A DNA stretch of 64,000 nucleotides, from positions 1-64,000 of the IMG/VR virus record IMGVR_UViG_3300032288_001804, one strand, 5' to 3'. Every line of letters begins with the position of its first letter. Within the stretch, counting starts at the first letter, position 1. The notes beneath the pieces are model-generated. The model ran no database searches and was not told the DNA's origin. It saw only the letters and a program-made list of their open reading frames with translations. The DNA is from a virus. A program made the position numbers and the translations under genes. This document shows positions 1 to 64,000 of this stretch, piece by piece.

Positions 1-196
1 GTAACTCCTCTTAATCGTACCAGCTATACTATAATGGTATAGACGAACTTAATGAAACTGTTCTCATCGTATAGGAGATAGGGTTAGCTTTCCCGATGTC
101 ATTTAAAAAGGCAAAATGTGTTGATCCCTTGAGAAAGGATCTAGTTGGTGGGTCATCCAGTTATGACACAACACTGAGGACTTCTCATCCTCAAAT
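1..196. other. Structured non-coding leader upstream of the tRNA-like genes
   Basis: No open reading frame of note is seen. Several helices can be drawn by eye: a 6-bp hairpin CTATAC/GTATAG (24-29 with 37-42), GATCC/GGATC (123-127 with 137-141), a two-part hairpin GTTG/CAAC (144-147 with 169-172) enclosing GTCAT/ATGAC (152-156 with 163-167), and TGAGGA/TCCTCA (175-180 with 188-193). The run of hairpins just before two tRNA-like genes suggests a structured RNA, a decayed tRNA-type gene, or a processing leader. I could not match it to a known RNA family, and the left end may be cut by the window edge. The strand is not certain, though the neighbouring genes are on +. Confidence 0.4.
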
Positions 197-341
197 AGTC
201 AGGTGGCGGAATGGTAGACGCACCCAAAGTATGTGAGGGAAACATAATTATATAGATAGTTTACTGCCTTAAGGTAGTAAGTCCTGAAAGTTTAAACTTT
301 TAATTGTAAAAGTTATACAGGTTCGAATCCTGTCCTGACTG
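197..341 (+). tRNA. tRNA-Leu-like gene with about 60 extra central bases
   Basis: The ends are a convincing class II tRNA. The acceptor stem AGTCAGG (197-203) pairs perfectly with CCTGACT (334-340). The leucine-type D arm has GCG 206-208 pairing with CGC 219-221 around a GGTAGA loop. The T arm is ACAGG-TTCGAAT-CCTGT (317-333). CCA is not encoded. Between D and T arms there are 95 bases where about 35 are expected. That stretch holds a hairpin around TTAA (about 262-279), a possible UAA anticodon region, and a 7-bp AACTTTT/AAAAGTT hairpin (295-314) that could be the long variable arm. The gene may carry an insertion, or it may be a tRNA-like structure. The anticodon could not be fixed. Confidence 0.55.
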
Positions 342-411
342 CACTTATAGTGATGTATAGTCAATGAGTAATTGATTAAAACTATTGACACCTCGGAAAG
401 ACGAGGGACAT

Positions 412-528
412 AGGGGAAAGCGCAGGGCGCATAGGTTCATAAAGTGTCGGTAATCAAAACGAGTGAATAAGCAAAAGAAGCTCTGAGAGCAAAACACACC
501 TAAAGGGGTTCGACTCCCCTTTCCCTTG
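412..528 (+). tRNA. tRNA-like gene with a central insertion (possibly CAT anticodon)
   Basis: The acceptor AGGGGAA (412-418) pairs with TTCCCTT (521-527), with one G-T wobble. The T arm is AGGGG-TTCGACT-CCCCT (504-520). A very short D arm GCGC-AGG-GCGC lies at 420-430. TAGGT (432-436) can pair with ACCTA (498-502) as an anticodon-type stem around a loop containing CAT (438-440), but between them lies a roughly 54-base insert closed by GTGT/ACAC (444-447 with 494-497) that contains a GCTC/GAGC hairpin (480-490). Removing the insert would give a near-normal anticodon arm, but the variable loop would be almost absent. CCA is not encoded. A stable hairpin CCTCG/CGAGG (391-406) sits just upstream. 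Identity and function are uncertain. Confidence 0.45.
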
Positions 529-541
529 CTAATAATAACTT

Positions 542-745
542 ATGTTAAATAGATTACCAACTATTAAGGATAAGGTTGTATATACTAGAACTAAGCATCA
601 ATGTATATCCTGTGGTAATAAAATTCCTCCACAGAATTATATGAGATATATAACTTTTAGGTATCACCCACCCTTTACTGTATATGTATGCCGGGTATGT
701 AATGAGCAAGAGGCTCATAATTTACCAGAGGTAAAGATTAAATAA
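542..745 (+). CDS. Small zinc-ribbon protein
   Basis: This 67-aa protein has two CxxC pairs, CISCG near residue 22 and CRVC near residue 50, spaced as in a one-zinc ribbon. It is basic and has no other recognisable domain. It is the first protein gene after the tRNA-like region. Small zinc ribbons in phages often bind nucleic acid or host transcription proteins, but nothing here identifies a partner. The ATG start follows an AT-rich stretch without a clear Shine-Dalgarno sequence, as is usual in Bacteroidota phages. Confidence 0.65.
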   Translation: MLNRLPTIKDKVVYTRTKHQCISCGNKIPPQNYMRYITFRYHPPFTVYVCRVCNEQEAHNLPEVKIK

Positions 746-746
746 C

Positions 747-754
747 TATATTTG
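747..754 (+). promoter_or_regulatory. Possible Bacteroidota-type -7 element
   Basis: TATATTTG fits the Bacteroidota -7 consensus TAnnTTTG and lies in the 27-base gap before the GroES-like gene at 773. The -33 region has only TTTA (721-724), so the promoter call is weak. Transcription would start about 10 bases upstream of the next ATG. Confidence 0.3.
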
Positions 755-772
755 TAAAAACAAAAACCAATT

Positions 773-1045
773 ATGAAATTGCACGGAAAAAGAATTCTCA
801 TTGAGAAGCCTGTAAAACCTGAGTCTCAGGTATTATTAACAGCAGAATCTGAAGCTGCTATGGAACAAGAATGGATGAAGAGCTGGACTAAACTTAAAGT
901 ACATGCTACTGGATCTGAATGTACTAATGTACAACCAGGAGATTTGGTATATGTAGGAAACGCGTTAGCTAACTCTGAGATCATTGACATTGAGGGTAGC
1001 TTATACTTTCTTGTTAACGAAGCTGCAGTATGCATAACGTGGTAG
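773..1045 (+). CDS. GroES-like co-chaperonin
   Basis: At 90 aa this matches the size and order of GroES-type 10-kDa chaperonins. An N-terminal strand, GKRILIEKP, is followed by a glycine-poor loop region, then VQPGDLVYVGN in the place of the GroES turn VxxGDxVxF, and a C-terminal strand YFLVNEAAVCITW resembling the VLxMxExDILAxV end. Phage co-chaperonins such as T4 gp31 replace GroES in host GroEL to fold capsid protein, and that role is inferred here by analogy. It lies at the start of the early block; its end overlaps the next small gene by 16 bases. The call rests on pattern only. Confidence 0.5.
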   Translation: MKLHGKRILIEKPVKPESQVLLTAESEAAMEQEWMKSWTKLKVHATGSECTNVQPGDLVYVGNALANSEIIDIEGSLYFLVNEAAVCITW

Positions 1046-1203
1046 ACATATTAAAGGAACTAGCAGTGCAGATGGATAATCTGCGTAACAATAAAACAGT
1101 TCCTTATCTTAACCCCTATAAGGGTATAGATGATTGTGTTGATCTAGTTAACCGCAAAATACGTGAGCTTGAAAGAGAAAAGTCTAATCAAGAAAGTAAC
1201 TAG
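1030..1203 (+). CDS. Small hypothetical protein
   Basis: This 57-aa ORF begins MHNVVDILKELAVQMDNLR and ends in a charged helix rich in Glu, Lys and Arg. It starts inside the end of the GroES-like gene (ATG 1030) and ends (TAG 1201-1203) inside the start of the radical SAM gene, so the three genes are chained by overlaps. The C-terminal half is predicted helical. No family is recognised. Coding is supported mainly by the overlap pattern typical of phage operons and the lack of any alternative use for 1046-1162. Confidence 0.55.
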   Translation: MHNVVDILKELAVQMDNLRNNKTVPYLNPYKGIDDCVDLVNRKIRELEREKSNQESN

Positions 1204-1588
1204 AAAACAATTAAAGATTACTGAATCTGGCCGAAGCACGGACTTTATTGCTCCTAGCTTTGGCCACGGTTGTCTTTATAACTGTAGTTACTGTATAACA
1301 CCTGATACATTAATCAGGACCCCTTCTGGTTTAAGAAGGGCGGGAGAAATTCAGGAAGGAGATTCAATAATTTCTTTTTCCCTGGATACCTGGCAATTTG
1401 AAACAGATCTAGTTTCTGCAGTTGGTGAACGGGATACTGATGAACTTTATGTAATCTCAATAGGTTCAAGAACTGTGAATGTAACTGCTGAGCATCCTTT
1501 CTATACAAAGAATAGAGGTTGGGTAGAAGCAAAAGATCTAACTGTAGATGATGAACTGCTTTATGATACTGATGATTTAGACCAATAA
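1163..1588 (+). CDS. Radical SAM (SplB-like) N-terminal part fused to N-terminal half of a split intein
   Basis: The start is GTG 1163; no ATG is available. Residues 1-43 are the N-extein and contain GHGCLYNCSY, the first two cysteines of a radical SAM CX3CX2C cluster. Residue 44 (Cys, 1292-1294) begins an intein. CITPDTLIRT is the block A splice motif, and VTAEHPFYTKNRGW with downstream L..DDELL is block B with its TxxH-type histidine. The reading frame stops at 1588 after about 98 intein residues, the usual size of an N-intein half. The missing C-intein and C-extein lie in the gene starting at 2137. The ligated product would read GCLYNCSY-CYMKRH, restoring the third cluster cysteine as the +1 splice residue. 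Trans-splicing is inferred from these motifs. Confidence 0.85.
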   Translation: MSLKEKSLIKKVTRKQLKITESGRSTDFIAPSFGHGCLYNCSYCITPDTLIRTPSGLRRAGEIQEGDSIISFSLDTWQFETDLVSAVGERDTDELYVISIGSRTVNVTAEHPFYTKNRGWVEAKDLTVDDELLYDTDDLDQ

Positions 1589-2138
1589 TATTATTGGTAT
1601 CATAAACGTCTATGTTTGCTAAAGCACAGAACCACCTAGGTAATATATGGTGGTAGTCAATGTTATCAGTTAAACCTGATAAAGCACATTCTTTAAAGTC
1701 TAACTGCTTTTTAAGTTTTAACCAGCTACCATCTGTGTAATCTGTGCTTGGAGCATTGCCGTGTATATAGTTAGGATTACCCTTACCTTTATACATAGTA
1801 GATATAGTCCTGCCTTGCTGCTTCTTACCAAGACCTTGTATTCTGCAATGAGTACAATAACCGGCACGAGCTTTAGATTTAGGACTTTGTTCACCGCAGG
1901 TTTTACATATGACCCATTTAGTACTAGCAGATGGTAATGTTTTATCAATAGTAAAAAGGCTACCTTCAAACTTCTTCATAGTTCTGAAGTCCTTGTTATA
2001 AAACTTACCAGCTTCTTGAAAGGTTCTAAACATAGGTTTAGTATCTTGGCTAAATAAAGATGTATAATTTTTTTCACAGGTATCATTGCAATAGGTTGTA
2101 TCCTTTTTTGTAATTTTACCACAATATAAACAGTTCAT
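1314..2138 (-). CDS. HNH homing endonuclease, antisense inside the fractured intein gene
   Basis: This gene is read leftward between and over the two intein halves. The chosen start (CAT 2136-2138) gives MNCLYCGK; a longer upstream ORF would only be antisense to the C-intein. Two zinc-ribbon pairs lie in the N-terminal part (CLYC...CNDTC and CKTC...CTHC). The nuclease core is DYHHILPRW followed by NNIIGLNHQYHKAVHH, a His-His/Asn/His HNH pattern. Its ATG shares bases with the ATG of the C-intein gene at CATG 2136-2139. The HNH motif and about 90 further codons run antisense to the N-intein half up to 1314; whether this tail is needed is unclear. Free-standing endonucleases between split-intein halves are known to spread such fractured genes. 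Confidence 0.8.
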   Translation of the reverse strand: MNCLYCGKITKKDTTYCNDTCEKNYTSLFSQDTKPMFRTFQEAGKFYNKDFRTMKKFEGSLFTIDKTLPSASTKWVICKTCGEQSPKSKARAGYCTHCRIQGLGKKQQGRTISTMYKGKGNPNYIHGNAPSTDYTDGSWLKLKKQLDFKECALSGLTDNIDYHHILPRWFCALANIDVYDTNNIIGLNHQYHKAVHHLQLDLLLLPNLYSLYRKDAQQLHSQFLNLLRLHKVHQYPVHQLQKLDLFQIARYPGKKKLLNLLPEFLPPFLNQKGS

Positions 2139-3015
2139 GAATCTTGAATTTAAAAAGATAACTTCTATTAATAAGATAAGTAAAAATTCTAAGGTTGTCA
2201 ACTTTTCTGTAAAAAATAATGAGAACTACTTTGCAAATGGTGTGTTAACTCATAACTGTTATATGAAACGCCACCGTCCTACGGGAGTACAGGTGGCAGA
2301 TAATGTAGATGATGTATTAGCTGCTATAACTGAGCACTACGTGGACAATGTTTATTCAGATTGGTATAACCAAAATAAGCCTAATCAAACTGATGACCAT
2401 TATATAACCTATGATATAGGTAGTAATGAAGATCTTGCTTTGCATGCTAAGTACTATGATATAGACCATATTTTTAGAACTACATATGGAAGAAGTCATC
2501 TTAAATTCTCGTTTGCTACTAAGTATGTGAACTATGATTTACCTGATGTTTCTGCTAGTATTAGAATTAGGTTTAGTCTTATGCCGCAGAAGTATTCGGA
2601 TGTGCTAGAGCCCGAGACCAGTTCTATTATAGAAAGGATCCAGGCTATAGATAAGTTTATAGATAAGGGTTATGAGGTCCACATTAACTTTAGCCCTGTT
2701 GTAGTAACAGATACTTGGCTAGATGATTACCGAGATTTGTTTATGCTTGTAGATGAGCATGTTACAAATAAGGATAAAGTAAAGTGTGAGGTTATATTTC
2801 TTACCCATAATGAAAAGAAGCATGCGTATAACCTACTGAATAATATCTCCGGCGAGGATATGCTATGGACTCCTGAGATTCAGGAAGATAAGATATCTGG
2901 TAATGGTGAAAAGAATATTAGGTACAAGCATGTGCTAAAGAGAGAGTATATTAATCAGTTTAAAGCACTGCATGATATACTGATACCTTGGTGTACAATA
3001 CGTTATATTTTCTGA
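2137..3015 (+). CDS. C-terminal half of split intein fused to radical SAM (SplB-like) C-terminal part
   Basis: The first 40 residues are a C-intein. VVNFSVKNNENYFANGVL is block F and the following THN|C is block G, with the terminal Asn at residue 40 and the +1 nucleophile Cys 41 (2257-2259). The C-extein (252 aa) begins CYMKRHRPTG and continues with SPL-type signatures such as IRFSLMPQ and GYEVHINFSPVV. Joined to the 43-aa N-extein it gives a protein of about 295 aa similar in layout to spore photoproduct lyase and related radical SAM DNA-repair enzymes, which reverse thymine dimers using an iron-sulfur cluster and S-adenosylmethionine. Substrate is not provable from sequence. The stop at 3013-3015 abuts the next gene. 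Confidence 0.8.
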   Translation: MNLEFKKITSINKISKNSKVVNFSVKNNENYFANGVLTHNCYMKRHRPTGVQVADNVDDVLAAITEHYVDNVYSDWYNQNKPNQTDDHYITYDIGSNEDLALHAKYYDIDHIFRTTYGRSHLKFSFATKYVNYDLPDVSASIRIRFSLMPQKYSDVLEPETSSIIERIQAIDKFIDKGYEVHINFSPVVVTDTWLDDYRDLFMLVDEHVTNKDKVKCEVIFLTHNEKKHAYNLLNNISGEDMLWTPEIQEDKISGNGEKNIRYKHVLKREYINQFKALHDILIPWCTIRYIF

Positions 3016-3016
3016 T

Positions 3017-3325
3017 ATGAAAACAAGTTATAGAAACAGGCATGGTGATGTAATCACCTTTGAGAAAAAAGATAATGTAATAGAGATGACTGGTTTTGGT
3101 GAACACTTCCGCTTAGGAGGATGGCCCAGTGAAAAAGGGTTTCCTAACTATAAGTTTTCTATGATAGACCCTAGCGGTGGACCATACATTACTGCGCAAG
3201 CAGAGTGGCATGGTGAAGAGATGAGCGGTACAGATATGGGAGATTTCCTATATGACTGGCAAGGTCTTAAAATAGAATACATTACAGTAGAAGAAGGGTT
3301 AGCTAAATTACATTTATGTCATTGA
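3017..3325 (+). CDS. Hypothetical protein
   Basis: This 102-aa protein has a mixed beta-rich composition with many aromatic residues and glycines (for example FGEHFRLGGWPSEKGFPNYKF). It has no signal peptide or membrane segment. It starts one base after the stop of the radical SAM gene and its end overlaps the next start by 10 bases, so it is part of the same transcript. I recognise no family. Confidence 0.6.
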   Translation: MKTSYRNRHGDVITFEKKDNVIEMTGFGEHFRLGGWPSEKGFPNYKFSMIDPSGGPYITAQAEWHGEEMSGTDMGDFLYDWQGLKIEYITVEEGLAKLHLCH

Positions 3326-3657
3326 CAAAAGAAGAAGAGGAAAGAATCAAGATTGCTAATCTTGTAGTGTGGCTGCAGATGTGTGTATTTGCAGCAGATG
3401 AGACCATGAATATTACATGGTTTAATAGGCATAAGACCAAGTATGCTTTAAATAACTTTAGTGATACCGTTGTTAAAGAACATGGTAGACTACTGAAAGC
3501 ATTCTGGGATATGCCTGAACAAATAGATATGCCTAATGTGTGTAACAGGCTATCTGAATTTGCGGAACTCATAACCCACATGGATTATGCAGAGATGCAG
3601 GACGTAGTAGAATTAATTAAAAATTATTTAAAAGAAAAAAGAAATGGAAACACTTGA
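3316..3657 (+). CDS. Hypothetical helical protein
   Basis: This 113-aa protein is mostly alpha-helical by composition, with no membrane segment and no known motif. ATG 3316 overlaps the preceding stop and its own end overlaps the next gene (3644) by 14 bases. The stretch NCDRL/ITHMDYAEMQDVVELI-like C-terminal helices look like a small helical bundle. Function is not known. Confidence 0.6.
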   Translation: MSLTKEEEERIKIANLVVWLQMCVFAADETMNITWFNRHKTKYALNNFSDTVVKEHGRLLKAFWDMPEQIDMPNVCNRLSEFAELITHMDYAEMQDVVELIKNYLKEKRNGNT

Positions 3658-3943
3658 TGTGTGTGCAATTGCATTTTGTACCTATGCCGTAGGTATGCTA
3701 GTAGGACTTCTTATTAATAATAAGAAGATTAAGAATCTTCAAGAAGAGGTAGCTGCGGTAGATAACTCTTACATGGACTTATTAGATAAGTACATGGTGT
3801 TATTTAGTTCACATAAAAATCTTATTTCAGCTAGATCTAAGACTATTAGACGTGGACCTGGAAGACCTAAAGGAAGTAAAAATAAACCTAAACAAGATGG
3901 CAAACCAACTACCCGTAAGTATACGCGCAAAAGTAGTAAATAA
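3644..3943 (+). CDS. Membrane-anchored AT-hook protein
   Basis: The 99-aa product combines an N-terminal hydrophobic segment (about residues 7-24, AIAFCTYAVGMLVGLL), a short coiled-coil region (about 30-50), and a strongly basic tail. The tail contains GPGRPKGSKNKP, a good match to the AT-hook core GRP that binds the minor groove of AT-rich DNA. The layout suggests a small inner-membrane protein with a cytoplasmic DNA-binding tail, which could tether phage DNA or replication complexes to the membrane. That role is inference. It overlaps both neighbours. Confidence 0.65.
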   Translation: METLDVCAIAFCTYAVGMLVGLLINNKKIKNLQEEVAAVDNSYMDLLDKYMVLFSSHKNLISARSKTIRRGPGRPKGSKNKPKQDGKPTTRKYTRKSSK

Positions 3944-4271
3944 GAACTTAGAGATAGATCCTTTGGGGTCTGCTAAGCTAGGCTTATTTATTAAAGGATT
4001 ACAAGAAGGTGAAACAGTTATTATCACCTATGAAGTTCAAACTGAAGATGCTAGCTATGCTCAAATAAGCAAAGTACATAAGCATATTCGCGAACTTGCT
4101 AACTATACTGGAGACTCATTTGAAGATATGAAGCTTCAAGTTAAGTTGCGTGCAGGACTTTGCACTGACACTAACTGTAAGTCATTTTCGGAATGTGATA
4201 AAGAAGAATTATCTATGGCTATTCAGGCTTCGATTGAGATTGGGGAGCTTGTGGGTTTTTCTCTGTATTAA
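3897..4271 (+). CDS. Hypothetical protein, weakly NinB-like
   Basis: I chose ATG 3897 (MANQLPVSIRAKV) rather than the upstream in-frame start at 3852, which is fully antiparallel in purpose with the AT-hook tail. The 124-aa product has a beta-rich N-terminus (GETVIITYEVQTEDAS) then a helical part, and a C-terminal SFSECDKEELSMAIQASIEIGE pattern that recalls the end of NinB-type recombination proteins, where an ST-rich strand precedes a helix. The match is weak. The 3' end overlaps a convergent gene on the other strand by about 53 bases. Confidence 0.55.
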   Translation: MANQLPVSIRAKVVNKNLEIDPLGSAKLGLFIKGLQEGETVIITYEVQTEDASYAQISKVHKHIRELANYTGDSFEDMKLQVKLRAGLCTDTNCKSFSECDKEELSMAIQASIEIGELVGFSLY

Positions 4272-4566
4272 CCCGTTCTCCAGTTTCAATATCTATTTCA
4301 ATTTCTTCCATTAGACCTTGTTCTTCAGCAAGGTCTTCTAGGAAGATTTGAAATGCCATGACGGTATATATATGATAGGCTAGCGGGGTTTCTTGCTTGC
4401 CTTCTTTTATATCCTCCATGATTTGCTTAAAGTGCTCTTTATCTTTGTATTCAAAGTGTTCACCGAGCATTTTATTAAATCTATAATAGAAAATACCGGG
4501 TATTTCAGCTTTGATAACTTTACTCTTATCAATGATTTTTACCTTTTGGGTTTTCTTTTCAGACAT
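4219..4566 (-). CDS. Isolated leftward gene, hypothetical acidic protein
   Basis: This is one of only two minus-strand genes inside the rightward block. Using ATG 4566 (MSEKKTQKVKII) the product is 115 aa, helical, with an acidic centre and a disordered C-terminal tail ending NPQAPQSQSKPE. The longer upstream ORF would run over the start of the UDG gene, so I discount it. It starts 24 bases from the divergent UDG start and ends 53 bases inside the preceding gene. Its position suggests a separately regulated product such as a repressor or late accessory protein, but it has no DNA-binding motif that I can see. Confidence 0.6.
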   Translation of the reverse strand: MSEKKTQKVKIIDKSKVIKAEIPGIFYYRFNKMLGEHFEYKDKEHFKQIMEDIKEGKQETPLAYHIYTVMAFQIFLEDLAEEQGLMEEIEIDIETGERVNTEKNPQAPQSQSKPE

Positions 4567-4590
4567 AATAATTTTATTTGTAACAAACTT

Positions 4591-5292
4591 ATGACTCAAG
4601 AAGTTAACATACAAGAAATTAGTCAAAAACTTTATGATAAGGTAAGAGACAAAGGATGGAATAAACTTCGCACTTTTTTATTATCATCTGATATGGATGA
4701 TATCTTAGAAAAATTAGTGAAAGAAGTTGAGCAAGGTAAACGCTTTACTCCTCCTGTTAAAAGTCTATTTACCGCTTTGGAAAAATGCCCTATAGATAAC
4801 GTTAGAGTAGTTATTATAGGACAAGATCCCTATCCACAATTAGGTGTTGCGGATGGTATTGCGTTTAGTTGTGGCAATACAGGTAAGATTGAGAAATCAT
4901 TACAGTATATGCATAGTTCAATTAAAGATACTGTTGATGCGGAATATGTAGGAAGTCCTGATTTGTCCCCTTGGGTGGAGCAGGGTGTGCTTATGTTAAA
5001 CTCAGCATTAACTACAACTATTGGCAAACCAGGTACGCACCAAGAATTGTGGCAACCGTTTATGGCCTATCTCCTAGATATACTGACTCATCATAAAGAT
5101 GGTTTAGTATATGTATTTTTAGGTAAGAAAGCGCAAGAATTTGCTGATATGGTACCAGATAGCAATCACAAGATTATGGTATCACATCCTGCTAGTGCTG
5201 CATATAATGGAAGTAAGTGGGACTGTAACGACATGTGGAATAAAATTAATAAACACCTAGAAGAAAATGGTCAATCCCCTATATCCTGGTAG
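4591..5292 (+). CDS. ung: Uracil-DNA glycosylase (family 1)
   Basis: The product (233 aa from ATG 4591, MTQEVNIQEISQ) matches the size of bacterial Ung. The water-activating motif appears as VVIIGQDPYP with the catalytic Asp, followed by ADGIAFS. The C-terminal uracil-binding loop is SHPASAAYNG with the key His, in place of HPSPLSA. It removes uracil from DNA, initiating base-excision repair, and is common in crAss-like phages. The longer ORF to 4393 is antisense to the leftward gene and is not used. Its end overlaps the next gene by 26 bases. Confidence 0.93.
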   Translation: MTQEVNIQEISQKLYDKVRDKGWNKLRTFLLSSDMDDILEKLVKEVEQGKRFTPPVKSLFTALEKCPIDNVRVVIIGQDPYPQLGVADGIAFSCGNTGKIEKSLQYMHSSIKDTVDAEYVGSPDLSPWVEQGVLMLNSALTTTIGKPGTHQELWQPFMAYLLDILTHHKDGLVYVFLGKKAQEFADMVPDSNHKIMVSHPASAAYNGSKWDCNDMWNKINKHLEENGQSPISW

Positions 5293-5566
5293 AATTAAGA
5301 TAAAAACTGTACTAGACCCAAGATTTGGTGAAGTGCATTTTGAAATAGAAGGAAGTAATATTAAGAACAAATGCCTATATGATGCGTTATCTGATTATGG
5401 TGTTAACTTAGAAAGAGCTAAAGAAATCTCTGAAGATCTAGCTAAAGATACCAATAGTGGAAAGTATTATCATATGGAGCTAATAGACTATGTAACAAAT
5501 GGCAGAAAGCGACGTGAAGAAGTTGAGGAAAAGTATTCGGGAGGATCTAGCTCAACTAAACTATGA
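5267..5566 (+). CDS. Hypothetical protein
   Basis: This 99-aa protein starts inside the end of ung and ends 68 bases inside the next gene. The N-terminal half is strand-rich (IKIKTVLDPRFGEVHFEIEG) and the C-terminal half is helical and charged, ending in a serine-glycine-rich tail. No family is recognised. Its long overlap with the DnaA-like gene may mean coupled translation. Confidence 0.55.
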   Translation: MVNPLYPGRIKIKTVLDPRFGEVHFEIEGSNIKNKCLYDALSDYGVNLERAKEISEDLAKDTNSGKYYHMELIDYVTNGRKRREEVEEKYSGGSSSTKL

Positions 5567-6020
5567 TTTAAACTTAGCAGTAGGTAAATTTTTTAATAAC
5601 ATCCAAGCTAATCTAAACAAGTATGATAAATACATTGGTGAGATTAATGCTCTTGTACCTGGTGTAGATAGCTTTAAAGTTATTATAGATCTGGCCGAAG
5701 AGTTGTATCCTGATGATTCTCCTTTCACAAAGAAGATGAAGTATCGTGGTACACAAACTGTTATTATTCGACAAGCTTGTTATTTAATAGGTGTAGAACT
5801 TGGTTTAAGTTATTCCCATATGGTAAGAGTACTCAATGATTTACACGGAGAAAAGGTTACACATCACGCTACTATGTTACATGGTGCTAATAAAACCCGG
5901 ACTGCCTTGGAGATTAAAGATAAGGCCGTATTACCTATATGGAGTAATCTTATGGCTTCTCTTCAGGAAAAACAAATAAAGAAATCATTTGTATCTTTAG
6001 CCCCTATAGATAAGCTATGA
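5499..6020 (+). CDS. DnaA domain IV-like DNA-binding protein
   Basis: The 173-aa product ends in a region resembling the origin-binding domain IV of DnaA. RQACYLIGVELGLSYSHM parallels the RQiamYL..e.t..s helices and VTHHATMLHGANKT parallels the signature RDHTTVLHACRKI. The N-terminal 80 residues are helical and lack the AAA+ ATPase of real DnaA. This suggests an origin-binding or helicase-recruiting protein that keeps only the DNA-reading domain. Its position directly before a putative loader gene and the helicase supports a role in replication initiation. Confidence 0.65.
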   Translation: MAESDVKKLRKSIREDLAQLNYDLNLAVGKFFNNIQANLNKYDKYIGEINALVPGVDSFKVIIDLAEELYPDDSPFTKKMKYRGTQTVIIRQACYLIGVELGLSYSHMVRVLNDLHGEKVTHHATMLHGANKTRTALEIKDKAVLPIWSNLMASLQEKQIKKSFVSLAPIDKL

Positions 6021-6577
6021 AAGAACTATTTGACTTTTTAATAACTAAGGGTTTGTCGCCTAATAGTTATTATTTATTGTGGTCCATTTATAATGGTACA
6101 GCACCTCAAAACATCAAGGTACCTTTGGAAATGAGAACTGTTGCTCAGCAAGGGTATATTGATGAGGAGGGTAAGCTAACTTCTAAAGGTTTAGAAATTG
6201 TAAGATTTAACTCTAAAGTTGTAAATGCTTTACCAGATGATGCATCAGATAATATTGATAAGTATATTTCTATATTCCCTAAAGGTAAACTTCCTAGCGG
6301 TAAAGCTGCTAGAGTAAACAAGAAGAATATAGAAGATGCTTTCAAATGGTTCTTTAAAAATTATACGTATGATTGGGACACTATCCTACGTGCTACATTT
6401 TATTATGTAGAGACGTATGAAAAGACTAATTACATGTATATGAAGAATTCACAGTACTTTATACGCAAGCAAAATACAGATAAGTCCTGGGATTCTGAGC
6501 TTGCTAATTACTGTGATATAATTATTAATGGAGATGATGAGCCAGAAACTCCTCATTTCAGTGATAACGTAGTATGA
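6017..6577 (+). CDS. Hypothetical replication-associated protein
   Basis: This 186-aa protein overlaps the DnaA-like gene by 4 bases (ATGA) and the next by 4 bases. The N-terminal 70 residues look like a winged-helix fold (SYYLLWSIYNG, then GYIDEEGKLTSKGLEIV, typical of a recognition helix and wing). The C-terminal half is helical and aromatic-rich (KWFFKNYTYDWDTILRATFYYVETYEK). Its place between a DnaA-like protein and the helicase suggests an initiator or helicase-loader role, but no ATPase motif is present and the function is inferred from context only. Confidence 0.55.
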   Translation: MKELFDFLITKGLSPNSYYLLWSIYNGTAPQNIKVPLEMRTVAQQGYIDEEGKLTSKGLEIVRFNSKVVNALPDDASDNIDKYISIFPKGKLPSGKAARVNKKNIEDAFKWFFKNYTYDWDTILRATFYYVETYEKTNYMYMKNSQYFIRKQNTDKSWDSELANYCDIIINGDDEPETPHFSDNVV

Positions 6578-6777
6578 TTATAAATTTTTTCACAAAAGAA
6601 AAGGCATTAGCTTTAATTGTTAGTATCTTTTTTTCAGTACTTAGTTGGTTTATAACCAACACGTTAATTATAGAAATAGCCCTATGGCAGTACTTTCTTA
6701 TAGAATTACTGTTGCTTTTTCTAAGTTATTTTTATAAATTCGTAGTAGAAAAATTACAGATACCTCGTGCCGAATAG
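6574..6777 (+). CDS. Small membrane protein
   Basis: The 67-aa product has two hydrophobic segments, about residues 12-32 (ALIVSIFFSVLSWFITNTLII) shortened here to its core, and about 37-58, joined by a short turn, and a charged C-terminus. It is translationally coupled to the preceding gene by ATGA and its stop lies within the downstream terminator hairpin. No family is recognised; a holin-like or membrane-modifying role is possible but unsupported. Confidence 0.55.
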   Translation: MIINFFTKEKALALIVSIFFSVLSWFITNTLIIEIALWQYFLIELLLLFLSYFYKFVVEKLQIPRAE

Positions 6778-6791
6778 GTACGGGGTTTTTT
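6763..6791 (+). terminator. Rho-independent terminator
   Basis: CCTCGTGCC pairs with GGTACGGGG around a GAATA loop and is followed by six T. The stop codon of the small membrane protein lies inside the hairpin. It separates the initiation genes from the helicase gene. Confidence 0.8.
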
Positions 6792-6802
6792 ATCCTTTAT
6801 AA

Positions 6803-7801
6803 ATGACAACAAAGAAAAAAAATACAAGCTGGAATAGCCAGCGGGAAGGATTTCTTGACTCTTTGAAGTACATGAAGGGACGTCAACAAGGCCAAATCAA
6901 AAGCTTAAAGACACCCTGGGATAAGTTTAATGACGCAACAACAAGTGGTTTAGAGTGGAACTCAATGACGGTTATAGGCGGAAGACCGGCAAGTGGGAAA
7001 ACTCTTATTAAAGATCAAATAGTACGTGAAGCTTTTGTCTTGAATAAAGGCGAAAACTTTAGAGTACTGGAATTTCAGTTTGAGATGATAGCACGTACTT
7101 CGGCTATCCGTGAATACTCCAGCGTACTTGGTAAACCCTATAAGTACTTATGCAGTGCATCAGGGACAATTACCGATGATGATCTTCAAAAGTGTTATGA
7201 TTATGCAAAAGAAAGAGTACAATACCCTATAGATATCGTAGAGGATCCTTGTACAGTTAATGAGTTCAAAGAAATCATTAAGGACTACATGGAATACTAT
7301 GCTGAATCTGATGAAGATGGGGAAAAAGTATTTACAAAAACAATTGTAACGCTAGACCACTCGCTCTTACTCAAGAAGGCACCCTTTGAGAAAGACAAAT
7401 ATGACACGTTGTATAATTTAGGTGAGGCGCTAACGGAACTTAAACGTAAGTATCCAATAGCGTTTATTATCTTAAGTCAGCTTAATAGGAATATTGATAA
7501 TCCTGAGCGTAGTGAAGACGGCAAGTATGGTAATTACATACTAGAGTCTGATCTATTTGGAGCTGACGCTTTATTGCAGCATGCCGACACATTAGTAGGA
7601 ATCAACAGGCCTGGGAAACAAAAGATACGCTTATATGGTCCCGATAGATTTATTATCGAGGATGATAAGATTCTTGTAATGCATTTTATCAAGTGCCGTA
7701 ATGGCGATGCTAGAATGAGTTTCTTTAAAGCCGAATTTGAAAAAATGAAGATAGTTGAAATTGCTACTCCGCCACAACAAGAAAGAAAAATTAAATTCTA
7801 A
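6803..7801 (+). CDS. DnaB-like replicative helicase
   Basis: The 332-aa protein contains the SF4 RecA-type core without the usual N-terminal DnaB domain. Walker A GGRPASGKT sits at about residues 59-67, followed by a glutamate-rich strand (LEFQFEM), Walker B TIVTLDH near 180, sensor ILSQLNRN near 224, and the GADALLQHADTLVGINRP segment that corresponds to the DnaB H4 arginine-finger region. It should unwind the fork 5'-3' as a hexamer. The missing N-terminal domain means primase contact must differ from E. coli DnaB. Downstream are the recombinase, SSB-like and primase genes. Confidence 0.85.
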   Translation: MTTKKKNTSWNSQREGFLDSLKYMKGRQQGQIKSLKTPWDKFNDATTSGLEWNSMTVIGGRPASGKTLIKDQIVREAFVLNKGENFRVLEFQFEMIARTSAIREYSSVLGKPYKYLCSASGTITDDDLQKCYDYAKERVQYPIDIVEDPCTVNEFKEIIKDYMEYYAESDEDGEKVFTKTIVTLDHSLLLKKAPFEKDKYDTLYNLGEALTELKRKYPIAFIILSQLNRNIDNPERSEDGKYGNYILESDLFGADALLQHADTLVGINRPGKQKIRLYGPDRFIIEDDKILVMHFIKCRNGDARMSFFKAEFEKMKIVEIATPPQQERKIKF

Positions 7802-7806
7802 GTAAC

Positions 7807-8367
7807 ATGTCAATAAGTACAACACAAAAAGCAGACAATGTAAAGGATAAGCTCCAAGACCTTAGACAGTATCATCAACCAACTTTTGATGCGCTAGGTA
7901 TTCCAGATGCACTTTACATCCCTAAGTTAATTTATCGCCCGCAAGGTAAAGATGAAATGCATTTCAGCATGTTTGTCGGCGAGCTTCGCAAAGAACAAGA
8001 TGTTTATACCGAAGCTGTAAGCCAGGCCAAAGATCCTGAAGATATTAATCGCACCTTGTATGTTTGGCGTTATAATCCACACTGGTTAGAAGAATATGAT
8101 ACCACCGAGCCTATGGCTAATGGTCAAGTAAGATATCTTATTCCAGCTGCTGAATTAGTTAAAGTTAACGTCCCTGGTAAAGAAGAGAAAAAAGCTATTT
8201 CTACTAAAGGTAAATCTCCTGCAGCTCCATTAACTATGGACTTTGATGAGATTTTAGATCCTAATAGCGACGCACCATTTGACCAATTAACAATTCGTGA
8301 TTTGGCCGCATTGCTATTAAAGAAGCCTGTAAGTAACAAGAAATGGTTGAATGATTTATTAAAATAA
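7807..8367 (+). CDS. Hypothetical conserved-looking phage protein
   Basis: The 186-aa protein has a globular N-terminal 115 residues, a Lys/Pro-rich linker (about 125-145), and a short C-terminal helical tail (TIRDLAALLLKKPVSNKKWLNDLLK) that looks like a peptide used for docking to another protein. It sits between the helicase and the Sak4-like ATPase with only short gaps, so it is probably part of the replisome or recombination machinery. No known family is recognised. Confidence 0.65.
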   Translation: MSISTTQKADNVKDKLQDLRQYHQPTFDALGIPDALYIPKLIYRPQGKDEMHFSMFVGELRKEQDVYTEAVSQAKDPEDINRTLYVWRYNPHWLEEYDTTEPMANGQVRYLIPAAELVKVNVPGKEEKKAISTKGKSPAAPLTMDFDEILDPNSDAPFDQLTIRDLAALLLKKPVSNKKWLNDLLK

Positions 8368-8368
8368 C

Positions 8369-9127
8369 ATGGAAATTAAATTACCGTTAGAAAAAGTTAA
8401 GGCTGTATCTCAAAGCCCAAGTAACTTGATTATCTTTTCAAAGCCTAAGACTGGTAAAACAACCTTGTTTGCCAACTTAGAGAATTGCCTTATTCTGGAT
8501 TTAGAAAATGGTGCCGATTATATTGACGCTATTAAGATTAAAGCAAGTTCAGTTGAAGAAATCAAGCATATTGGTAAAGCTATTAAAGATGCTGGTAACC
8601 CATATCAATACGTTGCTGTAGATACTATTACAGCATTAGAGGAGATGTGTGTTCCTTATGCCGAAGAACTTTATTCTAGAACACCTATGGGTAAAAACTG
8701 GTTTACATCAGGTAAGGCACAATCAGGTAAGGCACAATATGGTACTATTCTTAGTTTACCAAACGGTGCTGGTTATCCATATCTTAGAGAAGCTTTTACA
8801 AAGGTTGTTGATTATATCAAGACCTGGGCTCCTAGAACAATATTGGTAGGACACGTAAAAGACACCCTTCTTGAGAAAAACGGTTCCGAGTTTAACTCTT
8901 TAGACTTGGATTTAACCGGTAAACTAAAGAGAATATCTTGTTCCAATTCTGATGCTATAGGTTATCTATACCGAAAAGGCAAAACTAATATCTTAAGTTT
9001 TAAAACTTCTGATGAGATTGCCTGCGGTGCAAGACCTGAACACTTGAGAAATCAAGAGTTTGTAGTATCTGAGTTAACAGATGAAAACGTAATTAACGTA
9101 GATTGGAGTAAAATTTATATCGATTAA
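8369..9127 (+). CDS. Sak4-like RecA-fold recombination ATPase
   Basis: At 252 aa the product matches the AAA_24/Sak4 family of phage single-strand annealing ATPases. Walker A SKPKTGKTT is at about residues 25-33, and Walker B VAVDTITAL is near 78. A sensor strand RTILVGHVKD is near 155. A long insertion-like segment contains SGKAQSGKAQ, made by a 15-base tandem duplication. Such proteins work with a phage SSB in annealing and recombination, and the next gene here is an SSB-like protein. Confidence is high for the fold, moderate for Sak4. Confidence 0.75.
   Translation: MEIKLPLEKVKAVSQSPSNLIIFSKPKTGKTTLFANLENCLILDLENGADYIDAIKIKASSVEEIKHIGKAIKDAGNPYQYVAVDTITALEEMCVPYAEELYSRTPMGKNWFTSGKAQSGKAQYGTILSLPNGAGYPYLREAFTKVVDYIKTWAPRTILVGHVKDTLLEKNGSEFNSLDLDLTGKLKRISCSNSDAIGYLYRKGKTNILSFKTSDEIACGARPEHLRNQEFVVSELTDENVINVDWSKIYID
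8708..8737 (+). repeat. 15-bp perfect tandem duplication inside the Sak4-like gene
   Basis: TCAGGTAAGGCACAA occurs twice in direct succession (8708-8722 and 8723-8737), in frame, giving a duplicated Ser-Gly-Lys-Ala-Gln. It keeps the reading frame and looks like a recent slip or duplication. Confidence 0.85.
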
Positions 9128-9138
9128 CCCTAAGTAAA

Positions 9139-9831
9139 ATGATAAGTACAAAAGATGTAGTAAGTACAACTGGTGGATCCAGTGTACCTAAAGTAATTCA
9201 ACCAGGTAATGAAACATGTACAGTGTTGAACATTAAGCTAGAACCAGCTCGCTTTAAAGAAGGTGGTTATGATATTATCCTTAACGTTGAAGGTCCAGCA
9301 ATGGGCGATGACTTTGAAGGCTTTTGGATTAACAAAGATGATCAATCTTTGGGACGCCATTTAGGTCAAGTAGGTCGCATTCGTGCAAGTGAATATCCTT
9401 ATGCTGATGGTACTACTAAAAGTGGTATTGAGGTAAGTCGTGATAAAGAGCTTCTACGTTTCTTGCAATCTTTTTGTAAGGAAACTAAATCTCTTGAATG
9501 GTTTGTGCAGCAAGATAACAAGCATGAAACCATTGAATCTTTATTTGAGGCTTTCAACAATGATAAGCCATTTGCAGGTAAAGAAATTCGCATGTGTATT
9601 GCGGGTAAAGAGTATGTGAATAAAGAAGGTTATACTAACTATGATTTATTCTTGCCTAAGTATTCTCGTGGTCAAGTGCCATTTGAGTCTGCTAGCATTG
9701 AAGAAAATTCTAGTAAAGTTGTAGCTTTTGATGAGCAAATCCACGTTAAGAAACGTAAAGTTGAAAGCGTAAGCTCATTTGGTGATGATCAGCCTGCAGC
9801 TCCAAAAGCTACGGGTGACTTTGAACTTTAA
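9139..9831 (+). CDS. Single-stranded DNA-binding-like protein
   Basis: The 230-aa protein has a beta-rich body with a structure typical of OB-fold phage SSBs (for example VLNIKLEPARFKEGGYDIILNVEG and KEIRMCIAGKEYVNKEGYTNYDLFLPKY), then a low-complexity linker and an acidic C-terminal tip ending DFEL, the usual tail for recruiting partner proteins. It directly follows the Sak4-like ATPase. Identification rests on layout and neighbours; no single motif proves it. A terminator follows the gene. Confidence 0.6.
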   Translation: MISTKDVVSTTGGSSVPKVIQPGNETCTVLNIKLEPARFKEGGYDIILNVEGPAMGDDFEGFWINKDDQSLGRHLGQVGRIRASEYPYADGTTKSGIEVSRDKELLRFLQSFCKETKSLEWFVQQDNKHETIESLFEAFNNDKPFAGKEIRMCIAGKEYVNKEGYTNYDLFLPKYSRGQVPFESASIEENSSKVVAFDEQIHVKKRKVESVSSFGDDQPAAPKATGDFEL

Positions 9832-9847
9832 TATCAATTGAATATAG

Positions 9848-9873
9848 AGGGGAGTGTAATGCTCCCCTTTTTA
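9848..9873 (+). terminator. Rho-independent terminator
   Basis: GGGGAG (9849-9854) pairs with CTCCCC (9862-9867) around a 7-base loop, followed by TTTTTATT. It lies 17 bases after the SSB-like stop. Confidence 0.88.
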
Positions 9874-9890
9874 TTCTTAATACATTTAAC

Positions 9891-10847
9891 ATGATTAGTA
9901 CAAAATTACAAGCTACAACTGCTAATAGCATTCCATCTTATTGGGTGTTTGAACATTTTTGCAAATTAGATACTAAACTTGTTGGTCAAAATATCAAGAT
10001 TAAATCTCCTTTTAATCCAGCGGAGACTAATCCTAGCTTTTGTATATATGTAAAAGGCAATAAATATTGCTTCAAAGATTTCTCTACAGATAATGGGGGC
10101 AATCATATTGAGTTTGTAAAACTTATTTATAATTGCGATGCTATACAGGCTGCAACAATTATGCTTGAGGAGTACAATAAAACTATTGGATTAGATGATG
10201 AAAGGTTTATTGAACCTGAGGGTCGCTATGAGGTAACTAGCTATCAAGAAAGAAAGTGGACTAACCTAGACGCAGAATATTGGACGCAATTTAAGATTGA
10301 TTCTAATACTCTTAACCATTATGATGTAAGACCTATTGAGTCTTATATTATGGAGAAAGAGAATGCTCCAGATGTTACTATGAAAAGTGCATATTTCTAT
10401 GGTTACTTTAGAAGTAGCGGCGAGTTGTATAAAATTTATCAGCCAAAAAATAAAGAGAACAAGTTTATAAAGGTTAATGGTTATATCCAGGGCACTGATC
10501 AATTAAAATTTGATAAGCCCAATCTTATAATCTGCAGCTCTCTTAAAGATATTATGGCATTAAGCAAGTTTGGTTATAACGCTGAATTTGTAGCGCCAGA
10601 TAGCGAGAATACAATGATTCCTAGTGGGTCAATTGCAATGTATAAAGATCGTTATAAGGCAATATGTACTCTATTTGATTATGATGAAGCGGGTATAAGA
10701 TCTGCAGATAAGTATAAAAAACTATATGGGATAAATAAAGTTATCCTACCTATGTCTAAAGACTTATCCGATTCTGTACGTGATTTTGGTATTCAAAAGG
10801 TACATGAAGAATTATTTCCTTTATTAAAACAAGCATTAAAAAAATAA
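9891..10847 (+). CDS. DnaG-like primase with degenerate zinc ribbon
   Basis: The 318-aa protein starts with a CHC2-like domain in which SPFNPAETNPSF replaces the usual CPFHxExTPSF, so the first zinc ligands are lost. It then has KYCFKDFSTDNGGNHIEF, the remnant ribbon and the FVxxxxxxxF helix. The TOPRIM core follows: NLIICSSLKDIMALSKFG, where the catalytic Glu is replaced by Ser, TLFDYDEAG with the DxD pair, and LPMSKDLSD. It should make RNA primers for the PolB. The changed motifs leave some doubt whether it is active by the standard mechanism. Confidence 0.8.
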   Translation: MISTKLQATTANSIPSYWVFEHFCKLDTKLVGQNIKIKSPFNPAETNPSFCIYVKGNKYCFKDFSTDNGGNHIEFVKLIYNCDAIQAATIMLEEYNKTIGLDDERFIEPEGRYEVTSYQERKWTNLDAEYWTQFKIDSNTLNHYDVRPIESYIMEKENAPDVTMKSAYFYGYFRSSGELYKIYQPKNKENKFIKVNGYIQGTDQLKFDKPNLIICSSLKDIMALSKFGYNAEFVAPDSENTMIPSGSIAMYKDRYKAICTLFDYDEAGIRSADKYKKLYGINKVILPMSKDLSDSVRDFGIQKVHEELFPLLKQALKK

Positions 10848-10851
10848 AATT

Positions 10852-11133
10852 ATGGAAGAAGAAAATTTAAAATCAGCATATGCTATTTTACAGAATTCAA
10901 CATATGGAGCCTATGGAGTTATGCATGATTCGTTACCTGAACCTACGCCTAAATATTATAGTAGTGATTATGATAAATTACTTGATCGGATTGACTCACT
11001 TTGTTTACCAGACCAAGCAGATAAGGTAATAGTTAAAATACTTGACACTATTAAAGGTTATGATGCTGAGGATACTCACCGTCACTTAAATGATATGCTA
11101 ATGCAAATAGCTAGAAAACATGTGGGTTTATAA
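10852..11133 (+). CDS. Small hypothetical protein, tandem paralogue 1
   Basis: This 93-aa protein shares its C-terminal half with the next gene. Both have a stretch of the form RI..xCLPDQADKV followed by IL and GYDA.DTHR. The N-terminal 40 residues differ. It follows the primase by 4 bases. No known family is recognised. The shared core looks like a compact helical domain. Confidence 0.65.
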   Translation: MEEENLKSAYAILQNSTYGAYGVMHDSLPEPTPKYYSSDYDKLLDRIDSLCLPDQADKVIVKILDTIKGYDAEDTHRHLNDMLMQIARKHVGL

Positions 11134-11158
11134 ATTAAAAAAATTAAAAAATAAAATT

Positions 11159-11398
11159 ATGTCAGCAACATTAACAACATATCCTATGCAAGAGGGAGTA
11201 ACATATGAAACACCTCTTACAAGACATGAGCGTCTTCGTAATAGAATTCAGAAGTACTGCTTACCTGATCAAGCTGATAAAGTAATGCTTACTATATTAG
11301 CTGAAGTTCAGGGATATGACGCACAGGATACTCATCGTAATACTACTAGCATTATGGCAGAGCTAGCTGCAAGTACTTTAGGTATAAAGATACCATGA
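11159..11398 (+). CDS. Small hypothetical protein, tandem paralogue 2
   Basis: The product (79 aa from ATG 11159, MSATLTTYPMQEGVTYE) is a tandem duplicate of the preceding gene, sharing YCLPDQADKVMLTIL and GYDAQDTHR. The upstream in-frame start at 11120 overlaps the previous gene and is less likely. It overlaps the next start by 4 bases (ATGA). No function is known. Confidence 0.65.
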   Translation: MSATLTTYPMQEGVTYETPLTRHERLRNRIQKYCLPDQADKVMLTILAEVQGYDAQDTHRNTTSIMAELAASTLGIKIP

Positions 11399-11814
11399 GC
11401 TGGTCATATCAATTTAAAGAGTTCACCGAGGACATGATTCCTGATGGTGCTGTAGGATTTGTATACCAGATGGATGTTATCATAAATGGTGAACGCAAGT
11501 CCTATATAGGTAAGAAGAACTTCTTTGCTGATGTAAAGACTAAGCTCAGCAAGAAGGCTATGCCTACGGATAAACGTAAAAAGACTTACAAACGCGTAAG
11601 AAAAACTGTATATCAAAATTACTATAGTAGTAATGAAGTATTAAAGAAAGCTCACAAGGATGGTTTAGCTATTAGGAGAACTATCCTAAAGATATGTTAC
11701 TCTAAGACAGAGCTCTCTTATCAAGAGGTTAAATACCAATTTATGTGTGAAGTACTAGAGAAAGACTTCTGGTTAAACGCAAACATACTTGGTAGGTTCT
11801 ATAAGCAAAAGTAA
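11395..11814 (+). CDS. GIY-YIG-like putative nuclease
   Basis: The 139-aa protein begins with GAVGFVYQMDV then SYIGKKNF, matching the two strand motifs (GxxY and YIG) of the GIY-YIG nuclease fold, followed by a basic stretch and NYYSSNEVLKKAH, as seen in phage YIGKK-type nucleases. A C-terminal glutamate for metal binding may be that in YQFMCEVLEKDF. It is not flanked by intron or intein signals, so it may be a free-standing homing or repair nuclease. The fold is fairly likely; the role is open. Confidence 0.55.
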   Translation: MSWSYQFKEFTEDMIPDGAVGFVYQMDVIINGERKSYIGKKNFFADVKTKLSKKAMPTDKRKKTYKRVRKTVYQNYYSSNEVLKKAHKDGLAIRRTILKICYSKTELSYQEVKYQFMCEVLEKDFWLNANILGRFYKQK

Positions 11815-11815
11815 T

Positions 11816-12166
11816 ATGGCAAGTACTAAAGTAGCAGCGCTAATGTCTCGTCTAAGAGACTTAGATATTCAGCGTGTAGAAATAAGATATGATGGCTCTG
11901 GAGATTCTGGATCCATAGATGATGTAGATTTTTATAAAGAGAAATGGGAAAGTATAGATGGTGTAGCCGAAGATTTACGCGGACTATGTGAAGATTTAGG
12001 TTATCATATACTAAATAACCATTATAACTGGGACTGGTATAATAATGATGGTGGGTACGGTACCGTTATCATAACACCTGATACAGACAAAATTACTATT
12101 AGTGGTTATGTTAGGGAGGTTACCGAGGCAGATGAATTGGTATCTCTAGAGAACATAGAATTCTAA
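11816..12166 (+). CDS. DUF6878-like protein
   Basis: I used ATG 11816 (MASTKVAALMSRLRDL), just after the preceding stop, giving 116 aa. It carries EIRYDGSGDSGSIDDV and a C-terminal NNDGGYGT, which match the family I know as DUF6878. Its stop overlaps the ATG of a truncated DUF6915-like start (12166), and these two families are often adjacent, so the original partner was probably the gene now at 13869. Function is unknown. Confidence 0.6.
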   Translation: MASTKVAALMSRLRDLDIQRVEIRYDGSGDSGSIDDVDFYKEKWESIDGVAEDLRGLCEDLGYHILNNHYNWDWYNNDGGYGTVIITPDTDKITISGYVREVTEADELVSLENIEF

Positions 12167-12189
12167 TGGCCCATCCATATGATCATTAA
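12166..12189 (+). pseudogene. Relict 5' end of a DUF6915-like gene (7 codons)
   Basis: A 7-codon reading frame MAHPYDH followed by TAA begins in the DUF6878-like stop (TAATGG). It is the same as the start of the DUF6915-like protein now encoded at 13869, whose native start is expected to be MAHPYDH. It looks like a gene start left behind when later DNA was inserted or rearranged. Confidence 0.5.
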
Positions 12190-12207
12190 TAATTAAAACT
12201 AAAAACT

Positions 12208-12462
12208 ATGAGTAAATTACTAATCACTAAGACAGAACTCCTTCATGATAAGGAGTATGACTTTATGGAGCAGCAAGATAAAAGCCTTGCTGATGTATGT
12301 ATAAAGTACGATGAGATAGTAGCAGTTAGGCAAAATGCAGATGAGGCTGACATTATTAACCCTGATATGTGTGTTGTCTATCTAAAAAGTGGAGAGCTAT
12401 TCTTCATCTTCACACCCTATGAAGAGGTGTTACGTTTTATGAAACAATTAAACCAAGATTAA
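12208..12462 (+). CDS. Hypothetical protein
   Basis: This 84-aa acidic protein alternates strands and ends in a helix (CVVYLKSGELFFIFTPYEEVLRFMKQL), recalling small PH-like or transcription-factor-like folds. It follows the relict start by 18 bases. The ATG is preceded by AAAAACT, a start context shared with the next three genes. No known family is recognised. Confidence 0.6.
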   Translation: MSKLLITKTELLHDKEYDFMEQQDKSLADVCIKYDEIVAVRQNADEADIINPDMCVVYLKSGELFFIFTPYEEVLRFMKQLNQD

Positions 12463-12467
12463 AAGCT

Positions 12468-12695
12468 ATGGAAAAAGAAACATTTCAAGAATTTTTAGAA
12501 AGAGAAGGCTACGATGAAGGTAGAACCCAAGAGATATGGGCAGACGGTGCTAGAAAAGGTGCTGAATGGCAAGCCAAACAAATGTATAGTAAGGAAGAAG
12601 TCTTAAACTTACTAATAGAGATGAATTCTTGGCCTACTATCTTTGATGGTGAAGAAGATATTACAGAGTGGTTTGAACAATTAAAAACTAAATAA
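12468..12695 (+). CDS. Small phage protein, YSKEEVL type
   Basis: The 75-aa protein has a helical N-terminus (FQEFLEREGYDEGRTQEIWADGA) then MYSKEEVLNLL and an acidic WFEQL tail. Phages of Bacteroidota commonly carry small proteins of this form in their early cluster. No molecular role is known. It follows the previous gene by 5 bases. Confidence 0.55.
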   Translation: MEKETFQEFLEREGYDEGRTQEIWADGARKGAEWQAKQMYSKEEVLNLLIEMNSWPTIFDGEEDITEWFEQLKTK

Positions 12696-12697
12696 CT

Positions 12698-12829
12698 ATG
12701 AGTAAACAAACTATTACATACCCTTGGTCTTGCACCTCTTGCAAAAAAGAAATGGTAGCAGGACCATATCCTGCATGGTTTTGCTTACGTAAAGAATGTG
12801 TTGAATATCTTAAACCTAAAAATTTATAA
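12698..12829 (+). CDS. Very small zinc-finger protein
   Basis: This 43-aa ORF has SCTSCKKE and FCLRKECVEY, two cysteine pairs that fit a single zinc-binding knuckle. It starts 2 bases after the previous stop and ends 2 bases before the next ATG, which supports coding. Its size suits a small regulator or anti-host protein. No family is recognised. Confidence 0.6.
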   Translation: MSKQTITYPWSCTSCKKEMVAGPYPAWFCLRKECVEYLKPKNL

Positions 12830-12831
12830 CT

Positions 12832-13038
12832 ATGGAAAAGAAACAAACTGCGGTTGAATTATTAGAGCAACAATTAAAGGAGAGGTACTCTCTTATGAAC
12901 TCTGAACCACTATTTGAACAAGCCAAACAAATGGAGAAGGAGCAGATTATTGATGCTTATGAACAAGGTGATAAGTATAAGTTAAATTTTTCAGGGGAAC
13001 AATACTTCAACGAACTTTATGGAGGTCAAAATGAGTAA
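12832..13038 (+). CDS. Small phage protein
   Basis: The 68-aa protein is helical and charged, beginning MEKKQTAVELLEQQL and including QAKQMEKEQIIDAYEQGD and EQYFNELYGG. Small proteins with this pattern are widespread in Bacteroidota phages and have no assigned role. It is followed by the second relict gene start at 13045. Confidence 0.6.
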   Translation: MEKKQTAVELLEQQLKERYSLMNSEPLFEQAKQMEKEQIIDAYEQGDKYKLNFSGEQYFNELYGGQNE

Positions 13039-13044
13039 GTAATT

Positions 13045-13055
13045 ATGGCTCATCC
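13045..13055 (+). pseudogene. Second relict gene start (ATGGCTCATCC)
   Basis: ATGGCTCATCC codes for Met-Ala-His-Pro and matches the expected native start of the DUF6915-like gene up to the point where the HNH-bearing segment begins. CATCC recurs at the far junction in the 13869 gene start, ATGCATCCG, as expected if the insert landed there. Confidence 0.5.
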
Positions 13056-13086
13056 TTGTATGTATGATTATTTTGTTGTATCTTTG
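13056..13086 (+). promoter_or_regulatory. Bacteroidota-type promoter for the HNH gene
   Basis: TTG at 13056 and TATCTTTG at 13079-13086 match the -33 TTTG and -7 TAnnTTTG elements with about 20 bases between them. An AAAGGG ribosome-binding site (13093-13098) lies 7 bases before the HNH ATG. The insert therefore seems to carry its own expression signals. Confidence 0.6.
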
Positions 13087-13105
13087 TATTATAAAGGGAT
13101 GCCAC

Positions 13106-13882
13106 ATGAAACATATATTAAAGCAAGGAGAAGTTATAACTGATAAACTTGGACAAGATACCAAACTTATTTATTTAGATGAGGCCGGTTATAAAGGAAA
13201 AGGAATGCGGTACATAAAAGTACAATGCCTTTCCTGTAAAGAAGATCATATAAAACAATATGCTTCAATTAGAGCTGGTTATATATCTACTTGTGGTGCA
13301 AAGTCTTGTAAAGTATCTAACCCATCACTGCATAAAATATCTTATAAACCAGGCCAACTAATACCTAATACAAGTTTTGTATACCTAGAGGAGGACATAC
13401 AGAAAAGTACATCTAATCATAGATACTTTAAAGTACAGTGCTCTTGTGATATTATAACTAGCATTAGAGTAGATAAGTTAAAAGGAACATGTAGAAAATG
13501 TGCTGATAAAAAAAGAAGAGAGTCCTTTACTCAAAAAAATAAAGAGAGTCTAATAAAGAATATTAGGAACTCTTATAAAAAAAATGCTTTACAAAGAGGT
13601 TATAGTTTTGAACTATCTGATAACTACTTTACAGATCTTATCTTTAGTAACTGTTATTATTGTAATGTAACACCTAATAATAAAATAAAAAAAGGTAACA
13701 AGTCAATATGCTATAATGGTGTTGACCGTAAAGATAATAACGATAACTATACAGAAAGCAACTGTGTTCCTTGTTGTGGAAAATGTAATATTATGAAAAA
13801 CAAATGGTCTCATGATGACTTTCTTAGTCACATAACTAAAATTATTAATAACTTTAATACAGAAGAAAATGCATCCGTATGA
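13106..13882 (+). CDS. HNH homing endonuclease
   Basis: The start ATG 13106 (MKHILKQGEVI) has the AAAGGG site upstream. The 258-aa protein has several zinc-binding pairs in the N-terminal 140 residues (CLSCK, CGAKSC, CSC, CRKC) and a C-terminal HNH core with CYYC, YNGVDRKDNNDNYTESNCVPCC and CNIMKN. This is the GVDRxDN..Y...N..pCC..CN pattern of free-standing HNH homing enzymes. It sits where a DUF6915-like gene has been interrupted, and its last codons overlap the re-formed start of that gene (13869). It probably spreads the insert. Confidence 0.85.
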   Translation: MKHILKQGEVITDKLGQDTKLIYLDEAGYKGKGMRYIKVQCLSCKEDHIKQYASIRAGYISTCGAKSCKVSNPSLHKISYKPGQLIPNTSFVYLEEDIQKSTSNHRYFKVQCSCDIITSIRVDKLKGTCRKCADKKRRESFTQKNKESLIKNIRNSYKKNALQRGYSFELSDNYFTDLIFSNCYYCNVTPNNKIKKGNKSICYNGVDRKDNNDNYTESNCVPCCGKCNIMKNKWSHDDFLSHITKIINNFNTEENASV

Positions 13883-14207
13883 TCACAGCCAGAGCTCCGT
13901 TAAGAAATGGGGTGGGGAGATTGGAGATTACCTACCTATTCATGAGTGGTTTGATGAAACTAAAGGGTGGCTAGGAGATAGTCGCCACAGGTTATTCAGA
14001 CATCATAGTGAAGGTATCTTCCAATGTGAAGAAATATTTGGCATCTATATTACTAACTCAGCCGGTAAAAAGGTTATGGTTAGATATATAGGTGAGCAAC
14101 ATGTAAAAGAAGATTGCAATGGTTATATACCAAGTGCAAAAGAATGGATTACTAATCTAGACAAGCCACCTATGTGGATGTTAAAAACCCAAAAGATAAA
14201 TGACTAA
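13869..14207 (+). CDS. DUF6915-like protein, start replaced
   Basis: The 112-aa protein begins MHPYDHSQSSVKKWGG, and related proteins begin MAHPYxHALSSVKKWGG. It then has DYLPIHEWFDETK, RHRLFRHHSEGIF and VRYIGEQHVKEDC, all matching the family I know as DUF6915. The histidine-rich core may bind metal. The first codons were replaced: ATG now lies 14 bases inside the HNH gene, so the two are translationally coupled. No function is known. Confidence 0.7.
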   Translation: MHPYDHSQSSVKKWGGEIGDYLPIHEWFDETKGWLGDSRHRLFRHHSEGIFQCEEIFGIYITNSAGKKVMVRYIGEQHVKEDCNGYIPSAKEWITNLDKPPMWMLKTQKIND

Positions 14208-14706
14208 ACAAACAAACATGTTTATTGTAAAAGAGGTTGTACTACCTGGTGAAAATGACGACAACCTTACAATTTATGGTGAATATACTCTACCTGATGT
14301 AAACATCTTTAGAGAAGGTGATGTAATTACTTATAGTGAGATTGATGGATTACCTTTTTATATTAATGGTATACCATTTCATATAAGTGATCCCTATGAG
14401 GCTAAAGATGGTATAGAGATATACAATAGTAAAGAAGCTAGGGAGAATATTAAACCTGGTACAATGCTATTTGTAAAAAGTTCTGAGCCTGCTATTGCAG
14501 ATACCATTATTAAAAGAGATGATTATATTAATTATTTGACTATGGCAGATAACTATGCTATGCGAGTACATGATTATAATCTTTATGGCACCCTTGCAGA
14601 TTTTAGAAAATATAATTATGCAAGAAAAGGATACCTGGCGGGTTTTGCCGCAGCAAAATATGTGTTTGATAAAGAGCTTGAAAAATTAAAAAACCTTACA
14701 AAATAA
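14200..14706 (+). CDS. Hypothetical protein
   Basis: The 168-aa protein has a beta-rich N-terminal half with several DGxxxY-type turns and a helical, aromatic C-terminal half (YNYARKGYLAGFAAAKYVFDKELEKL). It overlaps the DUF6915-like gene by 8 bases and the next start by 1 base. No known domain is recognised; the C-terminal helix pattern is common in small phage accessory proteins. Confidence 0.55.
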   Translation: MTKQTNMFIVKEVVLPGENDDNLTIYGEYTLPDVNIFREGDVITYSEIDGLPFYINGIPFHISDPYEAKDGIEIYNSKEARENIKPGTMLFVKSSEPAIADTIIKRDDYINYLTMADNYAMRVHDYNLYGTLADFRKYNYARKGYLAGFAAAKYVFDKELEKLKNLTK

Positions 14707-15122
14707 TGACTGAAGTACACAAACTTACAGAGCAGAATTATTTTAATTTGCTAGACATGATTAACTCTACAGATACAGAGAATCATACCGTTGCAAAAGC
14801 TTTGATATCTAATTTAGATGTTAAAGAGAATCTTGTATATTTAATCTTATTGTATAAAGAGTTACCTTCTGCTAATACGCGTAAGCAATTCTTTGACGAA
14901 AAAGTAATTGCAGATCTTAAGTTATACTTTGAAGTAGACTTAGGTTATGCACATGTAGATTGGGATAACATAATAAACTATTTCTCTGCACCTAATCAAG
15001 ACCCGTTACATTTAGGATTCTGCCTTAGCAGATTTTCTCATGATGTAACTAATAGATTGCATGATGCGGGGTTTGCCTTTATTAAGAATTACAAAATTAA
15101 TCTGGTGCCTAAACATGGATAA
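14706..15122 (+). CDS. Hypothetical protein
   Basis: This 138-aa protein is helical, with conserved-looking acidic and aromatic segments (YFNLLDMINS, FEVDLGYAHVDWDNII). Its stop overlaps the next start by 8 bases, linking it to the VWA/AAA+ pair that follows. No family is recognised. Confidence 0.55.
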   Translation: MTEVHKLTEQNYFNLLDMINSTDTENHTVAKALISNLDVKENLVYLILLYKELPSANTRKQFFDEKVIADLKLYFEVDLGYAHVDWDNIINYFSAPNQDPLHLGFCLSRFSHDVTNRLHDAGFAFIKNYKINLVPKHG

Positions 15123-16317
15123 ACATGAAAGCCTAGCCAAGACCGGTAAAGAACTAATGTTAAAGGAGCCCTTCTACGGGCTCTTTCTCATTGGTCTAAA
15201 CAAGGTGTGGCAGAAGAGAGTTCCTACCGCAGGTGTGAGTAAGAACAATATTAATTATCAGCTTACGATAAATGAAGATTTCTGGAATAGCCTGAGCTCT
15301 GACCACAAGCTTGGTCTACTAAAGCATGAGCTATTGCATATTGCATTCTTTCATTTAACTATGCATGATAACTTTGCAGATCCGCGCCTAGCTAACATAG
15401 CTATGGACCTTGAGATTAACCAGTATATTGATTCGCAGTATCTTCCTGAAGGAGGTTGTACTATAGATAACGAAACTTTTAAACCATATAACCTACCTAT
15501 TAAGGCCGGTTGTAGAGAGTATTATGAGATCTTAGCTAAGGAAAGAGATAAACAGGAACAGCAAGGTGGTGGTAAAAGTAAACTTCAAAAAATTCTTGAT
15601 GCTATAGCTAGAGGAGATAGTCACGATGAAGATGGTGATGCGGTTCCTGATCATAGTACTTGGGATGACTTTAAGGATTTACCTGAAGCAGAAAAGAAGC
15701 TTATAGAAAAGCAATTAGAGCATATCCTTAAGGAAGTAGCGCAACAAGTTAAAGGTCGCGGTACTATACCTGGGGAGATGCAAGGATTGCTTGATAAGAT
15801 CAGTAGTAAGGAACCACCAAAGTTTGACTGGCGTGGTTATCTTAGAAGATTTGCTGGGGGTTCCCAGAAAGTGTATACTAAAAAGCTTAGAAGAAAATTC
15901 AATAAGCGTTTTGAAGAGATGGCAGGTTTAAAAGTTAAACCAAGAAAACATATTCTTGTTGCCATAGATACTAGTGGTTCAGTATCAGATGATGAACTCC
16001 GTGAGTTCTTCCATGAGATTGACCATATTAATAAGACCGGTGCTGAGATTACTGTATTACAATGTGATACAAAGATTAACAGCGTTAAGAAATATTCCGC
16101 CGGTGATACTGTAGAAATTTTTGGAAGAGGGGGAACTGAGTTTGATCCCGTTATTGAGTATTACAATCAGCATCTTAAGAACTTCAGTTGTATGGTATAT
16201 CTAACTGATGGCGAATGCTATTGCACTGTAAAGCCTAGAGGCAAAATGTTATGGGTAATTTCTTCTCGTTCACAAATGAATGAGAGCTTACCAGGACCAA
16301 AAATTAAATTAAACTAA
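15115..16317 (+). CDS. VWA-domain protein with N-terminal HExxH metallopeptidase-like domain (DUF2201 type)
   Basis: ATG 15115 (MDKHESLAKTGKEL) gives 400 aa. The N-terminal domain has LKHELLHIAFFH at about residue 70, a zincin-type HExxH motif. The C-terminal part is a von Willebrand A domain: the MIDAS VAIDTSGSVSDDE at about residue 283, then LTDGE near 362. This is the DUF2201/VWA architecture. The next gene is a MoxR-type AAA+ ATPase, and the pair forms a chaperone module known to remodel or activate other complexes. In a phage its target is unknown. Confidence 0.8.
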   Translation: MDKHESLAKTGKELMLKEPFYGLFLIGLNKVWQKRVPTAGVSKNNINYQLTINEDFWNSLSSDHKLGLLKHELLHIAFFHLTMHDNFADPRLANIAMDLEINQYIDSQYLPEGGCTIDNETFKPYNLPIKAGCREYYEILAKERDKQEQQGGGKSKLQKILDAIARGDSHDEDGDAVPDHSTWDDFKDLPEAEKKLIEKQLEHILKEVAQQVKGRGTIPGEMQGLLDKISSKEPPKFDWRGYLRRFAGGSQKVYTKKLRRKFNKRFEEMAGLKVKPRKHILVAIDTSGSVSDDELREFFHEIDHINKTGAEITVLQCDTKINSVKKYSAGDTVEIFGRGGTEFDPVIEYYNQHLKNFSCMVYLTDGECYCTVKPRGKMLWVISSRSQMNESLPGPKIKLN

Positions 16318-16324
16318 TAAGAAA

Positions 16325-17521
16325 ATGAGCGCACAAGTAGAACTTAACACAGATGAATTAAAAGGATTTGTAAATCACATTGTAAATAATAACCGCTATC
16401 TTCAAGAGAATGGTAAGATCCCTGTAGCAATTGCTGTAGAGGGTGAGGCTGGTATCGGTAAGACAAGTACTATATTGGAGATAGGTAAAGACCTAGGTCT
16501 TAATGTAGTTAAGATTAATCTTTCTCAGATTGAGGAGATTGGTGACTTAACCGGTTTTCCAGTTAAAGAATTTGAAGTAGTTAAGACTGCTGAGGATGGA
16601 GCTAAGGTAACCAAGTGGATACCCGAGAATACTCTGCCTATGTATATCCAAAATAAATATGTTCCAACTGGTGAGAAGCGCATGACACATGCTACTCCAG
16701 AGTGGATCCAAGGTAAAGAAGAAGGTGGTATCTTAATTCTCGATGACTATACCCGTGCAGATAGCAGATTCTTGCAGGCGTGTATGGAGTTGATTGACCG
16801 CCAAACTTATATCTCTTGGAAACTACCAAAGGACTGGCACATCATCTTGACTACTAACCCAGATAATGGTGACTATAATGTTACTAGTATTGACGTTGCT
16901 CAAAAGACTCGTTTCATCACTACTTATCTTAAGTTTGATGCAGAGTGCTGGGCACGTTGGGCAGAGCAAAATGATATTGACTCTCGTTGTATTAACTTCT
17001 TGTTGATGCACCCTGAGACGGTAACACAAAAGACTAATGCTCGTAGTATTACCACTTTCTTTAACTCTATTTCTAGTGTAGAAAACTTTGAGGAAAGCTT
17101 ACCGCTAATCCAAATGATTGGTGAGGGTAGTGTAGGTGGCGAGTTCGCTACTCTATTTACTACATTCATCCACAACAAGTTAGATAAAATGGTGTCTCCT
17201 AAAGACATGCTTACTAACGCAAGTTGGGAATATGTTAAAGGACAAATGGGTAGTGCTATGGGTAAAGTAGCAGATGACGGGTACCGTGCAGACATTGCTA
17301 GTGTACTTGCACACCGTCTAATTAACTTCACTGTAGTTTATTCTGAGAAGAATACTGTAGACCAAAAGATCTTGGATCGCATCACTAACTTTATTACTGA
17401 CAAGGACATCTTTAACAATGACCTTAAGTATGCAATCATTAAAGGTATTGTAAACGGTAACAAAGCCAAGTTTACACGTCTAATGATGAATGCAGAAATC
17501 GCTAAAATCGCTGTAAAATAA
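16325..17521 (+). CDS. MoxR-family AAA+ ATPase
   Basis: The 398-aa protein has Walker A GEAGIGKT at about residue 40, Walker B ILILDDYTRAD, sensor I WHIILTTNPDNGDYN, and the MoxR-type RFITTYLKF segment. The acidic DD and NPD features fit MoxR/CbbQ proteins that partner with VWA proteins. The gap to the VWA gene is 7 bases. Together they likely form a hexameric ATPase that acts on a substrate bound by the VWA protein. Confidence 0.8.
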   Translation: MSAQVELNTDELKGFVNHIVNNNRYLQENGKIPVAIAVEGEAGIGKTSTILEIGKDLGLNVVKINLSQIEEIGDLTGFPVKEFEVVKTAEDGAKVTKWIPENTLPMYIQNKYVPTGEKRMTHATPEWIQGKEEGGILILDDYTRADSRFLQACMELIDRQTYISWKLPKDWHIILTTNPDNGDYNVTSIDVAQKTRFITTYLKFDAECWARWAEQNDIDSRCINFLLMHPETVTQKTNARSITTFFNSISSVENFEESLPLIQMIGEGSVGGEFATLFTTFIHNKLDKMVSPKDMLTNASWEYVKGQMGSAMGKVADDGYRADIASVLAHRLINFTVVYSEKNTVDQKILDRITNFITDKDIFNNDLKYAIIKGIVNGNKAKFTRLMMNAEIAKIAVK

Positions 17522-18651
17522 TGAGAGGTAACCTTCTTAAAAACAATGTTACTCCTGAGATGCTTGCACAACTCCCCTTCATTGAGGGGGAGCTGCAAGT
17601 TGTCATGGCTAGGGGTAAGAAGGTAGGGAATATATACAAGCTATATAACCTTACTAAAGAAAATATAGAGAAAGCTAAAAAGCTTTTGACTGGGGATCTA
17701 ATGCCTACTCTACCAAAAAAGAGTAGAGTTTATGTATTACCCAATTGTATATATACTCAAGTGCAAATCAGAGAGTTGTGTAAGTTTCATGGGTTTACGA
17801 TTACTCATGATATATCTAGGGCAGACTTATTTGTGGGTAATAAAAATACCATTCTTGCTGGCATGGATAACAATGAGTTTCCTGATGCACTCGGTAGTCT
17901 AGAGACTAGGTTGTATAAGTATGAAATGAAAGATGACTTTGCTAAGTTAGCTTTTACTACAAGGTATCCAGATTTTCTAGAGCCTGCTACTGATACCAAT
18001 GCAGATGTGTATTTCAGCCGTCAGTATTATAATAATATAGACGCTTGGTCTACCTTATACGGTACTGATGATTACTATACGCTGATTAGTGGAGAAGCTG
18101 TAGAAATTTTACATAGAATACTTTCTGCTAAAGTTCCTGTTGTAAACGAGGATAATATCTTTAATTCTATTGAGCGTCTAGTTATAGATGACGAAATGTA
18201 TAATACCCTAAGCATGATGTTTGATGCATCAATGGATGATAAAAAGATTGCTTGTGAGTTGCTCTTTAATGCTGACTATGATAAGTCTTACTATAACATT
18301 TATAAGTTAATTAAGAATTATTACTATACTATAGACAGCTACATGACTCGAAATAATAGAGAAATAATTTCTAGAATATTTCCGCTTAGAGATATCTATA
18401 ACTCAGACTTTAAAAGAGATTTGGATAGGATTTATACAGCGGAGCATCTTACTGAAGAAATATACTTTGATATTTTATATCACCAAGCGACTCAGGATAC
18501 CAAGAGCATACACGATTCTCTAGGTAGACTCCAAGACTTTTTTGCTGTAGACCTGTTTGTGAAAAAGAGTTATGAAGAATTCATAGAATCTAAAAAACCA
18601 AAAGTAAATGAAGAAAATGTTAAAAGTGCTGAATCTAACAGTCCCTTCTAG
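17521..18651 (+). CDS. Hypothetical protein, paralogue pair member 1
   Basis: The 376-aa protein shares two blocks with the next gene: VYVLPNCIYTQVQIREL...ADLFVGNKN, and LVIDDEMYNTLSMMF...CELLFNADYDKSYY. The first block looks like an alpha/beta BRCT- or Rossmann-like unit that binds a ligand; the second is helical. No known family is recognised. It follows the MoxR gene with a TAATG overlap, so it may belong to the same module. Confidence 0.65.
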   Translation: MRGNLLKNNVTPEMLAQLPFIEGELQVVMARGKKVGNIYKLYNLTKENIEKAKKLLTGDLMPTLPKKSRVYVLPNCIYTQVQIRELCKFHGFTITHDISRADLFVGNKNTILAGMDNNEFPDALGSLETRLYKYEMKDDFAKLAFTTRYPDFLEPATDTNADVYFSRQYYNNIDAWSTLYGTDDYYTLISGEAVEILHRILSAKVPVVNEDNIFNSIERLVIDDEMYNTLSMMFDASMDDKKIACELLFNADYDKSYYNIYKLIKNYYYTIDSYMTRNNREIISRIFPLRDIYNSDFKRDLDRIYTAEHLTEEIYFDILYHQATQDTKSIHDSLGRLQDFFAVDLFVKKSYEEFIESKKPKVNEENVKSAESNSPF

Positions 18652-19771
18652 TGACAAGTTTAAGTTAGAAGTAACACATGTTATTCCAGGTTCAGATGGT
18701 AATATTACTAAAAACTGGGGTCGTGAAATACCAGCTAATCCTGTAGATAAAACTAAAGAGTTAGATATTAACTCAATTAAGACTATATACTTTGCTCCTA
18801 AAGTTAATGTACCTAGAGAAAGGGTAAGACCTTTCTTAGAAGATAAGGGTATTAAAATCATCCGAGATGTAAATAAAGCTGATGCTGTAATTGTTTCAGA
18901 TGATACTTATGACTATAATGTAACTAACTGGTGGGGTAATGCATGCGGTATAGCATCTATGTTACACTTCTTAAGAAGTTTTAATGGTGCTGTAAATACT
19001 AACCAAATTATAATACAATTAGAAGCTTATGTAAACTCAGGTGTGCTTGATTCTAACTATGTAATCTATGATATAAATGAACTCACCGGTATTTATAAGC
19101 ATAACCCTAACTGTGTTACATCAAAGTCAAGCTGGGGTTTACACTATACTAGTCCAGGTAAATCTGATTTTGGTGGAGATGCTCAAGCTGTAGATAGAGG
19201 TTACATATCTCAGGTTAAAGATCATACTATTTATGATTCTGCATATATGTCTAAATGTTATGACCAAACATCAATCCTTAAACATCTTGGTGAAAATGTT
19301 ATAGATAAAGAATCATATGAGAGTCTTAGAACCATGTTACAAAGTACTGATAAAAGTAACCATCTTATTGCTATGACGATTATGGCTAATGCTAACTATG
19401 AACAAAGCTTTATGTATTTAGCATTCTTGCTAGAGGAGTTTGGCAGAGGTCCTATCTATAATCACAGTTATAGAAATACTGTAGGATTTAAGTCTTTAAC
19501 TAAATGGATAGGGTATAATAAATATCGTTTTGATAAAGATGCTATCCTAGATATAAGCTTGGAGAAAAAGTTACTTACACGTGAACTATTGGCTATTGTT
19601 AAAGATTATTATCTTCAAGGTGCTAATGCTTATAGTTCTAACTTTGAAGTATCTGAGATTAAGCTAAATGCTGAGTCACAAAAAATGATTGATAAATATT
19701 TTAACGAGAAAGAAAATGGTAACAGACTTCCAAGCGGAGGAGAACTTCTACAAGAAGAGGTATCACTTTAG
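18608..19771 (+). CDS. Hypothetical protein, paralogue pair member 2
   Basis: The 387-aa protein is related to the preceding one by IYFAPKVNVPRERVRPF...KADAVIVSDDT and NVIDKESYESLRTML...MTIMANANYEQSFMY. It has a long central insertion lacking in the first. It overlaps its neighbours by 44 and 56 bases. The duplication and divergence suggest two subunits or two substrates of one complex. No family is recognised. Confidence 0.65.
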   Translation: MKKMLKVLNLTVPSSDKFKLEVTHVIPGSDGNITKNWGREIPANPVDKTKELDINSIKTIYFAPKVNVPRERVRPFLEDKGIKIIRDVNKADAVIVSDDTYDYNVTNWWGNACGIASMLHFLRSFNGAVNTNQIIIQLEAYVNSGVLDSNYVIYDINELTGIYKHNPNCVTSKSSWGLHYTSPGKSDFGGDAQAVDRGYISQVKDHTIYDSAYMSKCYDQTSILKHLGENVIDKESYESLRTMLQSTDKSNHLIAMTIMANANYEQSFMYLAFLLEEFGRGPIYNHSYRNTVGFKSLTKWIGYNKYRFDKDAILDISLEKKLLTRELLAIVKDYYLQGANAYSSNFEVSEIKLNAESQKMIDKYFNEKENGNRLPSGGELLQEEVSL

Positions 19772-20705
19772 TTATTCGGGCTTAAATAAGTTATTGTTTA
19801 GCCCTAGATCATTTTATAATCATTATATCCTAAACCAAAGAGAGGACAAGATGGAGCAGCACCTAATTGAGGGTACGCTGCTTCACTGTCTTCTCCTAGA
19901 GGAGGATAAGTTTAATGAAAAATTTGTATTATCTCCTAACAAGCTACCTGGGGACAGCGCTAAGAAAGTTCTTGACAAAGTATTCACTAGAGCCTTAATT
20001 GATGGCTATACTGAGTTATCTTTGGAAGACCTTTCTAGTGATATCATAATGGTATTACAAGAAATAAATCTTCATCAAAGTCTTAAGACTGATGAACAAC
20101 GTGTAGAGAAAATGATAACTGAGGAAAACAAAAGTTATTATGATTTCCTACGCACTAAGGGTGACAAGCTTGTCATTGACAACGAGACCCTGGACAAAGT
20201 AAAGATATCTGTAGATGAAGTAAAAGGTAATAGTAAAGCTTGGAGCTTGCTTGGTATCGGTAACCCGGATACAAAAAGTGAGGTGCCACTCCAGACTGAT
20301 TTGCTTAACTATAACTTTGGACTTAAAGGTATAGTAGATAACATCCGTGTAGCCCACGATGAAAAAACTATCTACATCAATGACCTGAAAACTACAGGTA
20401 AAATGATTCAGGATTTTCCTGAAACAGTAGAGTATTACAAGTACTGGTTGCAAGCTGCAGTGTACTGTAAATTAGTAAGAGCAAATAACCAAGAGTTAAA
20501 TGGAGAGTTAAGTGATTACAAGATTAAGTTTCATTTCGTAGTGGTTGATAAGATTAACCAGTGTTACGCATTTGAAGTTAGTAAAGTAACACTTAACAAG
20601 TGGTTAGATGATCTAGACGATGTGTTAAAAATTGCGGCGTATCATTATGATTCCCGTAATTATGACTTACCTTATATGTATAAGGAAGGTAATGTAATCT
20701 TGTAA
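19716..20705 (+). CDS. PD-(D/E)XK (RecB/Cas4-type) nuclease
   Basis: ATG 19716 (MVTDFQAEENFYKKR) gives 329 aa. The motif order is that of RecB-family nucleases: SYSGLNKLLFSPRSFYNHY, then EGTLLHCLLLEE with the conserved His, GLKGIVDNIRV with the catalytic Asp, and IYINDLKTTGK with the D-x-K. C-terminal helices QAAVYCKLV form the usual Q/Y helix. It probably makes 3' overhangs for the Sak4-like recombinase, or processes DNA in repair. Confidence 0.82.
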   Translation: MVTDFQAEENFYKKRYHFSYSGLNKLLFSPRSFYNHYILNQREDKMEQHLIEGTLLHCLLLEEDKFNEKFVLSPNKLPGDSAKKVLDKVFTRALIDGYTELSLEDLSSDIIMVLQEINLHQSLKTDEQRVEKMITEENKSYYDFLRTKGDKLVIDNETLDKVKISVDEVKGNSKAWSLLGIGNPDTKSEVPLQTDLLNYNFGLKGIVDNIRVAHDEKTIYINDLKTTGKMIQDFPETVEYYKYWLQAAVYCKLVRANNQELNGELSDYKIKFHFVVVDKINQCYAFEVSKVTLNKWLDDLDDVLKIAAYHYDSRNYDLPYMYKEGNVIL

Positions 20706-20718
20706 AACAATCATCCCA

Positions 20719-21288
20719 ATGATTAATAAATTGTATACTGATCATTTCCAAAAGTCGCGTGCATTTTTGTACCCACTTTTAGGAATAAGAAGAGGTGCTA
20801 TTATAACTCCTATGGAGACTTATGTCGCATGGGAGGATGAGTTTCTTGCAGAAGATAGGAAACTTATATTAACGTATCACCTAAGGGAAGATAAGGAGTT
20901 CTCAGATTTTGAGAAGTCTAAATTACTTGATAATAGTTTGTTGTGTGACTTTAGAGAAACAAACCATAAAGTTGGTGTATATATCTTCGACTATGAAGGT
21001 TTTGCCAATGATTGGGATTGTTTCCTTAAAGGTCATTACTCTAAGATGTCTGCTCCTGTTAAACGCAGGATACTAGATTTCTTTAAAAACAATCACAGTA
21101 ATTATAAATACTTAGAAAGTTATCTATACCCTGAAAAGTATTTTAAAACTTATGCAGAACTACTTGATGTACCTGTTGAAGTACTACAAGAAGTTGGTGA
21201 GCTTGCTAGTCCACCAGATATTGCTAAAGAAACTTTACGCCTAAAGGCTGAAGAACTAATTAATTTTAATATTTTTGAAAAAAAGTAA
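20719..21288 (+). CDS. Hypothetical protein
   Basis: The 189-aa protein begins MINKLYTDHFQKSRAFLYPLLGI and has an acidic-aromatic centre. It ends with a helical charged segment. No nuclease, ATPase or membrane motif is visible. It lies between the nuclease and polymerase genes, so a replication or repair accessory role is possible. Confidence 0.6.
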   Translation: MINKLYTDHFQKSRAFLYPLLGIRRGAIITPMETYVAWEDEFLAEDRKLILTYHLREDKEFSDFEKSKLLDNSLLCDFRETNHKVGVYIFDYEGFANDWDCFLKGHYSKMSAPVKRRILDFFKNNHSNYKYLESYLYPEKYFKTYAELLDVPVEVLQEVGELASPPDIAKETLRLKAEELINFNIFEKK

Positions 21289-21291
21289 TTT

Positions 21292-21666
21292 ATGAATAAC
21301 ATGATGTTGATCTCCGCTGGTACTAAAGAGGGAGATAAAACTTTTAAGATGATTCCACTAACTGAGGAGTGTCCTTATGTAGAAGGAATTTTTTATCCTG
21401 GAAATAATATCTTAGCGCTTATTGGTGTAAACAAAAAAGATATTTTCCACATGATGCCTAAGTTAGATCCTAATGGTGATCCTGAATTCCGTAAGACTCC
21501 GTCTAAAGATGGTGTACCGGTTAAACAAGAGCGCCGTACCATTGAAACTTATCAAGAGTATTATTTGGAAGACCGTGCTGATATTGATGCATTTGTTAAA
21601 CATTTTGCTATTAATGCAAATACGTTTGACTATGGTCAATACTTTAAAGAAGAACCTGCAGCGTAA
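21292..21666 (+). CDS. Hypothetical protein
   Basis: The 124-aa protein has a beta-rich N-terminus (MMLISAGTKEGDKTFKMIPL, CPYVEGIFYPGNNILALIG) then a charged linker and a short helical tail. It lies 3 bases after the previous gene and is followed by a terminator, closing this part of the operon. No family is recognised. Confidence 0.6.
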   Translation: MNNMMLISAGTKEGDKTFKMIPLTEECPYVEGIFYPGNNILALIGVNKKDIFHMMPKLDPNGDPEFRKTPSKDGVPVKQERRTIETYQEYYLEDRADIDAFVKHFAINANTFDYGQYFKEEPAA

Positions 21667-21672
21667 ATGAGA

Positions 21673-21692
21673 GGGGGAGAAATCCCCCTTTT
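21673..21692 (+). terminator. Rho-independent terminator
   Basis: GGGGGA (21673-21678) pairs with TCCCCC (21683-21688) around a GAAA tetraloop, followed by TTTTC. It precedes the polymerase gene. Confidence 0.85.
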
Positions 21693-21728
21693 CTTAACTT
21701 TATATGGGGGGACAGCTTAACTGAACAA

Positions 21729-23726
21729 ATGTATATGAGACACTGGGTCATGGATTATGAAACCTTAACGAATTGTTTTGTTGCGGTATTCATACACTAT
21801 AAAGAAGAAGAGCAAAGAGTATTTACAATACATAAATCTAAGAATGATTTTTATGCTCTGTGGAATTTCCTACATACATGCAAAGAAGATAATGAATGGC
21901 ATGTATCATTTAATGGTTTAGCATTTGACTCCCAAATCACTGAGTATATCCTTAAGCAAGGAGAACAACTTATTGATTTACCTGGAGAAGAAATAGCTAA
22001 GGCTATCTATAGGAAAGCCCAAAATGTAATTGAACGTAGTAATAATAACGAGTTCTCGGAGTATCCCGAATGGAAGTTATCTATTCCACAAATTGATTTA
22101 TATAAACTAAATCACTGGGATAACAACGCTAAAAGATCTAGCCTCAAATGGATTGAGTATTCAATGGATTGGCATAACGTACAAGAGATGCCTATACATC
22201 ATACTACAGTTATTGAAACACAAGATCAAATAGATAGCATTATATCTTATTGTATTAACGACGTACTAGCAACTAAAAAGATCTTGCATATTAGCAAAGA
22301 GCAGATTGCTTTACGGAAGAGTCTTACTGAAGAGTATAATGTTAATTTATATAGCGCATCTGAGCCGAGAATTTCTAAAGAGCTATTTGCTTTATTCTTA
22401 TGTGAATCGCTTGGTATGAAAAAAGCTGAGCTTAAATCACTAAGAACAAGAAGAGGAACAATTGCTGTTAAAGATATCATATTAGATTATGTAAAGTTTA
22501 ACCGTAAGGAATTCCAAAATCTTCTTGAAAAGTTTAAAAGCCTTAATATTGATGCGAGCAATACCAAAGGTGCCTTCAAGTATACAATGACCCACAAAGG
22601 GGTTAAAACAGATTTTGGTTTTGGTGGTGTTCATGGTGCTACAAAAGCGGGTGTCTATAAAAGCCAGGATGGTATGATAATAATGACGTCTGACGTTACT
22701 AGTTTCTATCCTAATCTTGCTATCCGTAATAAGTGGTCGCCGGCACATTTACCAAAGAAGATTTTTTGTGATCAATATGAGTGGTTCTTTGAAGAAAGAA
22801 AGAAGATACCCAAGAAAGATCCAAAGAACTATGTATATAAGATTATTCTTAATAGTACTTATGGTTTAAGTAATGATGAGAATAGCTTCCTATATGATCC
22901 TGAGTTTACTATGCGCATTACTATGAATGGTCAATTAAGTTTGATGATGTTATATGAAATGTTGTCTGAGGGTATTCCAGGTAGTATTCCGATTATGCAA
23001 AATACAGATGGTCTTGAGATGATGATTCCTGAAACTTATAAAGGAAAATATTTAGAGATCTGCGAAGAGTGGGAAAAGATAACCCAACTTCAGCTAGAGC
23101 ATGATCAATATGATAAGCTAATACTTGGTGATGTAAATAATTATATTGCAGTCTTTAGTCCTAAAGAGGTATCTATAGAAGACTGGGAAGTGCTGAAGAA
23201 AAAGTATCCGCATTATGTTTTTAAACAGGATGGTGGAAAGTATTTCTATCAAGCTACTAAGTGTAAAGGTAGATTTGAGTTTACAGACCTAGCCTTACAT
23301 AAGAATAAAAGCTTCCTAGTAATACCAAAAGGTATTTATAATTATTTTGTACACGATGTTGTTCCTGAGCAGTATATAAAAACCAATAGAAACATATTTG
23401 ATTTCTGTGCGGGTGCCAAGATAAAAGGCGATTGGTATTTTATAGAAACATGCTTTAGGAATAATCAAAGGTATGATACTGAGTTACAGCATATTGTAAG
23501 ATACTATATATCTAATAGGGGTTGTAAGATAATCAAACATAACAAAATAGATAAGCGCCAAATCCAGCTTGAGTCTGGTAAGTGGATGCAAACTGTTTAT
23601 AATGTACATGAAGACAAACCTTGGAGCTCTTATGGTATTAATGAAGAATATTATCTTCAGAATATCTATAAAGAAATAGAGCACATTACAAAAGCAAAGC
23701 AAAATTCACAATTAAGTTTATTTTAA
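21729..23726 (+). CDS. Family B DNA polymerase with 3'-5' exonuclease
   Basis: The 665-aa protein has the exonuclease motifs MDYETLTN (Exo I, Asp 9 and Glu 11), FNGLAFDSQ (Exo II) and YCINDVLA (Exo III). The polymerase motifs are DVTSFYPN at about 322 (motif A), KIILNSTYG at about 371 (motif B) and NTDG at 425-428 (motif C, with Asn in place of the first Asp). The palm A-to-B spacing is short, consistent with a compact phage PolB. The last residues are QLSLF, the bacterial beta-clamp binding pentapeptide. It should replicate the phage genome. Confidence 0.92.
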   Translation: MYMRHWVMDYETLTNCFVAVFIHYKEEEQRVFTIHKSKNDFYALWNFLHTCKEDNEWHVSFNGLAFDSQITEYILKQGEQLIDLPGEEIAKAIYRKAQNVIERSNNNEFSEYPEWKLSIPQIDLYKLNHWDNNAKRSSLKWIEYSMDWHNVQEMPIHHTTVIETQDQIDSIISYCINDVLATKKILHISKEQIALRKSLTEEYNVNLYSASEPRISKELFALFLCESLGMKKAELKSLRTRRGTIAVKDIILDYVKFNRKEFQNLLEKFKSLNIDASNTKGAFKYTMTHKGVKTDFGFGGVHGATKAGVYKSQDGMIIMTSDVTSFYPNLAIRNKWSPAHLPKKIFCDQYEWFFEERKKIPKKDPKNYVYKIILNSTYGLSNDENSFLYDPEFTMRITMNGQLSLMMLYEMLSEGIPGSIPIMQNTDGLEMMIPETYKGKYLEICEEWEKITQLQLEHDQYDKLILGDVNNYIAVFSPKEVSIEDWEVLKKKYPHYVFKQDGGKYFYQATKCKGRFEFTDLALHKNKSFLVIPKGIYNYFVHDVVPEQYIKTNRNIFDFCAGAKIKGDWYFIETCFRNNQRYDTELQHIVRYYISNRGCKIIKHNKIDKRQIQLESGKWMQTVYNVHEDKPWSSYGINEEYYLQNIYKEIEHITKAKQNSQLSLF

Positions 23727-23727
23727 A

Positions 23728-24690
23728 ATGAGTAAAAGAATTCCAACGGGTATTACCCGAGAGTATTTGGAGTCTGTAGCCCTGCCTAACCACGGTGGGC
23801 GCTACACTCCTATTAGCCACAAGTCTATTATAGATAAAGTTCATGAAGAACTTACTGCTCGTGGCTTTAATGTAGAAACAGAATTATACCGTGCAAGTAT
23901 TGGCGGTAATGTTGCAAACGGGATGTATATCCTAGATCAAGGAACTGATCCCGATATGAAGATGATGTTTGTATGGGGTAACTCATATGATAAGTCTATG
24001 AGATTTAAGTGTGGTGTTGGGGTATATATACCAAAAACTGGTAACTATATCTTCGCCGGTAACATTTCTAGTTATGCTAGAAAACACACAGGTAAGGCTG
24101 ATGAGGAAGCTATTGCTATGATTCAGACTCAACTTAACCAAGCCAATGCTCACTATACTGAGTTACTTGCGTCAAGAGACATGCTTGTAAATCATAAGGC
24201 TACAGTACGTACATATTCTGAGTTAGTAGGACGTATGTTTATTGAGAAGAATTGTCTTAATAAAGAGCAGGCATCTGCAGTAAGAGACCGTATTGTAAAT
24301 GAAGTTGCACTATTGGACAACTTAGAGTGGGATAATGCATGGAACTTCTACAACTCTGTAGCTACATCTTTGCGTATGTCACACCCTAAGAATTGGTTTG
24401 AGGACCAGTCTACATGCCATGAACTTATCAATGGCTATTTTAATTTAGTGGAGCTAACAAAACTTGGTGAGGAATTAGAAGAGCGTATTTTACAAGATTC
24501 TGTACATGAGGATGTACAAGATATTGTACAAGAGCCTACTAATCAACTAAATATCTTTGATGTTATTGAGGAGGTAGAAGTAGCACCTAAATTAAGTTCT
24601 CCTACAGATGTTATTGTTGATGAAATTCCAGAAGAATTCTTTACCTTTGAAGAACCTGAAACAACAACATTTGAATTACCTGATCTATGA
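23728..24690 (+). CDS. Hypothetical protein with a QLNIF motif
   Basis: The 320-aa protein begins with a domain rich in glycine turns and aromatic strands (GNSYDKSMRFKCGVGVYI, YIFAGNISSYARKH), then a helical part, and an acidic disordered tail. The layout loosely resembles DUF932-type phage proteins, but I am not sure. NQLNIFDVI in the tail looks like a clamp-binding motif similar to the QLSLF end of the polymerase just upstream. The gene follows the polymerase stop by 1 base. Confidence 0.6.
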   Translation: MSKRIPTGITREYLESVALPNHGGRYTPISHKSIIDKVHEELTARGFNVETELYRASIGGNVANGMYILDQGTDPDMKMMFVWGNSYDKSMRFKCGVGVYIPKTGNYIFAGNISSYARKHTGKADEEAIAMIQTQLNQANAHYTELLASRDMLVNHKATVRTYSELVGRMFIEKNCLNKEQASAVRDRIVNEVALLDNLEWDNAWNFYNSVATSLRMSHPKNWFEDQSTCHELINGYFNLVELTKLGEELEERILQDSVHEDVQDIVQEPTNQLNIFDVIEEVEVAPKLSSPTDVIVDEIPEEFFTFEEPETTTFELPDL

Positions 24691-25208
24691 CAAGAGAAGA
24701 GTTTACTAAAAGAGTTGAAAAGCGTATTGATCTAGTGCGCCAGACTCTATTAACTAAGCATAAAGAGTACGCTAAAGACGATAATGTATTCAGAAACTTT
24801 GATGAAGCTGCGGGGGGATTTTCCCTCCACAGCACATCAGCTGAAGTTCTCTGGAGCTACATGACTAAGCACTTAGTTTCTATTAAAGATATAGTGTCTG
24901 ATAATGTACCTGTTGACAATGCTGTAGTATCTGAGAAGATTGGAGATGTAATAAACTATCTTATCTTACTAGAGGCTATGCTGAATGAGAAATGTGAAAG
25001 ACATTGTAAACTTAAAGAAGCATATGAAAAGCACAAGCTCTATAATAAATCATCTGTAGATAGATTATCAATGTGGACTAGTGACTATACTAAGAACACT
25101 GATATGCTTGGTCTTGTAAAGATGGCTAATGCTGACTTTATTAAAAAGAGTAGTGATTATGATATAGATAAAGTAAAGTATAATACTAACGGAGATAAAG
25201 GATATTGA
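24687..25208 (+). CDS. DUF1599-like nucleotide modification-associated protein
   Basis: The 173-aa protein has HKEYAKDDNVFRNFDEAAGG and then WSYMTKHLVSIKDIV and EKIGDVINYLILLEAML. This is the pattern of DUF1599-type proteins, an all-alpha fold linked to MazG-like pyrophosphatases and to phage base modification loci. The C-terminal 65 residues are extra and charged. It is followed directly by a MazG-like gene, so both may clean or shift the nucleotide pool. Confidence 0.65.
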   Translation: MTREEFTKRVEKRIDLVRQTLLTKHKEYAKDDNVFRNFDEAAGGFSLHSTSAEVLWSYMTKHLVSIKDIVSDNVPVDNAVVSEKIGDVINYLILLEAMLNEKCERHCKLKEAYEKHKLYNKSSVDRLSMWTSDYTKNTDMLGLVKMANADFIKKSSDYDIDKVKYNTNGDKGY

Positions 25209-25591
25209 TGAAGAAGTTTATAGATATGGTAGCGGAGTTCCATACCGCGTTTAACATGCCTGACCCACAAGATTACAAACAACTAACACAAGAACAATAT
25301 GAGTTACGTCACAGGCTCTTGGAAGAAGAGAACAACGAGTACCTTGAAGCTTGTGGTGCTGATGACTTGGTGGGGATTGCTGATGCTTTGGGTGACCAGT
25401 TATATATTATTTACGGGACTATTCTTAAGCATGGCTTACAAGATAGGATTGAAGAAGTCTTTACAGAGATCCACAGATCTAACATGAGTAAGCTAGATGA
25501 AAAAGGAAATCCCATCCTCAGAGAAGATGGGAAGATCCTTAAAGGTGAGAATTACTTCAAGCCTGATATCAAGAAAATACTAGGGGTCTAA
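25208..25591 (+). CDS. MazG-like nucleotide pyrophosphohydrolase
   Basis: The start is ATG 25208, which overlaps the preceding TGA (a TTG start 3 bases earlier is less likely). The 127-aa protein has the EExxE and DxxD metal motifs of the all-alpha NTP-PPase family: RLLEEENNEYLEA and IADALGDQLYIIYGT. It then has IHRSNMSKLDEKGNP and GENYFKPD, typical of the phage HisE/MazG subgroup. It hydrolyses nucleoside triphosphates, such as non-canonical ones, to monophosphates. It is the last rightward gene. Confidence 0.85.
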   Translation: MKKFIDMVAEFHTAFNMPDPQDYKQLTQEQYELRHRLLEEENNEYLEACGADDLVGIADALGDQLYIIYGTILKHGLQDRIEEVFTEIHRSNMSKLDEKGNPILREDGKILKGENYFKPDIKKILGV

Positions 25592-25731
25592 CGACCTTGT
25601 CCTCTGTAAGCTTTCTTGTAGTTCTTACTAGACTTTAATCGACTAGTTTTAGTTTTTGCTATTACTCCAGGGCGACTAACCTTAGTTGCTCTTGGAGCAT
25701 AGCTGTTCTTTGCGTTTACTACTTTTGCCAT
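25588..25731 (-). CDS. Small basic phage protein
   Basis: This 47-aa ORF (ATG 25731, stop CTA 25588-25590) begins MAKVVNAKNSYAPRAT and ends in a Lys/Arg/Gly tail (YKKAYRGQGR). Proteins with this shape recur in crAss-like phages and are probably virion or nucleic-acid-binding components. Its stop overlaps the stop of the convergent MazG gene, and its start overlaps the stop of the upstream gene by 1 base. Confidence 0.65.
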   Translation of the reverse strand: MAKVVNAKNSYAPRATKVSRPGVIAKTKTSRLKSSKNYKKAYRGQGR

Positions 25732-26126
25732 TACTTTTTACCTTTAAGAAGTTTTGCTTTTTCTAGTCTATCTACTTGGTCAAGAGCTGTAATTGATCCA
25801 CCTTTTTTTTGCAAGTATTTAGGTTTTTCAAGTACATCACTTGGTGCTGTAGCTCTTTTAAATTTAGAAGCATTTTCGCCTTTTTTTGCAGCAAGTCTAA
25901 TAGCTTCTTGAACATTAGGATTATACTTGCTATCTTTATCTTTTCTATTTAAATAGTTGATGCTGTCTGCATTTAGCATATCTATCTTCATTTGATCTAT
26001 TGCAGCACGATAGCCCGCCTTACTAGTTGGTCGTTCTGGTGTATTTTTTTTTATACCAGCCATTACATTTCTAGCTTTTTCTACAGTACTCTGAGTTTGG
26101 TACTTTTTAATAGGTTTTTTTGCCAT
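25731..26126 (-). CDS. Hypothetical basic protein with a KKGG motif
   Basis: The 131-aa protein is very lysine-rich and helical, with LQKKGGSITALDQVDRLEKAK at its end. The KKGG pattern is shared with the 53-aa neighbour and with the large virion proteins further upstream, suggesting a virion role. No domain is recognised. Confidence 0.6.
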   Translation of the reverse strand: MAKKPIKKYQTQSTVEKARNVMAGIKKNTPERPTSKAGYRAAIDQMKIDMLNADSINYLNRKDKDSKYNPNVQEAIRLAAKKGENASKFKRATAPSDVLEKPKYLQKKGGSITALDQVDRLEKAKLLKGKK

Positions 26127-26137
26127 TAGTTTAATTT

Positions 26138-26284
26138 TTAAGATCCACAGTATAAACAGCCGTCATCTGCGTCTTCGCTTTCGCCGGCTAATATTTTTTT
26201 ACATTCAGCATCCACTTGTTCCTCAGACCATTGGGGATGAAATGCTTTTACTTGAGCTCTAAGAAATTGATAGTTATTATCCAT
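26138..26284 (-). CDS. Small hypothetical protein
   Basis: This 48-aa ORF begins MDNNYQFLRAQVKAF and ends DDGCLYCGS, with CxxC and one other cysteine that could hold a metal or form a disulfide. It lies 11 bases from the KKGG gene and 1 base from the next. The short spacing supports coding. Confidence 0.55.
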   Translation of the reverse strand: MDNNYQFLRAQVKAFHPQWSEEQVDAECKKILAGESEDADDGCLYCGS

Positions 26285-26285
26285 C

Positions 26286-26447
26286 TTACTTCTTACCCAT
26301 TTTCTTCATAGTCATTTTAGGCTTGCTACCACCTTTTTTCATGACACTTGCTACTTTAGTAGTGCCACCTTTTTTGTAACCAGCTGCTTGTCCGGCTCCG
26401 CCGCTACGTGGATTACGTCCCATCGGCATGTAATTGTTTGTTGCCAT
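26286..26447 (-). CDS. Small Gly-Gly-Lys motif protein
   Basis: This 53-aa ORF begins MATNNYMPMGRNPRSGG and contains KKGGTTKV and KKGGSKPKM, followed by a Met/Lys-rich tail. It is likely an internal or decorating virion component that shares the GG motif with larger proteins. No family is recognised. Confidence 0.6.
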   Translation of the reverse strand: MATNNYMPMGRNPRSGGAGQAAGYKKGGTTKVASVMKKGGSKPKMTMKKMGKK

Positions 26448-26458
26448 TGTATTATAGT

Positions 26459-26914
26459 TTAATGTGTTATCGTATATATAAGACTACCAAATAAAAATAC
26501 GCCAATTCCTCCGAATATCCAATTATTTTTTCTGGCTATATGGAGTTTATCTTGGGTATCAGCTAGTGAATCCCTTGATGCTTCTAGGCTTACATGTAAA
26601 GCAGAGTTTTTATTGACGCACTCTGTTGTTCTTTCATTCGCCAAAGAGACTTGTTCACCAGCCTTCTTGATCTCGTACTCCTTATCAAGGATCCTGAGAT
26701 TAAGTGTGGTAATGATTTCATCTTTACGTAAGAGGCTAGCTTTGACATAGTCATAGTCCACAACAATCTTGAGGAGTTGTTCCTCTTGTTTATCTGTAAA
26801 GAAGATCCCTTTGGTACCATCCCAGTTAATTCTTTGGGGTGTAAGTTGCCCATAAGTGGTCCCGTTGCTTATCATCAGCAGTAGGGATAATAGCAATAGT
26901 TTTATCGCGTTCAT
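26459..26914 (-). CDS. Spanin-like membrane protein (putative partner)
   Basis: The 151-aa protein has an N-terminal signal sequence (KLLLLSLLLMISNGTTYGQ), a long coiled-coil region, and a C-terminal membrane segment (WIFGGIGVFLFGSLIYTI). No lipobox Cys is seen. It overlaps the upstream protein by 89 bases, as in Rz/Rz1-type spanin pairs. It probably helps fuse or disrupt membranes at the end of lysis. Confidence 0.5.
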   Translation of the reverse strand: MNAIKLLLLSLLLMISNGTTYGQLTPQRINWDGTKGIFFTDKQEEQLLKIVVDYDYVKASLLRKDEIITTLNLRILDKEYEIKKAGEQVSLANERTTECVNKNSALHVSLEASRDSLADTQDKLHIARKNNWIFGGIGVFLFGSLIYTITH

Positions 26915-27191
26915 CTTTATCTTGTTTATCTTGTTGATTAATTACGTTAATCTGGTTAATTCTCTGAAGATCTACAATCTTTAAGCTGTCTTGTACAAGC
27001 TTAAACTTTAGAGAGTCTATCTCCATAGCATGTTTGGTATCTTTAGCAAAGGCTTTAGATTTTAAATCCTCTATCTTAGCCTCTTTAACTTTTATTTTAT
27101 ATAAAAGTACAGCTATCCATATACCTATTGCTAGTATACCTGCAAATACTAATATCTCAATTAGTAGATTCTTCTGTTTCCGGTTTGGCAT
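26826..27191 (-). CDS. Spanin-like protein with N-terminal membrane anchor
   Basis: The 121-aa protein has one N-terminal membrane helix (ILVFAGILAIGIWIAVLLY) followed by a long charged coiled coil to the end. This is the layout of an inner-membrane spanin (Rz type). It starts 35 bases inside the holin-like gene and overlaps the next gene. Confidence 0.55.
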   Translation of the reverse strand: MPNRKQKNLLIEILVFAGILAIGIWIAVLLYKIKVKEAKIEDLKSKAFAKDTKHAMEIDSLKFKLVQDSLKIVDLQRINQINVINQQDKQDKDERDKTIAIIPTADDKQRDHLWATYTPKN

Positions 27192-27429
27192 TTTCTTCAG
27201 GTTTAGGTAAATTCATCTTTTGAGTAAATACTCCTTCAATCATGGTTCCTACAAATACCCCACCACCAATAAACATAATGGTGTTATACATGTACTCTGG
27301 AGTTTTGTACTCTGAGAATGTAGCTATCCACGCTAAGGCAGACCCTGTTAAGATACAATAAAGACCTACGAGTCTTTTAGAACTCTGGTCTCCGTCTTTG
27401 CTTAATATAGATAGTATCCACTTTTTCAT
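27157..27429 (-). CDS. Holin-like membrane protein
   Basis: The 90-aa protein has a basic start (MKKWILSILSKDG), two hydrophobic segments (about residues 20-36 and 50-67), and a charged tail rich in Glu and Lys. This is a usual layout for class II holins, which form holes in the inner membrane at lysis. It sits between the putative endolysin and the spanin-like genes, which supports the call. Confidence 0.55.
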   Translation of the reverse strand: MKKWILSILSKDGDQSSKRLVGLYCILTGSALAWIATFSEYKTPEYMYNTIMFIGGGVFVGTMIEGVFTQKMNLPKPEENAKPETEESTN

Positions 27430-27536
27430 TTGTCTGTCCTATACTTATAATATTTCCATCCTATATAGCAAGCTACATAAATTATTGCTGCTAAAGAAAA
27501 ATAGTACAATATTTTTTCTGCAAGTGTTTCTTCCAT
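27426..27536 (-). CDS. Very small membrane protein
   Basis: This 36-aa ORF has one membrane segment (LAAIIYVACYIGWKYY) and a short charged tail. Its stop overlaps the holin-like start by 4 bases (ATGA) and its start lies 1 base after the endolysin stop, so it is inside the lysis cassette. It may be an antiholin or second holin, but this cannot be shown. Confidence 0.5.
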   Translation of the reverse strand: MEETLAEKILYYFSLAAIIYVACYIGWKYYKYRTDK

Positions 27537-27537
27537 T

Positions 27538-28083
27538 TTAAAACTCTCTTAATAGGCTATAAGTAAACTCTTTTCTACCAGAAGCTTTACATACCGCAAG
27601 CATTGTGTTAAACTCGGTTGGATTATTAAGTACCTGGCATCCTGCGGACCACTTATCTATAAGTTTAGAGATAGCTGATGCATTAGCCCGATGTATGTTA
27701 ATACCAAATAAACCAGTTTGTTCTATTCCTTGTTCTTCTGCAGTGTCATCTTTGTCACCATCACGGTATACAGTTACAGGTTTACGTTGCACTAACGCTT
27801 CATACTTACCTTGGTGTAATCCTAATTGGTAAGCATCAATATATTGTCCGGGTTTCAATACTGCTGTACCTTTTGGATTTAGTAAGTTCTTTAACCAGTG
27901 AGTTCCAGGATTAGTTGTTCCTGAGAATACTTGCATCATTGGACCGTTTACTAAGTAAAAGGTATCATCAAACTTGTTCTTCTCATTAGCCTTAGATCTT
28001 ACACCAATAACGTGTAAGGTTGGCCATTGATAACCTAGTCTAGCAAATTCTGCTTCTAGTTCTTTGTAAGAATACTTTTTCAT
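27538..28083 (-). CDS. YkuD (L,D-transpeptidase)-like lysis enzyme
   Basis: The 181-aa protein ends with INIHRANASA then SAGCQV, with 14 residues between the His and the SAGC. This fits the HxnSxGC motif of the YkuD fold, in which the Cys is the nucleophile. Bacterial L,D-transpeptidases crosslink peptidoglycan; phage relatives act as cell wall hydrolases or modify it. Its place ahead of the membrane lysis proteins suggests it is the endolysin. No signal peptide is seen. Confidence 0.6.
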   Translation of the reverse strand: MKKYSYKELEAEFARLGYQWPTLHVIGVRSKANEKNKFDDTFYLVNGPMMQVFSGTTNPGTHWLKNLLNPKGTAVLKPGQYIDAYQLGLHQGKYEALVQRKPVTVYRDGDKDDTAEEQGIEQTGLFGINIHRANASAISKLIDKWSAGCQVLNNPTEFNTMLAVCKASGRKEFTYSLLREF

Positions 28084-31000
28084 TATTGTTCTGTTGCTAT
28101 GTTTTTACGTCTTGTTTCCATTGTTTTTTGTCTACCTGCAGGGTCTATAAACTGACCACTTAATCCAAAGAACTGACCAAGTGTTGAATACCATTTCGGA
28201 TCACCAGCTTTTTCCCAAGGATATACACCAGAGTCTTTTTGATAAATACCAGATCTATTATCAGTAATATCTGCTGCAATGTAGCTAACTAAGTTTATTG
28301 TACGGTTAACCGTAGGATTAAGCATAGCACCCGTTTTAAGGTTAAATATACTAGTAAGATTGCTAAGTCCATAACCTGGCCATGCTAACCAGTCTTCTTG
28401 GTCATGACCTACACGAGTTGTAATATACAAAGCTTGTAGTTCTAACCAATCTTTTGGTCTAAATACGGCAGATTCTTTTTCAATATCTCCATATAAGTCG
28501 CTTTCAACCTCAGCCCCTAAAATTGGTAAAGGACCGCTTCTTCTATAAAGCTTTTTCCAAGTATCAGGAGTTGGTAGTTGTTCTACAGTACCTTCTTTTT
28601 TACGCTCTTTAATTCTTCTTTTTAAATAGCTTTCAACATCTCCTGTTACAAGTAATCTTGCTTTAGCTTTTAAGTCAGCTTGTCTTTTCTTTTTAGCTTG
28701 TTCTTCTATAGCTTCTTCTTCATCATCATCTGGATTATAACCAAAAATTACAGATTTCATATAGCCAATAGCTATTAACATGCCTATCCATCTTACACTT
28801 TTCATCATATAGACACCCTCTTCTCTTGAAGGAGATGCTAATCCTGAACCATATGTTCTTACAGCTTTAGTAAGATAGTTAGCTACAGCACTAAAGAATC
28901 CCATATGGATGTCATCATTACCCCAATCATATCTTCCAACACCTTTACCAGCAAGTATATTACCTTTTACACCATAGTGATTTATCAACATCCTTGTAAG
29001 GTGTGTTTGAATAAATGATACTATTCTGTATAAAGCCCACTTCATTGCTTGTGGTTTATTAAATTCTCCAAATGCCCCGTTTATATTAGATATGACGGTT
29101 TGCATTCTACTTTTTACTTTTAAGAATTCTGGACCATTGATATCATATTTAGGGTCTACACCATCTTTTAATTTTATAAGACCATCTGGACCTTTTTCCC
29201 AAGCATTTAAATAATTTATATACTTAGTCTCACCATTTACAGTTTGCTTAACTTTTTGATAGTGCATCAATGCACCCATAGTTTGCATTGTTGCTAACAT
29301 TTCAAACCACTTACGTGTGTTAGTCATGAAGTTAAGTCTTACTACGTCACCTGCAAGATTTCTAGCAAGACCGTCATCTAAAGCTCTTTTTTGGTAATCT
29401 TCTCCAGGATCAAAAAGCTCAATAAGCTGACCTGTAACTGACTTAGGACCTGTTTTATAGATCTCTGCAGTCACAGTACTCATAGCTTTTACACCAAAAA
29501 CTTTTCCTGCTTGTAAACTAATTGGGTTAATATACTTAAATCCCCAGCCTTCAATTTTTAATTCCATTAAGGCATCATAGTAGTTTACAAGAGCGCTACT
29601 CGGGTCTAAAGCAAAGTATCCAAATGACGCTACTTTAGCCATTCCACCAAATAAATTATTTATTGCTACAGCACCGCCACCTTTTCCATATTTTTGACCT
29701 TCAAATTCCCTAGCGATAAGGTAATCTAACGCTTCATATCTAGGAGTTTCCTTAAAGAAGCCAACTACTTTTTCTTTTTTGGTCTTTTTATCTTGTTTCT
29801 CAGATGTAATTATTTCACCTAAGTTATCTAACTTATTCTTTTTATAAACTCTTTTTCCAGTTTCAGCATCCTTAACATAGTAGAATTCTTTCATAGCTTT
29901 AGCCATTGGAGATAATTCAACAAGCTTTTGATGCTTTTCTAAAGATGCCATATAACGCATTGTACTTTTTACAAAGTTTCTTGATACGTTATTCATTTCA
30001 ATATTAGACCTACCTTGAATAGGAATTTTTGAGTTTTGTTTAGCAAAGAAGCTTAGTGATTCTACTTCATAGTCTTCGGTAAAGTTTGCATCACCTTCTT
30101 CAAATGATCCAGCTCTTGGTGTGAAGAATCTTATTACATCCTCAAACCAGCGACTGAAAACCTTTGGTTTTTCTAAATTAGCTTTACCAGATATTTTTCT
30201 TTTTGTATTTCTTAATACATCCCCTATGTCCTCTGCAATATCTGTGGTATATCTAGGAAGCTCCAAATACATTTTAGTGCTGCGATCCTTGCCTTCTTGA
30301 ATACCTACATAAAATTCTTTATACTTTTCAAGAGCATCAAACATAGCCTTATTAGTTCTACGAAGTTCTAAATAACGCTTGTTTATAAATGGACTATCTG
30401 CAGGAGCACCTTGTGTTAAACGTTTAGGTAACCAATTACCTTTATTATCTTTGTTAGGTGGAATAATATTACCATTTGCATCTTGTGTGTTAGGTAATAT
30501 TTCTTCAGTTAAAAATTCTGGTTTAACATCAAACGTATAGTACTCTAAGTTAGGTACTGCTAATAGTGTTTCTTTTACAAGATTTCCTTTTTCATCTTTT
30601 TCTAAAGTTGCTGTAGGTATCTCAATACTTTCAAATAACTTATCATCTGCAGGCTGGCTATAGTTCCAAACTTGTAGTCTTTGCCAAGAATCTACCCAAC
30701 CACCTTTACCATCATAAATCTTTACTCGTATGTGATTTTTATCAAACCATGTTGCAAACTGTGCATTTTGAGATTTGATATTATCTACAACGTCATCTGC
30801 TAAAAAATAATCAGCATCGCTTTCACTTATATAGTTAACACCTAAATCATCAATAACAAATTGAGTATCGACAAGAGTTAGATAGTTATTATATATATCT
30901 AGGTAGTATGTATTAGCCTTTTTCTCACTAAGACTTCTTAATGTTTTATAAGCTGTTGCTAATGCTTTGTTCTCATCTTTAGTTAAACCATTGTAAGATT

Positions 31001-34000
31001 GCTTTTCAAATAGTTCAGCAGCACGATCTTGTTCATCTTGAGCTGGCATTTGTCCCATCCCGTAGTTGGCCAATGCAAAACGTTCAACATAGTCAAGTAA
31101 GAAATCATTTTCTTCCTCAGTAAGATTATTAATCTTACCAGAGTTTTCTTTTGCATATACAATAACCTCTTGAATATTTTTAATAAGCGCCATAGCTTCT
31201 TCTGTTATTTCAGAAGCTGCTACCATTTTACTTTCATCTCTACTAATAGAAGCAATGTCATTTATAATAGAATATAAATCACCAACTGATTCTATTTGAT
31301 CAATTATATCTTGACTTACATTTCTTTGTGCAAGCTGTTCCTTAAGAACCTTAGCGGTTGCTTCTTTTATCTTTGGATCTTTTTTAGCTTCAAGTTCTTT
31401 AATAGCTTGATAAAGACCTGCTTGTATTTCGTAATATTCTTTTTTTGCACTTACTCTTGTATTATTTGCAAGCCAAGTTTCACGCTCTCTTAAAAATTCT
31501 TCAGAATTTCTATCACCATTTATACTTGGTCTTAATAGTAACTGTTGCTCGTAGTCAGATAAGGCTTTTAAAAATACACCAGGACGTGGTTTAGATTCAT
31601 AGAACCCTGAGCTTAAACTTCTATACTCACGTAATCTTTCAGCAATAAGTTTTTCATCTCCGGTTTTAAGGTTTCCAAATCTGTCTACTAAGCTGTATAA
31701 AAATCTTTTTTCTTCTAGCGCAAGCTTACGTTGTTCTGTTTCATCTTTAATTTCAAAGCCTTGACGCTTCATGTCTTTCCACATCTGAAGCTTTTCATTA
31801 ATATCGTCAAGTCTTCTTTTAGCTTCTGCACCTATATCATCTCTTTCAAAGAGCTCTTGTCTTTCATAGAATTCAGGCTTATACTTATTGTTAAAATATA
31901 AGCGTCGCATCTTATCATACTCTTGCTTAAGCTTATTATATGCTTTTTTATCAGCATCGTTTAAGCTTTGGTAGTATGCAAAACGAGCTTTCTCAATATT
32001 AAATTGTTGTTGTGCATCCCACCATTCATACCCTACAAATTCGTCTAAGAACTTTAATACTTTAAATTCATAAAGATTACCATTTGCATTTTTTTCAGCA
32101 ATGCTATCTTCCATTAAGAAAGTATCTGCCATGCTAACTAAGTTTCTTGCATTTATACCAGCTTTCTTAAGAGCTGGTACAACTTGAGATGCAAACATAA
32201 CTTTATGAGTATGGATCTTTGATTCCATTTCCATATAGTTATTTCTTAGGTACTTAGCAAAAGCTCCTACAACAGGATCTTGGTTAACTAAGTAGCTTTC
32301 AAATAACGCATTCATCTGGCTGGCAAGTCCGTTGTTTACAAGATCGCCATCTACCATTTTCTTAAAGGAATCTTTAGTAAGCTTTATACTATTGTAAGCA
32401 GCCTCTTCTACAGCTAGTAATCTTTTAGTAGCTAACGGAGAATTTTCTAAAAATGCTTTACGCTTTAGCCAACGTTCATCTATTTTTTTAGCTGTTGGCT
32501 CAACAAACTCCCAAAGAGTATCTGTTAAGTTTTCACCATATACATATAGTGCAGCTTTTTTACCTCTCTTTGAAGCCTTTTCAATTTCTGATACAAGCTT
32601 TTGAAGATCTGATTCTTCTGTAACACCAAGGTTTTCTAAGTCATTAGTAATTTTATCAGCTAGTTCTATAAAAGAATCTAGATAATCACTAAGATTTTTA
32701 ACACGATAAATACTAGTTTCAGATACACCAAGGTTTTTAATCTCCTCAATTCTACCAGCAATCTTTTTAGAAATCATATTTAATTGCTGAAGACTGTTAA
32801 CAAATGCTATAGCAAGCTTTCTATTTTCTTCTACAAGATCTTTAATATGTCTAGTTCTATTAGACTGGTAATTACTAAGAGTAGAAGTAATATATGCAAG
32901 ATCCCTACTATCGTCAGTTGTTAATAGGAGGGCAAGTTCCTGGTACTCTTCTTTAGTGGTAGCTTGAAGCTGATCACTAAATAGTTTGTACATTGAATCA
33001 ATAGTATTTTTAAGTTGGGCATGTGTCTTCTTAGCAGTCTCATCATCAACCGCATTATCCAACTCCTTAATGAAATCATTTATTTCTTTAGCGTATTGTA
33101 CAGCATCCTGCTCTAAAGATTCTGCAGTACCTATTGATGTATCTATATTAAACTTCTCGGATAGCATTTCATTTGCTAAATCCATAAAAGAAGTATTAAC
33201 TCCTAGGTCACTAAGCTTAGGTCCAGCACCAAATAGTTTTCTAAAGAACTTTTTAATTTGATAAAGTATATTAGAAATCATTTCGCTGAATGAATTCGGC
33301 ATAGGTGTGCTAGAAAGCTGAGCCTGTGCTGCTATAGTCAACGCATGTACAATAATTTCTTCTGAAAATCCTTGTGGATCACCTTCAAGTTCAGGGTATT
33401 GCTTTAAAAAGTTTTCTTGTAAACCTAATTTACCTAATTCAGACCAAGCCTTCTTAGCTAGTTTTTGAAATAACTCTGGATTTTCTTTTGCTAAGTACTT
33501 TACAAAAGGGTGAGCAAACTCGTGAAATAAAGTCTTTGTACTTAATGCACCATCTACTATATATACTTTTCCATTATAAAAGAATGCTGGTGCATTATTA
33601 TAAGGAGCATTTGTATTCTTAGTAAGTTCTATTGCCTCATCTTTACTAATAAATTGAACCTCAGGTTCACCAAACACATTTAGCATGTTCATACTAGCTG
33701 CTAAGTTTTTTACAACTTGCATTGCTTGAACATGTTCTGATTGCTCTTGAGTTAATGTATTTGATAATAAATCATTTATTGCCTCATTATCTTCTTCATA
33801 AGTAAGGCTTATCATATCATCGATAGCTTCAATTTCCTTGATAAACCACGCCCTATCTATACCATTTTCCTGAGAACTAGGTGAGTTAGGTTGTATAGGT
33901 ATCGGAGTTTTAAGTACTTTTATGTAATACTTTTGAGGTCCGTTTCTTAAATCATTCTCCTCTTTTACAACATCTAAGTAGCGTATATTACCATTAAGTC

Positions 34001-36299
34001 TGTTGTAGGCATTAACCTCATTTATAGCATTGGTGTAACCACCTTGCGATAAATACTTTTTGTTATATATGTTTGTGTCACCATTCAGCTTCATAAGATG
34101 TTTCTTAAACTGAGCTGGTGTTAAATCATAAATGTTTTTATTATACTGCGGAGTATCTGTTGCTATATCTACAATGGCGTCATTGCTAAATGCAACTAGA
34201 TATTGACTATCCGAGAACATTGTATAGTCAAGTCCTCTATAACCTCTATCTTTAAGAAAATTAAAGAAGTCATTTTGAATAGCTAATCCTTCTGGAGAAT
34301 TATCAAGTATATTGAAATCAGTACCAGTTTGTTTTGTAAACTCAGATCTAAGTGCTCTATACTCTTTAGCGTCTCCTTGTAAAAATCCTTTAGTATCTAC
34401 ACTTACTTGTCTTACATTTTTACCGTAGTCTTTTGCCTCTGCTTTATCAACAGTAAAATAGTTAACATCTCTATTGTCTAGAGTATTATATCCTTGATAT
34501 ACAGTTTTAATGTCATCATTAGTTTCTTCAGTTTCCTGTATAGTATCTTCTATAAAAGAAAAATATCTGAACCCTGGAGCATTAAACTTATAAATGTCTT
34601 TCTTAAATGGGGCAAAGTAAATTAAGTCCATGATATCTTTACCACGGCCCATATTTATTTTTGCTTCAAAGATTTGCTTCCAGTCTTTCCAGTAGTTATC
34701 AAATATTTCTGGATAGTTACCTTCTCCAGTTCTTAAAAAGAAATCTAAAACGTATCTCTTAGGTCTGGTTTCACCAGTTTCTTCATCAATCTCAAATGCT
34801 GTAGGATGTTCAATATACCCGGTAATTGTAACACTTTCACCCTTTTTATGGTCACGTCCTATAAATGCAGTTTGGAATGTCCATGATGGAAATATGTTTT
34901 TTAGATTTTTATACCAAGATTGATCTTCCAAAAATGGTATGATCTCTTCATTAAATTTATTACGACCTAAAGCTGAACCAACACTTGATCTACGCTGCAT
35001 GTAACCTAGACCTTTGGTTTGAATCCAGTTTAAAAATTGTTGAGCATTTGCTTCTTTTCTAAAATGATCTAGTGTAATAACACCATCAATATCATGTAAG
35101 TCTTCACTAAAGCTTCTATATGTAGCACCGTATCTTCTTAATACTTGTGAACCAGATAACTTATAGGCTTTACCCTCAGGATCTAAAGAGTTAAATAGCT
35201 TTTGTAATACATCTGCTGCAAAAGGATCTGCAGATAATGTAGTGTAATAGTTTTTTTGTTCTAGTAGATTACCCTTTTTGTCATAGAGCATGCCATCGCG
35301 GACCTCTATACCACGCATCCACTTTTTGAAATCCTTCTTATAGATATCATCTACTAAATCAAAAAGTAAATCATTAAGCTTTTCAGCATTGTACTTAGTA
35401 AAAGGTTTACCATGTATTGCTTTATGTACGAAGTTGTATATAGCAGCTAAAGCTGTTTTAAGAACTGTTACTGCATAAGGGCTTTTAAAACCTTTTTTCT
35501 CAAAGAAAGATTTATCAATATCTGGATTTTCAAAGTCTACCTTCTCACGTAAATCTGGTCTATAGTTAAGTAAACCTTCTGTAATAAACTCAATAATAAC
35601 TTGTTTATGAGCCCAAGCGTTTTTAGGTGCACCTCTACGCTCTGAAGGGTCATCAACGGTTTCTTCAATGATCTCTAAATCAGCTTGTTGAACAGCATTG
35701 TTTTTAGTTAGGGTATCATATTTATCATATAATTCTTCATACTTATTCCAAAGCTTAATGTTAAACCATAGGTCTTTGGCTATTTTAGACTTTCTACCTA
35801 AAAATGTATAAGCAATATTAGCAGTTTGTTTTGCTAGCCCTTTATCAGAAAGATTTTTTGGTATCGCTAGGAGTTTCTGGAGCATATCAAAAGCTGCAAC
35901 AGGGGGGCCTAATTCGCCTTTATCCCATCTTCCTGCTGTACTCATTTGCTCTGCTAAACCAGTCCACTCTTGGCTACCTTCTTCAATAATATCAATACGT
36001 AGTGATCTTATAAAATCATATAAGGAATCTCTAAACTCTTTTTGTTGACCTTCAAACTTTTGATAAGCCTTAAGATTACCCTTAAAGTTTCTTACCTTAA
36101 ACTTTTTAAGATCTTGTCTTTTAGCTTCATAGTAGTCTCTGCGTTCTGGATAGGCTTCTTGTAAAGTATCTAAAATAGCAAAAGGATCAATTAAAGAACC
36201 TTTATCTTCAGTAAGTAGTAAATAATTACTTACATCATAGTCCCCTAACAATCTTCTTGCTGCTTCTAATGAAGGATTAAAAATTTGACAACTAGCCAT
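28083..36299 (-). CDS. Giant virion protein with ART-like and HExxH domains
   Basis: The 2738-aa protein is one of four giant late products. Around residues 610-705 lies an ADP-ribosyltransferase-like domain in which VNYFTVDKAEAKDYG and GYRGLDYTMFSDSQYLVAF fit the ART shape seen in polyvalent phage proteins. HEFAH at 926-930 is a zincin metallopeptidase motif. An earlier segment near 400 (SEDLHDIDGV) resembles the catalytic site of a nucleotidyltransferase, but this is weak. The middle is coiled coil, and a hydrophobic stretch lies near the C-terminus. It is likely packaged and injected with the DNA to act on the new host. It follows the RNAP gene by 3 bases. Confidence 0.65.
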   Translation of the reverse strand: MASCQIFNPSLEAARRLLGDYDVSNYLLLTEDKGSLIDPFAILDTLQEAYPERRDYYEAKRQDLKKFKVRNFKGNLKAYQKFEGQQKEFRDSLYDFIRSLRIDIIEEGSQEWTGLAEQMSTAGRWDKGELGPPVAAFDMLQKLLAIPKNLSDKGLAKQTANIAYTFLGRKSKIAKDLWFNIKLWNKYEELYDKYDTLTKNNAVQQADLEIIEETVDDPSERRGAPKNAWAHKQVIIEFITEGLLNYRPDLREKVDFENPDIDKSFFEKKGFKSPYAVTVLKTALAAIYNFVHKAIHGKPFTKYNAEKLNDLLFDLVDDIYKKDFKKWMRGIEVRDGMLYDKKGNLLEQKNYYTTLSADPFAADVLQKLFNSLDPEGKAYKLSGSQVLRRYGATYRSFSEDLHDIDGVITLDHFRKEANAQQFLNWIQTKGLGYMQRRSSVGSALGRNKFNEEIIPFLEDQSWYKNLKNIFPSWTFQTAFIGRDHKKGESVTITGYIEHPTAFEIDEETGETRPKRYVLDFFLRTGEGNYPEIFDNYWKDWKQIFEAKINMGRGKDIMDLIYFAPFKKDIYKFNAPGFRYFSFIEDTIQETEETNDDIKTVYQGYNTLDNRDVNYFTVDKAEAKDYGKNVRQVSVDTKGFLQGDAKEYRALRSEFTKQTGTDFNILDNSPEGLAIQNDFFNFLKDRGYRGLDYTMFSDSQYLVAFSNDAIVDIATDTPQYNKNIYDLTPAQFKKHLMKLNGDTNIYNKKYLSQGGYTNAINEVNAYNRLNGNIRYLDVVKEENDLRNGPQKYYIKVLKTPIPIQPNSPSSQENGIDRAWFIKEIEAIDDMISLTYEEDNEAINDLLSNTLTQEQSEHVQAMQVVKNLAASMNMLNVFGEPEVQFISKDEAIELTKNTNAPYNNAPAFFYNGKVYIVDGALSTKTLFHEFAHPFVKYLAKENPELFQKLAKKAWSELGKLGLQENFLKQYPELEGDPQGFSEEIIVHALTIAAQAQLSSTPMPNSFSEMISNILYQIKKFFRKLFGAGPKLSDLGVNTSFMDLANEMLSEKFNIDTSIGTAESLEQDAVQYAKEINDFIKELDNAVDDETAKKTHAQLKNTIDSMYKLFSDQLQATTKEEYQELALLLTTDDSRDLAYITSTLSNYQSNRTRHIKDLVEENRKLAIAFVNSLQQLNMISKKIAGRIEEIKNLGVSETSIYRVKNLSDYLDSFIELADKITNDLENLGVTEESDLQKLVSEIEKASKRGKKAALYVYGENLTDTLWEFVEPTAKKIDERWLKRKAFLENSPLATKRLLAVEEAAYNSIKLTKDSFKKMVDGDLVNNGLASQMNALFESYLVNQDPVVGAFAKYLRNNYMEMESKIHTHKVMFASQVVPALKKAGINARNLVSMADTFLMEDSIAEKNANGNLYEFKVLKFLDEFVGYEWWDAQQQFNIEKARFAYYQSLNDADKKAYNKLKQEYDKMRRLYFNNKYKPEFYERQELFERDDIGAEAKRRLDDINEKLQMWKDMKRQGFEIKDETEQRKLALEEKRFLYSLVDRFGNLKTGDEKLIAERLREYRSLSSGFYESKPRPGVFLKALSDYEQQLLLRPSINGDRNSEEFLRERETWLANNTRVSAKKEYYEIQAGLYQAIKELEAKKDPKIKEATAKVLKEQLAQRNVSQDIIDQIESVGDLYSIINDIASISRDESKMVAASEITEEAMALIKNIQEVIVYAKENSGKINNLTEEENDFLLDYVERFALANYGMGQMPAQDEQDRAAELFEKQSYNGLTKDENKALATAYKTLRSLSEKKANTYYLDIYNNYLTLVDTQFVIDDLGVNYISESDADYFLADDVVDNIKSQNAQFATWFDKNHIRVKIYDGKGGWVDSWQRLQVWNYSQPADDKLFESIEIPTATLEKDEKGNLVKETLLAVPNLEYYTFDVKPEFLTEEILPNTQDANGNIIPPNKDNKGNWLPKRLTQGAPADSPFINKRYLELRRTNKAMFDALEKYKEFYVGIQEGKDRSTKMYLELPRYTTDIAEDIGDVLRNTKRKISGKANLEKPKVFSRWFEDVIRFFTPRAGSFEEGDANFTEDYEVESLSFFAKQNSKIPIQGRSNIEMNNVSRNFVKSTMRYMASLEKHQKLVELSPMAKAMKEFYYVKDAETGKRVYKKNKLDNLGEIITSEKQDKKTKKEKVVGFFKETPRYEALDYLIAREFEGQKYGKGGGAVAINNLFGGMAKVASFGYFALDPSSALVNYYDALMELKIEGWGFKYINPISLQAGKVFGVKAMSTVTAEIYKTGPKSVTGQLIELFDPGEDYQKRALDDGLARNLAGDVVRLNFMTNTRKWFEMLATMQTMGALMHYQKVKQTVNGETKYINYLNAWEKGPDGLIKLKDGVDPKYDINGPEFLKVKSRMQTVISNINGAFGEFNKPQAMKWALYRIVSFIQTHLTRMLINHYGVKGNILAGKGVGRYDWGNDDIHMGFFSAVANYLTKAVRTYGSGLASPSREEGVYMMKSVRWIGMLIAIGYMKSVIFGYNPDDDEEEAIEEQAKKKRQADLKAKARLLVTGDVESYLKRRIKERKKEGTVEQLPTPDTWKKLYRRSGPLPILGAEVESDLYGDIEKESAVFRPKDWLELQALYITTRVGHDQEDWLAWPGYGLSNLTSIFNLKTGAMLNPTVNRTINLVSYIAADITDNRSGIYQKDSGVYPWEKAGDPKWYSTLGQFFGLSGQFIDPAGRQKTMETRRKNIATEQ

Positions 36300-36302
36300 C
36301 TT

Positions 36303-39300
36303 TTAGCATTTATTGAGTTCTTGTATTTTATTTAAGATATCTTCACGAGTTACTCGTATGAATTTTTTAGGTGCCACAACTTCATAGTTCTTGTTCTTGT
36401 ACCCAAATTCTTCGTAAAGCCTCTTAGACAAATATACGAAAGTTTTAGGGGCTTTTGCCCTCTTTTGGTTTACATTTTCACCATTAACATCAGCACCAAT
36501 CATGTATTGCCCATAGCCAGCAGCATTCCAGAATATCTTATTATCGTAATCTTTAGCTGCAGTCTTAAGAGCTTGAATACTATTCTCAATAGCTTTTACA
36601 TTTAAATCGTAGTTATCATCATTCATTTGCTGACTTACAACATCTTGATAGCCCAATTTACTTGTTAAGCCAAATGAGTTTGTATGCTCTTGTGAAAGTG
36701 CAAATACTGAGTCATTTGTTTCTAAAGCTTTAGCAGTTGGATTAGCTGCGCCATTATACACAAACAAGTAATTTTTTCTATCTTTAAGAAGTTGGTTTAT
36801 GGCTAGTTTAATGTCTACTCCTTCAGGTGCCTTTTCTACAATGAAACTTGGGCTTTGGTAGTTATCTCTAAATGTTTGCACTGTACCAAATGATCCAGTA
36901 AGATCTGCTGCAGGATTTTTAGAAGCTTTCCACAAAGGTTGATCTAGGGTATAGTTTCTAACTTTATATCTACTAGCTGTATTCTTATATGAATTAACTG
37001 TACTAAACTTATTAAAGTAACTATTAACAAGATTCCAAGTCATTAACTTATTAGCTTCCATATAGTTAAGCATGCTTTCTAAGATTGGAGTCAATCTTGT
37101 ATCCGGCATGATTTGTCCTATACCATACTCCCCTTTAGAGTTAAACCCTGTAGTAAACATGGTATATATAGGTAAGTTGCTGAAGAACTTTGAAATCTCC
37201 TGAGCCTCGCTCGAGGTCATGTTAGCAGTTTCAATTAAGTTATATGGGTCCATTAACTCAACTAAGTCTTCGTGGAATCTATTTATTCTATCCGCATCTA
37301 GCTTACTAGACTTAAATTTAATAACACGCTCTTTAGTTTTTGCTTCATCAGCAGTTAAGAAGTCTAATACTTTATACTTCTGTACAAGATCAGGATACTT
37401 CTCTTTGATATCAAGAAGTCTTTTTGCATATGACTTAGTAGGACTCTTTAAAATATAGTACTGGTTAAATGTATTATCCAAAGCCATATCTCTTAAGGTA
37501 TGCTCATATGCAAAAGTTGTAGCTTCTTTTTCTAACTCGGCCTCTGTAAAGTCTTCATACTTAGCAGCTGTAAAATCTTTTTTATACTGGATATAGTCAT
37601 CTCGTTTAATGATTTCAGATACTGGTATTGCATTTCTTAAGTACTCACGCTCCATTACATATCTACCATATTCGCGTATGTTTTGGAACATAGTTGATCT
37701 AATTGCACCAAATGCAAATGGTAGTTCTGGATTAGTAATATTAATGTTTTCTTTACCGCTATTAGATTGTAAGTTTTCAAACTCTTCTACCAATTTTTGC
37801 TTATCAAAATACATCATTGGTATAGTAGTCTTGTCTTTTAACTTAACGTTTTTAACAAATACCGATACAGGAGACTTAGTTGTTGGCTTAAGTTTTACTG
37901 CCTTAGATGCAACTTGCAAACTTTTGTAATACTTAATAGAGTCAAGGTCCAAATTACGCATGTAGTTCTGGAACATAAACATTACCAAGTCATTTCTGAA
38001 GTTAGAAATAAAAGATTCTTGGTCACCAAATGTATCAGAAACTGTATCCTTAAAGCCTTTACTTCCTAACTTTTTAAGTAAATAATCATTTACCAACTTA
38101 GAGTCTCTAATGGTAAATAGATTCTTATAGATATCAGCCATAAATTCTGATATACCAAAGCTTGATATAGATGAGTCGTCTAGGATCTTATTGATAACGT
38201 CATCTCCTAATCTTTCATCTTCACGTAATTGGTCAGCTTGATATTGTCTCAAGTTAGTCTCAAATAAACTTGCTGCAACTTGTGTATCTAAATTGGTAGT
38301 ACGCTTAACTGCAGTAATTACTTTAGACATATCTTCTATATCTAGGAAGTGTAATAACAATGCTAGCTGATCCGTGCTTTCAAAATCAAGTTCATCTTGT
38401 AAGTGATCTTCAAAGTATTGTTGATTAAAGATTTGATCTTTTAATGATCCTGCAATAGCTGTTGCTGCGTTTTTAATTCCTTTTGAGTAAAGTACTACAT
38501 CACCATCATCATTAGTGTCTGTATAAGCTAACATTTCTGGGAAGTTCATAAGAACTTTTCTACGCGCTTCACTTCTAAAGAAATTTGGGTTTGATAATTC
38601 AATACCCAAAGGTCCTGCGTATGCCGATCTAGCTTTTTTAACTTCTGTAATATATTGACGTATAATAGGTTGTGATACAAAGTAAGCAGCTTGTCTAATA
38701 GGTACACCAGCTTGAACCATTAATAGTAATGCTGGAGCTACAAAGTTGTTACCTTGAATATCAAAGATCCACGGATCTTTAGCAATATCTACCCAACCAT
38801 TGATAAGTTGAGAAATAACATCTGATACTTTGTTTATACCATCTGCATCATATAAATTACTTAATGATATAGCAGGACCGTCTGGAGTTAGTAATGTGTT
38901 ATGCGGCAAATAAATAGTTTGCTCTTTCATAACTTTATTACCCTTACTATCCTCATCAATTTTATAACTAGGTTGTAAATAAGCACCAACAGTATTAAAG
39001 ATTACGCTATAGGTATTGTCTACGGCACCTTGACCTAGAGTTCTCTTACCAATGCTATTAGAACCATGCTTATAGATATTATATTCTATTTCAAATATTC
39101 TAGTACCTTTAATTTTATCACCTCTTTCAGTAAATACATTTTGTAAAGAGTCGTATGGTCTTACTTTAGAAGCAAGCTCCTGTGCAATAGGTAATACAAT
39201 ATCAGTTGCATTAGGTGTGATAAGATCTACATAGTTACTCTCTAAAGAAAGTATATCCATGATGTCTGTGATAACATCATTTTGGAAATCCTCTGCTATA

Positions 39301-42300
39301 GATACTGAGCCATCTTCATTTTTGGTAAGCTTATACATTAAAGTGGTAAGCTTATCAATGTCAAAGTCACCTCCTGATTTAGCTACAATTTCTGCTGGAA
39401 GTACAATTTGATTACTACCTTCTGGTAAGAACTCATATACTTCCATAAACTCCATAGAGTTTAGACCTTGCACAGGAATACGCACACCAGCTAAAGAAAC
39501 AAGCTTGCGATTATCATCTTCATTTAACCAGCTTTCATCTTTAAGAAGTTGGTTAAGAGCTTGAAGACGAGTAAGTGATTGCCCTTTTCTTGCAGCATCC
39601 TCAATCATCTCAGTAACCTTTGGTAAGTCTAAAAGCTTTTTATATTCTCCTTGAATACCAATCTTAATTTTCATGGCCATTGTCTTACCATCTTTTTTTC
39701 TATAGAATGGTAAGTCGTTAGTGCCTAATACTTCTAAACGCTCCTTAGAGTCTTTGTTAGCATTAAAGAAATCACGGTTAGTATAACCAGCACCTGACAC
39801 TTGAACTAAAGCCTCTCCTGTAACCTTTTGCTTAATAAGCTTTTTATTAATAATAGATACAAGAACCTTTTCAATTTCAGCCGCTGCTAGAGATACATCT
39901 AGAGAAGATTTTAATTTACCTTCTTTATTAAGCTTAACAAAATCTAAGTGGTGCTCAGCAAGTTCACGCTTGGTTAATTGACTTTCTATATAAGCAAATA
40001 ACTTATCTAAAGGTCCTGTTGGTTTACCATTTTCATACGTCCAACCTATTTCATCTAATAACTCTTGTTTCTTTTGAGCCATAAGATTTTCAAGGTTGCC
40101 TTGAAAACGTTTAATTAAGCTATAGTTTTTAGATTCTCTACGCTTAGTTCTATCATCTCCAATTTTATTCCAATTAGCAATCCTAACTTCTTTAGGCATA
40201 TCTGGTTGAAAGTCTGTAGGTACACCATTCTCCATTAGCCCAGACTCAATAAGTTTACGCAACTGAGTAGGGAATGTAGTTTTATTCTTATACTTAGGTG
40301 CAATCTCTAATTGCTTCTTGAAATACTTTAAGAATATATCGTTAGGAGTAAACATGTACCCGTCTTCTGTAAATGCCAACTCACGGTTAGTGGCATCTTC
40401 AGAATTTTTATAAAACTTATCTGGTTTACCATTAGGTGTAATAGTAGCAATCTTAGATCCTGATCCAAATAAAGCATAGTCTACCTTTTGTTCAACCATC
40501 TTATTGTGAAGCTTTTCAAGATCGGAGCCTTCAATAGTAGATGGGATTAATGGTACCAATGAGAATTTATGGAACGCTGTAAGTGGTAAGCCATTTGTTG
40601 CAAGTGGTCCCCAGTATTGCATTTTAAGTACAGGGAAGAATTCTTTAATTCTAGTCTGATCAATATTCTTCTTAGCCAATACATCTCTATATAATAACTC
40701 TTGTGTATCTGACCATGCACCCATCATAATGCTAAGTGCTTTATAACCATCAAAAGTTATCCAACCCTGAGCATCCCCTTCTTTCATTTCACGGTATGGC
40801 TTAGCACGTTCGCTAACAATTTTATTAACTTCCTCGTCTGTTAATTTACCGCTTTTATAACCAGGTGAGTTTTTAATAGAAGTTCTAATATCATCTTCAA
40901 TAGCAGCATAGTATAATGATTTTGTTTCAACATCTTCTAATACTGCACTTCTAAATTGTTCACCATAAGACTTATCTACACTTTGACCTGTATACCAGCT
41001 ACTTGAACGATAGCTAGCTTTATCAGGGGCAAATACAACATTATTTAAATAACGTAACATTGCAGGGTCTGTTCTTGGAATAATACCACCGCTATTAATA
41101 CCGGCGTTACGTTTTTGAAACTCCTCCTTAGCCATGTTATACAAAGCTGGATCACCATGATAGAGCAATACAGTTTCTACATTATGTATAAAACTATTAT
41201 AAACATGCGTTTTAATTGCAATGTTTCTAGTTTCGTTTCTACTTAGCCTTTTAGCTTTTGCATCATCACCAGCATAGATCTCTTGAATCTTATCATGCAT
41301 AGTGTTATCTATATACTCAGCCTCTACTAGTTTTTCAGTAAACTCATTTATCTTATTTGCAAAGTATACTTTTATAACATCATCTGCTATTCTCTTTTTA
41401 AGGTCACTTGATTCTGGTAAATCTAAATAGTCACGTAGTCTACCACCATACTCAGCAGGAATATTCATTAACTCCTCCTGAAGCTCAGGTCTAATCATGT
41501 CTGAGAATATCACAAACTTTTGACCCTCTACACCATAAGTAGATTTACCTACTGGTATCATACGCTCAACAGCATTAGCTGGTAAAGCCTTTACCCTATT
41601 GATACGATCAAGCTCGGCCTCTAAATATCCTAGTAAGATATTAAACGCTGCAGCTTCACCATTAGTACCAAGTGCAAACTCTCTAGGGTTTACATAATAC
41701 TTTCTATTAGATAAGTGATATACAAGTATTGTAGATTTATCTGCAGGGGTAGTTCCCATAGGTAAACCATGAATAACACTTACGTGAAAATCTGTAAGAC
41801 GCTTTGTAAATTCATCTGAGTCTGATGCAGCAATACCATTATTAGCTTCACCATTAACAGTAAATGAAACACCTGCTAGATTATTAATATCTATGGTAAT
41901 CTTTTCATTAGATCCAACCTCTTCTTTAATAGAACGCTTAGGACCATTAGGCTTTGACATGTCAAAAAGCTCATGGATTGTAATAAGGCGCTTTCTCTTA
42001 GGATCTGGATTATTACTTACAAACGGATTACGTAGTCCAGACAAGTGATTCATCTCAGGCTTTGCAGTAAGAGTATTAAAATCAGGTGCTTCCTGTAATT
42101 CTCTAATCATTTGAGTAATGGTATTGTTTTCCATAAACTCATACTGCGCATCACCAGCTGCATTTAATACCATGAAGTCTGAATAATCATCGGTATATGT
42201 AGCTTGAATCTTTTGTAAAGAGTTGTAGAATCCGCGTAAGCCTTTTAGAACTTCACCATTGTCCCTAATCTTTTTAGTAGGGTTAATCAAGTCATCAATT

Positions 42301-45300
42301 TTTCTTACAATGACTATATTCTTTGGCTTGTTTTCAGCAATAGCCTTATCATTATGAAGCTTTATAGCCTCAATGCGATCAAAGATAACTTTAGCTGGAT
42401 TAGGAATCATCTTATTTAATGCGGCAACAATTTTAGATTTGTTGTCAAAATAAATTCCTACATCTTGTAAAAACTTAATTCTATTAAGATTGCTATATTG
42501 CGATACATAGTCGTTATATATAGCATCAATATCTAAGAAGTTATTACCATTTATATCAGGTTTGATATACTTAGTAGTAACTGTTTTAAATCTATCATTC
42601 CAGTCACGGCCTATTTTAGCATCTGCTGTTGAAGCTCCTCCCACTTTAGCACTATACTCATACTCAGTTCTAATAATATTACCTTCTTCATCTCGCTCAA
42701 GTACATTAGTAGTTCTATCTACAACTAAAGCAACAAGTGGTACACGAGTTTTATTGAATGCATCATTAAACTGTGTCCATAAGTTTTGAGCATTAGCCGT
42801 CATCTGTGTATCAGGATTGCCAAGTTTAATTAGCAATTCTTGTATAAACGGATAGTCTTCTTTTGAATCTTGTAAACGAGTATACATTTCTTGTGGGCTA
42901 TTAGCACCCTGAAGTATTCTAGTTATACGATTCCAAGCAATACCAAAATCCATTAACGTGTTAAAGCCTAAATTGTTTAGAGCTTTATCACCATTAGACT
43001 CTAAAGCATGTAAGCTTTTAATTAAATAGATTACACTCTCGTTAGCAAGATCAAGTAGTGATGCTTCATTACCTCTTCTATCATGACCATCTCTACTCTT
43101 AAATTCACCAGTATCTTCAAATAGTAATACTGCTTTTTCTGCAGCTGTAACAAAATCTGAGAAGCGAGACTTCTTATTGTAATAAGCAATAATACCTTTA
43201 TCACTTTCAGTATCCCAGTTATCTGTTGCCCATACTAATGCATCTTGCTGATTTAAAAGTCTTTGCTTTTCACTATCTGTTGTAGCATTTGCTATTTGGA
43301 CATCTAGTGCTTCAATAGCTTCTTCTATTTTAGTCTTAGCATAAGTTAAAGCTGCATCTCTACCTTTTGGTATGGATAGGAGAGCCGTTGTGTAATATGC
43401 TTTATCGCCGGAACCATCTTCGGTTACACCAATTCTTAGGTTAACAAAATCGGATACTAATGAATCTAAAGTATCCACTAATTCCATAGAGTTACGCATA
43501 GTAAGTAAAGGTGTACTATAGTTTTCATCTATAGACTCAGCCCCCTTATTCATTACTTGCTGTCTAATCTCTGCAGGTAAGTTTTGCTCAGAGTAACTAT
43601 ACTCAGTTAATCTTCCAAACTGTAACTTGTTATAAATATCATTAGCATAAGTCAACGCTTCCTGGTTTAAAACCATGTCGTTGTAACTCTGTGCCCCAAA
43701 TAATTCAAGGAAGAAATCAAGAATTTTCCTAAAGATACTACGTTGTGTAACATCTTTAATTTGCATTTTACCACCAGATAGCATGTAAGCTCTAAACTCT
43801 TCAGCTAGGAACTCCTCAAGTTCAAGATCACTTGCTTTAGCAAAGTCTCTATATACACCTTTGTAAGTTCTAAAATTACCGCTACGCTTTCTAGTTTTTT
43901 CATAAAGCTCTTGTCTTTGAGCATCAGTCATGAACATACGGGTAAACCCGTGCCATGCCTCGTGATATAAGTCTGAGTAATTAGCGCCTTCAAAAAGTAT
44001 AATAGCATTTTGATACCACTTTGCAACTGATGTAGGGTCATAAGTATTAACCTCATTCATTAAATTTTCAAGTGGGAAGTAGTTTTTAAATATGCTATTA
44101 TCAAACCACTTCTTAGCTTCTTCTAACTTAGCCTTTAATTCGTCTGGACTAAGCTGTGCAATATCAAAGCGTAATCCGTATTGTCTAACAAAATCTCTAG
44201 CTTGTTTTTTATTTCTAGAAAGCCCTTGGAATTCATCATCCTCAAGGCTATCATTCTTAACAATCTCATTTATAACTTCCCAAGCTGATTTCTTAGGTGC
44301 TTCTTCAACTTTTTCAACCGGAGTTTCTTCAGTAGTTTTAGCAGCTTTCTTTTTAGTAGTCGGTTTAGTAGTAGCAGACTTCTTACCTTTATTTGTTTTA
44401 GTAGGTGCAGCTGCTTTCTTTTTCTCGTAGTTTAAGATCTTCTCAAAAGTTTCCGAGCTAGGGTCAAACTTAATATGACCATTGAGCCCTACTATTTGAT
44501 TATCTTTATTAAGTGGTATATTGATATAAAAGTTATCTTTAATGTAATCTACATAGTTAACTTCATTTTTTGTTTTAAGCCACTCACCATCTTTGTCATT
44601 GATTGTGAAGTTGTCAAATAAACCACTAATGTTACCAAGTACATTTGATTTAATATGAAGACGTCTCTTATAGACTTTGTAATAGCCAGTACCTTTAGTT
44701 CTTTTTCTAGCTATAGGATCTTCAATAATAGTATTCTCGTCTAACTTATCTACGTAAGCTTTATCTTTTTGATTATTTATAACGGTTTTACCATTAAGAA
44801 ATCCAGCTTTTATTTCTTTCTCAGTAACCTCAGTTCCTGATACATAAAACTTTTCAAAAAGATGTTTATATATAGCATCTTCTACTGCAGCTTCATTTTC
44901 TAAATCAATGCTTTTTCCAGATAGCTTTAACGTAGGACCAAGTCCTTTAATATAGTTATATTCAATTCCTGATTCGGGTAAGTATATAAATTCAGACAAA
45001 TATTTGTTTTTCTCATCCACACTAAGCTCACGCTTATCACCTAATTCATTTACTTCAACTACAGGTCTAGCAATTAATCGAGCAAGTTTTCTAGCAATAT
45101 CACTAGACATTCCTCTACTAATAATAGGGATGGCTCCATTAACACCATTAATGTAAAATACTTGGTTAGTTTTAGTTTGTCCAGAAGCCTGGTAATTTTT
45201 TTCAGGTACGATAACTGGCTTAAATACTTGATTAATAAAGTTAACTTTACTAATTGGAGTAAGCAAGTTATAGTCTACATACATAGCACCTAAAGAAGTT

Positions 45301-46283
45301 CCAGAAATAGGAACTGTAACCCAGTTCTCTGGTTTGTTAAAATTCTCTTTAGTGTATGCAAATAAGTTTGTCATAAACTTAATCTCGGCGTCAAGAATTT
45401 CTTGAGCCTTTTCTACAGATATACCTTTACGTTTAGCAATATCTTCTGGAGCAAGTACACGTTTTCCTATATTCTCTGCAGCAGCTCTACCAGATCTAGC
45501 TTCAAAGTAAATAGGTTTACCATTGTTTTTATTTGTAACGTTATAATCTTTGTCAAAGAATAATAGATTACCACTTGCATCAGTAACAGCTAATAAAAGA
45601 TTGTCAGCTCTTGAGTAAGCTGTAGTATCATATATATCATCCTTCTTTACTTGAGTCTGTAATGCACCTCTTGGTATTGCAGTTAAGTGATAACCAAAAT
45701 TATTACCCTTAGCATTGTTAGTTATATGTAGGATAAAATCGTAGTAAAATGCTTTTGCTGGGTCTGGTACCCGGTCTTCAAGTTTAGTACCTGCGTTAAC
45801 TAAGTTTTGCAAACCTGTTGTAGAAAAAAGGCTATCAACAATATAGTTAAATGATGTAGCAAGTTCTAGTTTATTACCTGCTGGTAATTCGCCACTTGTA
45901 GATTGCTCAATTGAAGATTTAACTTCAGCTTCAGCAATATCTTCAGCGGCTTGTCCGGTTCCTAAATACTGTTGAACTTTAGCATAGTCTTCAAACTCTA
46001 TCATTTTCTCAGTAACAAAGTTTACGTTAAACCCTGTTTTAAGTAAATGCATAGTCACGTTGTTGTTAATGAAAGCAGCCTGGCTAACAATACTTGGTAT
46101 TATTTGAGTATACGCTTCAGTAACTAATTGGTCTTCTGTATTTTTAGAAATAAGATCTACAAGATCTCTCATGTAGGTCTCTGGGTTTATCGGAGTATTA
46201 TTTGAAAATGCTTCATAAAAATCACGATATACCATTTGGTAAAGCGAGTCTCTTTCCTTTTGACTTATACTACAGATTGCCAT
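36303..46283 (-). CDS. Virion RNA polymerase of crAss-like phage, giant fusion
   Basis: The 3326-aa protein has KSGGDFDIDKL at about residue 2306, matching the DxDxD metal motif of DNA-dependent RNA polymerases of the two-barrel type; it is preceded by LAGVRIPVQGL and LPAEIVA, as in the catalytic barrel of crAss-like phage enzymes. HEAWH at 774-778 is a zincin motif, probably a protease that trims or frees the enzyme. A Lys/Thr/Pro-rich linker lies near 620-660. Such polymerases travel in the virion and transcribe early genes after injection. It overlaps the upstream stop by 1 base (TAATG). Confidence 0.85.
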   Translation of the reverse strand: MAICSISQKERDSLYQMVYRDFYEAFSNNTPINPETYMRDLVDLISKNTEDQLVTEAYTQIIPSIVSQAAFINNNVTMHLLKTGFNVNFVTEKMIEFEDYAKVQQYLGTGQAAEDIAEAEVKSSIEQSTSGELPAGNKLELATSFNYIVDSLFSTTGLQNLVNAGTKLEDRVPDPAKAFYYDFILHITNNAKGNNFGYHLTAIPRGALQTQVKKDDIYDTTAYSRADNLLLAVTDASGNLLFFDKDYNVTNKNNGKPIYFEARSGRAAAENIGKRVLAPEDIAKRKGISVEKAQEILDAEIKFMTNLFAYTKENFNKPENWVTVPISGTSLGAMYVDYNLLTPISKVNFINQVFKPVIVPEKNYQASGQTKTNQVFYINGVNGAIPIISRGMSSDIARKLARLIARPVVEVNELGDKRELSVDEKNKYLSEFIYLPESGIEYNYIKGLGPTLKLSGKSIDLENEAAVEDAIYKHLFEKFYVSGTEVTEKEIKAGFLNGKTVINNQKDKAYVDKLDENTIIEDPIARKRTKGTGYYKVYKRRLHIKSNVLGNISGLFDNFTINDKDGEWLKTKNEVNYVDYIKDNFYINIPLNKDNQIVGLNGHIKFDPSSETFEKILNYEKKKAAAPTKTNKGKKSATTKPTTKKKAAKTTEETPVEKVEEAPKKSAWEVINEIVKNDSLEDDEFQGLSRNKKQARDFVRQYGLRFDIAQLSPDELKAKLEEAKKWFDNSIFKNYFPLENLMNEVNTYDPTSVAKWYQNAIILFEGANYSDLYHEAWHGFTRMFMTDAQRQELYEKTRKRSGNFRTYKGVYRDFAKASDLELEEFLAEEFRAYMLSGGKMQIKDVTQRSIFRKILDFFLELFGAQSYNDMVLNQEALTYANDIYNKLQFGRLTEYSYSEQNLPAEIRQQVMNKGAESIDENYSTPLLTMRNSMELVDTLDSLVSDFVNLRIGVTEDGSGDKAYYTTALLSIPKGRDAALTYAKTKIEEAIEALDVQIANATTDSEKQRLLNQQDALVWATDNWDTESDKGIIAYYNKKSRFSDFVTAAEKAVLLFEDTGEFKSRDGHDRRGNEASLLDLANESVIYLIKSLHALESNGDKALNNLGFNTLMDFGIAWNRITRILQGANSPQEMYTRLQDSKEDYPFIQELLIKLGNPDTQMTANAQNLWTQFNDAFNKTRVPLVALVVDRTTNVLERDEEGNIIRTEYEYSAKVGGASTADAKIGRDWNDRFKTVTTKYIKPDINGNNFLDIDAIYNDYVSQYSNLNRIKFLQDVGIYFDNKSKIVAALNKMIPNPAKVIFDRIEAIKLHNDKAIAENKPKNIVIVRKIDDLINPTKKIRDNGEVLKGLRGFYNSLQKIQATYTDDYSDFMVLNAAGDAQYEFMENNTITQMIRELQEAPDFNTLTAKPEMNHLSGLRNPFVSNNPDPKRKRLITIHELFDMSKPNGPKRSIKEEVGSNEKITIDINNLAGVSFTVNGEANNGIAASDSDEFTKRLTDFHVSVIHGLPMGTTPADKSTILVYHLSNRKYYVNPREFALGTNGEAAAFNILLGYLEAELDRINRVKALPANAVERMIPVGKSTYGVEGQKFVIFSDMIRPELQEELMNIPAEYGGRLRDYLDLPESSDLKKRIADDVIKVYFANKINEFTEKLVEAEYIDNTMHDKIQEIYAGDDAKAKRLSRNETRNIAIKTHVYNSFIHNVETVLLYHGDPALYNMAKEEFQKRNAGINSGGIIPRTDPAMLRYLNNVVFAPDKASYRSSSWYTGQSVDKSYGEQFRSAVLEDVETKSLYYAAIEDDIRTSIKNSPGYKSGKLTDEEVNKIVSERAKPYREMKEGDAQGWITFDGYKALSIMMGAWSDTQELLYRDVLAKKNIDQTRIKEFFPVLKMQYWGPLATNGLPLTAFHKFSLVPLIPSTIEGSDLEKLHNKMVEQKVDYALFGSGSKIATITPNGKPDKFYKNSEDATNRELAFTEDGYMFTPNDIFLKYFKKQLEIAPKYKNKTTFPTQLRKLIESGLMENGVPTDFQPDMPKEVRIANWNKIGDDRTKRRESKNYSLIKRFQGNLENLMAQKKQELLDEIGWTYENGKPTGPLDKLFAYIESQLTKRELAEHHLDFVKLNKEGKLKSSLDVSLAAAEIEKVLVSIINKKLIKQKVTGEALVQVSGAGYTNRDFFNANKDSKERLEVLGTNDLPFYRKKDGKTMAMKIKIGIQGEYKKLLDLPKVTEMIEDAARKGQSLTRLQALNQLLKDESWLNEDDNRKLVSLAGVRIPVQGLNSMEFMEVYEFLPEGSNQIVLPAEIVAKSGGDFDIDKLTTLMYKLTKNEDGSVSIAEDFQNDVITDIMDILSLESNYVDLITPNATDIVLPIAQELASKVRPYDSLQNVFTERGDKIKGTRIFEIEYNIYKHGSNSIGKRTLGQGAVDNTYSVIFNTVGAYLQPSYKIDEDSKGNKVMKEQTIYLPHNTLLTPDGPAISLSNLYDADGINKVSDVISQLINGWVDIAKDPWIFDIQGNNFVAPALLLMVQAGVPIRQAAYFVSQPIIRQYITEVKKARSAYAGPLGIELSNPNFFRSEARRKVLMNFPEMLAYTDTNDDGDVVLYSKGIKNAATAIAGSLKDQIFNQQYFEDHLQDELDFESTDQLALLLHFLDIEDMSKVITAVKRTTNLDTQVAASLFETNLRQYQADQLREDERLGDDVINKILDDSSISSFGISEFMADIYKNLFTIRDSKLVNDYLLKKLGSKGFKDTVSDTFGDQESFISNFRNDLVMFMFQNYMRNLDLDSIKYYKSLQVASKAVKLKPTTKSPVSVFVKNVKLKDKTTIPMMYFDKQKLVEEFENLQSNSGKENINITNPELPFAFGAIRSTMFQNIREYGRYVMEREYLRNAIPVSEIIKRDDYIQYKKDFTAAKYEDFTEAELEKEATTFAYEHTLRDMALDNTFNQYYILKSPTKSYAKRLLDIKEKYPDLVQKYKVLDFLTADEAKTKERVIKFKSSKLDADRINRFHEDLVELMDPYNLIETANMTSSEAQEISKFFSNLPIYTMFTTGFNSKGEYGIGQIMPDTRLTPILESMLNYMEANKLMTWNLVNSYFNKFSTVNSYKNTASRYKVRNYTLDQPLWKASKNPAADLTGSFGTVQTFRDNYQSPSFIVEKAPEGVDIKLAINQLLKDRKNYLFVYNGAANPTAKALETNDSVFALSQEHTNSFGLTSKLGYQDVVSQQMNDDNYDLNVKAIENSIQALKTAAKDYDNKIFWNAAGYGQYMIGADVNGENVNQKRAKAPKTFVYLSKRLYEEFGYKNKNYEVVAPKKFIRVTREDILNKIQELNKC

Positions 46284-49200
46284 TATTCACAACGATTTTT
46301 AAGATTTTTTAAAAAGTTATTTTGCGCTTGAGCTGTACTCATCTTCTCAGCCTCGCTAGCAAGTTTTGCCTGAGCATCCTTATCATTAGCTAAAGTTTCC
46401 GCATTAGACTTTGATTCATTCATAACTTCTTCAGTTTCAGGTTTTGGTGCAGGAGCTTTCTTCTTTTTACCAGGTGAGACAACCATCTTATCTATATCAT
46501 CCACAAGCGACTCATCTAGAACTTCACCTATAGCATCCTCGTCATTCAAAGGTACAACAGTAACTTGTTTTTTACTAACTTTTTTAACCTTAACTATACG
46601 ACCATCATTAAGTTTAATGATCATACCTACTTCAGGTTTTGCTTTAGTTACTTCTTCCGTTTCAACAACTTCAGGCTCTCTAATAACATCTTCAACAGTA
46701 ATACCATATAACTTAAGCTCGTCAACTATTTTCTTAATTCTTTGGTTTAAATCATTGATTTTAACTAAGTTACCTGAAGCTATAGCCGCAACTTGTTCAC
46801 CTCTTAGCTTAGATAATTTATCAGTAAGGGCATCAATTCTTTTTTGCTGCTTAGCTTTTTCTGCTTCAACCAATGCATCCTCTTCTTCTTGAGTTCTAGT
46901 AACTTCTGAACCTGCGGGTCTTCCATAACCAGTTACTTCAAAGATGTCACGAGATGTATTTAGCTTTAATAGTATGCTAGGCTTTTCTTCAGTACCTGTA
47001 TTTAAACTATTAAGTGATCTAACTACACCATTAGAATTAGTAGAAAGCTGTATAGGTAGGATGTAAATGTCTGTAATATCTTCCCCGGTAGCTTGGCGAA
47101 TTAATTCACGGTATGCTAACTGCTGGATAGTGTGCCCACGCTCATATTGGAATTCATCTGCAGGGTCATTATAACTATCAACAAGATTTCTTGTAGAAGT
47201 CTTTAAGTCAATAATACCTAAGTTACCTTCTTTATCATATACAAGAAAGTCAATTTCCCCAGCACGTGGTCCTGCAATATCACCAAATAAAGTTGGAATA
47301 CTACCTATTATCTTAAGACCCTTACCGTTTAGATATTGTTTAACTTCAACCATTGTGTTGTACAATGCACTTGGAAAAGTCGCACTATACTGCATCATTT
47401 TCTCACCACTCTCGGAGTCAACCTTACCAGATAACTCTTCTAGTTTTTGTTTTACTTGCTCTGGTGTAGTTAATTTACCGTCAAAGAAATCACGGAAAAT
47501 GGGGTCAAGTACATTACCACGGTTAGCTGCAGTTGTATTAGTAAACTTCTTGGCTAAGATATCCCTAACGATATCACTAACACGAGCTACTTTATTACCA
47601 TCCTTTTCATATCCACCTTCTACTTTAGTAACTCCACTTGCTTTAAAGCTATCGCTAAGTTTCTTAATTAAAGCTTGTACTTTTTTATCAGCCTCAGCAA
47701 ATTCAGCATCTGCTTGGAACTGAGCTAGTGCTTGCTCTTTTGTTGTACCTGTAGAGTGTAAAGCAGTAACTTGATCTTCAGTTAATCCATTTATATCTTC
47801 TGGCAACCAACCCCTTGCAAATAAATCATCTCTAATCTGCTGAAAATCAAGTGGTTTAGGTTCTTCTGGTTTTTCTTCAACAGGAGCTTCAGTTTTACTT
47901 TTTTTCCAATTTTCAATAATTGTAACTGCCTTTGGGTTAGTTTGAACAAAGTTTCTAAAGCCCATGTTGCTTTCTTTTATCTTGGCAACGGCTGATACTT
48001 TTTTATAAGCATCATAAAGTAAATCGGAAAGATCCTTAGGTAGATTATCAACAGGAGTGTTAATGTCTATCTTATCTATATCCTCTTCTGTAACTATTTC
48101 ATCACTAGGTATAACCTCAGGAATTTCTTCAGTAACTTTTTCACGTTCGCTGCGAGGCTCAATACCAAGTAAAGGACTAATGAGTTTATCATATCTATCA
48201 TAGATCTCATTGTACATCTGTAACTCTAATGGAGACAACTTACTTTCATCTACATTACCTTCCGTATCTCTATAATTATCTATATTAGGTATTGCTTTAC
48301 GTAAGTCTTCTCGCTCTTGAGCTCTTAGCTTAGCTACTTTTTCTTCATTAGTTTCTTCAGGTATAACCGCTTCTTCTTCTTCAATAGCAACTTCCTCTAA
48401 CACCTCATCCTTTGGTTCTTCAACAGATTCCATAGCAGGAGACTTTCTACGCTCACCCGGCTTTTGTAAGTAGTCCGTTTGATCAATAGTTAATCCTACT
48501 AATGCTACAGCTTGCTTTAATACATTGTCATCAGAACTTTTTATCTTAAACGCGTTCTTAATAAACTTTTTAATAGAGTTTATTACTTGAGTAAATGTAC
48601 TTTCTTTTGGAGTTCTGGTAGATTTAACTTGAATAAGTAACGCTTGAAACTGTGGGTTAGTCATTACTTCATTAATAAAACTAACAGGTGATGACATACC
48701 TAATGGTATTTTACCACCAAAATCATCAAGTAAAGATGGATCAGTTTGAGCTGCTGCTTTTATAGCATCCATCATTTCTTCTACCTCAGCTGCAAATTCT
48801 TCATCTTGTAAAAAATCTGTAGTCAAAGACATCATCATACCTTTTAATACAAGGTACTCTGCTCTATAGTCATTGTCTTTATAATTAGAAGACGCATATC
48901 TAAAATCAATAATGAGCCCGTTTTTAGGATCATGTGAAATAGGTACGCTATGCTTAGGTCTAATGGTAACTTTCATGTCACCTTTGTTTAGACTTAAAAT
49001 CTTTTGAGCTAATTTCTTTTCTGCTGAAGTTGCAAACTTACTATTAATAATAAAATTGCAAAGGTCATCCATAGATACTACGGCTTCTCCATAAGCATCA
49101 ATACCTAACTCATTAGCATAATCTTGTACGGTGCGATTGTCTTGACCATTCTTTTTCTTATGTGCAAAACTAAAATACTCTTCTAGTAAACCAAGTTCTG

Positions 49201-52200
49201 CAGCAGCTTGGCGGATAGGTCTTTCTTTAACAACTTTATCATATACCTTTTCATAGTTATCAAACATTTCTTCAATAGCCGGTATACGAAGATCATTTCC
49301 TTTTATAGGTTGTAATGTCTTGGCATCAATTAATGTTGGATATCTATCATTTTTTTCAAATGCCTCAATATCATCTACACTTACAAATACACCTTGTTGC
49401 TCAAATAAAGCTTTTAAGAATGCATTTTGAATCATACCCTTCATGAACTTCTTTTTCTGTTCCCTAAGGATATCATTACGCTTTTCATATACACGTTTTA
49501 AAGAATAACCAATGTTATTTTTAAATTCATTAAAGCCGTTAGGATCGGTTAACATATTAACCCATCTAGCCATATTTCTATTATCAGTACCTAATGAATG
49601 CCAATCATTATACATGGTAAACATATCGTTAAGCTCTTCTGCTAAGAATGGTCTAACGTTGTTAGTAGTGGTCATATCATTAAAGTACTTATCAAAAGCA
49701 CTCTTTAAAACAGTTCTATACTCGTCTAATGCATCTTGAGATGTTAAATCATCTAATGTAAACTCTGTTTCATCTTCTGCATTTTTCTTTTCAAGATTCT
49801 CAACAAAAGATTTTCTAGCAGCTTCTAATTCTTTTTTCTCTTCTACAGTAAGTGTGCTTTTTCCAGCAAGACTTAAAAGAGTAGAATAAATAGAAGATGC
49901 ATTAGCAAGGTTTTCAAGATTATCTGCTTCACGTGTTAAACGTTTTGCAGTTTTAAGATCTCCGTTTTCTTCGTTTATCTTAGCCTGAGTTCTTAGCGAT
50001 TTAACATCATCTTGCATTTGAGATACAGAGAATATTTTAGATGCACGCATTCCAGGCATTCTAGAGAAACTAGGAATTGCGTTAAACTTCTCTTGTATAC
50101 CTTGTAATCTATCTAGTGTTTCTTCAAAAGTCTTACTTGAATATACCGCAAAGAAAGTAGCTTCCTCATGAGCATTATAATTGTTTACTTCTGCAGCATA
50201 AGCCTCAGGATTAGTAAACTTATTAATGCTGTTTGGATTGTACTTATTAGGCATTACCTCACGGAATTTTTCAAAGCGCTCTCCCAAGTCTTCTACATTT
50301 CTAATAGATTTTTCTAATCTAGAAAAGTATTTTGCTTGATCCGCTTCTACATAATCTTCACCTAAAGCATTAGCCAACTCTTCAGCATTAAGATTTCTCA
50401 TGTCTTTTAGGTTATCTATAAGAACATCTAATCTTCCGGCCTGAGAAAGTGTATGCACATAACTTATCGTTGCATCATTTCTAATATCACGTTGATCTTT
50501 TTCATCACTTAAAGCTTCAGCTACATGCCCAACTCTTGCATAGTTAATTTGTTCTCCACCAGCTTTATCAAATAGTTTGTAAAACTCTGCGGGATCATCA
50601 GCAGCTTTTTGTGCGGCAGTTAAAACTCTATTAGCTTGATCATTTAATTCTTGCGCATACTGCTCATAGTTTTCTTTACCATGCCAAGTCTTTTTACCAA
50701 GCTCAATTACTGGATTTGCAACTGATTTTACTAATGAAGTACCAGTGTATATTGCACCACCGCTTAATAAACCTTGTGCAAAAACTTCTAAACCTTCTTT
50801 ACTATATTGACTATTAGCTCCTACAAGTATAGACTCACCCATTATTCCCTTATGGAACTTAATAGGATCTTGAAACTTAGTAGTATAGTAGTGGTCAACA
50901 CCTTTAATTGCACCTTCTTGGAATAATTCCTGAACACCTTCTGGTACGTTTTTACCTAAGTAGTCAAGTAATCTTCCAGGAGTCTGCATCATAGCATGTT
51001 TTAAATATGCTTTCTTACCCCACTTTTTAATATTGTTTTCAATAAGCTCATAACTAGCTTTACCAGCTGCACCAGCTATAGTAGACTTTACTAAATGCTT
51101 ATTATAGTTTTTTACAAATTGATCTGCTAAACTTCTTTTTACTGTACCATGTCCAATGATTTTTTCAAAACCAAAGGCGTTGGTCATATATATAATAGGG
51201 AGATTTATAAGTGTAACAGCTTTACCATTTTGCTCAGCAATAGTTAAAATCTTTGACGCATCTTCACCAGTTGGTCCAGTAGAAAGCTTTTGCTTAGCAT
51301 CAGTTAACTCATTATATAATTGCTCATAGCGATTTTTATCAGTTACCTCGTTATTTTGATTAACAAGAGATTGCATTTCTTTAGTAATGCTAGCAATTTT
51401 CTTTTGTTGAACTGCACCATATTCTTGTCTACCAGATTCTATTTTTTCTAGTATAGCACCACCACCTTCAGTTTGAGCCTCATTAATACCAAATCTTATA
51501 CGTTGCAAATCTGCATAGCCACCACCAATAGATGCACTTAGTGCTAATATTCCATTTAAATCATTTGCTTCATCAAGACCTTTTAACGTATTCTTAAAAG
51601 GATTAACTTCTTTTGCAAAACCAATACCGGCACCTTTTATACCACCTAAGCCTTGTCTACCCTCCCAAAGCATTCTAACTTTGTTTATATTATCAGCTTT
51701 AGCAAATGCACTTAATGCGGTTTTTACATTTTTTCCTTTTTGAAGAAGAGATGGGATACGAAGTAAATTTCTAGCAGCTGCTGCGTCTAATGGTTTAGTA
51801 GCTGCACTAAGGCCCAATCTTGAACCAACAGTTTTAGCACCAAATAAAGCAAGCTCTTCAGTTAAAACACCTGCAGCTATACCTAACGTAGGAGCTAAGT
51901 TTGCAAAAAAGTTTACAGAGCTACCAGCAAATCCTGGCTTACTTGACATCATAATAGACATACCATCTTGGTATGCTTTAGCACCTTCTATATCAGGAGT
52001 AGCATCAAATAAATCACTAGGCTTTGTATATGGTTTTAAGTAATCTTTAGTAAAACCCCACATAGTACTAGGAAGGTATTTAGCCATCCTAATGAAATCA
52101 CTACCTACTGTACCATTCTCATTATAGTATTGCTCACTATCAAAGTTTGCAGGATTAAGACCAAGTATATCTACATCTGGATGTGCGTAATATCTTTTTA

Positions 52201-52474
52201 AATTAAATCCTTCACTACCCGCACCAAATTGACTTGGCTGTGAAAAACGCAAAGGATCAACCTTAGTATTAGCAATTTCAGAAATCTTACTATTCCAATC
52301 TTTAATTGAAGGGATTCCCGTATTTGTAACTTTTATAGGTGTTGTAGTTTTTGACTTATAATCTGGAGCAGGATTAGCAGAAGCTGCCGCAGGAGCTGCT
52401 AGCGGCTTTGTTTTCATGTTATCCCAAAATTCAAAAACAGAAGGTGTGCCTTGCGGAGTTTGTTCGTTTGCCAT
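46283..52474 (-). CDS. Giant virion protein with PD-(D/E)XK nuclease-like domain
   Basis: The 2063-aa protein is mostly helical. AGEIDFLVYDKEGNLGIIDL at about 1740-1757, followed by KTS, gives D1742, D1756 and K1758, the D...D-x-K of the PD-(D/E)XK nuclease fold. Acidic Pro/Glu-rich linkers lie near 1330 and 1640, and the C-terminus has a small beta domain (GMIIKLNDGRIVKVKKV) like a KOW or Tudor unit. It is likely injected with the genome; the nuclease could attack host DNA or process phage DNA. It follows the 1492-aa gene by 2 bases. Confidence 0.65.
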   Translation of the reverse strand: MANEQTPQGTPSVFEFWDNMKTKPLAAPAAASANPAPDYKSKTTTPIKVTNTGIPSIKDWNSKISEIANTKVDPLRFSQPSQFGAGSEGFNLKRYYAHPDVDILGLNPANFDSEQYYNENGTVGSDFIRMAKYLPSTMWGFTKDYLKPYTKPSDLFDATPDIEGAKAYQDGMSIMMSSKPGFAGSSVNFFANLAPTLGIAAGVLTEELALFGAKTVGSRLGLSAATKPLDAAAARNLLRIPSLLQKGKNVKTALSAFAKADNINKVRMLWEGRQGLGGIKGAGIGFAKEVNPFKNTLKGLDEANDLNGILALSASIGGGYADLQRIRFGINEAQTEGGGAILEKIESGRQEYGAVQQKKIASITKEMQSLVNQNNEVTDKNRYEQLYNELTDAKQKLSTGPTGEDASKILTIAEQNGKAVTLINLPIIYMTNAFGFEKIIGHGTVKRSLADQFVKNYNKHLVKSTIAGAAGKASYELIENNIKKWGKKAYLKHAMMQTPGRLLDYLGKNVPEGVQELFQEGAIKGVDHYYTTKFQDPIKFHKGIMGESILVGANSQYSKEGLEVFAQGLLSGGAIYTGTSLVKSVANPVIELGKKTWHGKENYEQYAQELNDQANRVLTAAQKAADDPAEFYKLFDKAGGEQINYARVGHVAEALSDEKDQRDIRNDATISYVHTLSQAGRLDVLIDNLKDMRNLNAEELANALGEDYVEADQAKYFSRLEKSIRNVEDLGERFEKFREVMPNKYNPNSINKFTNPEAYAAEVNNYNAHEEATFFAVYSSKTFEETLDRLQGIQEKFNAIPSFSRMPGMRASKIFSVSQMQDDVKSLRTQAKINEENGDLKTAKRLTREADNLENLANASSIYSTLLSLAGKSTLTVEEKKELEAARKSFVENLEKKNAEDETEFTLDDLTSQDALDEYRTVLKSAFDKYFNDMTTTNNVRPFLAEELNDMFTMYNDWHSLGTDNRNMARWVNMLTDPNGFNEFKNNIGYSLKRVYEKRNDILREQKKKFMKGMIQNAFLKALFEQQGVFVSVDDIEAFEKNDRYPTLIDAKTLQPIKGNDLRIPAIEEMFDNYEKVYDKVVKERPIRQAAAELGLLEEYFSFAHKKKNGQDNRTVQDYANELGIDAYGEAVVSMDDLCNFIINSKFATSAEKKLAQKILSLNKGDMKVTIRPKHSVPISHDPKNGLIIDFRYASSNYKDNDYRAEYLVLKGMMMSLTTDFLQDEEFAAEVEEMMDAIKAAAQTDPSLLDDFGGKIPLGMSSPVSFINEVMTNPQFQALLIQVKSTRTPKESTFTQVINSIKKFIKNAFKIKSSDDNVLKQAVALVGLTIDQTDYLQKPGERRKSPAMESVEEPKDEVLEEVAIEEEEAVIPEETNEEKVAKLRAQEREDLRKAIPNIDNYRDTEGNVDESKLSPLELQMYNEIYDRYDKLISPLLGIEPRSEREKVTEEIPEVIPSDEIVTEEDIDKIDINTPVDNLPKDLSDLLYDAYKKVSAVAKIKESNMGFRNFVQTNPKAVTIIENWKKSKTEAPVEEKPEEPKPLDFQQIRDDLFARGWLPEDINGLTEDQVTALHSTGTTKEQALAQFQADAEFAEADKKVQALIKKLSDSFKASGVTKVEGGYEKDGNKVARVSDIVRDILAKKFTNTTAANRGNVLDPIFRDFFDGKLTTPEQVKQKLEELSGKVDSESGEKMMQYSATFPSALYNTMVEVKQYLNGKGLKIIGSIPTLFGDIAGPRAGEIDFLVYDKEGNLGIIDLKTSTRNLVDSYNDPADEFQYERGHTIQQLAYRELIRQATGEDITDIYILPIQLSTNSNGVVRSLNSLNTGTEEKPSILLKLNTSRDIFEVTGYGRPAGSEVTRTQEEEDALVEAEKAKQQKRIDALTDKLSKLRGEQVAAIASGNLVKINDLNQRIKKIVDELKLYGITVEDVIREPEVVETEEVTKAKPEVGMIIKLNDGRIVKVKKVSKKQVTVVPLNDEDAIGEVLDESLVDDIDKMVVSPGKKKKAPAPKPETEEVMNESKSNAETLANDKDAQAKLASEAEKMSTAQAQNNFLKNLKNRCE

Positions 52475-52476
52475 AA

Positions 52477-55400
52477 TTAATTTATCAAGTCTTGTGGGCT
52501 ATAAATTAAGTTTGGGTTATTACGCTTCCTATCAATACTTAACTGCGTTAAATAACCACCATTATCTAAAAGCTGTTGTCTTAATTGTTCAGCAAAATAA
52601 AATCCTGGTATTGTTCCTTTACTTGCGTATTGTGATTCAATTTGCTGTGGTGCAACTAATCCTTTAACATCATCCGCTGTTAATATTTGACCATTGAGCA
52701 CATAGTTATCATACTTATCTTGTGTGATATTAAATATACCAGATCCAGGAATATTAACTGTAGCTTTTCCCATAGCCCAAAGAGCTAAATCTACCCAGTC
52801 TGATTTTATAGTACGCTTGTATAATGTATTTGTAGCTTGAGCTTTAGGTATTAATGCTGTAAAGACTAAGTCTTTATTATTAGATTGGAAACCTAGTGCC
52901 TTAGCTTTTTCACCATTAAGTGTAATTTGATAAGCAGTCATATTAGCTGTACCAGCTACAGGGTAAGTTCTTATTTGACCTGCTGCTAAGTCAAGCTTGT
53001 CAAAGTTACCTATGTTACCTTGATTCTTAATATCTGCTTGTAAGCTTGATAATAAACCTAATAGCTTATCAGCATTTTTAGAGTGGTTGTTTTCTAATGC
53101 CCCCCAACGCCAATCTTTAATTTCATTATCACTTACCTCAAGTTTATCAAGAAGATCGACATAAGGCATGTTTACCAAAAATGGTTTTTGATAATATTCG
53201 CCGTCAGATTTTCTATTTGATATAGTACTCTTAAGGTTATCTATAAGGCCAACAAAATCTTGGTTACCGGTACCAGATGCTAAATCAACTGCTTCATTAA
53301 AGTTAATCGCATAGGGTTGTGCAGTAATACCACCTTGACCCTTATATGCATCAGCTATAAGATTTCTAGGAGTATATGTTTGTAAGTCTGTGTTTTTATC
53401 CGCAGCTGCAATTCCATATTCTCTTTTAAACGTATCGTAACCTATTACAGGAATTTCAGGAAATTCTAAGTATGCTGCTGGTTGACCCATGCTTTCTTGA
53501 ACTTTTGAATAGTCTTGGTATACTTGCCACTCACTAGTTCTACCTTCTGAAGTCCAAGTTTCCATTATTGCTTCTTTTAAAAGCTCCTTACCATTAATAC
53601 CATTATCATTTAATCTATTAACAATACTTGCAACTTCGGAAGGATTTCCTTCAAATGCTAAATTATCAAACCATGCATTTGGATCATAGTTTAATGCCTT
53701 ATTTCCTTTTTCCGCAAGTCGTTGAGCAATTTTAGGATTTAATTTATTTTGATCCAAAACAGCACCGTAAACTTCTCCACCAAATGTTGGATTATATGCA
53801 CCAGCTAAAGCAGCATAACTTGAAGCAAAATTGCTTGCAGTATTAGCATTAGCTTCTAAAGCATTTGTTGTTGTAATTACTGCATCTGCTATAACATCTG
53901 CAGCTGCCCATACTTTAGGGTTACTATAAACTTGATCTTTAAACTCTTGTTCAGTTTTAACTGCTTTTAACGGAGCACCATTAGCTGGACTATTTTCAGC
54001 ATTAATAGTACCCATTTGTTTAAAGATATACTTATCCATAAAGTCTCTTAGCTCGGTACCGCTACCATAAGCTAACATACCAGGATTAGTTTCCATCTTA
54101 GCACCTACTTTTGCAATGTTATATTGGTCTACAATAATCATTGCTTTTTCAGTTTGAGATTGTATGCTAGCTAATGAAACTTTATCCATTACAGTTGTTT
54201 TATCAACATCATCTCTAAATAATGGATCTTTACTATATTCTGCTACTACTCTATCAAAGCTATCTGCTGTAACAATACCCAATTTCATATATGGGAACAT
54301 GTCACTATTTTTAATTTGACCATCGTCTCCAATAAGCCCTAATCTATCTGGACCAGGAAACATTTTCTTTATAGAAGCAAGTGCGCTTTTCTTTTCGCTA
54401 GGTGTTCCAAATGCAGCTTTATCCTGATACTTTCTTAGTAATAAATCTACAGTTGCAACTTTTGCATCATCAAGACTTTGGTTCTTAAAATCTAAACCTG
54501 CTGTAATAGCATTTTTAGTTTGAATATTTTGAGCAGTTAACGCAAGACCGGTATCCCATAAATTTTGCAAAAAGGATTTATCCCCAGGTAGTTGAATATT
54601 TTTATATTCCTGAGTCATTTCAGGATTAACCTCCCCAACAAGATTTTCACGAGAATCATCTTCAGATAATAATGGAATAGGCATTAAAGTTCCTAAGGCA
54701 TTAAACTTTTTAAGACTTGTACCTGCTACAGATTTTCTAGCTTCAGTACGAGTTTGATCCGCTAAATATGATGGAACGCTATCCGTATCTAATGCAAATT
54801 TCACATAATCTTGAGCAGCGTTAACAACTGCTTCTACAGATGCACTATCTGCATTAGCTTCTAAGATAGCATCAAACTGTGCTTTTCTTGGATTAGCTGC
54901 TGCAGCTGCAACACCAAATGGATTTTGAAATTTGTCAAATACATATTGGTTAAAGTCGTTTACATCTTGCTCAGTTTGTATTACATTCTCAGGGTTACGG
55001 AATTCTGGTTTTCCATATTTCTCTGTAAATGGTAAATTTTGAAATGCTGTACGTGTGGTATCACTAGAAGTCTCGGCTGCAGCTTGTGCTGTAGCAGTAC
55101 CTGTAGTATCGCTTGGCGCAACATAATTATTAGCTAATAATGTATCCGCTACGGTAGACGTAGTATCCGGTGCAGCAAACGCCGTTCTTGTAGAATCTAC
55201 TTGCGGAATATTTGTTGTAGAAGCTTGAGCTGTACTATCTGTAGATGCACCTGTTTGTGTAGCAGATGTATTTTGTTGTTGTACAGCATCTCCAGAAGAT
55301 TCAGTTCCACCACCAGTATTTACACCAGCTTGTTTAGCAGCTTCTTCTTGAGCACCTGCACCATCTAAAAATGATAATTGGCTTTTGTCTGTAACACCTA

Positions 55401-56955
55401 GGGTAGAAAGTTTATCTGCACCCATGCTATTCCAAACAACTTCACTACCATGTCCTCTTAATTGGTGAATATAAAACTCAAGCTCGTTTTCTTTCTTTTC
55501 TTTTTCTGATTTGGCTTGCGAAGTAGTAGCATTATTTTTTGCTAGTTCCCCTGCGTCAAGAATACTTTGCATACCAAATGCATCTGCACCGGCATCCTCT
55601 AATAATAATTTCTTGAGGCTATCATCTAAGAAACCCGCTGATTTACCAGATCTAGAAGAACCTAGTCTACTATCCCAAAGTTTTTTCTCAAGATCATTAG
55701 CGTAGTCATAAGCAGCCTTCTTCCATTGGTTCTCTATCTCCATTCCTTTAAGAGAAACCTGATGCGAGAAGTTCAAGTTTTCTAAATATATTGGGTCAGC
55801 TTTTACATCCTGCTTTTGTGTAAGTTGTGCATATGATGAAGCTGCAGTAGCTAAGTCATTACTTAATAAACCTCTAGCTAAAATAGCATCAGCTCTAGCA
55901 GCTAATGCGCTTTGTGATAATCCTTCAATTGCTGTAGGAGATGTAATATCTAAAGATTGTGTATAGTAATCATCAGTTTGCTCAGCAACTTGACCATCAT
56001 CATTTAATCGGCGATAGTATTCAATAAGGTCTTTATCAAGTTCTGGGTCAACACCCTTTTCCTTAATATAGTTTTCTGCTACTTCTTTTTTAGCATTAAT
56101 AGTTTCTTTATTACTCTGAGCTATCTTTTTATTTTCAAGATTGGCTTTATTTTCAGACTCAATAACTTGGCGTATATAATCCGCTTCTGCAGCTTGTGCA
56201 CTACCAAATTCTGATGCTTTTGATTCACCGTATTGCTTACGTTGTAAATAAGCAGATACATTATACATATCAGCAACTTGCTGTTCATTACCGTATTTAG
56301 AAAGGAAGTAATTGTATAATGGCACCTCCATTGGAGTACCATTAGTAGTAGTATAAATATAACGACCATCCGAAGACACCGTTTGCATTTCTAGTTTACT
56401 AGATGTAGCAAATTTTACAGCATCATCAACTACGTTTACAAATGGAACATACTTAGGTGCGCTCATTGCTAAAGCTTCTTGCTCAGTAGAGTTAGCAAAA
56501 TCTTGTGCTTTATATTGCAAATACTGAACACCACCATCCCAATACTTACCGCCGCATTCTTTTGGATTTAAACAATTTCTAAAGAACTCTGCACGATCAT
56601 ACTCATTATAAACATCCTTTGTAAAGTTAACATCTTTGGCAAATAACTTATTGGTTGTCAATGGTTTAAATACCTGAAAAGCAGCCCGTTGGTTATCTTC
56701 TATAGATAAATCTACACCAGCTAATCTTTGTATTTCATTATTAGCTTTTGAGAAAAAATCATTTCTCATTGTAGACGTATCCTGTCTTGTAAGAGGTGAG
56801 TTTAATAATGTACCATAAATACTGTTAACACGCTCATACCCAGCTTCATACTGCGCATTCTTGGTGTCAAGAACAGTTTTATAAAAATTAAAATCCGGCT
56901 GATACGGTTGTATCTGCGGTATGTATTTATTACTTCCTTGTAAGTACGTTGCCAT
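52477..56955 (-). CDS. Large virion protein with Ser/Thr-rich repeat region
   Basis: The 1492-aa protein has helical N- and C-terminal parts and a disordered centre (about residues 530-660) rich in Ser, Thr, Ala and Gln, with repeated pieces of the form D(S/T)TRTAF. No enzyme motif is visible. Its place between the virion and RNA polymerase genes, and its size, suggest an internal or ejection protein. Confidence 0.65.
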   Translation of the reverse strand: MATYLQGSNKYIPQIQPYQPDFNFYKTVLDTKNAQYEAGYERVNSIYGTLLNSPLTRQDTSTMRNDFFSKANNEIQRLAGVDLSIEDNQRAAFQVFKPLTTNKLFAKDVNFTKDVYNEYDRAEFFRNCLNPKECGGKYWDGGVQYLQYKAQDFANSTEQEALAMSAPKYVPFVNVVDDAVKFATSSKLEMQTVSSDGRYIYTTTNGTPMEVPLYNYFLSKYGNEQQVADMYNVSAYLQRKQYGESKASEFGSAQAAEADYIRQVIESENKANLENKKIAQSNKETINAKKEVAENYIKEKGVDPELDKDLIEYYRRLNDDGQVAEQTDDYYTQSLDITSPTAIEGLSQSALAARADAILARGLLSNDLATAASSYAQLTQKQDVKADPIYLENLNFSHQVSLKGMEIENQWKKAAYDYANDLEKKLWDSRLGSSRSGKSAGFLDDSLKKLLLEDAGADAFGMQSILDAGELAKNNATTSQAKSEKEKKENELEFYIHQLRGHGSEVVWNSMGADKLSTLGVTDKSQLSFLDGAGAQEEAAKQAGVNTGGGTESSGDAVQQQNTSATQTGASTDSTAQASTTNIPQVDSTRTAFAAPDTTSTVADTLLANNYVAPSDTTGTATAQAAAETSSDTTRTAFQNLPFTEKYGKPEFRNPENVIQTEQDVNDFNQYVFDKFQNPFGVAAAAANPRKAQFDAILEANADSASVEAVVNAAQDYVKFALDTDSVPSYLADQTRTEARKSVAGTSLKKFNALGTLMPIPLLSEDDSRENLVGEVNPEMTQEYKNIQLPGDKSFLQNLWDTGLALTAQNIQTKNAITAGLDFKNQSLDDAKVATVDLLLRKYQDKAAFGTPSEKKSALASIKKMFPGPDRLGLIGDDGQIKNSDMFPYMKLGIVTADSFDRVVAEYSKDPLFRDDVDKTTVMDKVSLASIQSQTEKAMIIVDQYNIAKVGAKMETNPGMLAYGSGTELRDFMDKYIFKQMGTINAENSPANGAPLKAVKTEQEFKDQVYSNPKVWAAADVIADAVITTTNALEANANTASNFASSYAALAGAYNPTFGGEVYGAVLDQNKLNPKIAQRLAEKGNKALNYDPNAWFDNLAFEGNPSEVASIVNRLNDNGINGKELLKEAIMETWTSEGRTSEWQVYQDYSKVQESMGQPAAYLEFPEIPVIGYDTFKREYGIAAADKNTDLQTYTPRNLIADAYKGQGGITAQPYAINFNEAVDLASGTGNQDFVGLIDNLKSTISNRKSDGEYYQKPFLVNMPYVDLLDKLEVSDNEIKDWRWGALENNHSKNADKLLGLLSSLQADIKNQGNIGNFDKLDLAAGQIRTYPVAGTANMTAYQITLNGEKAKALGFQSNNKDLVFTALIPKAQATNTLYKRTIKSDWVDLALWAMGKATVNIPGSGIFNITQDKYDNYVLNGQILTADDVKGLVAPQQIESQYASKGTIPGFYFAEQLRQQLLDNGGYLTQLSIDRKRNNPNLIYSPQDLIN

Positions 56956-57018
56956 AGTTTATACTGTAAATATACGAAAAACTTTTAAAAGTTACTAAAC
57001 TTAAAAAGTTTAACTTTC
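56956..57018 (-). promoter_or_regulatory. Possible late promoter region
   Basis: The 63-base gap, read on the minus strand, has a 14-base palindrome AACTTTTAAAAGTT followed by T, then TATATTTAC near the next start. The latter is one base from the TAnnTTTG -7 pattern. It could end one transcript and start the next before the 1492-aa gene. Evidence is weak. Confidence 0.3.
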
Positions 57019-59613
57019 TTAAATTAATCCTCCAAACATATAAGGTAATGCGCCTGTACCTGCTGCTTGTGCATATTGTGCAAATGCAGCTGCAGCATTT
57101 GGATCACCCATATTATACTGCTGTAACATTTGATTAAACATTTCAACCTCAGGATTTCCAGGATCTTGAATGCTCATACCTTTACCACCAAAAATAACTT
57201 GCGCGGCTTTATCTGCAGAAACACCTCTTCTCATAAGATCATTCATCCTTTGTAATTGTGATTCATACTCATCAAAAGATTTTTGACCTGTAAGATCTTT
57301 ACCTTTGTTAAAGAATACTAAACCTGATGGTTCATCTATAAGGAACTTGTTACCAGACATTGATTCAAGATTAGCTGATGTAGCTGCGTTAACGTCCATA
57401 GCATTTTTCAATGCTGTTGTTTGAGCAATAAACTCATTTTGAGTTTGCTTATCATTTTGAATCTTTTGCGTCATTTCATCGTAGTAACGCTTAGAGTTTT
57501 CTAAGTTATAAGCGTTTGTCTTAAACGCTAAATCCGCACGAGCTTTCTCAGCATTGTTATAAATCTCATTGTTAGCATTAAAGTATTTACCTAATGTATT
57601 AGCAATTTGATTTGATGCTTGAGCCTGTGTTGAAGCAGCGGCTGCAGCATATCCTTGTGGACTTCCATAGATACCAGCGGCACGTAATGCACCTTGTGCT
57701 GTACCCTGTGTTTCAGCAACCTCACGACTTGGATCTAAGTATGCTTGGTTAAAACCTACTGGAGCCATAGGGAAAGATGCAGGCATAACATTAGGTTGGT
57801 TTGCACCAATAGCTAAGTTAGCTACCATGTTATTTACATCTGGTCCCCAATACTGTAGATCAGGTGTTGCTTGTGTATATGTAGGAGATTCCGGGGTTTC
57901 AACTGTACTTTCCGTATCCTTAACATCTTCAAAACCTACCCCTTCTTCTTTAAGACCTTTTACAAATAAACCTTGTCCTGCGGTAGTATTACCAAAGATA
58001 TCGTCAACAGGAGATATCGCACGTCCTGCAGCATCTTGTTGATCGCTCATACCTCTTGGTACTAATGTAAAGTTCTCAAGTGTTTTTGCATATTCAGGAT
58101 CATCAGCCGCAGCTTGAATACCCTTATAAGCAGCTTGGAACATTGCAATTTGATCATCATTAAAAATCTCATCATCTTTAAAGCCAATATCTTTAGCTGT
58201 TTTTCTATAGACATTGTTTTTATTTCCACCACCTTTATCCCAAGTTTTGTTTTTAGTGATAGGATCAATCTTACCTTCTACTTCCGCTTTAGTAATAGCA
58301 AAGACTTGTTTTTGAGCTTTTAAAAAGTTATCCAAAACTTCTTCTGCACTTTTAGATTTTAAAGCAGCTTTTCTAGATGAGCTAAGACCTGAAGCATCAA
58401 CTTGACGCTTGTACTCTTCATACATGCGATCAACAATACCTTTATTTGCTGGATCTTTTAATACACCTTCAACATAAGAATAGTCATCAATGTATCCACC
58501 AAGACGTGGGTCTGTAACATCTGATTTTGGCAATTGTTTAGATACAGTAGTCTTAGTTACTTTTTGGTAACCACCATCAGCTTTTACTACATATACCTCT
58601 TGCTTATTTTTTGCTTTACCAAACTCTTCACGCACACGCTTTTGAAAATCTGGATCAGATTCATTTTCATTACGTGTAATAACCGTAGCATTCTCACTAG
58701 GTTTAAATTTAGTTACAGTAGTTGTACGCCTTGAAGCTGGCTGCTGATTTCCAAATGGTGTATTAATTATGTTACCATAACCATCTACAACATAGGTCAT
58801 ACCTGTAACTCTATCTGTAACAATACGTGGTTGATTTTGTGCAGTACGCAAATTATTAATGCGTCTTTGCATTCTACGCATTCTACCACTTTGTGCTTTA
58901 GGTAATCCGCCATAACGAGCTTGTGGCATTTCACCTTCAGCCATCTCGCTATCTTGCATAGTTTCCATTTGCTCATCATCAGAACCAGCTTGCATAGGCA
59001 TAAGAGCAGAAGGATCTGCGCCTACACGCATTAAGTATGGTAATGATAAAGCTGGAATATCTTCAAAGCCTTTGCTAGCTTCTTGAGCTAATGCAATTTG
59101 ACCTAGTTTATCAATAGAATTTTTAATATTTAATTCAGCAGTACTAACATCCATTTTAGTAGCATTAGGATCTGCCATTACTTGTCTAGCATCATTAATA
59201 ACACTACCGTATTTCTTAGCTGCGTCAGCATAAGAAATTTTAGAAGTTTTAGACTTACCTTTTTTAATAGGGTATCCAAAGTATTCTGCTAAGTCCTTTG
59301 GCATCTTTAGGAATTTACTAAAGATAAAGGAATCCTCGGTAGCACGCATAGGTACTCCACCATCAGCATGGGAAGGTCCGTTAATATTAAAGTGTGCTGG
59401 CAAACCACCAACATTAGGATCAAGAATAGTTTCTCCACCCTCCGCTTCAATATTAGGATTTTCATAGTCAGGTTCTACAGATTTACGTGCTTCCGTTAAA
59501 GGTGCTCCTGCAGTATTGTGCACAGACCAAGGTGCAATTTGCATAGGAATATTGGGGTAGTGTGTACCACCCCTTTTCATCTCTGGAAGTTTCTTAATAG
59601 TAACTTTTCTCAT
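57019..59613 (-). CDS. crAss-like virion-associated protein
   Basis: The 864-aa protein begins MRKVTIKKLPEMKRGGTHYP and has an N-terminal signature of crAss-like virion proteins: EAEGGETILDPNVGG, then GPSHADGGVPMRATEDSFIFS. A basic stretch follows LPKAQSGRMRRMQRRI, and the end is rich in Ala, Gln and Gly (YMFGGLI). It probably sits in the capsid or portal region as an internal protein. A precise function is unknown. Confidence 0.65.
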   Translation of the reverse strand: MRKVTIKKLPEMKRGGTHYPNIPMQIAPWSVHNTAGAPLTEARKSVEPDYENPNIEAEGGETILDPNVGGLPAHFNINGPSHADGGVPMRATEDSFIFSKFLKMPKDLAEYFGYPIKKGKSKTSKISYADAAKKYGSVINDARQVMADPNATKMDVSTAELNIKNSIDKLGQIALAQEASKGFEDIPALSLPYLMRVGADPSALMPMQAGSDDEQMETMQDSEMAEGEMPQARYGGLPKAQSGRMRRMQRRINNLRTAQNQPRIVTDRVTGMTYVVDGYGNIINTPFGNQQPASRRTTTVTKFKPSENATVITRNENESDPDFQKRVREEFGKAKNKQEVYVVKADGGYQKVTKTTVSKQLPKSDVTDPRLGGYIDDYSYVEGVLKDPANKGIVDRMYEEYKRQVDASGLSSSRKAALKSKSAEEVLDNFLKAQKQVFAITKAEVEGKIDPITKNKTWDKGGGNKNNVYRKTAKDIGFKDDEIFNDDQIAMFQAAYKGIQAAADDPEYAKTLENFTLVPRGMSDQQDAAGRAISPVDDIFGNTTAGQGLFVKGLKEEGVGFEDVKDTESTVETPESPTYTQATPDLQYWGPDVNNMVANLAIGANQPNVMPASFPMAPVGFNQAYLDPSREVAETQGTAQGALRAAGIYGSPQGYAAAAASTQAQASNQIANTLGKYFNANNEIYNNAEKARADLAFKTNAYNLENSKRYYDEMTQKIQNDKQTQNEFIAQTTALKNAMDVNAATSANLESMSGNKFLIDEPSGLVFFNKGKDLTGQKSFDEYESQLQRMNDLMRRGVSADKAAQVIFGGKGMSIQDPGNPEVEMFNQMLQQYNMGDPNAAAAFAQYAQAAGTGALPYMFGGLI

Positions 59614-59624
59614 CCTATAGATAT

Positions 59625-62342
59625 TTATTCTAGTTCATAACCAGCATTAATCAATGCTTGAATTTCCGCATCACTTAAATAGTAAGTACCACCTTCTTGA
59701 TATTGACCACCCATTTCAAAACCATGTTCTGGCGCAGTATAACCTTGTTTATTAAATCTATTAGCAATTTTACTGTAGCGATTAGACATTCTATTTTTTT
59801 GTCTAAACTCTCTAGCATCAAGATTTGCTGGTCCATAACCTTTCTCCTCATTATCAGTTAAGTACTGTTCTTTTTGATTTAGCTGGTCAAGTTTAGAACC
59901 AAGGTTTTGCAATCTGCTAGTAGCCATTCTATTTCTAGCCTTTTCTAAAAAGCTTTTATCTGCATATCCTATATTAGGATTAAATGTACTTGTTAATCTT
60001 GTATAATTTGGAGTTAACTCTTCAGGAGTTGTACCTCTAGCATAGGGATTAAAGTTTTGTGTTGCAAATGGATCAAAGTTTTTAGATTTACTTGGATCAC
60101 CATTTTGTGTAGTAATTAAGTTACCATTAACATCATACTGTACAGAACCTTGTCCAGGCTGATTAGCTCGGATTTTCATTTTAAATCTATTAGGACCTTG
60201 TGTAATGTCATAACGATTAATGTTATTATCCTTAAACCAAGTGTTATACTGAGCATTTGCACCAGGACCTACAGCAGGAGCACCAGGTACGGTAGTTCCA
60301 GCTGCACCAGCAGTTCCTTGACCTTGACCTTTTAGCATCATATCGGCCATTGTTTGATTAAACAATGCATTGATATTACGCTTTGTTCTAAAACCAAACA
60401 AAGGAGTTTTAGTATAACCAGCTGCCATTGCACCTAATAACTGTTGCATTGCAGGATTAAACTGATAGCCACCTGCACCGCCTCCACCTGTATTAGTAGT
60501 ATTAGTAGTAGTACCCGGAGTTGTAGTTGAAGCTGCTGGAGTACCAGGTTTACTATAAAAGAAATCCTGATCAGTTGCGACTTTACTTGGATACTTTTTT
60601 TCAAGATCCTGAATAGCTTTATCTCTTTCAGCCTCTAAATTTTTTAATACATTAGGATCCGCATTAGGATTTTTTGAACTTGCAATTTTATTATTTGCAG
60701 CAGCTACCTCATAGTCAGTATCAAACTTTTTAAGAATATCTAAATACTCCTGTTGATACTTATCTTGATTATCACGGGTCATTCTTTGACGAGTAGACGT
60801 TGCATAGCCAGGACTATTTTTATGCGGAATTTGTGTAGTATACGTTAGTGGATTTTGAGCTGTTTCTTGTAACTGATTTCTATCAAGTTTAGCATCGCTA
60901 GCCCAGTTACCAGCCATAGTCATAAAAGCTTGAATATCTTCTTTTTTTGTGTTTGGGTCTGAAATCAAGCTACCCATTGTCTCATTATACCATTTTTCAA
61001 AACCAGCAGCATCAGTTGCTGTAGGTTTTACTATAGCCTTTTTTTGATATCTTGTTATACCACCATACTCTGCAGTAGTAGGTTGTTGTGATTTATTTAT
61101 CATATCTTGTAGCTTTTGCATGTTTTGATAAAATTCAGCATTAGTTTGTTTAGCTTTAGCAATAGGTTTTGAAAATGCATCTTGTGCAGAACTGTATAAT
61201 CCTTGCATTAACTGAGCATTAGCTTGCTTAGCTTCATTGGGATCATACATTCCTGTGTAATAAGGGTTAAGAGGATTTTGACTATCAAACCCAAACTCTT
61301 GAAAATCACTACCACTCATACCCATACCCATTTGAGCCATAGGCATTTCTTGCATCATTTCTTCTGGCATTTCTTGTTGAGCTTGCTCTTGACCTACACC
61401 TTGAAGTTGCTGAACCACAGCATCTACAATCTGCATAGCTTGCTCCTCAGGAATACCCATCTCAATTAGCTTTTGATCTACTTCTTCAGGAGTAGCTCCT
61501 TGCTGTAAAGCTTGAGCTACCATTTGCATTAGTTGCTCTTGAGAAGTTTGTTGAGAAGTTTGTTGAGGAGCTTGCATTCCCATTTGAGCAAATCCCATTT
61601 CTTCAAATTCACTAAGCTGACCTTTACGCTTTTTACCTAAAGCTTTTTGAACTACAGCATTGGCTGACATGTCCTTTAGATAATTTAAAAAGTTATTAGG
61701 CTTCTCATAATACTCATAATTCTCAGTATTATCGGTAAGCTTTTCTGGTGTAAAGAAACCACCACCCTTTTGAGCAGTTGGTATCCCGTAGTGACTACTA
61801 TCCATTTTTATTGCATTTTGTATAGGAGATCCTGCCCCCATTTCATATTTAGGAAGATCTCCCATTTGTCCAAGTTGGTCCGTTGAACCTCCACCTTGAA
61901 ATGCCATGTAAAGCTGGCCGCCTTTTTTTGCTGTTGCCATAGGATTTGTGTATGCGCTATTTTGATAGCCAGGTTCATATACAGGAACTTTTTCATTAGG
62001 GAAATCTGTAAACTGCCCAGTTGAAGTAAGCCACGGATATGATCCGTATTTTTTCATTGATGACGTTTCATAAAGATTAAAAGGGTCATTAAGATAATCC
62101 CTTTGTGTTTTCTTCATTCTATTTTGGTCTTGGTAGTTAAGAGCCATTGTTGCTCCTGAAACAAGACCGTGTACAGTATCTCTTAGATAAGGATGATTAT
62201 CAATAAAGCCGCTCATACCACCCTTAGGTTGCTTAAGCTTTATATTAAGGTTATTATAAAGGTTTTCTAAATTAACATCACCAGGTTGACTTAACTTGGC
62301 AAATGGATTTTGAAACTTTATATATGGGCTTCCATTTATCAT
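59625..62342 (-). CDS. Large virion protein with Gln-rich segment and Gly-Gly motifs
   Basis: The 905-aa protein starts MINGSPYIKFQNPF, has a Gln/Met-rich region (about residues 250-340) and repeated Gly-Gly motifs (AKKGGQ, TAQKGGGF, AEYGGI, EMGGQYQEGG). It ends with LSDAEIQALINAGYELE. It lies 11 bases upstream of the 864-aa gene and 67 bases downstream of the lysozyme-containing gene. It is likely a structural or internal virion component. Confidence 0.65.
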   Translation of the reverse strand: MINGSPYIKFQNPFAKLSQPGDVNLENLYNNLNIKLKQPKGGMSGFIDNHPYLRDTVHGLVSGATMALNYQDQNRMKKTQRDYLNDPFNLYETSSMKKYGSYPWLTSTGQFTDFPNEKVPVYEPGYQNSAYTNPMATAKKGGQLYMAFQGGGSTDQLGQMGDLPKYEMGAGSPIQNAIKMDSSHYGIPTAQKGGGFFTPEKLTDNTENYEYYEKPNNFLNYLKDMSANAVVQKALGKKRKGQLSEFEEMGFAQMGMQAPQQTSQQTSQEQLMQMVAQALQQGATPEEVDQKLIEMGIPEEQAMQIVDAVVQQLQGVGQEQAQQEMPEEMMQEMPMAQMGMGMSGSDFQEFGFDSQNPLNPYYTGMYDPNEAKQANAQLMQGLYSSAQDAFSKPIAKAKQTNAEFYQNMQKLQDMINKSQQPTTAEYGGITRYQKKAIVKPTATDAAGFEKWYNETMGSLISDPNTKKEDIQAFMTMAGNWASDAKLDRNQLQETAQNPLTYTTQIPHKNSPGYATSTRQRMTRDNQDKYQQEYLDILKKFDTDYEVAAANNKIASSKNPNADPNVLKNLEAERDKAIQDLEKKYPSKVATDQDFFYSKPGTPAASTTTPGTTTNTTNTGGGGAGGYQFNPAMQQLLGAMAAGYTKTPLFGFRTKRNINALFNQTMADMMLKGQGQGTAGAAGTTVPGAPAVGPGANAQYNTWFKDNNINRYDITQGPNRFKMKIRANQPGQGSVQYDVNGNLITTQNGDPSKSKNFDPFATQNFNPYARGTTPEELTPNYTRLTSTFNPNIGYADKSFLEKARNRMATSRLQNLGSKLDQLNQKEQYLTDNEEKGYGPANLDAREFRQKNRMSNRYSKIANRFNKQGYTAPEHGFEMGGQYQEGGTYYLSDAEIQALINAGYELE

Positions 62343-62409
62343 AATGCTAATATACTCATTATACTATATAAGATACTGATTTCTTTAATAATTTCCTAGT
62401 TATCATAAC

Positions 62410-64000
62410 TTATTTTAAATTGTCCAATACGCTTCTTGTATATTTATTTCTTTCACCTAATGGGACTAGTACTCCATCTTTTTTCACATTTCGTATATAG
62501 TTCTTAAGCATCTTTTCATAAGCTTGTTTTTTTACAGTAGCATCTTTTGTTGTAGAATACTGATTTGCTGCTCCAAAAAAGTTAGGATACTCATTTATAG
62601 GAAGACCGTTATAGACAAAGTCTAATGCAAGTACTTTTAAGTCAGGGTGTAACTTATCAAAAGAACCTTTTCCAAATTTTGTTTCATACTGCTCTAATGT
62701 GCGATTAAGATGTTCTTCTACATCATTACGCATTAACGCAATAGCCTCATCTTTAGTAAGCCCCTTAGAATATCTACCAGCTTTAACATCATCATCTGTT
62801 AACTTATGACCATAACCTATTGTATCATTACCACCTTCTTCAGAGGGATATGGATAAAACTTATCCTCTTTTAAGCCCCTATTAACACCATTCTCTTGTT
62901 CCATTAATCGTGTATAGTAATCTTCAGGTATTTTAAACTTTATAGGTTCTGACTTAGGTTTATTAACAGCGTTTATTACTTGATTAAATTGCTCCGATAT
63001 ACTTAGGGTTGGTTTTGGTGTACCAATCATAGTTTGCAATTGTTCAAATACTCCAGGTTCTTTTTGTTCTATAGGATACTTCCCATTAAACATATCAGTA
63101 ACCTTTTGAAATACTTGAGATGGTTCTTGTGGTTTAGGTTTATAACCAACTTGTTGCATCATATTCATAATACCACCCCCATCTTGTTTTCTTTCTATGT
63201 AACGCATTCTTTGTAAATCAGGATCATAAACTAAGTTTTGATTTTTACCACCCCAATTACGATCGTTACTTAACATAAAATCTTTATACTCCATCCAACC
63301 GGTATCTCCAGGATGAGATTCTCCTGGTATGTGTGACTTTAACCAAACACCTGTATCAGGGTTAGTACTAAAGCCGTGATACATACCATCATAAGGATCT
63401 GGTTGCCAATGAGGATTTTTTTGTAAAGCTTCTTCAAAAGTTTTAGGCTTGCCTAATGCATCCCACATACCATAGTGATCGTATTGTCTAGGGTTGCCAT
63501 ATTGCCACTCGGAATCAGGTCTTCTATTCTCAGGCGCTGTTTCACTGTAGTTTAAAAAATCTTGATAATCATCAGGTAATTCACCACCAGTTTGAGCTTG
63601 ATTTAAATATAACTCGAAATCACCTTCATCAAACATTTCATCATCTACAATAATATCTTGAAATGCTCTATTCCTATTTGCAAGTATTTCTTCTTCTGTA
63701 AATCCTCCAGCTTGAGCTTTAGGCAATTCATCTTCGTTTGGTGTATCATTAGATACATATGAATCATGGATTTGTTTTAATAAGTCACCCCTGCCTCTAA
63801 CAACTTTATATAAATCAAGATTTTTGCTATTTCCAGATTTTACATCCCTATCAATAATTTCTTGTATTTCTTCATTAGTATAGTTTTTTGTAGGATCAAT
63901 CCCCATGTTCATACGCCACTCATTTGTGCGTGATCTTACTTCAGTAGGACTATAATAATAATCAATTATATCTTTACTACTACCAACTTTTTTTTGATTT
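62410..64000 (-). CDS. Virion-associated lysozyme (GH24-like), partial at window edge
   Basis: An ATG at 63912 would give 500 aa, but the frame stays open upstream to the window edge (for example IIDYYYSPTEVRSRT), so the true start lies beyond it. The N-terminal part holds LPKAQAGG and QAQTGGELP motifs. The C-terminal 165 residues form a phage-lysozyme domain: YYTRLMEQENGVNRG with the catalytic Glu, TIGYGH, then LKVLALDFVYNG. It should cut peptidoglycan glycan strands, and as part of a virion protein it may act at infection. Confidence 0.75.
   Translation of the reverse strand, partial: NQKKVGSSKDIIDYYYSPTEVRSRTNEWRMNMGIDPTKNYTNEEIQEIIDRDVKSGNSKNLDLYKVVRGRGDLLKQIHDSYVSNDTPNEDELPKAQAGGFTEEEILANRNRAFQDIIVDDEMFDEGDFELYLNQAQTGGELPDDYQDFLNYSETAPENRRPDSEWQYGNPRQYDHYGMWDALGKPKTFEEALQKNPHWQPDPYDGMYHGFSTNPDTGVWLKSHIPGESHPGDTGWMEYKDFMLSNDRNWGGKNQNLVYDPDLQRMRYIERKQDGGGIMNMMQQVGYKPKPQEPSQVFQKVTDMFNGKYPIEQKEPGVFEQLQTMIGTPKPTLSISEQFNQVINAVNKPKSEPIKFKIPEDYYTRLMEQENGVNRGLKEDKFYPYPSEEGGNDTIGYGHKLTDDDVKAGRYSKGLTKDEAIALMRNDVEEHLNRTLEQYETKFGKGSFDKLHPDLKVLALDFVYNGLPINEYPNFFGAANQYSTTKDATVKKQAYEKMLKNYIRNVKKDGVLVPLGERNKYTRSVLDNLK

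What the first reader, a model, noticed from the sequence alone, without database searches (positions are those of the whole stretch)
1163..3015. Radical SAM gene fractured by a split intein, with an antisense HNH endonuclease gene between the halves
The + strand encodes extein-N plus intein-N (1163-1588) and intein-C plus extein-C (2137-3015). All splice motifs are present: CITPDTLI, the TAEH block, and VLTHN|C. Splicing would restore the CX3CX2C cluster of a radical SAM enzyme, with the third cluster Cys as the splice nucleophile, so the enzyme cannot work until spliced. Split inteins with endonucleases between the halves are known, but here the endonuclease is on the opposite strand and the host gene is an SplB-like repair enzyme. 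This placement could be a new fractured-gene arrangement.
Basis: partly seen in the sequence, partly recalled or inferred. Interest (0 to 1): 0.92.

Follow-up and report, generated by a model that had tools for sequence, protein, structure and literature searches.

The report
Endonuclease gene antisense to split intein
In a group of crAss-like phages, a DNA-repair-type enzyme gene is cut in two by a split intein, and a presumed homing endonuclease gene runs backwards through the break so that its last third is written on the opposite strand of the intein's own coding sequence, which ties the two selfish parts together in the same DNA.

Summary
An SPL-type radical SAM gene is broken at its CX3CX2C cluster by a split intein: IntN 98 aa, stop, 548 nt, IntC 40 aa. 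The antisense HNH gene does not merely lie between the halves. Its 274-codon ORF (2138 down to 1314) has its last ~90 codons antisense to almost all of IntN. Its start codon shares the bases CATG (2136-2139) with the IntC start codon.

The arrangement is conserved in about 40 IMG/VR contigs and in two lineages with only 35-42% IntN identity. Codon statistics show dual coding. IntN synonymous divergence drops from 0.59 outside the overlap to 0.11 inside it. Substitutions inside the overlap follow the HNH frame (dN/dS 0.38) rather than the IntN frame (0.95). The third HNH histidine lies in the overlap.

Intein-free alleles, mostly over 85% identical in the flanks, show a precise insertion. No SPL-site intein found lacks the HNH, and no complete copy is broken. 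Splicing and homing are inferred, not shown. This is a new variant of the known "fractured gene": a homing endonuclease and a split intein sharing one stretch of DNA in antisense. I found no precedent in the papers held; the defining 2009 paper is not held.

The parts
1163..1291 (+). Extein-N (43 aa from GTG 1163), ending GCLYNCSY; first two cluster Cys at 1271-1273 and 1283-1285
   Evidence: 97.7% identical over 43 aa to contiguous intein-free alleles L002-L005
1292..1588 (+). Intein-N (98 aa + TAA), block A CITPDTLI, block B TAEH
   Evidence: PF07591 1.3e-10, TIGR01445 5.7e-5; 98 aa in nearly all relatives
1314..2138 (-). Antisense HNH endonuclease ORF, 274 codons from ATG 2138-2136, stop TGA 1316-1314; N-terminal Cys motifs, H163/H164-N183-H192
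   Evidence: (phrog_8048 HNH 1.1e-4)
1314..1588 (.). Antisense dual-coding overlap (275 nt): HNH codons >=184 against IntN codons ~8-98
   Evidence: conserved in 36 complete copies (272-293 nt) and in L124, L188
2136..2139 (.). CATG: shared, divergent, overlapping start codons of HNH (-) and IntC (+)
   Evidence: kept in all main-clade copies except L016/L017 (and L070, L092, the same contigs), where HNH has ATA here and an ATG 3 codons upstream
2137..2256 (+). Intein-C (40 aa) ending ANGVLTHN
   Evidence: TIGR01443 4.6e-4 (cut-off passed), PF14890 3.3e-4; A4
2257..3015 (+). Extein-C (252 aa + stop); Cys+1 at 2257-2259 is the third cluster Cys
   Evidence: TIGR03886 2.3e-71 (below its cut-off), PF20903

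Best explanation
A mobile split-intein cassette of about 965 bp sits in the Fe-S cluster motif of a phage SPL-type radical SAM gene. The two host halves are made as separate proteins and rejoined by protein trans-splicing, which restores CLYNCSYC (inferred from motifs). An HNH homing endonuclease, encoded on the opposite strand from a start codon overlapping that of IntC, cuts intein-free alleles at the CX3CX2C-coding site, so the cassette is copied in by repair (inferred). The C-terminal third of the endonuclease, including the third HNH histidine and a helical tail, is encoded antisense to IntN. Both proteins are under selection over the same ~270 bp (shown statistically). A consequence (inferred) is that the endonuclease cannot easily be deleted or decay without damaging the intein that the host gene needs. 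Splicing and nuclease parts are thus locked together.
For: Conservation: the same layout in 36 complete copies, with 272-293 nt overlap and every HNH ORF intact, and in L124 and L188. Zero indels over 968 nt in 30 loci at 82% mean identity among 19 non-redundant copies. Dual coding: IntN wobble mismatch 0.52 outside vs 0.09 inside the overlap; IntN-frame pS 0.59 vs 0.11; dN/dS 0.95 in the IntN frame vs 0.38 in the HNH frame; wobble changes on the tree 0.74 vs 2.85 (IntC, p=9e-8) and 2.89 (HNH-only, p=8e-19). The HNH phase is open while the other two antisense phases hold 4-7 stops; P(open) under synonymous recoding is at most 0.015 per sequence. Tail similarity to L124 and L188 exceeds the synonymous null (P 3e-4 and <3e-4). 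Fold: AF2 pLDDT 77, beta-beta-alpha at 160-197 mostly 80-91, helices 200-229 at 79-89, with residues >=184 encoded in the overlap. Mobility: intein-free alleles with flanks mostly 0.85-1.0 identical and an exact junction TAC|TGT; the window nests in a clade of empty alleles (95/90); the occupied records searched have two half hits and no intact copy.
Against: No experiment shows splicing, HNH expression or cleavage. HNH assignment rests on weak profile hits (phrog 1.1e-4; colicin E7 E 0.08) and weak Foldseek hits (best E 0.086), plus the invariant H-H..N..H pattern. No convincing promoter for the antisense gene was found (no excess over shuffles). The last ~45 residues of HNH are modelled at low confidence.
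Confidence: 0.85

Rival explanations
1. Ordinary fractured gene with an antisense HEG; the real HNH ends near the IntN stop and the tail ORF is open only by chance or because of IntN codon constraint.
For: IntN is needed for splicing and block B is conserved, so some antisense residues follow automatically.
Against: IntN wobble sites, free under this model, are nearly frozen inside the overlap and free just outside it; substitutions follow the HNH frame. Openness is unlikely under synonymous recoding in every sequence. The tail is homologous in L124 and L188.
Confidence: 0.05
2. The overlap is frozen by a DNA- or RNA-level signal (antisense regulation, RNA structure, nuclease site), not by HNH protein selection.
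For: A strong hairpin spans the IntN stop in the window (1560-1606); sense and antisense transcripts would be complementary over about 800 nt.
Against: The hairpin is not conserved in relatives. The HNH frame keeps a codon signature (pS 0.195 vs pN 0.080), whereas a frame-blind signal gives no such bias.
Confidence: 0.05
3. The intein is no longer split in practice: an RNA intron, bypass or recoding joins the halves.
For: Both halves are on one strand and close together.
Against: No Rfam intron. IntN ends in a stop (TAA, TGA or TAG) at nearly the same place, IntC starts with ATG, and the halves are out of frame by 2 nt (548-nt gap). An IntN ending in a stop and an ATG-initiated IntC are also seen in other split inteins retrieved.
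Confidence: 0.03
4. Decayed gene: SPL is a pseudogene broken by an HEG and the intein is a relic.
For: dN/dS of IntN in the overlap is about 1.
Against: IntC dN/dS is 0.21, splice residues are invariant, and extein ORFs are intact at 50-60% identity.
Confidence: 0.02

Closest known systems
Fractured genes with split inteins (Dassa et al. 2009, doi 10.1093/nar/gkp095; known from its citation and from memory, not held)
   Same: A conserved enzyme gene broken by a naturally split intein with an endonuclease gene in the break; phage context
   Different: The endonuclease is antisense, HNH-like, and shares ~270 bp of coding sequence with IntN and its start codon with IntC. I could not check whether any of their 26 loci has an antisense gene.
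ShiLan hidden HNH element in phage methylases (PMC11855218)
   Same: An HNH endonuclease read out of frame within an inserted, homing element
   Different: [quoted passage not shown] Here the partner frame is a conserved splicing domain on the other strand.
Antisense HEGs in nuclear group I introns (PMC9548176)
   Same: A homing endonuclease encoded antisense to the host gene inside a self-removing element
   Different: Eukaryotic rDNA; the HEG is an insertion in a peripheral segment (P9.2), not described as overlapping a second coding sequence
Radical-SAM-cluster inteins, such as the Rv2578c family (NCBIfam NF038136) and L191, L192, L145 here
   Same: Intein in the CX3CX2C region of a radical SAM protein
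   Different: Contiguous (L145), with a sense HNH fused to IntN (L191), or with no HEG gene (L192)
NrdJ-1 split intein (PDB 8ubs)
   Same: IntN profile match, E 6e-10
   Different: Different host gene; no antisense HEG examined here

Membership tests
Split intein / Hint domain | Block A nucleophile, block B TxxH, block F, block G HN + C+1 extein | tested here: met
   Conserved in A2 and A4; TIGR01443 above cut-off, PF07591 above cut-off
Split intein / Hint domain | Trans-splicing activity | not testable with these tools
   Needs co-expression
Fractured gene (Dassa 2009 arrangement) | Host gene in two ORFs, split at the intein, with an endonuclease gene in the break | tested here: met
Fractured gene (Dassa 2009 arrangement) | Endonuclease free-standing between the halves (not overlapping the intein coding sequence) | tested here: not met
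   Overlap 272-293 nt in 36 copies
Fractured gene (Dassa 2009 arrangement) | Orientation of the endonuclease in the original 26 loci | not testable with these tools
   Paper not held
HNH endonuclease | H-N-H residues and beta-beta-alpha-metal fold | tested here: met
   H163, H164, N183, H192 invariant in 23 sequences; beta-beta-alpha in AF2 at pLDDT mostly 80-91; phrog_8048 1.1e-4
HNH endonuclease | Significant match to a solved HNH structure or a Pfam HNH family | tested here: inconclusive
   Colicin E7 E 0.08; Foldseek E 0.086; no Pfam HNH hit
Homing endonuclease | Cuts the intein-free allele at the insertion site | not testable with these tools
   Empty sites exist; cleavage not assayed
SPL radical SAM family (PF20903) | Profile score above gathering; CX3CX2C restored on splicing | tested here: met
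   71.8 bits vs 27 for the joined exteins
TIGR03886 equivalog | Score above curated cut-off (437.55) | tested here: not met
   240.8 bits for the C half; 281-285 for contiguous alleles

The most novel reading that the evidence does not exclude
The antisense overlap is an evolved lock. The HNH gene extended by overprinting into the strand opposite IntN, creating a new C-terminal domain. It thereby tied nuclease survival to the splicing function the host needs, and so escaped the usual cycle in which the endonuclease decays first and leaves a mini-intein.
Probability: 0.4. Interest if true: 0.92.

Novelty: new variant of a known kind. Interest (0 to 1): 0.8.

Why it matters
Long antisense pairs in which both frames are demonstrably protein-coding are rare: antisense overlaps are 6.6% of viral overlaps and the median overlap in DNA viruses is about 16 nt (PMC8903798). 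Here both partners have assigned roles, one a protein-splicing domain and one a nuclease, and ~40 natural copies allow strong tests. It suggests a way for a homing endonuclease to avoid decay, which makes the homing-cycle model testable. It also offers natural split inteins and a possible site-specific nuclease for the radical SAM cluster motif.

Tried and rejected
Group I/II intron: no Rfam hit in the window. Unbroken paralogue in the own record: none; none in nine occupied relatives. HNH relatives in INPHARED and GTDB genomes (none confirmed): none. First AF2 model from 19 similar sequences was poor (pLDDT 60); adding more distant rows including L124 and L188 raised it to 77. Foldseek gave no significant match. 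Hairpin at the IntN stop is not conserved. Promoter and terminator scans show no excess. Other inteins hit by the profiles (L125-L156, most of L190-L229) were screened by ORF extents, a few read in full: contiguous inteins, or split ones with a sense-strand ORF or none in the gap; none was recognised with this antisense HNH.

Full report
WHAT IS THERE. The window belongs to a 96,427-base IMG/VR virus record. It is crAss-like: its terminase best matches are crAss-like phages such as cr55_1 and cr1_1 and phages of Bacteroides, Flavobacterium and Cellulophaga. Near its left end the + strand holds two ORFs. 1163-1588 is a 43-aa extein ending GCLYNCSY followed by a 98-aa intein N-half and a TAA. 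2137-3015 is a 40-aa intein C-half ending THN followed by a 252-aa extein beginning CYMKRH. Profiles identify PF07591/TIGR01445 for IntN, TIGR01443/PF14890 for IntC, and PF20903 (spore photoproduct lyase) for the exteins; the score rises from 51 to 72 bits when the exteins are joined. The C-half (240.8 bits) and the contiguous alleles of relatives (281-285 bits) stay below the TIGR03886 equivalog cut-off (437.55), so I call it an SPL-type radical SAM protein, not that equivalog.

THE ANTISENSE GENE. On the - strand an ORF starts at ATG 2138 and runs 274 codons to TGA at 1316-1314. It carries N-terminal Cys pairs and an HNH pattern, HH(163,164)...N183...H192. Its start codon and the IntC start codon share CATG (2136-2139), and its last ~90 codons are antisense to all but the first ~22 bases of IntN.

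CONSERVATION. tblastn-confirmed relatives in IMG/VR fall into two kinds: intein-free contiguous SPL genes (L002-L012, L043, L044) and genes with exactly this cassette. In 30 cassettes measured base by base there is no net length change in 968 nt: the IntN stop to IntC start gap is 548 nt in all but one (539 where the IntN stop has moved, L020), and the HNH ORF is 273-276 codons. Across all 36 copies with complete HNH and IntN, the HNH ORF is intact and overlaps IntN by 272-293 nt. All HNH relatives found lie in this one context. No confirmed relative was found in GTDB genomes or INPHARED phages. Intein-profile searches found two deep lineages with the same anatomy. L124 has IntN identity 35% and antisense ORF 4026-4913. 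L188 has IntN identity 42%; its antisense ORF passes through the whole IntN and ends 17 bases inside extein-N.

IS THE OVERLAP REALLY DUAL-CODING? The phase pairs IntN wobble with HNH codon position 2, and HNH wobble with IntN position 2. If only IntN mattered, IntN wobble should be the freest site. In 19 non-redundant cassettes the opposite is seen. Mean pairwise mismatch at IntN wobble sites is 0.52 in the 24 bases outside the overlap and 0.09 inside it, while IntN position 2 is the most variable (0.13). In Nei-Gojobori counts, IntN-frame pS falls from 0.59 to 0.11 and dN/dS is 0.95 inside the overlap; read in the HNH frame the same DNA has dN/dS 0.38. IntC (0.21) and the non-overlapping HNH (0.22) are normal. 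Changes on the tree at wobble sites: 0.74 per site inside, against 5.0 (IntN outside), 2.85 (IntC) and 2.89 (HNH-only), with p = 5e-7, 9e-8 and 8e-19. The site-wise excess of position 2 over position 3 alone is not significant (p 0.16). The HNH phase is open up to its own stop codon in every sequence while the other two antisense phases hold 4-7 stops; resampling synonymous codons by genomic usage keeps it open in at most 1.5% of trials. Against L124 and L188 the tail is more similar than synonymous resampling allows. These sequences are related, so the per-sequence probabilities are not independent.

STRUCTURE. With 23 sequences AlphaFold2 gives mean pLDDT 77, with strand 160-164, strand 184-188 and helix 189-197 in blocks of mostly 80-91 (the beta-beta-alpha-metal layout), then helices 200-229 at 79-89; the last ~45 residues are uncertain. 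Residues from 184 on, including H192, are encoded in the overlap, so an HNH ending at the IntN stop would lack its third histidine. Fold matches to HNH nucleases are weak (best E 0.086).

MOBILITY. The flanks of the window gene match intein-free alleles mostly at 0.85-1.0 per 60-base block, with one 60-base block near 0.72-0.77, and the junction is exact at TAC|TGT with no duplication. The extein tree nests the window within a clade of six empty alleles (95/90), and empty L043 and L044 lie among occupied ones, though parts of the tree are poorly resolved. That is the sporadic pattern of a homing element (inference). Nine occupied records contain only two half hits to TIGR03886 and no intact copy; two empty records have one contiguous hit.

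HOW IT PROBABLY WORKS. Shown: gene layout, dual-coding constraint, precise empty/occupied alleles. Inferred: trans-splicing of the halves; HNH cleavage of empty alleles and repair-mediated copying; antisense transcription from an unidentified promoter. Because HNH and IntN share bases, many lesions in HNH would also alter IntN, and deletion of the whole HNH ORF would remove IntN. None of the SPL-site inteins retrieved by searches that did not use the HNH, where enough sequence is held to judge, lacks it. That fits a lock against decay but does not prove it. Whether the tail arose by overprinting is open: no homologue of the tail outside this family was found.

RELATION TO KNOWN SYSTEMS. It works like the fractured genes of Dassa et al. 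2009 but fails the feature 'endonuclease between, not over, the intein halves', and its nuclease is HNH-like. That paper is not in the library, so I could not check orientation in its 26 loci. Other split inteins retrieved here have a sense-strand ORF or none in the gap. ShiLan (PMC11855218) hides an HNH in another frame of an inserted element. Group I introns can carry antisense HEGs (PMC9548176). None of these is described as encoding the nuclease antisense to the splicing domain itself. A search for split intein + homing endonuclease + overlapping genes returned no paper.

Noticed in passing
L036:241-1013 (+): Upstream of the intact split SPL gene lies a truncated copy of extein-N followed by an ORF that looks like a GIY-YIG homing endonuclease (MVGIYKIQ...VYIGYS; by motif only): a second kind of HEG at the same locus.
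   Followed up: partly
L030:2634-2741 and 3150-3269: Two copies of the SPL 5' end flank a 137-aa ORF, suggesting repeated insertions or gene conversions at this locus.
   Followed up: partly
L192:3187-4933; L191:2695-4990; L145: Other radical SAM genes carry inteins in the CX3CX2C region: split without HEG (L192), split with a sense-strand HNH-like domain fused to IntN (L191), contiguous (L145). The cluster motif is a repeated intein target.
   Followed up: partly
window 1560-1606: A strong hairpin (10-bp outer stem plus CCAATAATATTATTGG) spans the IntN stop codon in the window; not conserved in relatives.
   Followed up: yes
window 13064-13882 (+): Another HNH / endonuclease VII-like gene (phrog_3322, 1.1e-11), probably a free-standing homing endonuclease.
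   Followed up: no
window 4393-5292 (+): Apparent uracil-DNA glycosylase (motif GQDPYP), close to the SPL gene; by motif only, PHROG match is to a family of unknown function.
   Followed up: no
L124:3965-4003 and 4984: In this lineage the spacing before the insertion is CLGGCMKSY|C, i.e. CX3CX4C instead of CX3CX2C, so cluster binding there may differ.
   Followed up: no
window 1271-1294: The unspliced N-half ends CLYNCSY-C1, so intein Cys1 mimics the third cluster cysteine before splicing.
   Followed up: no
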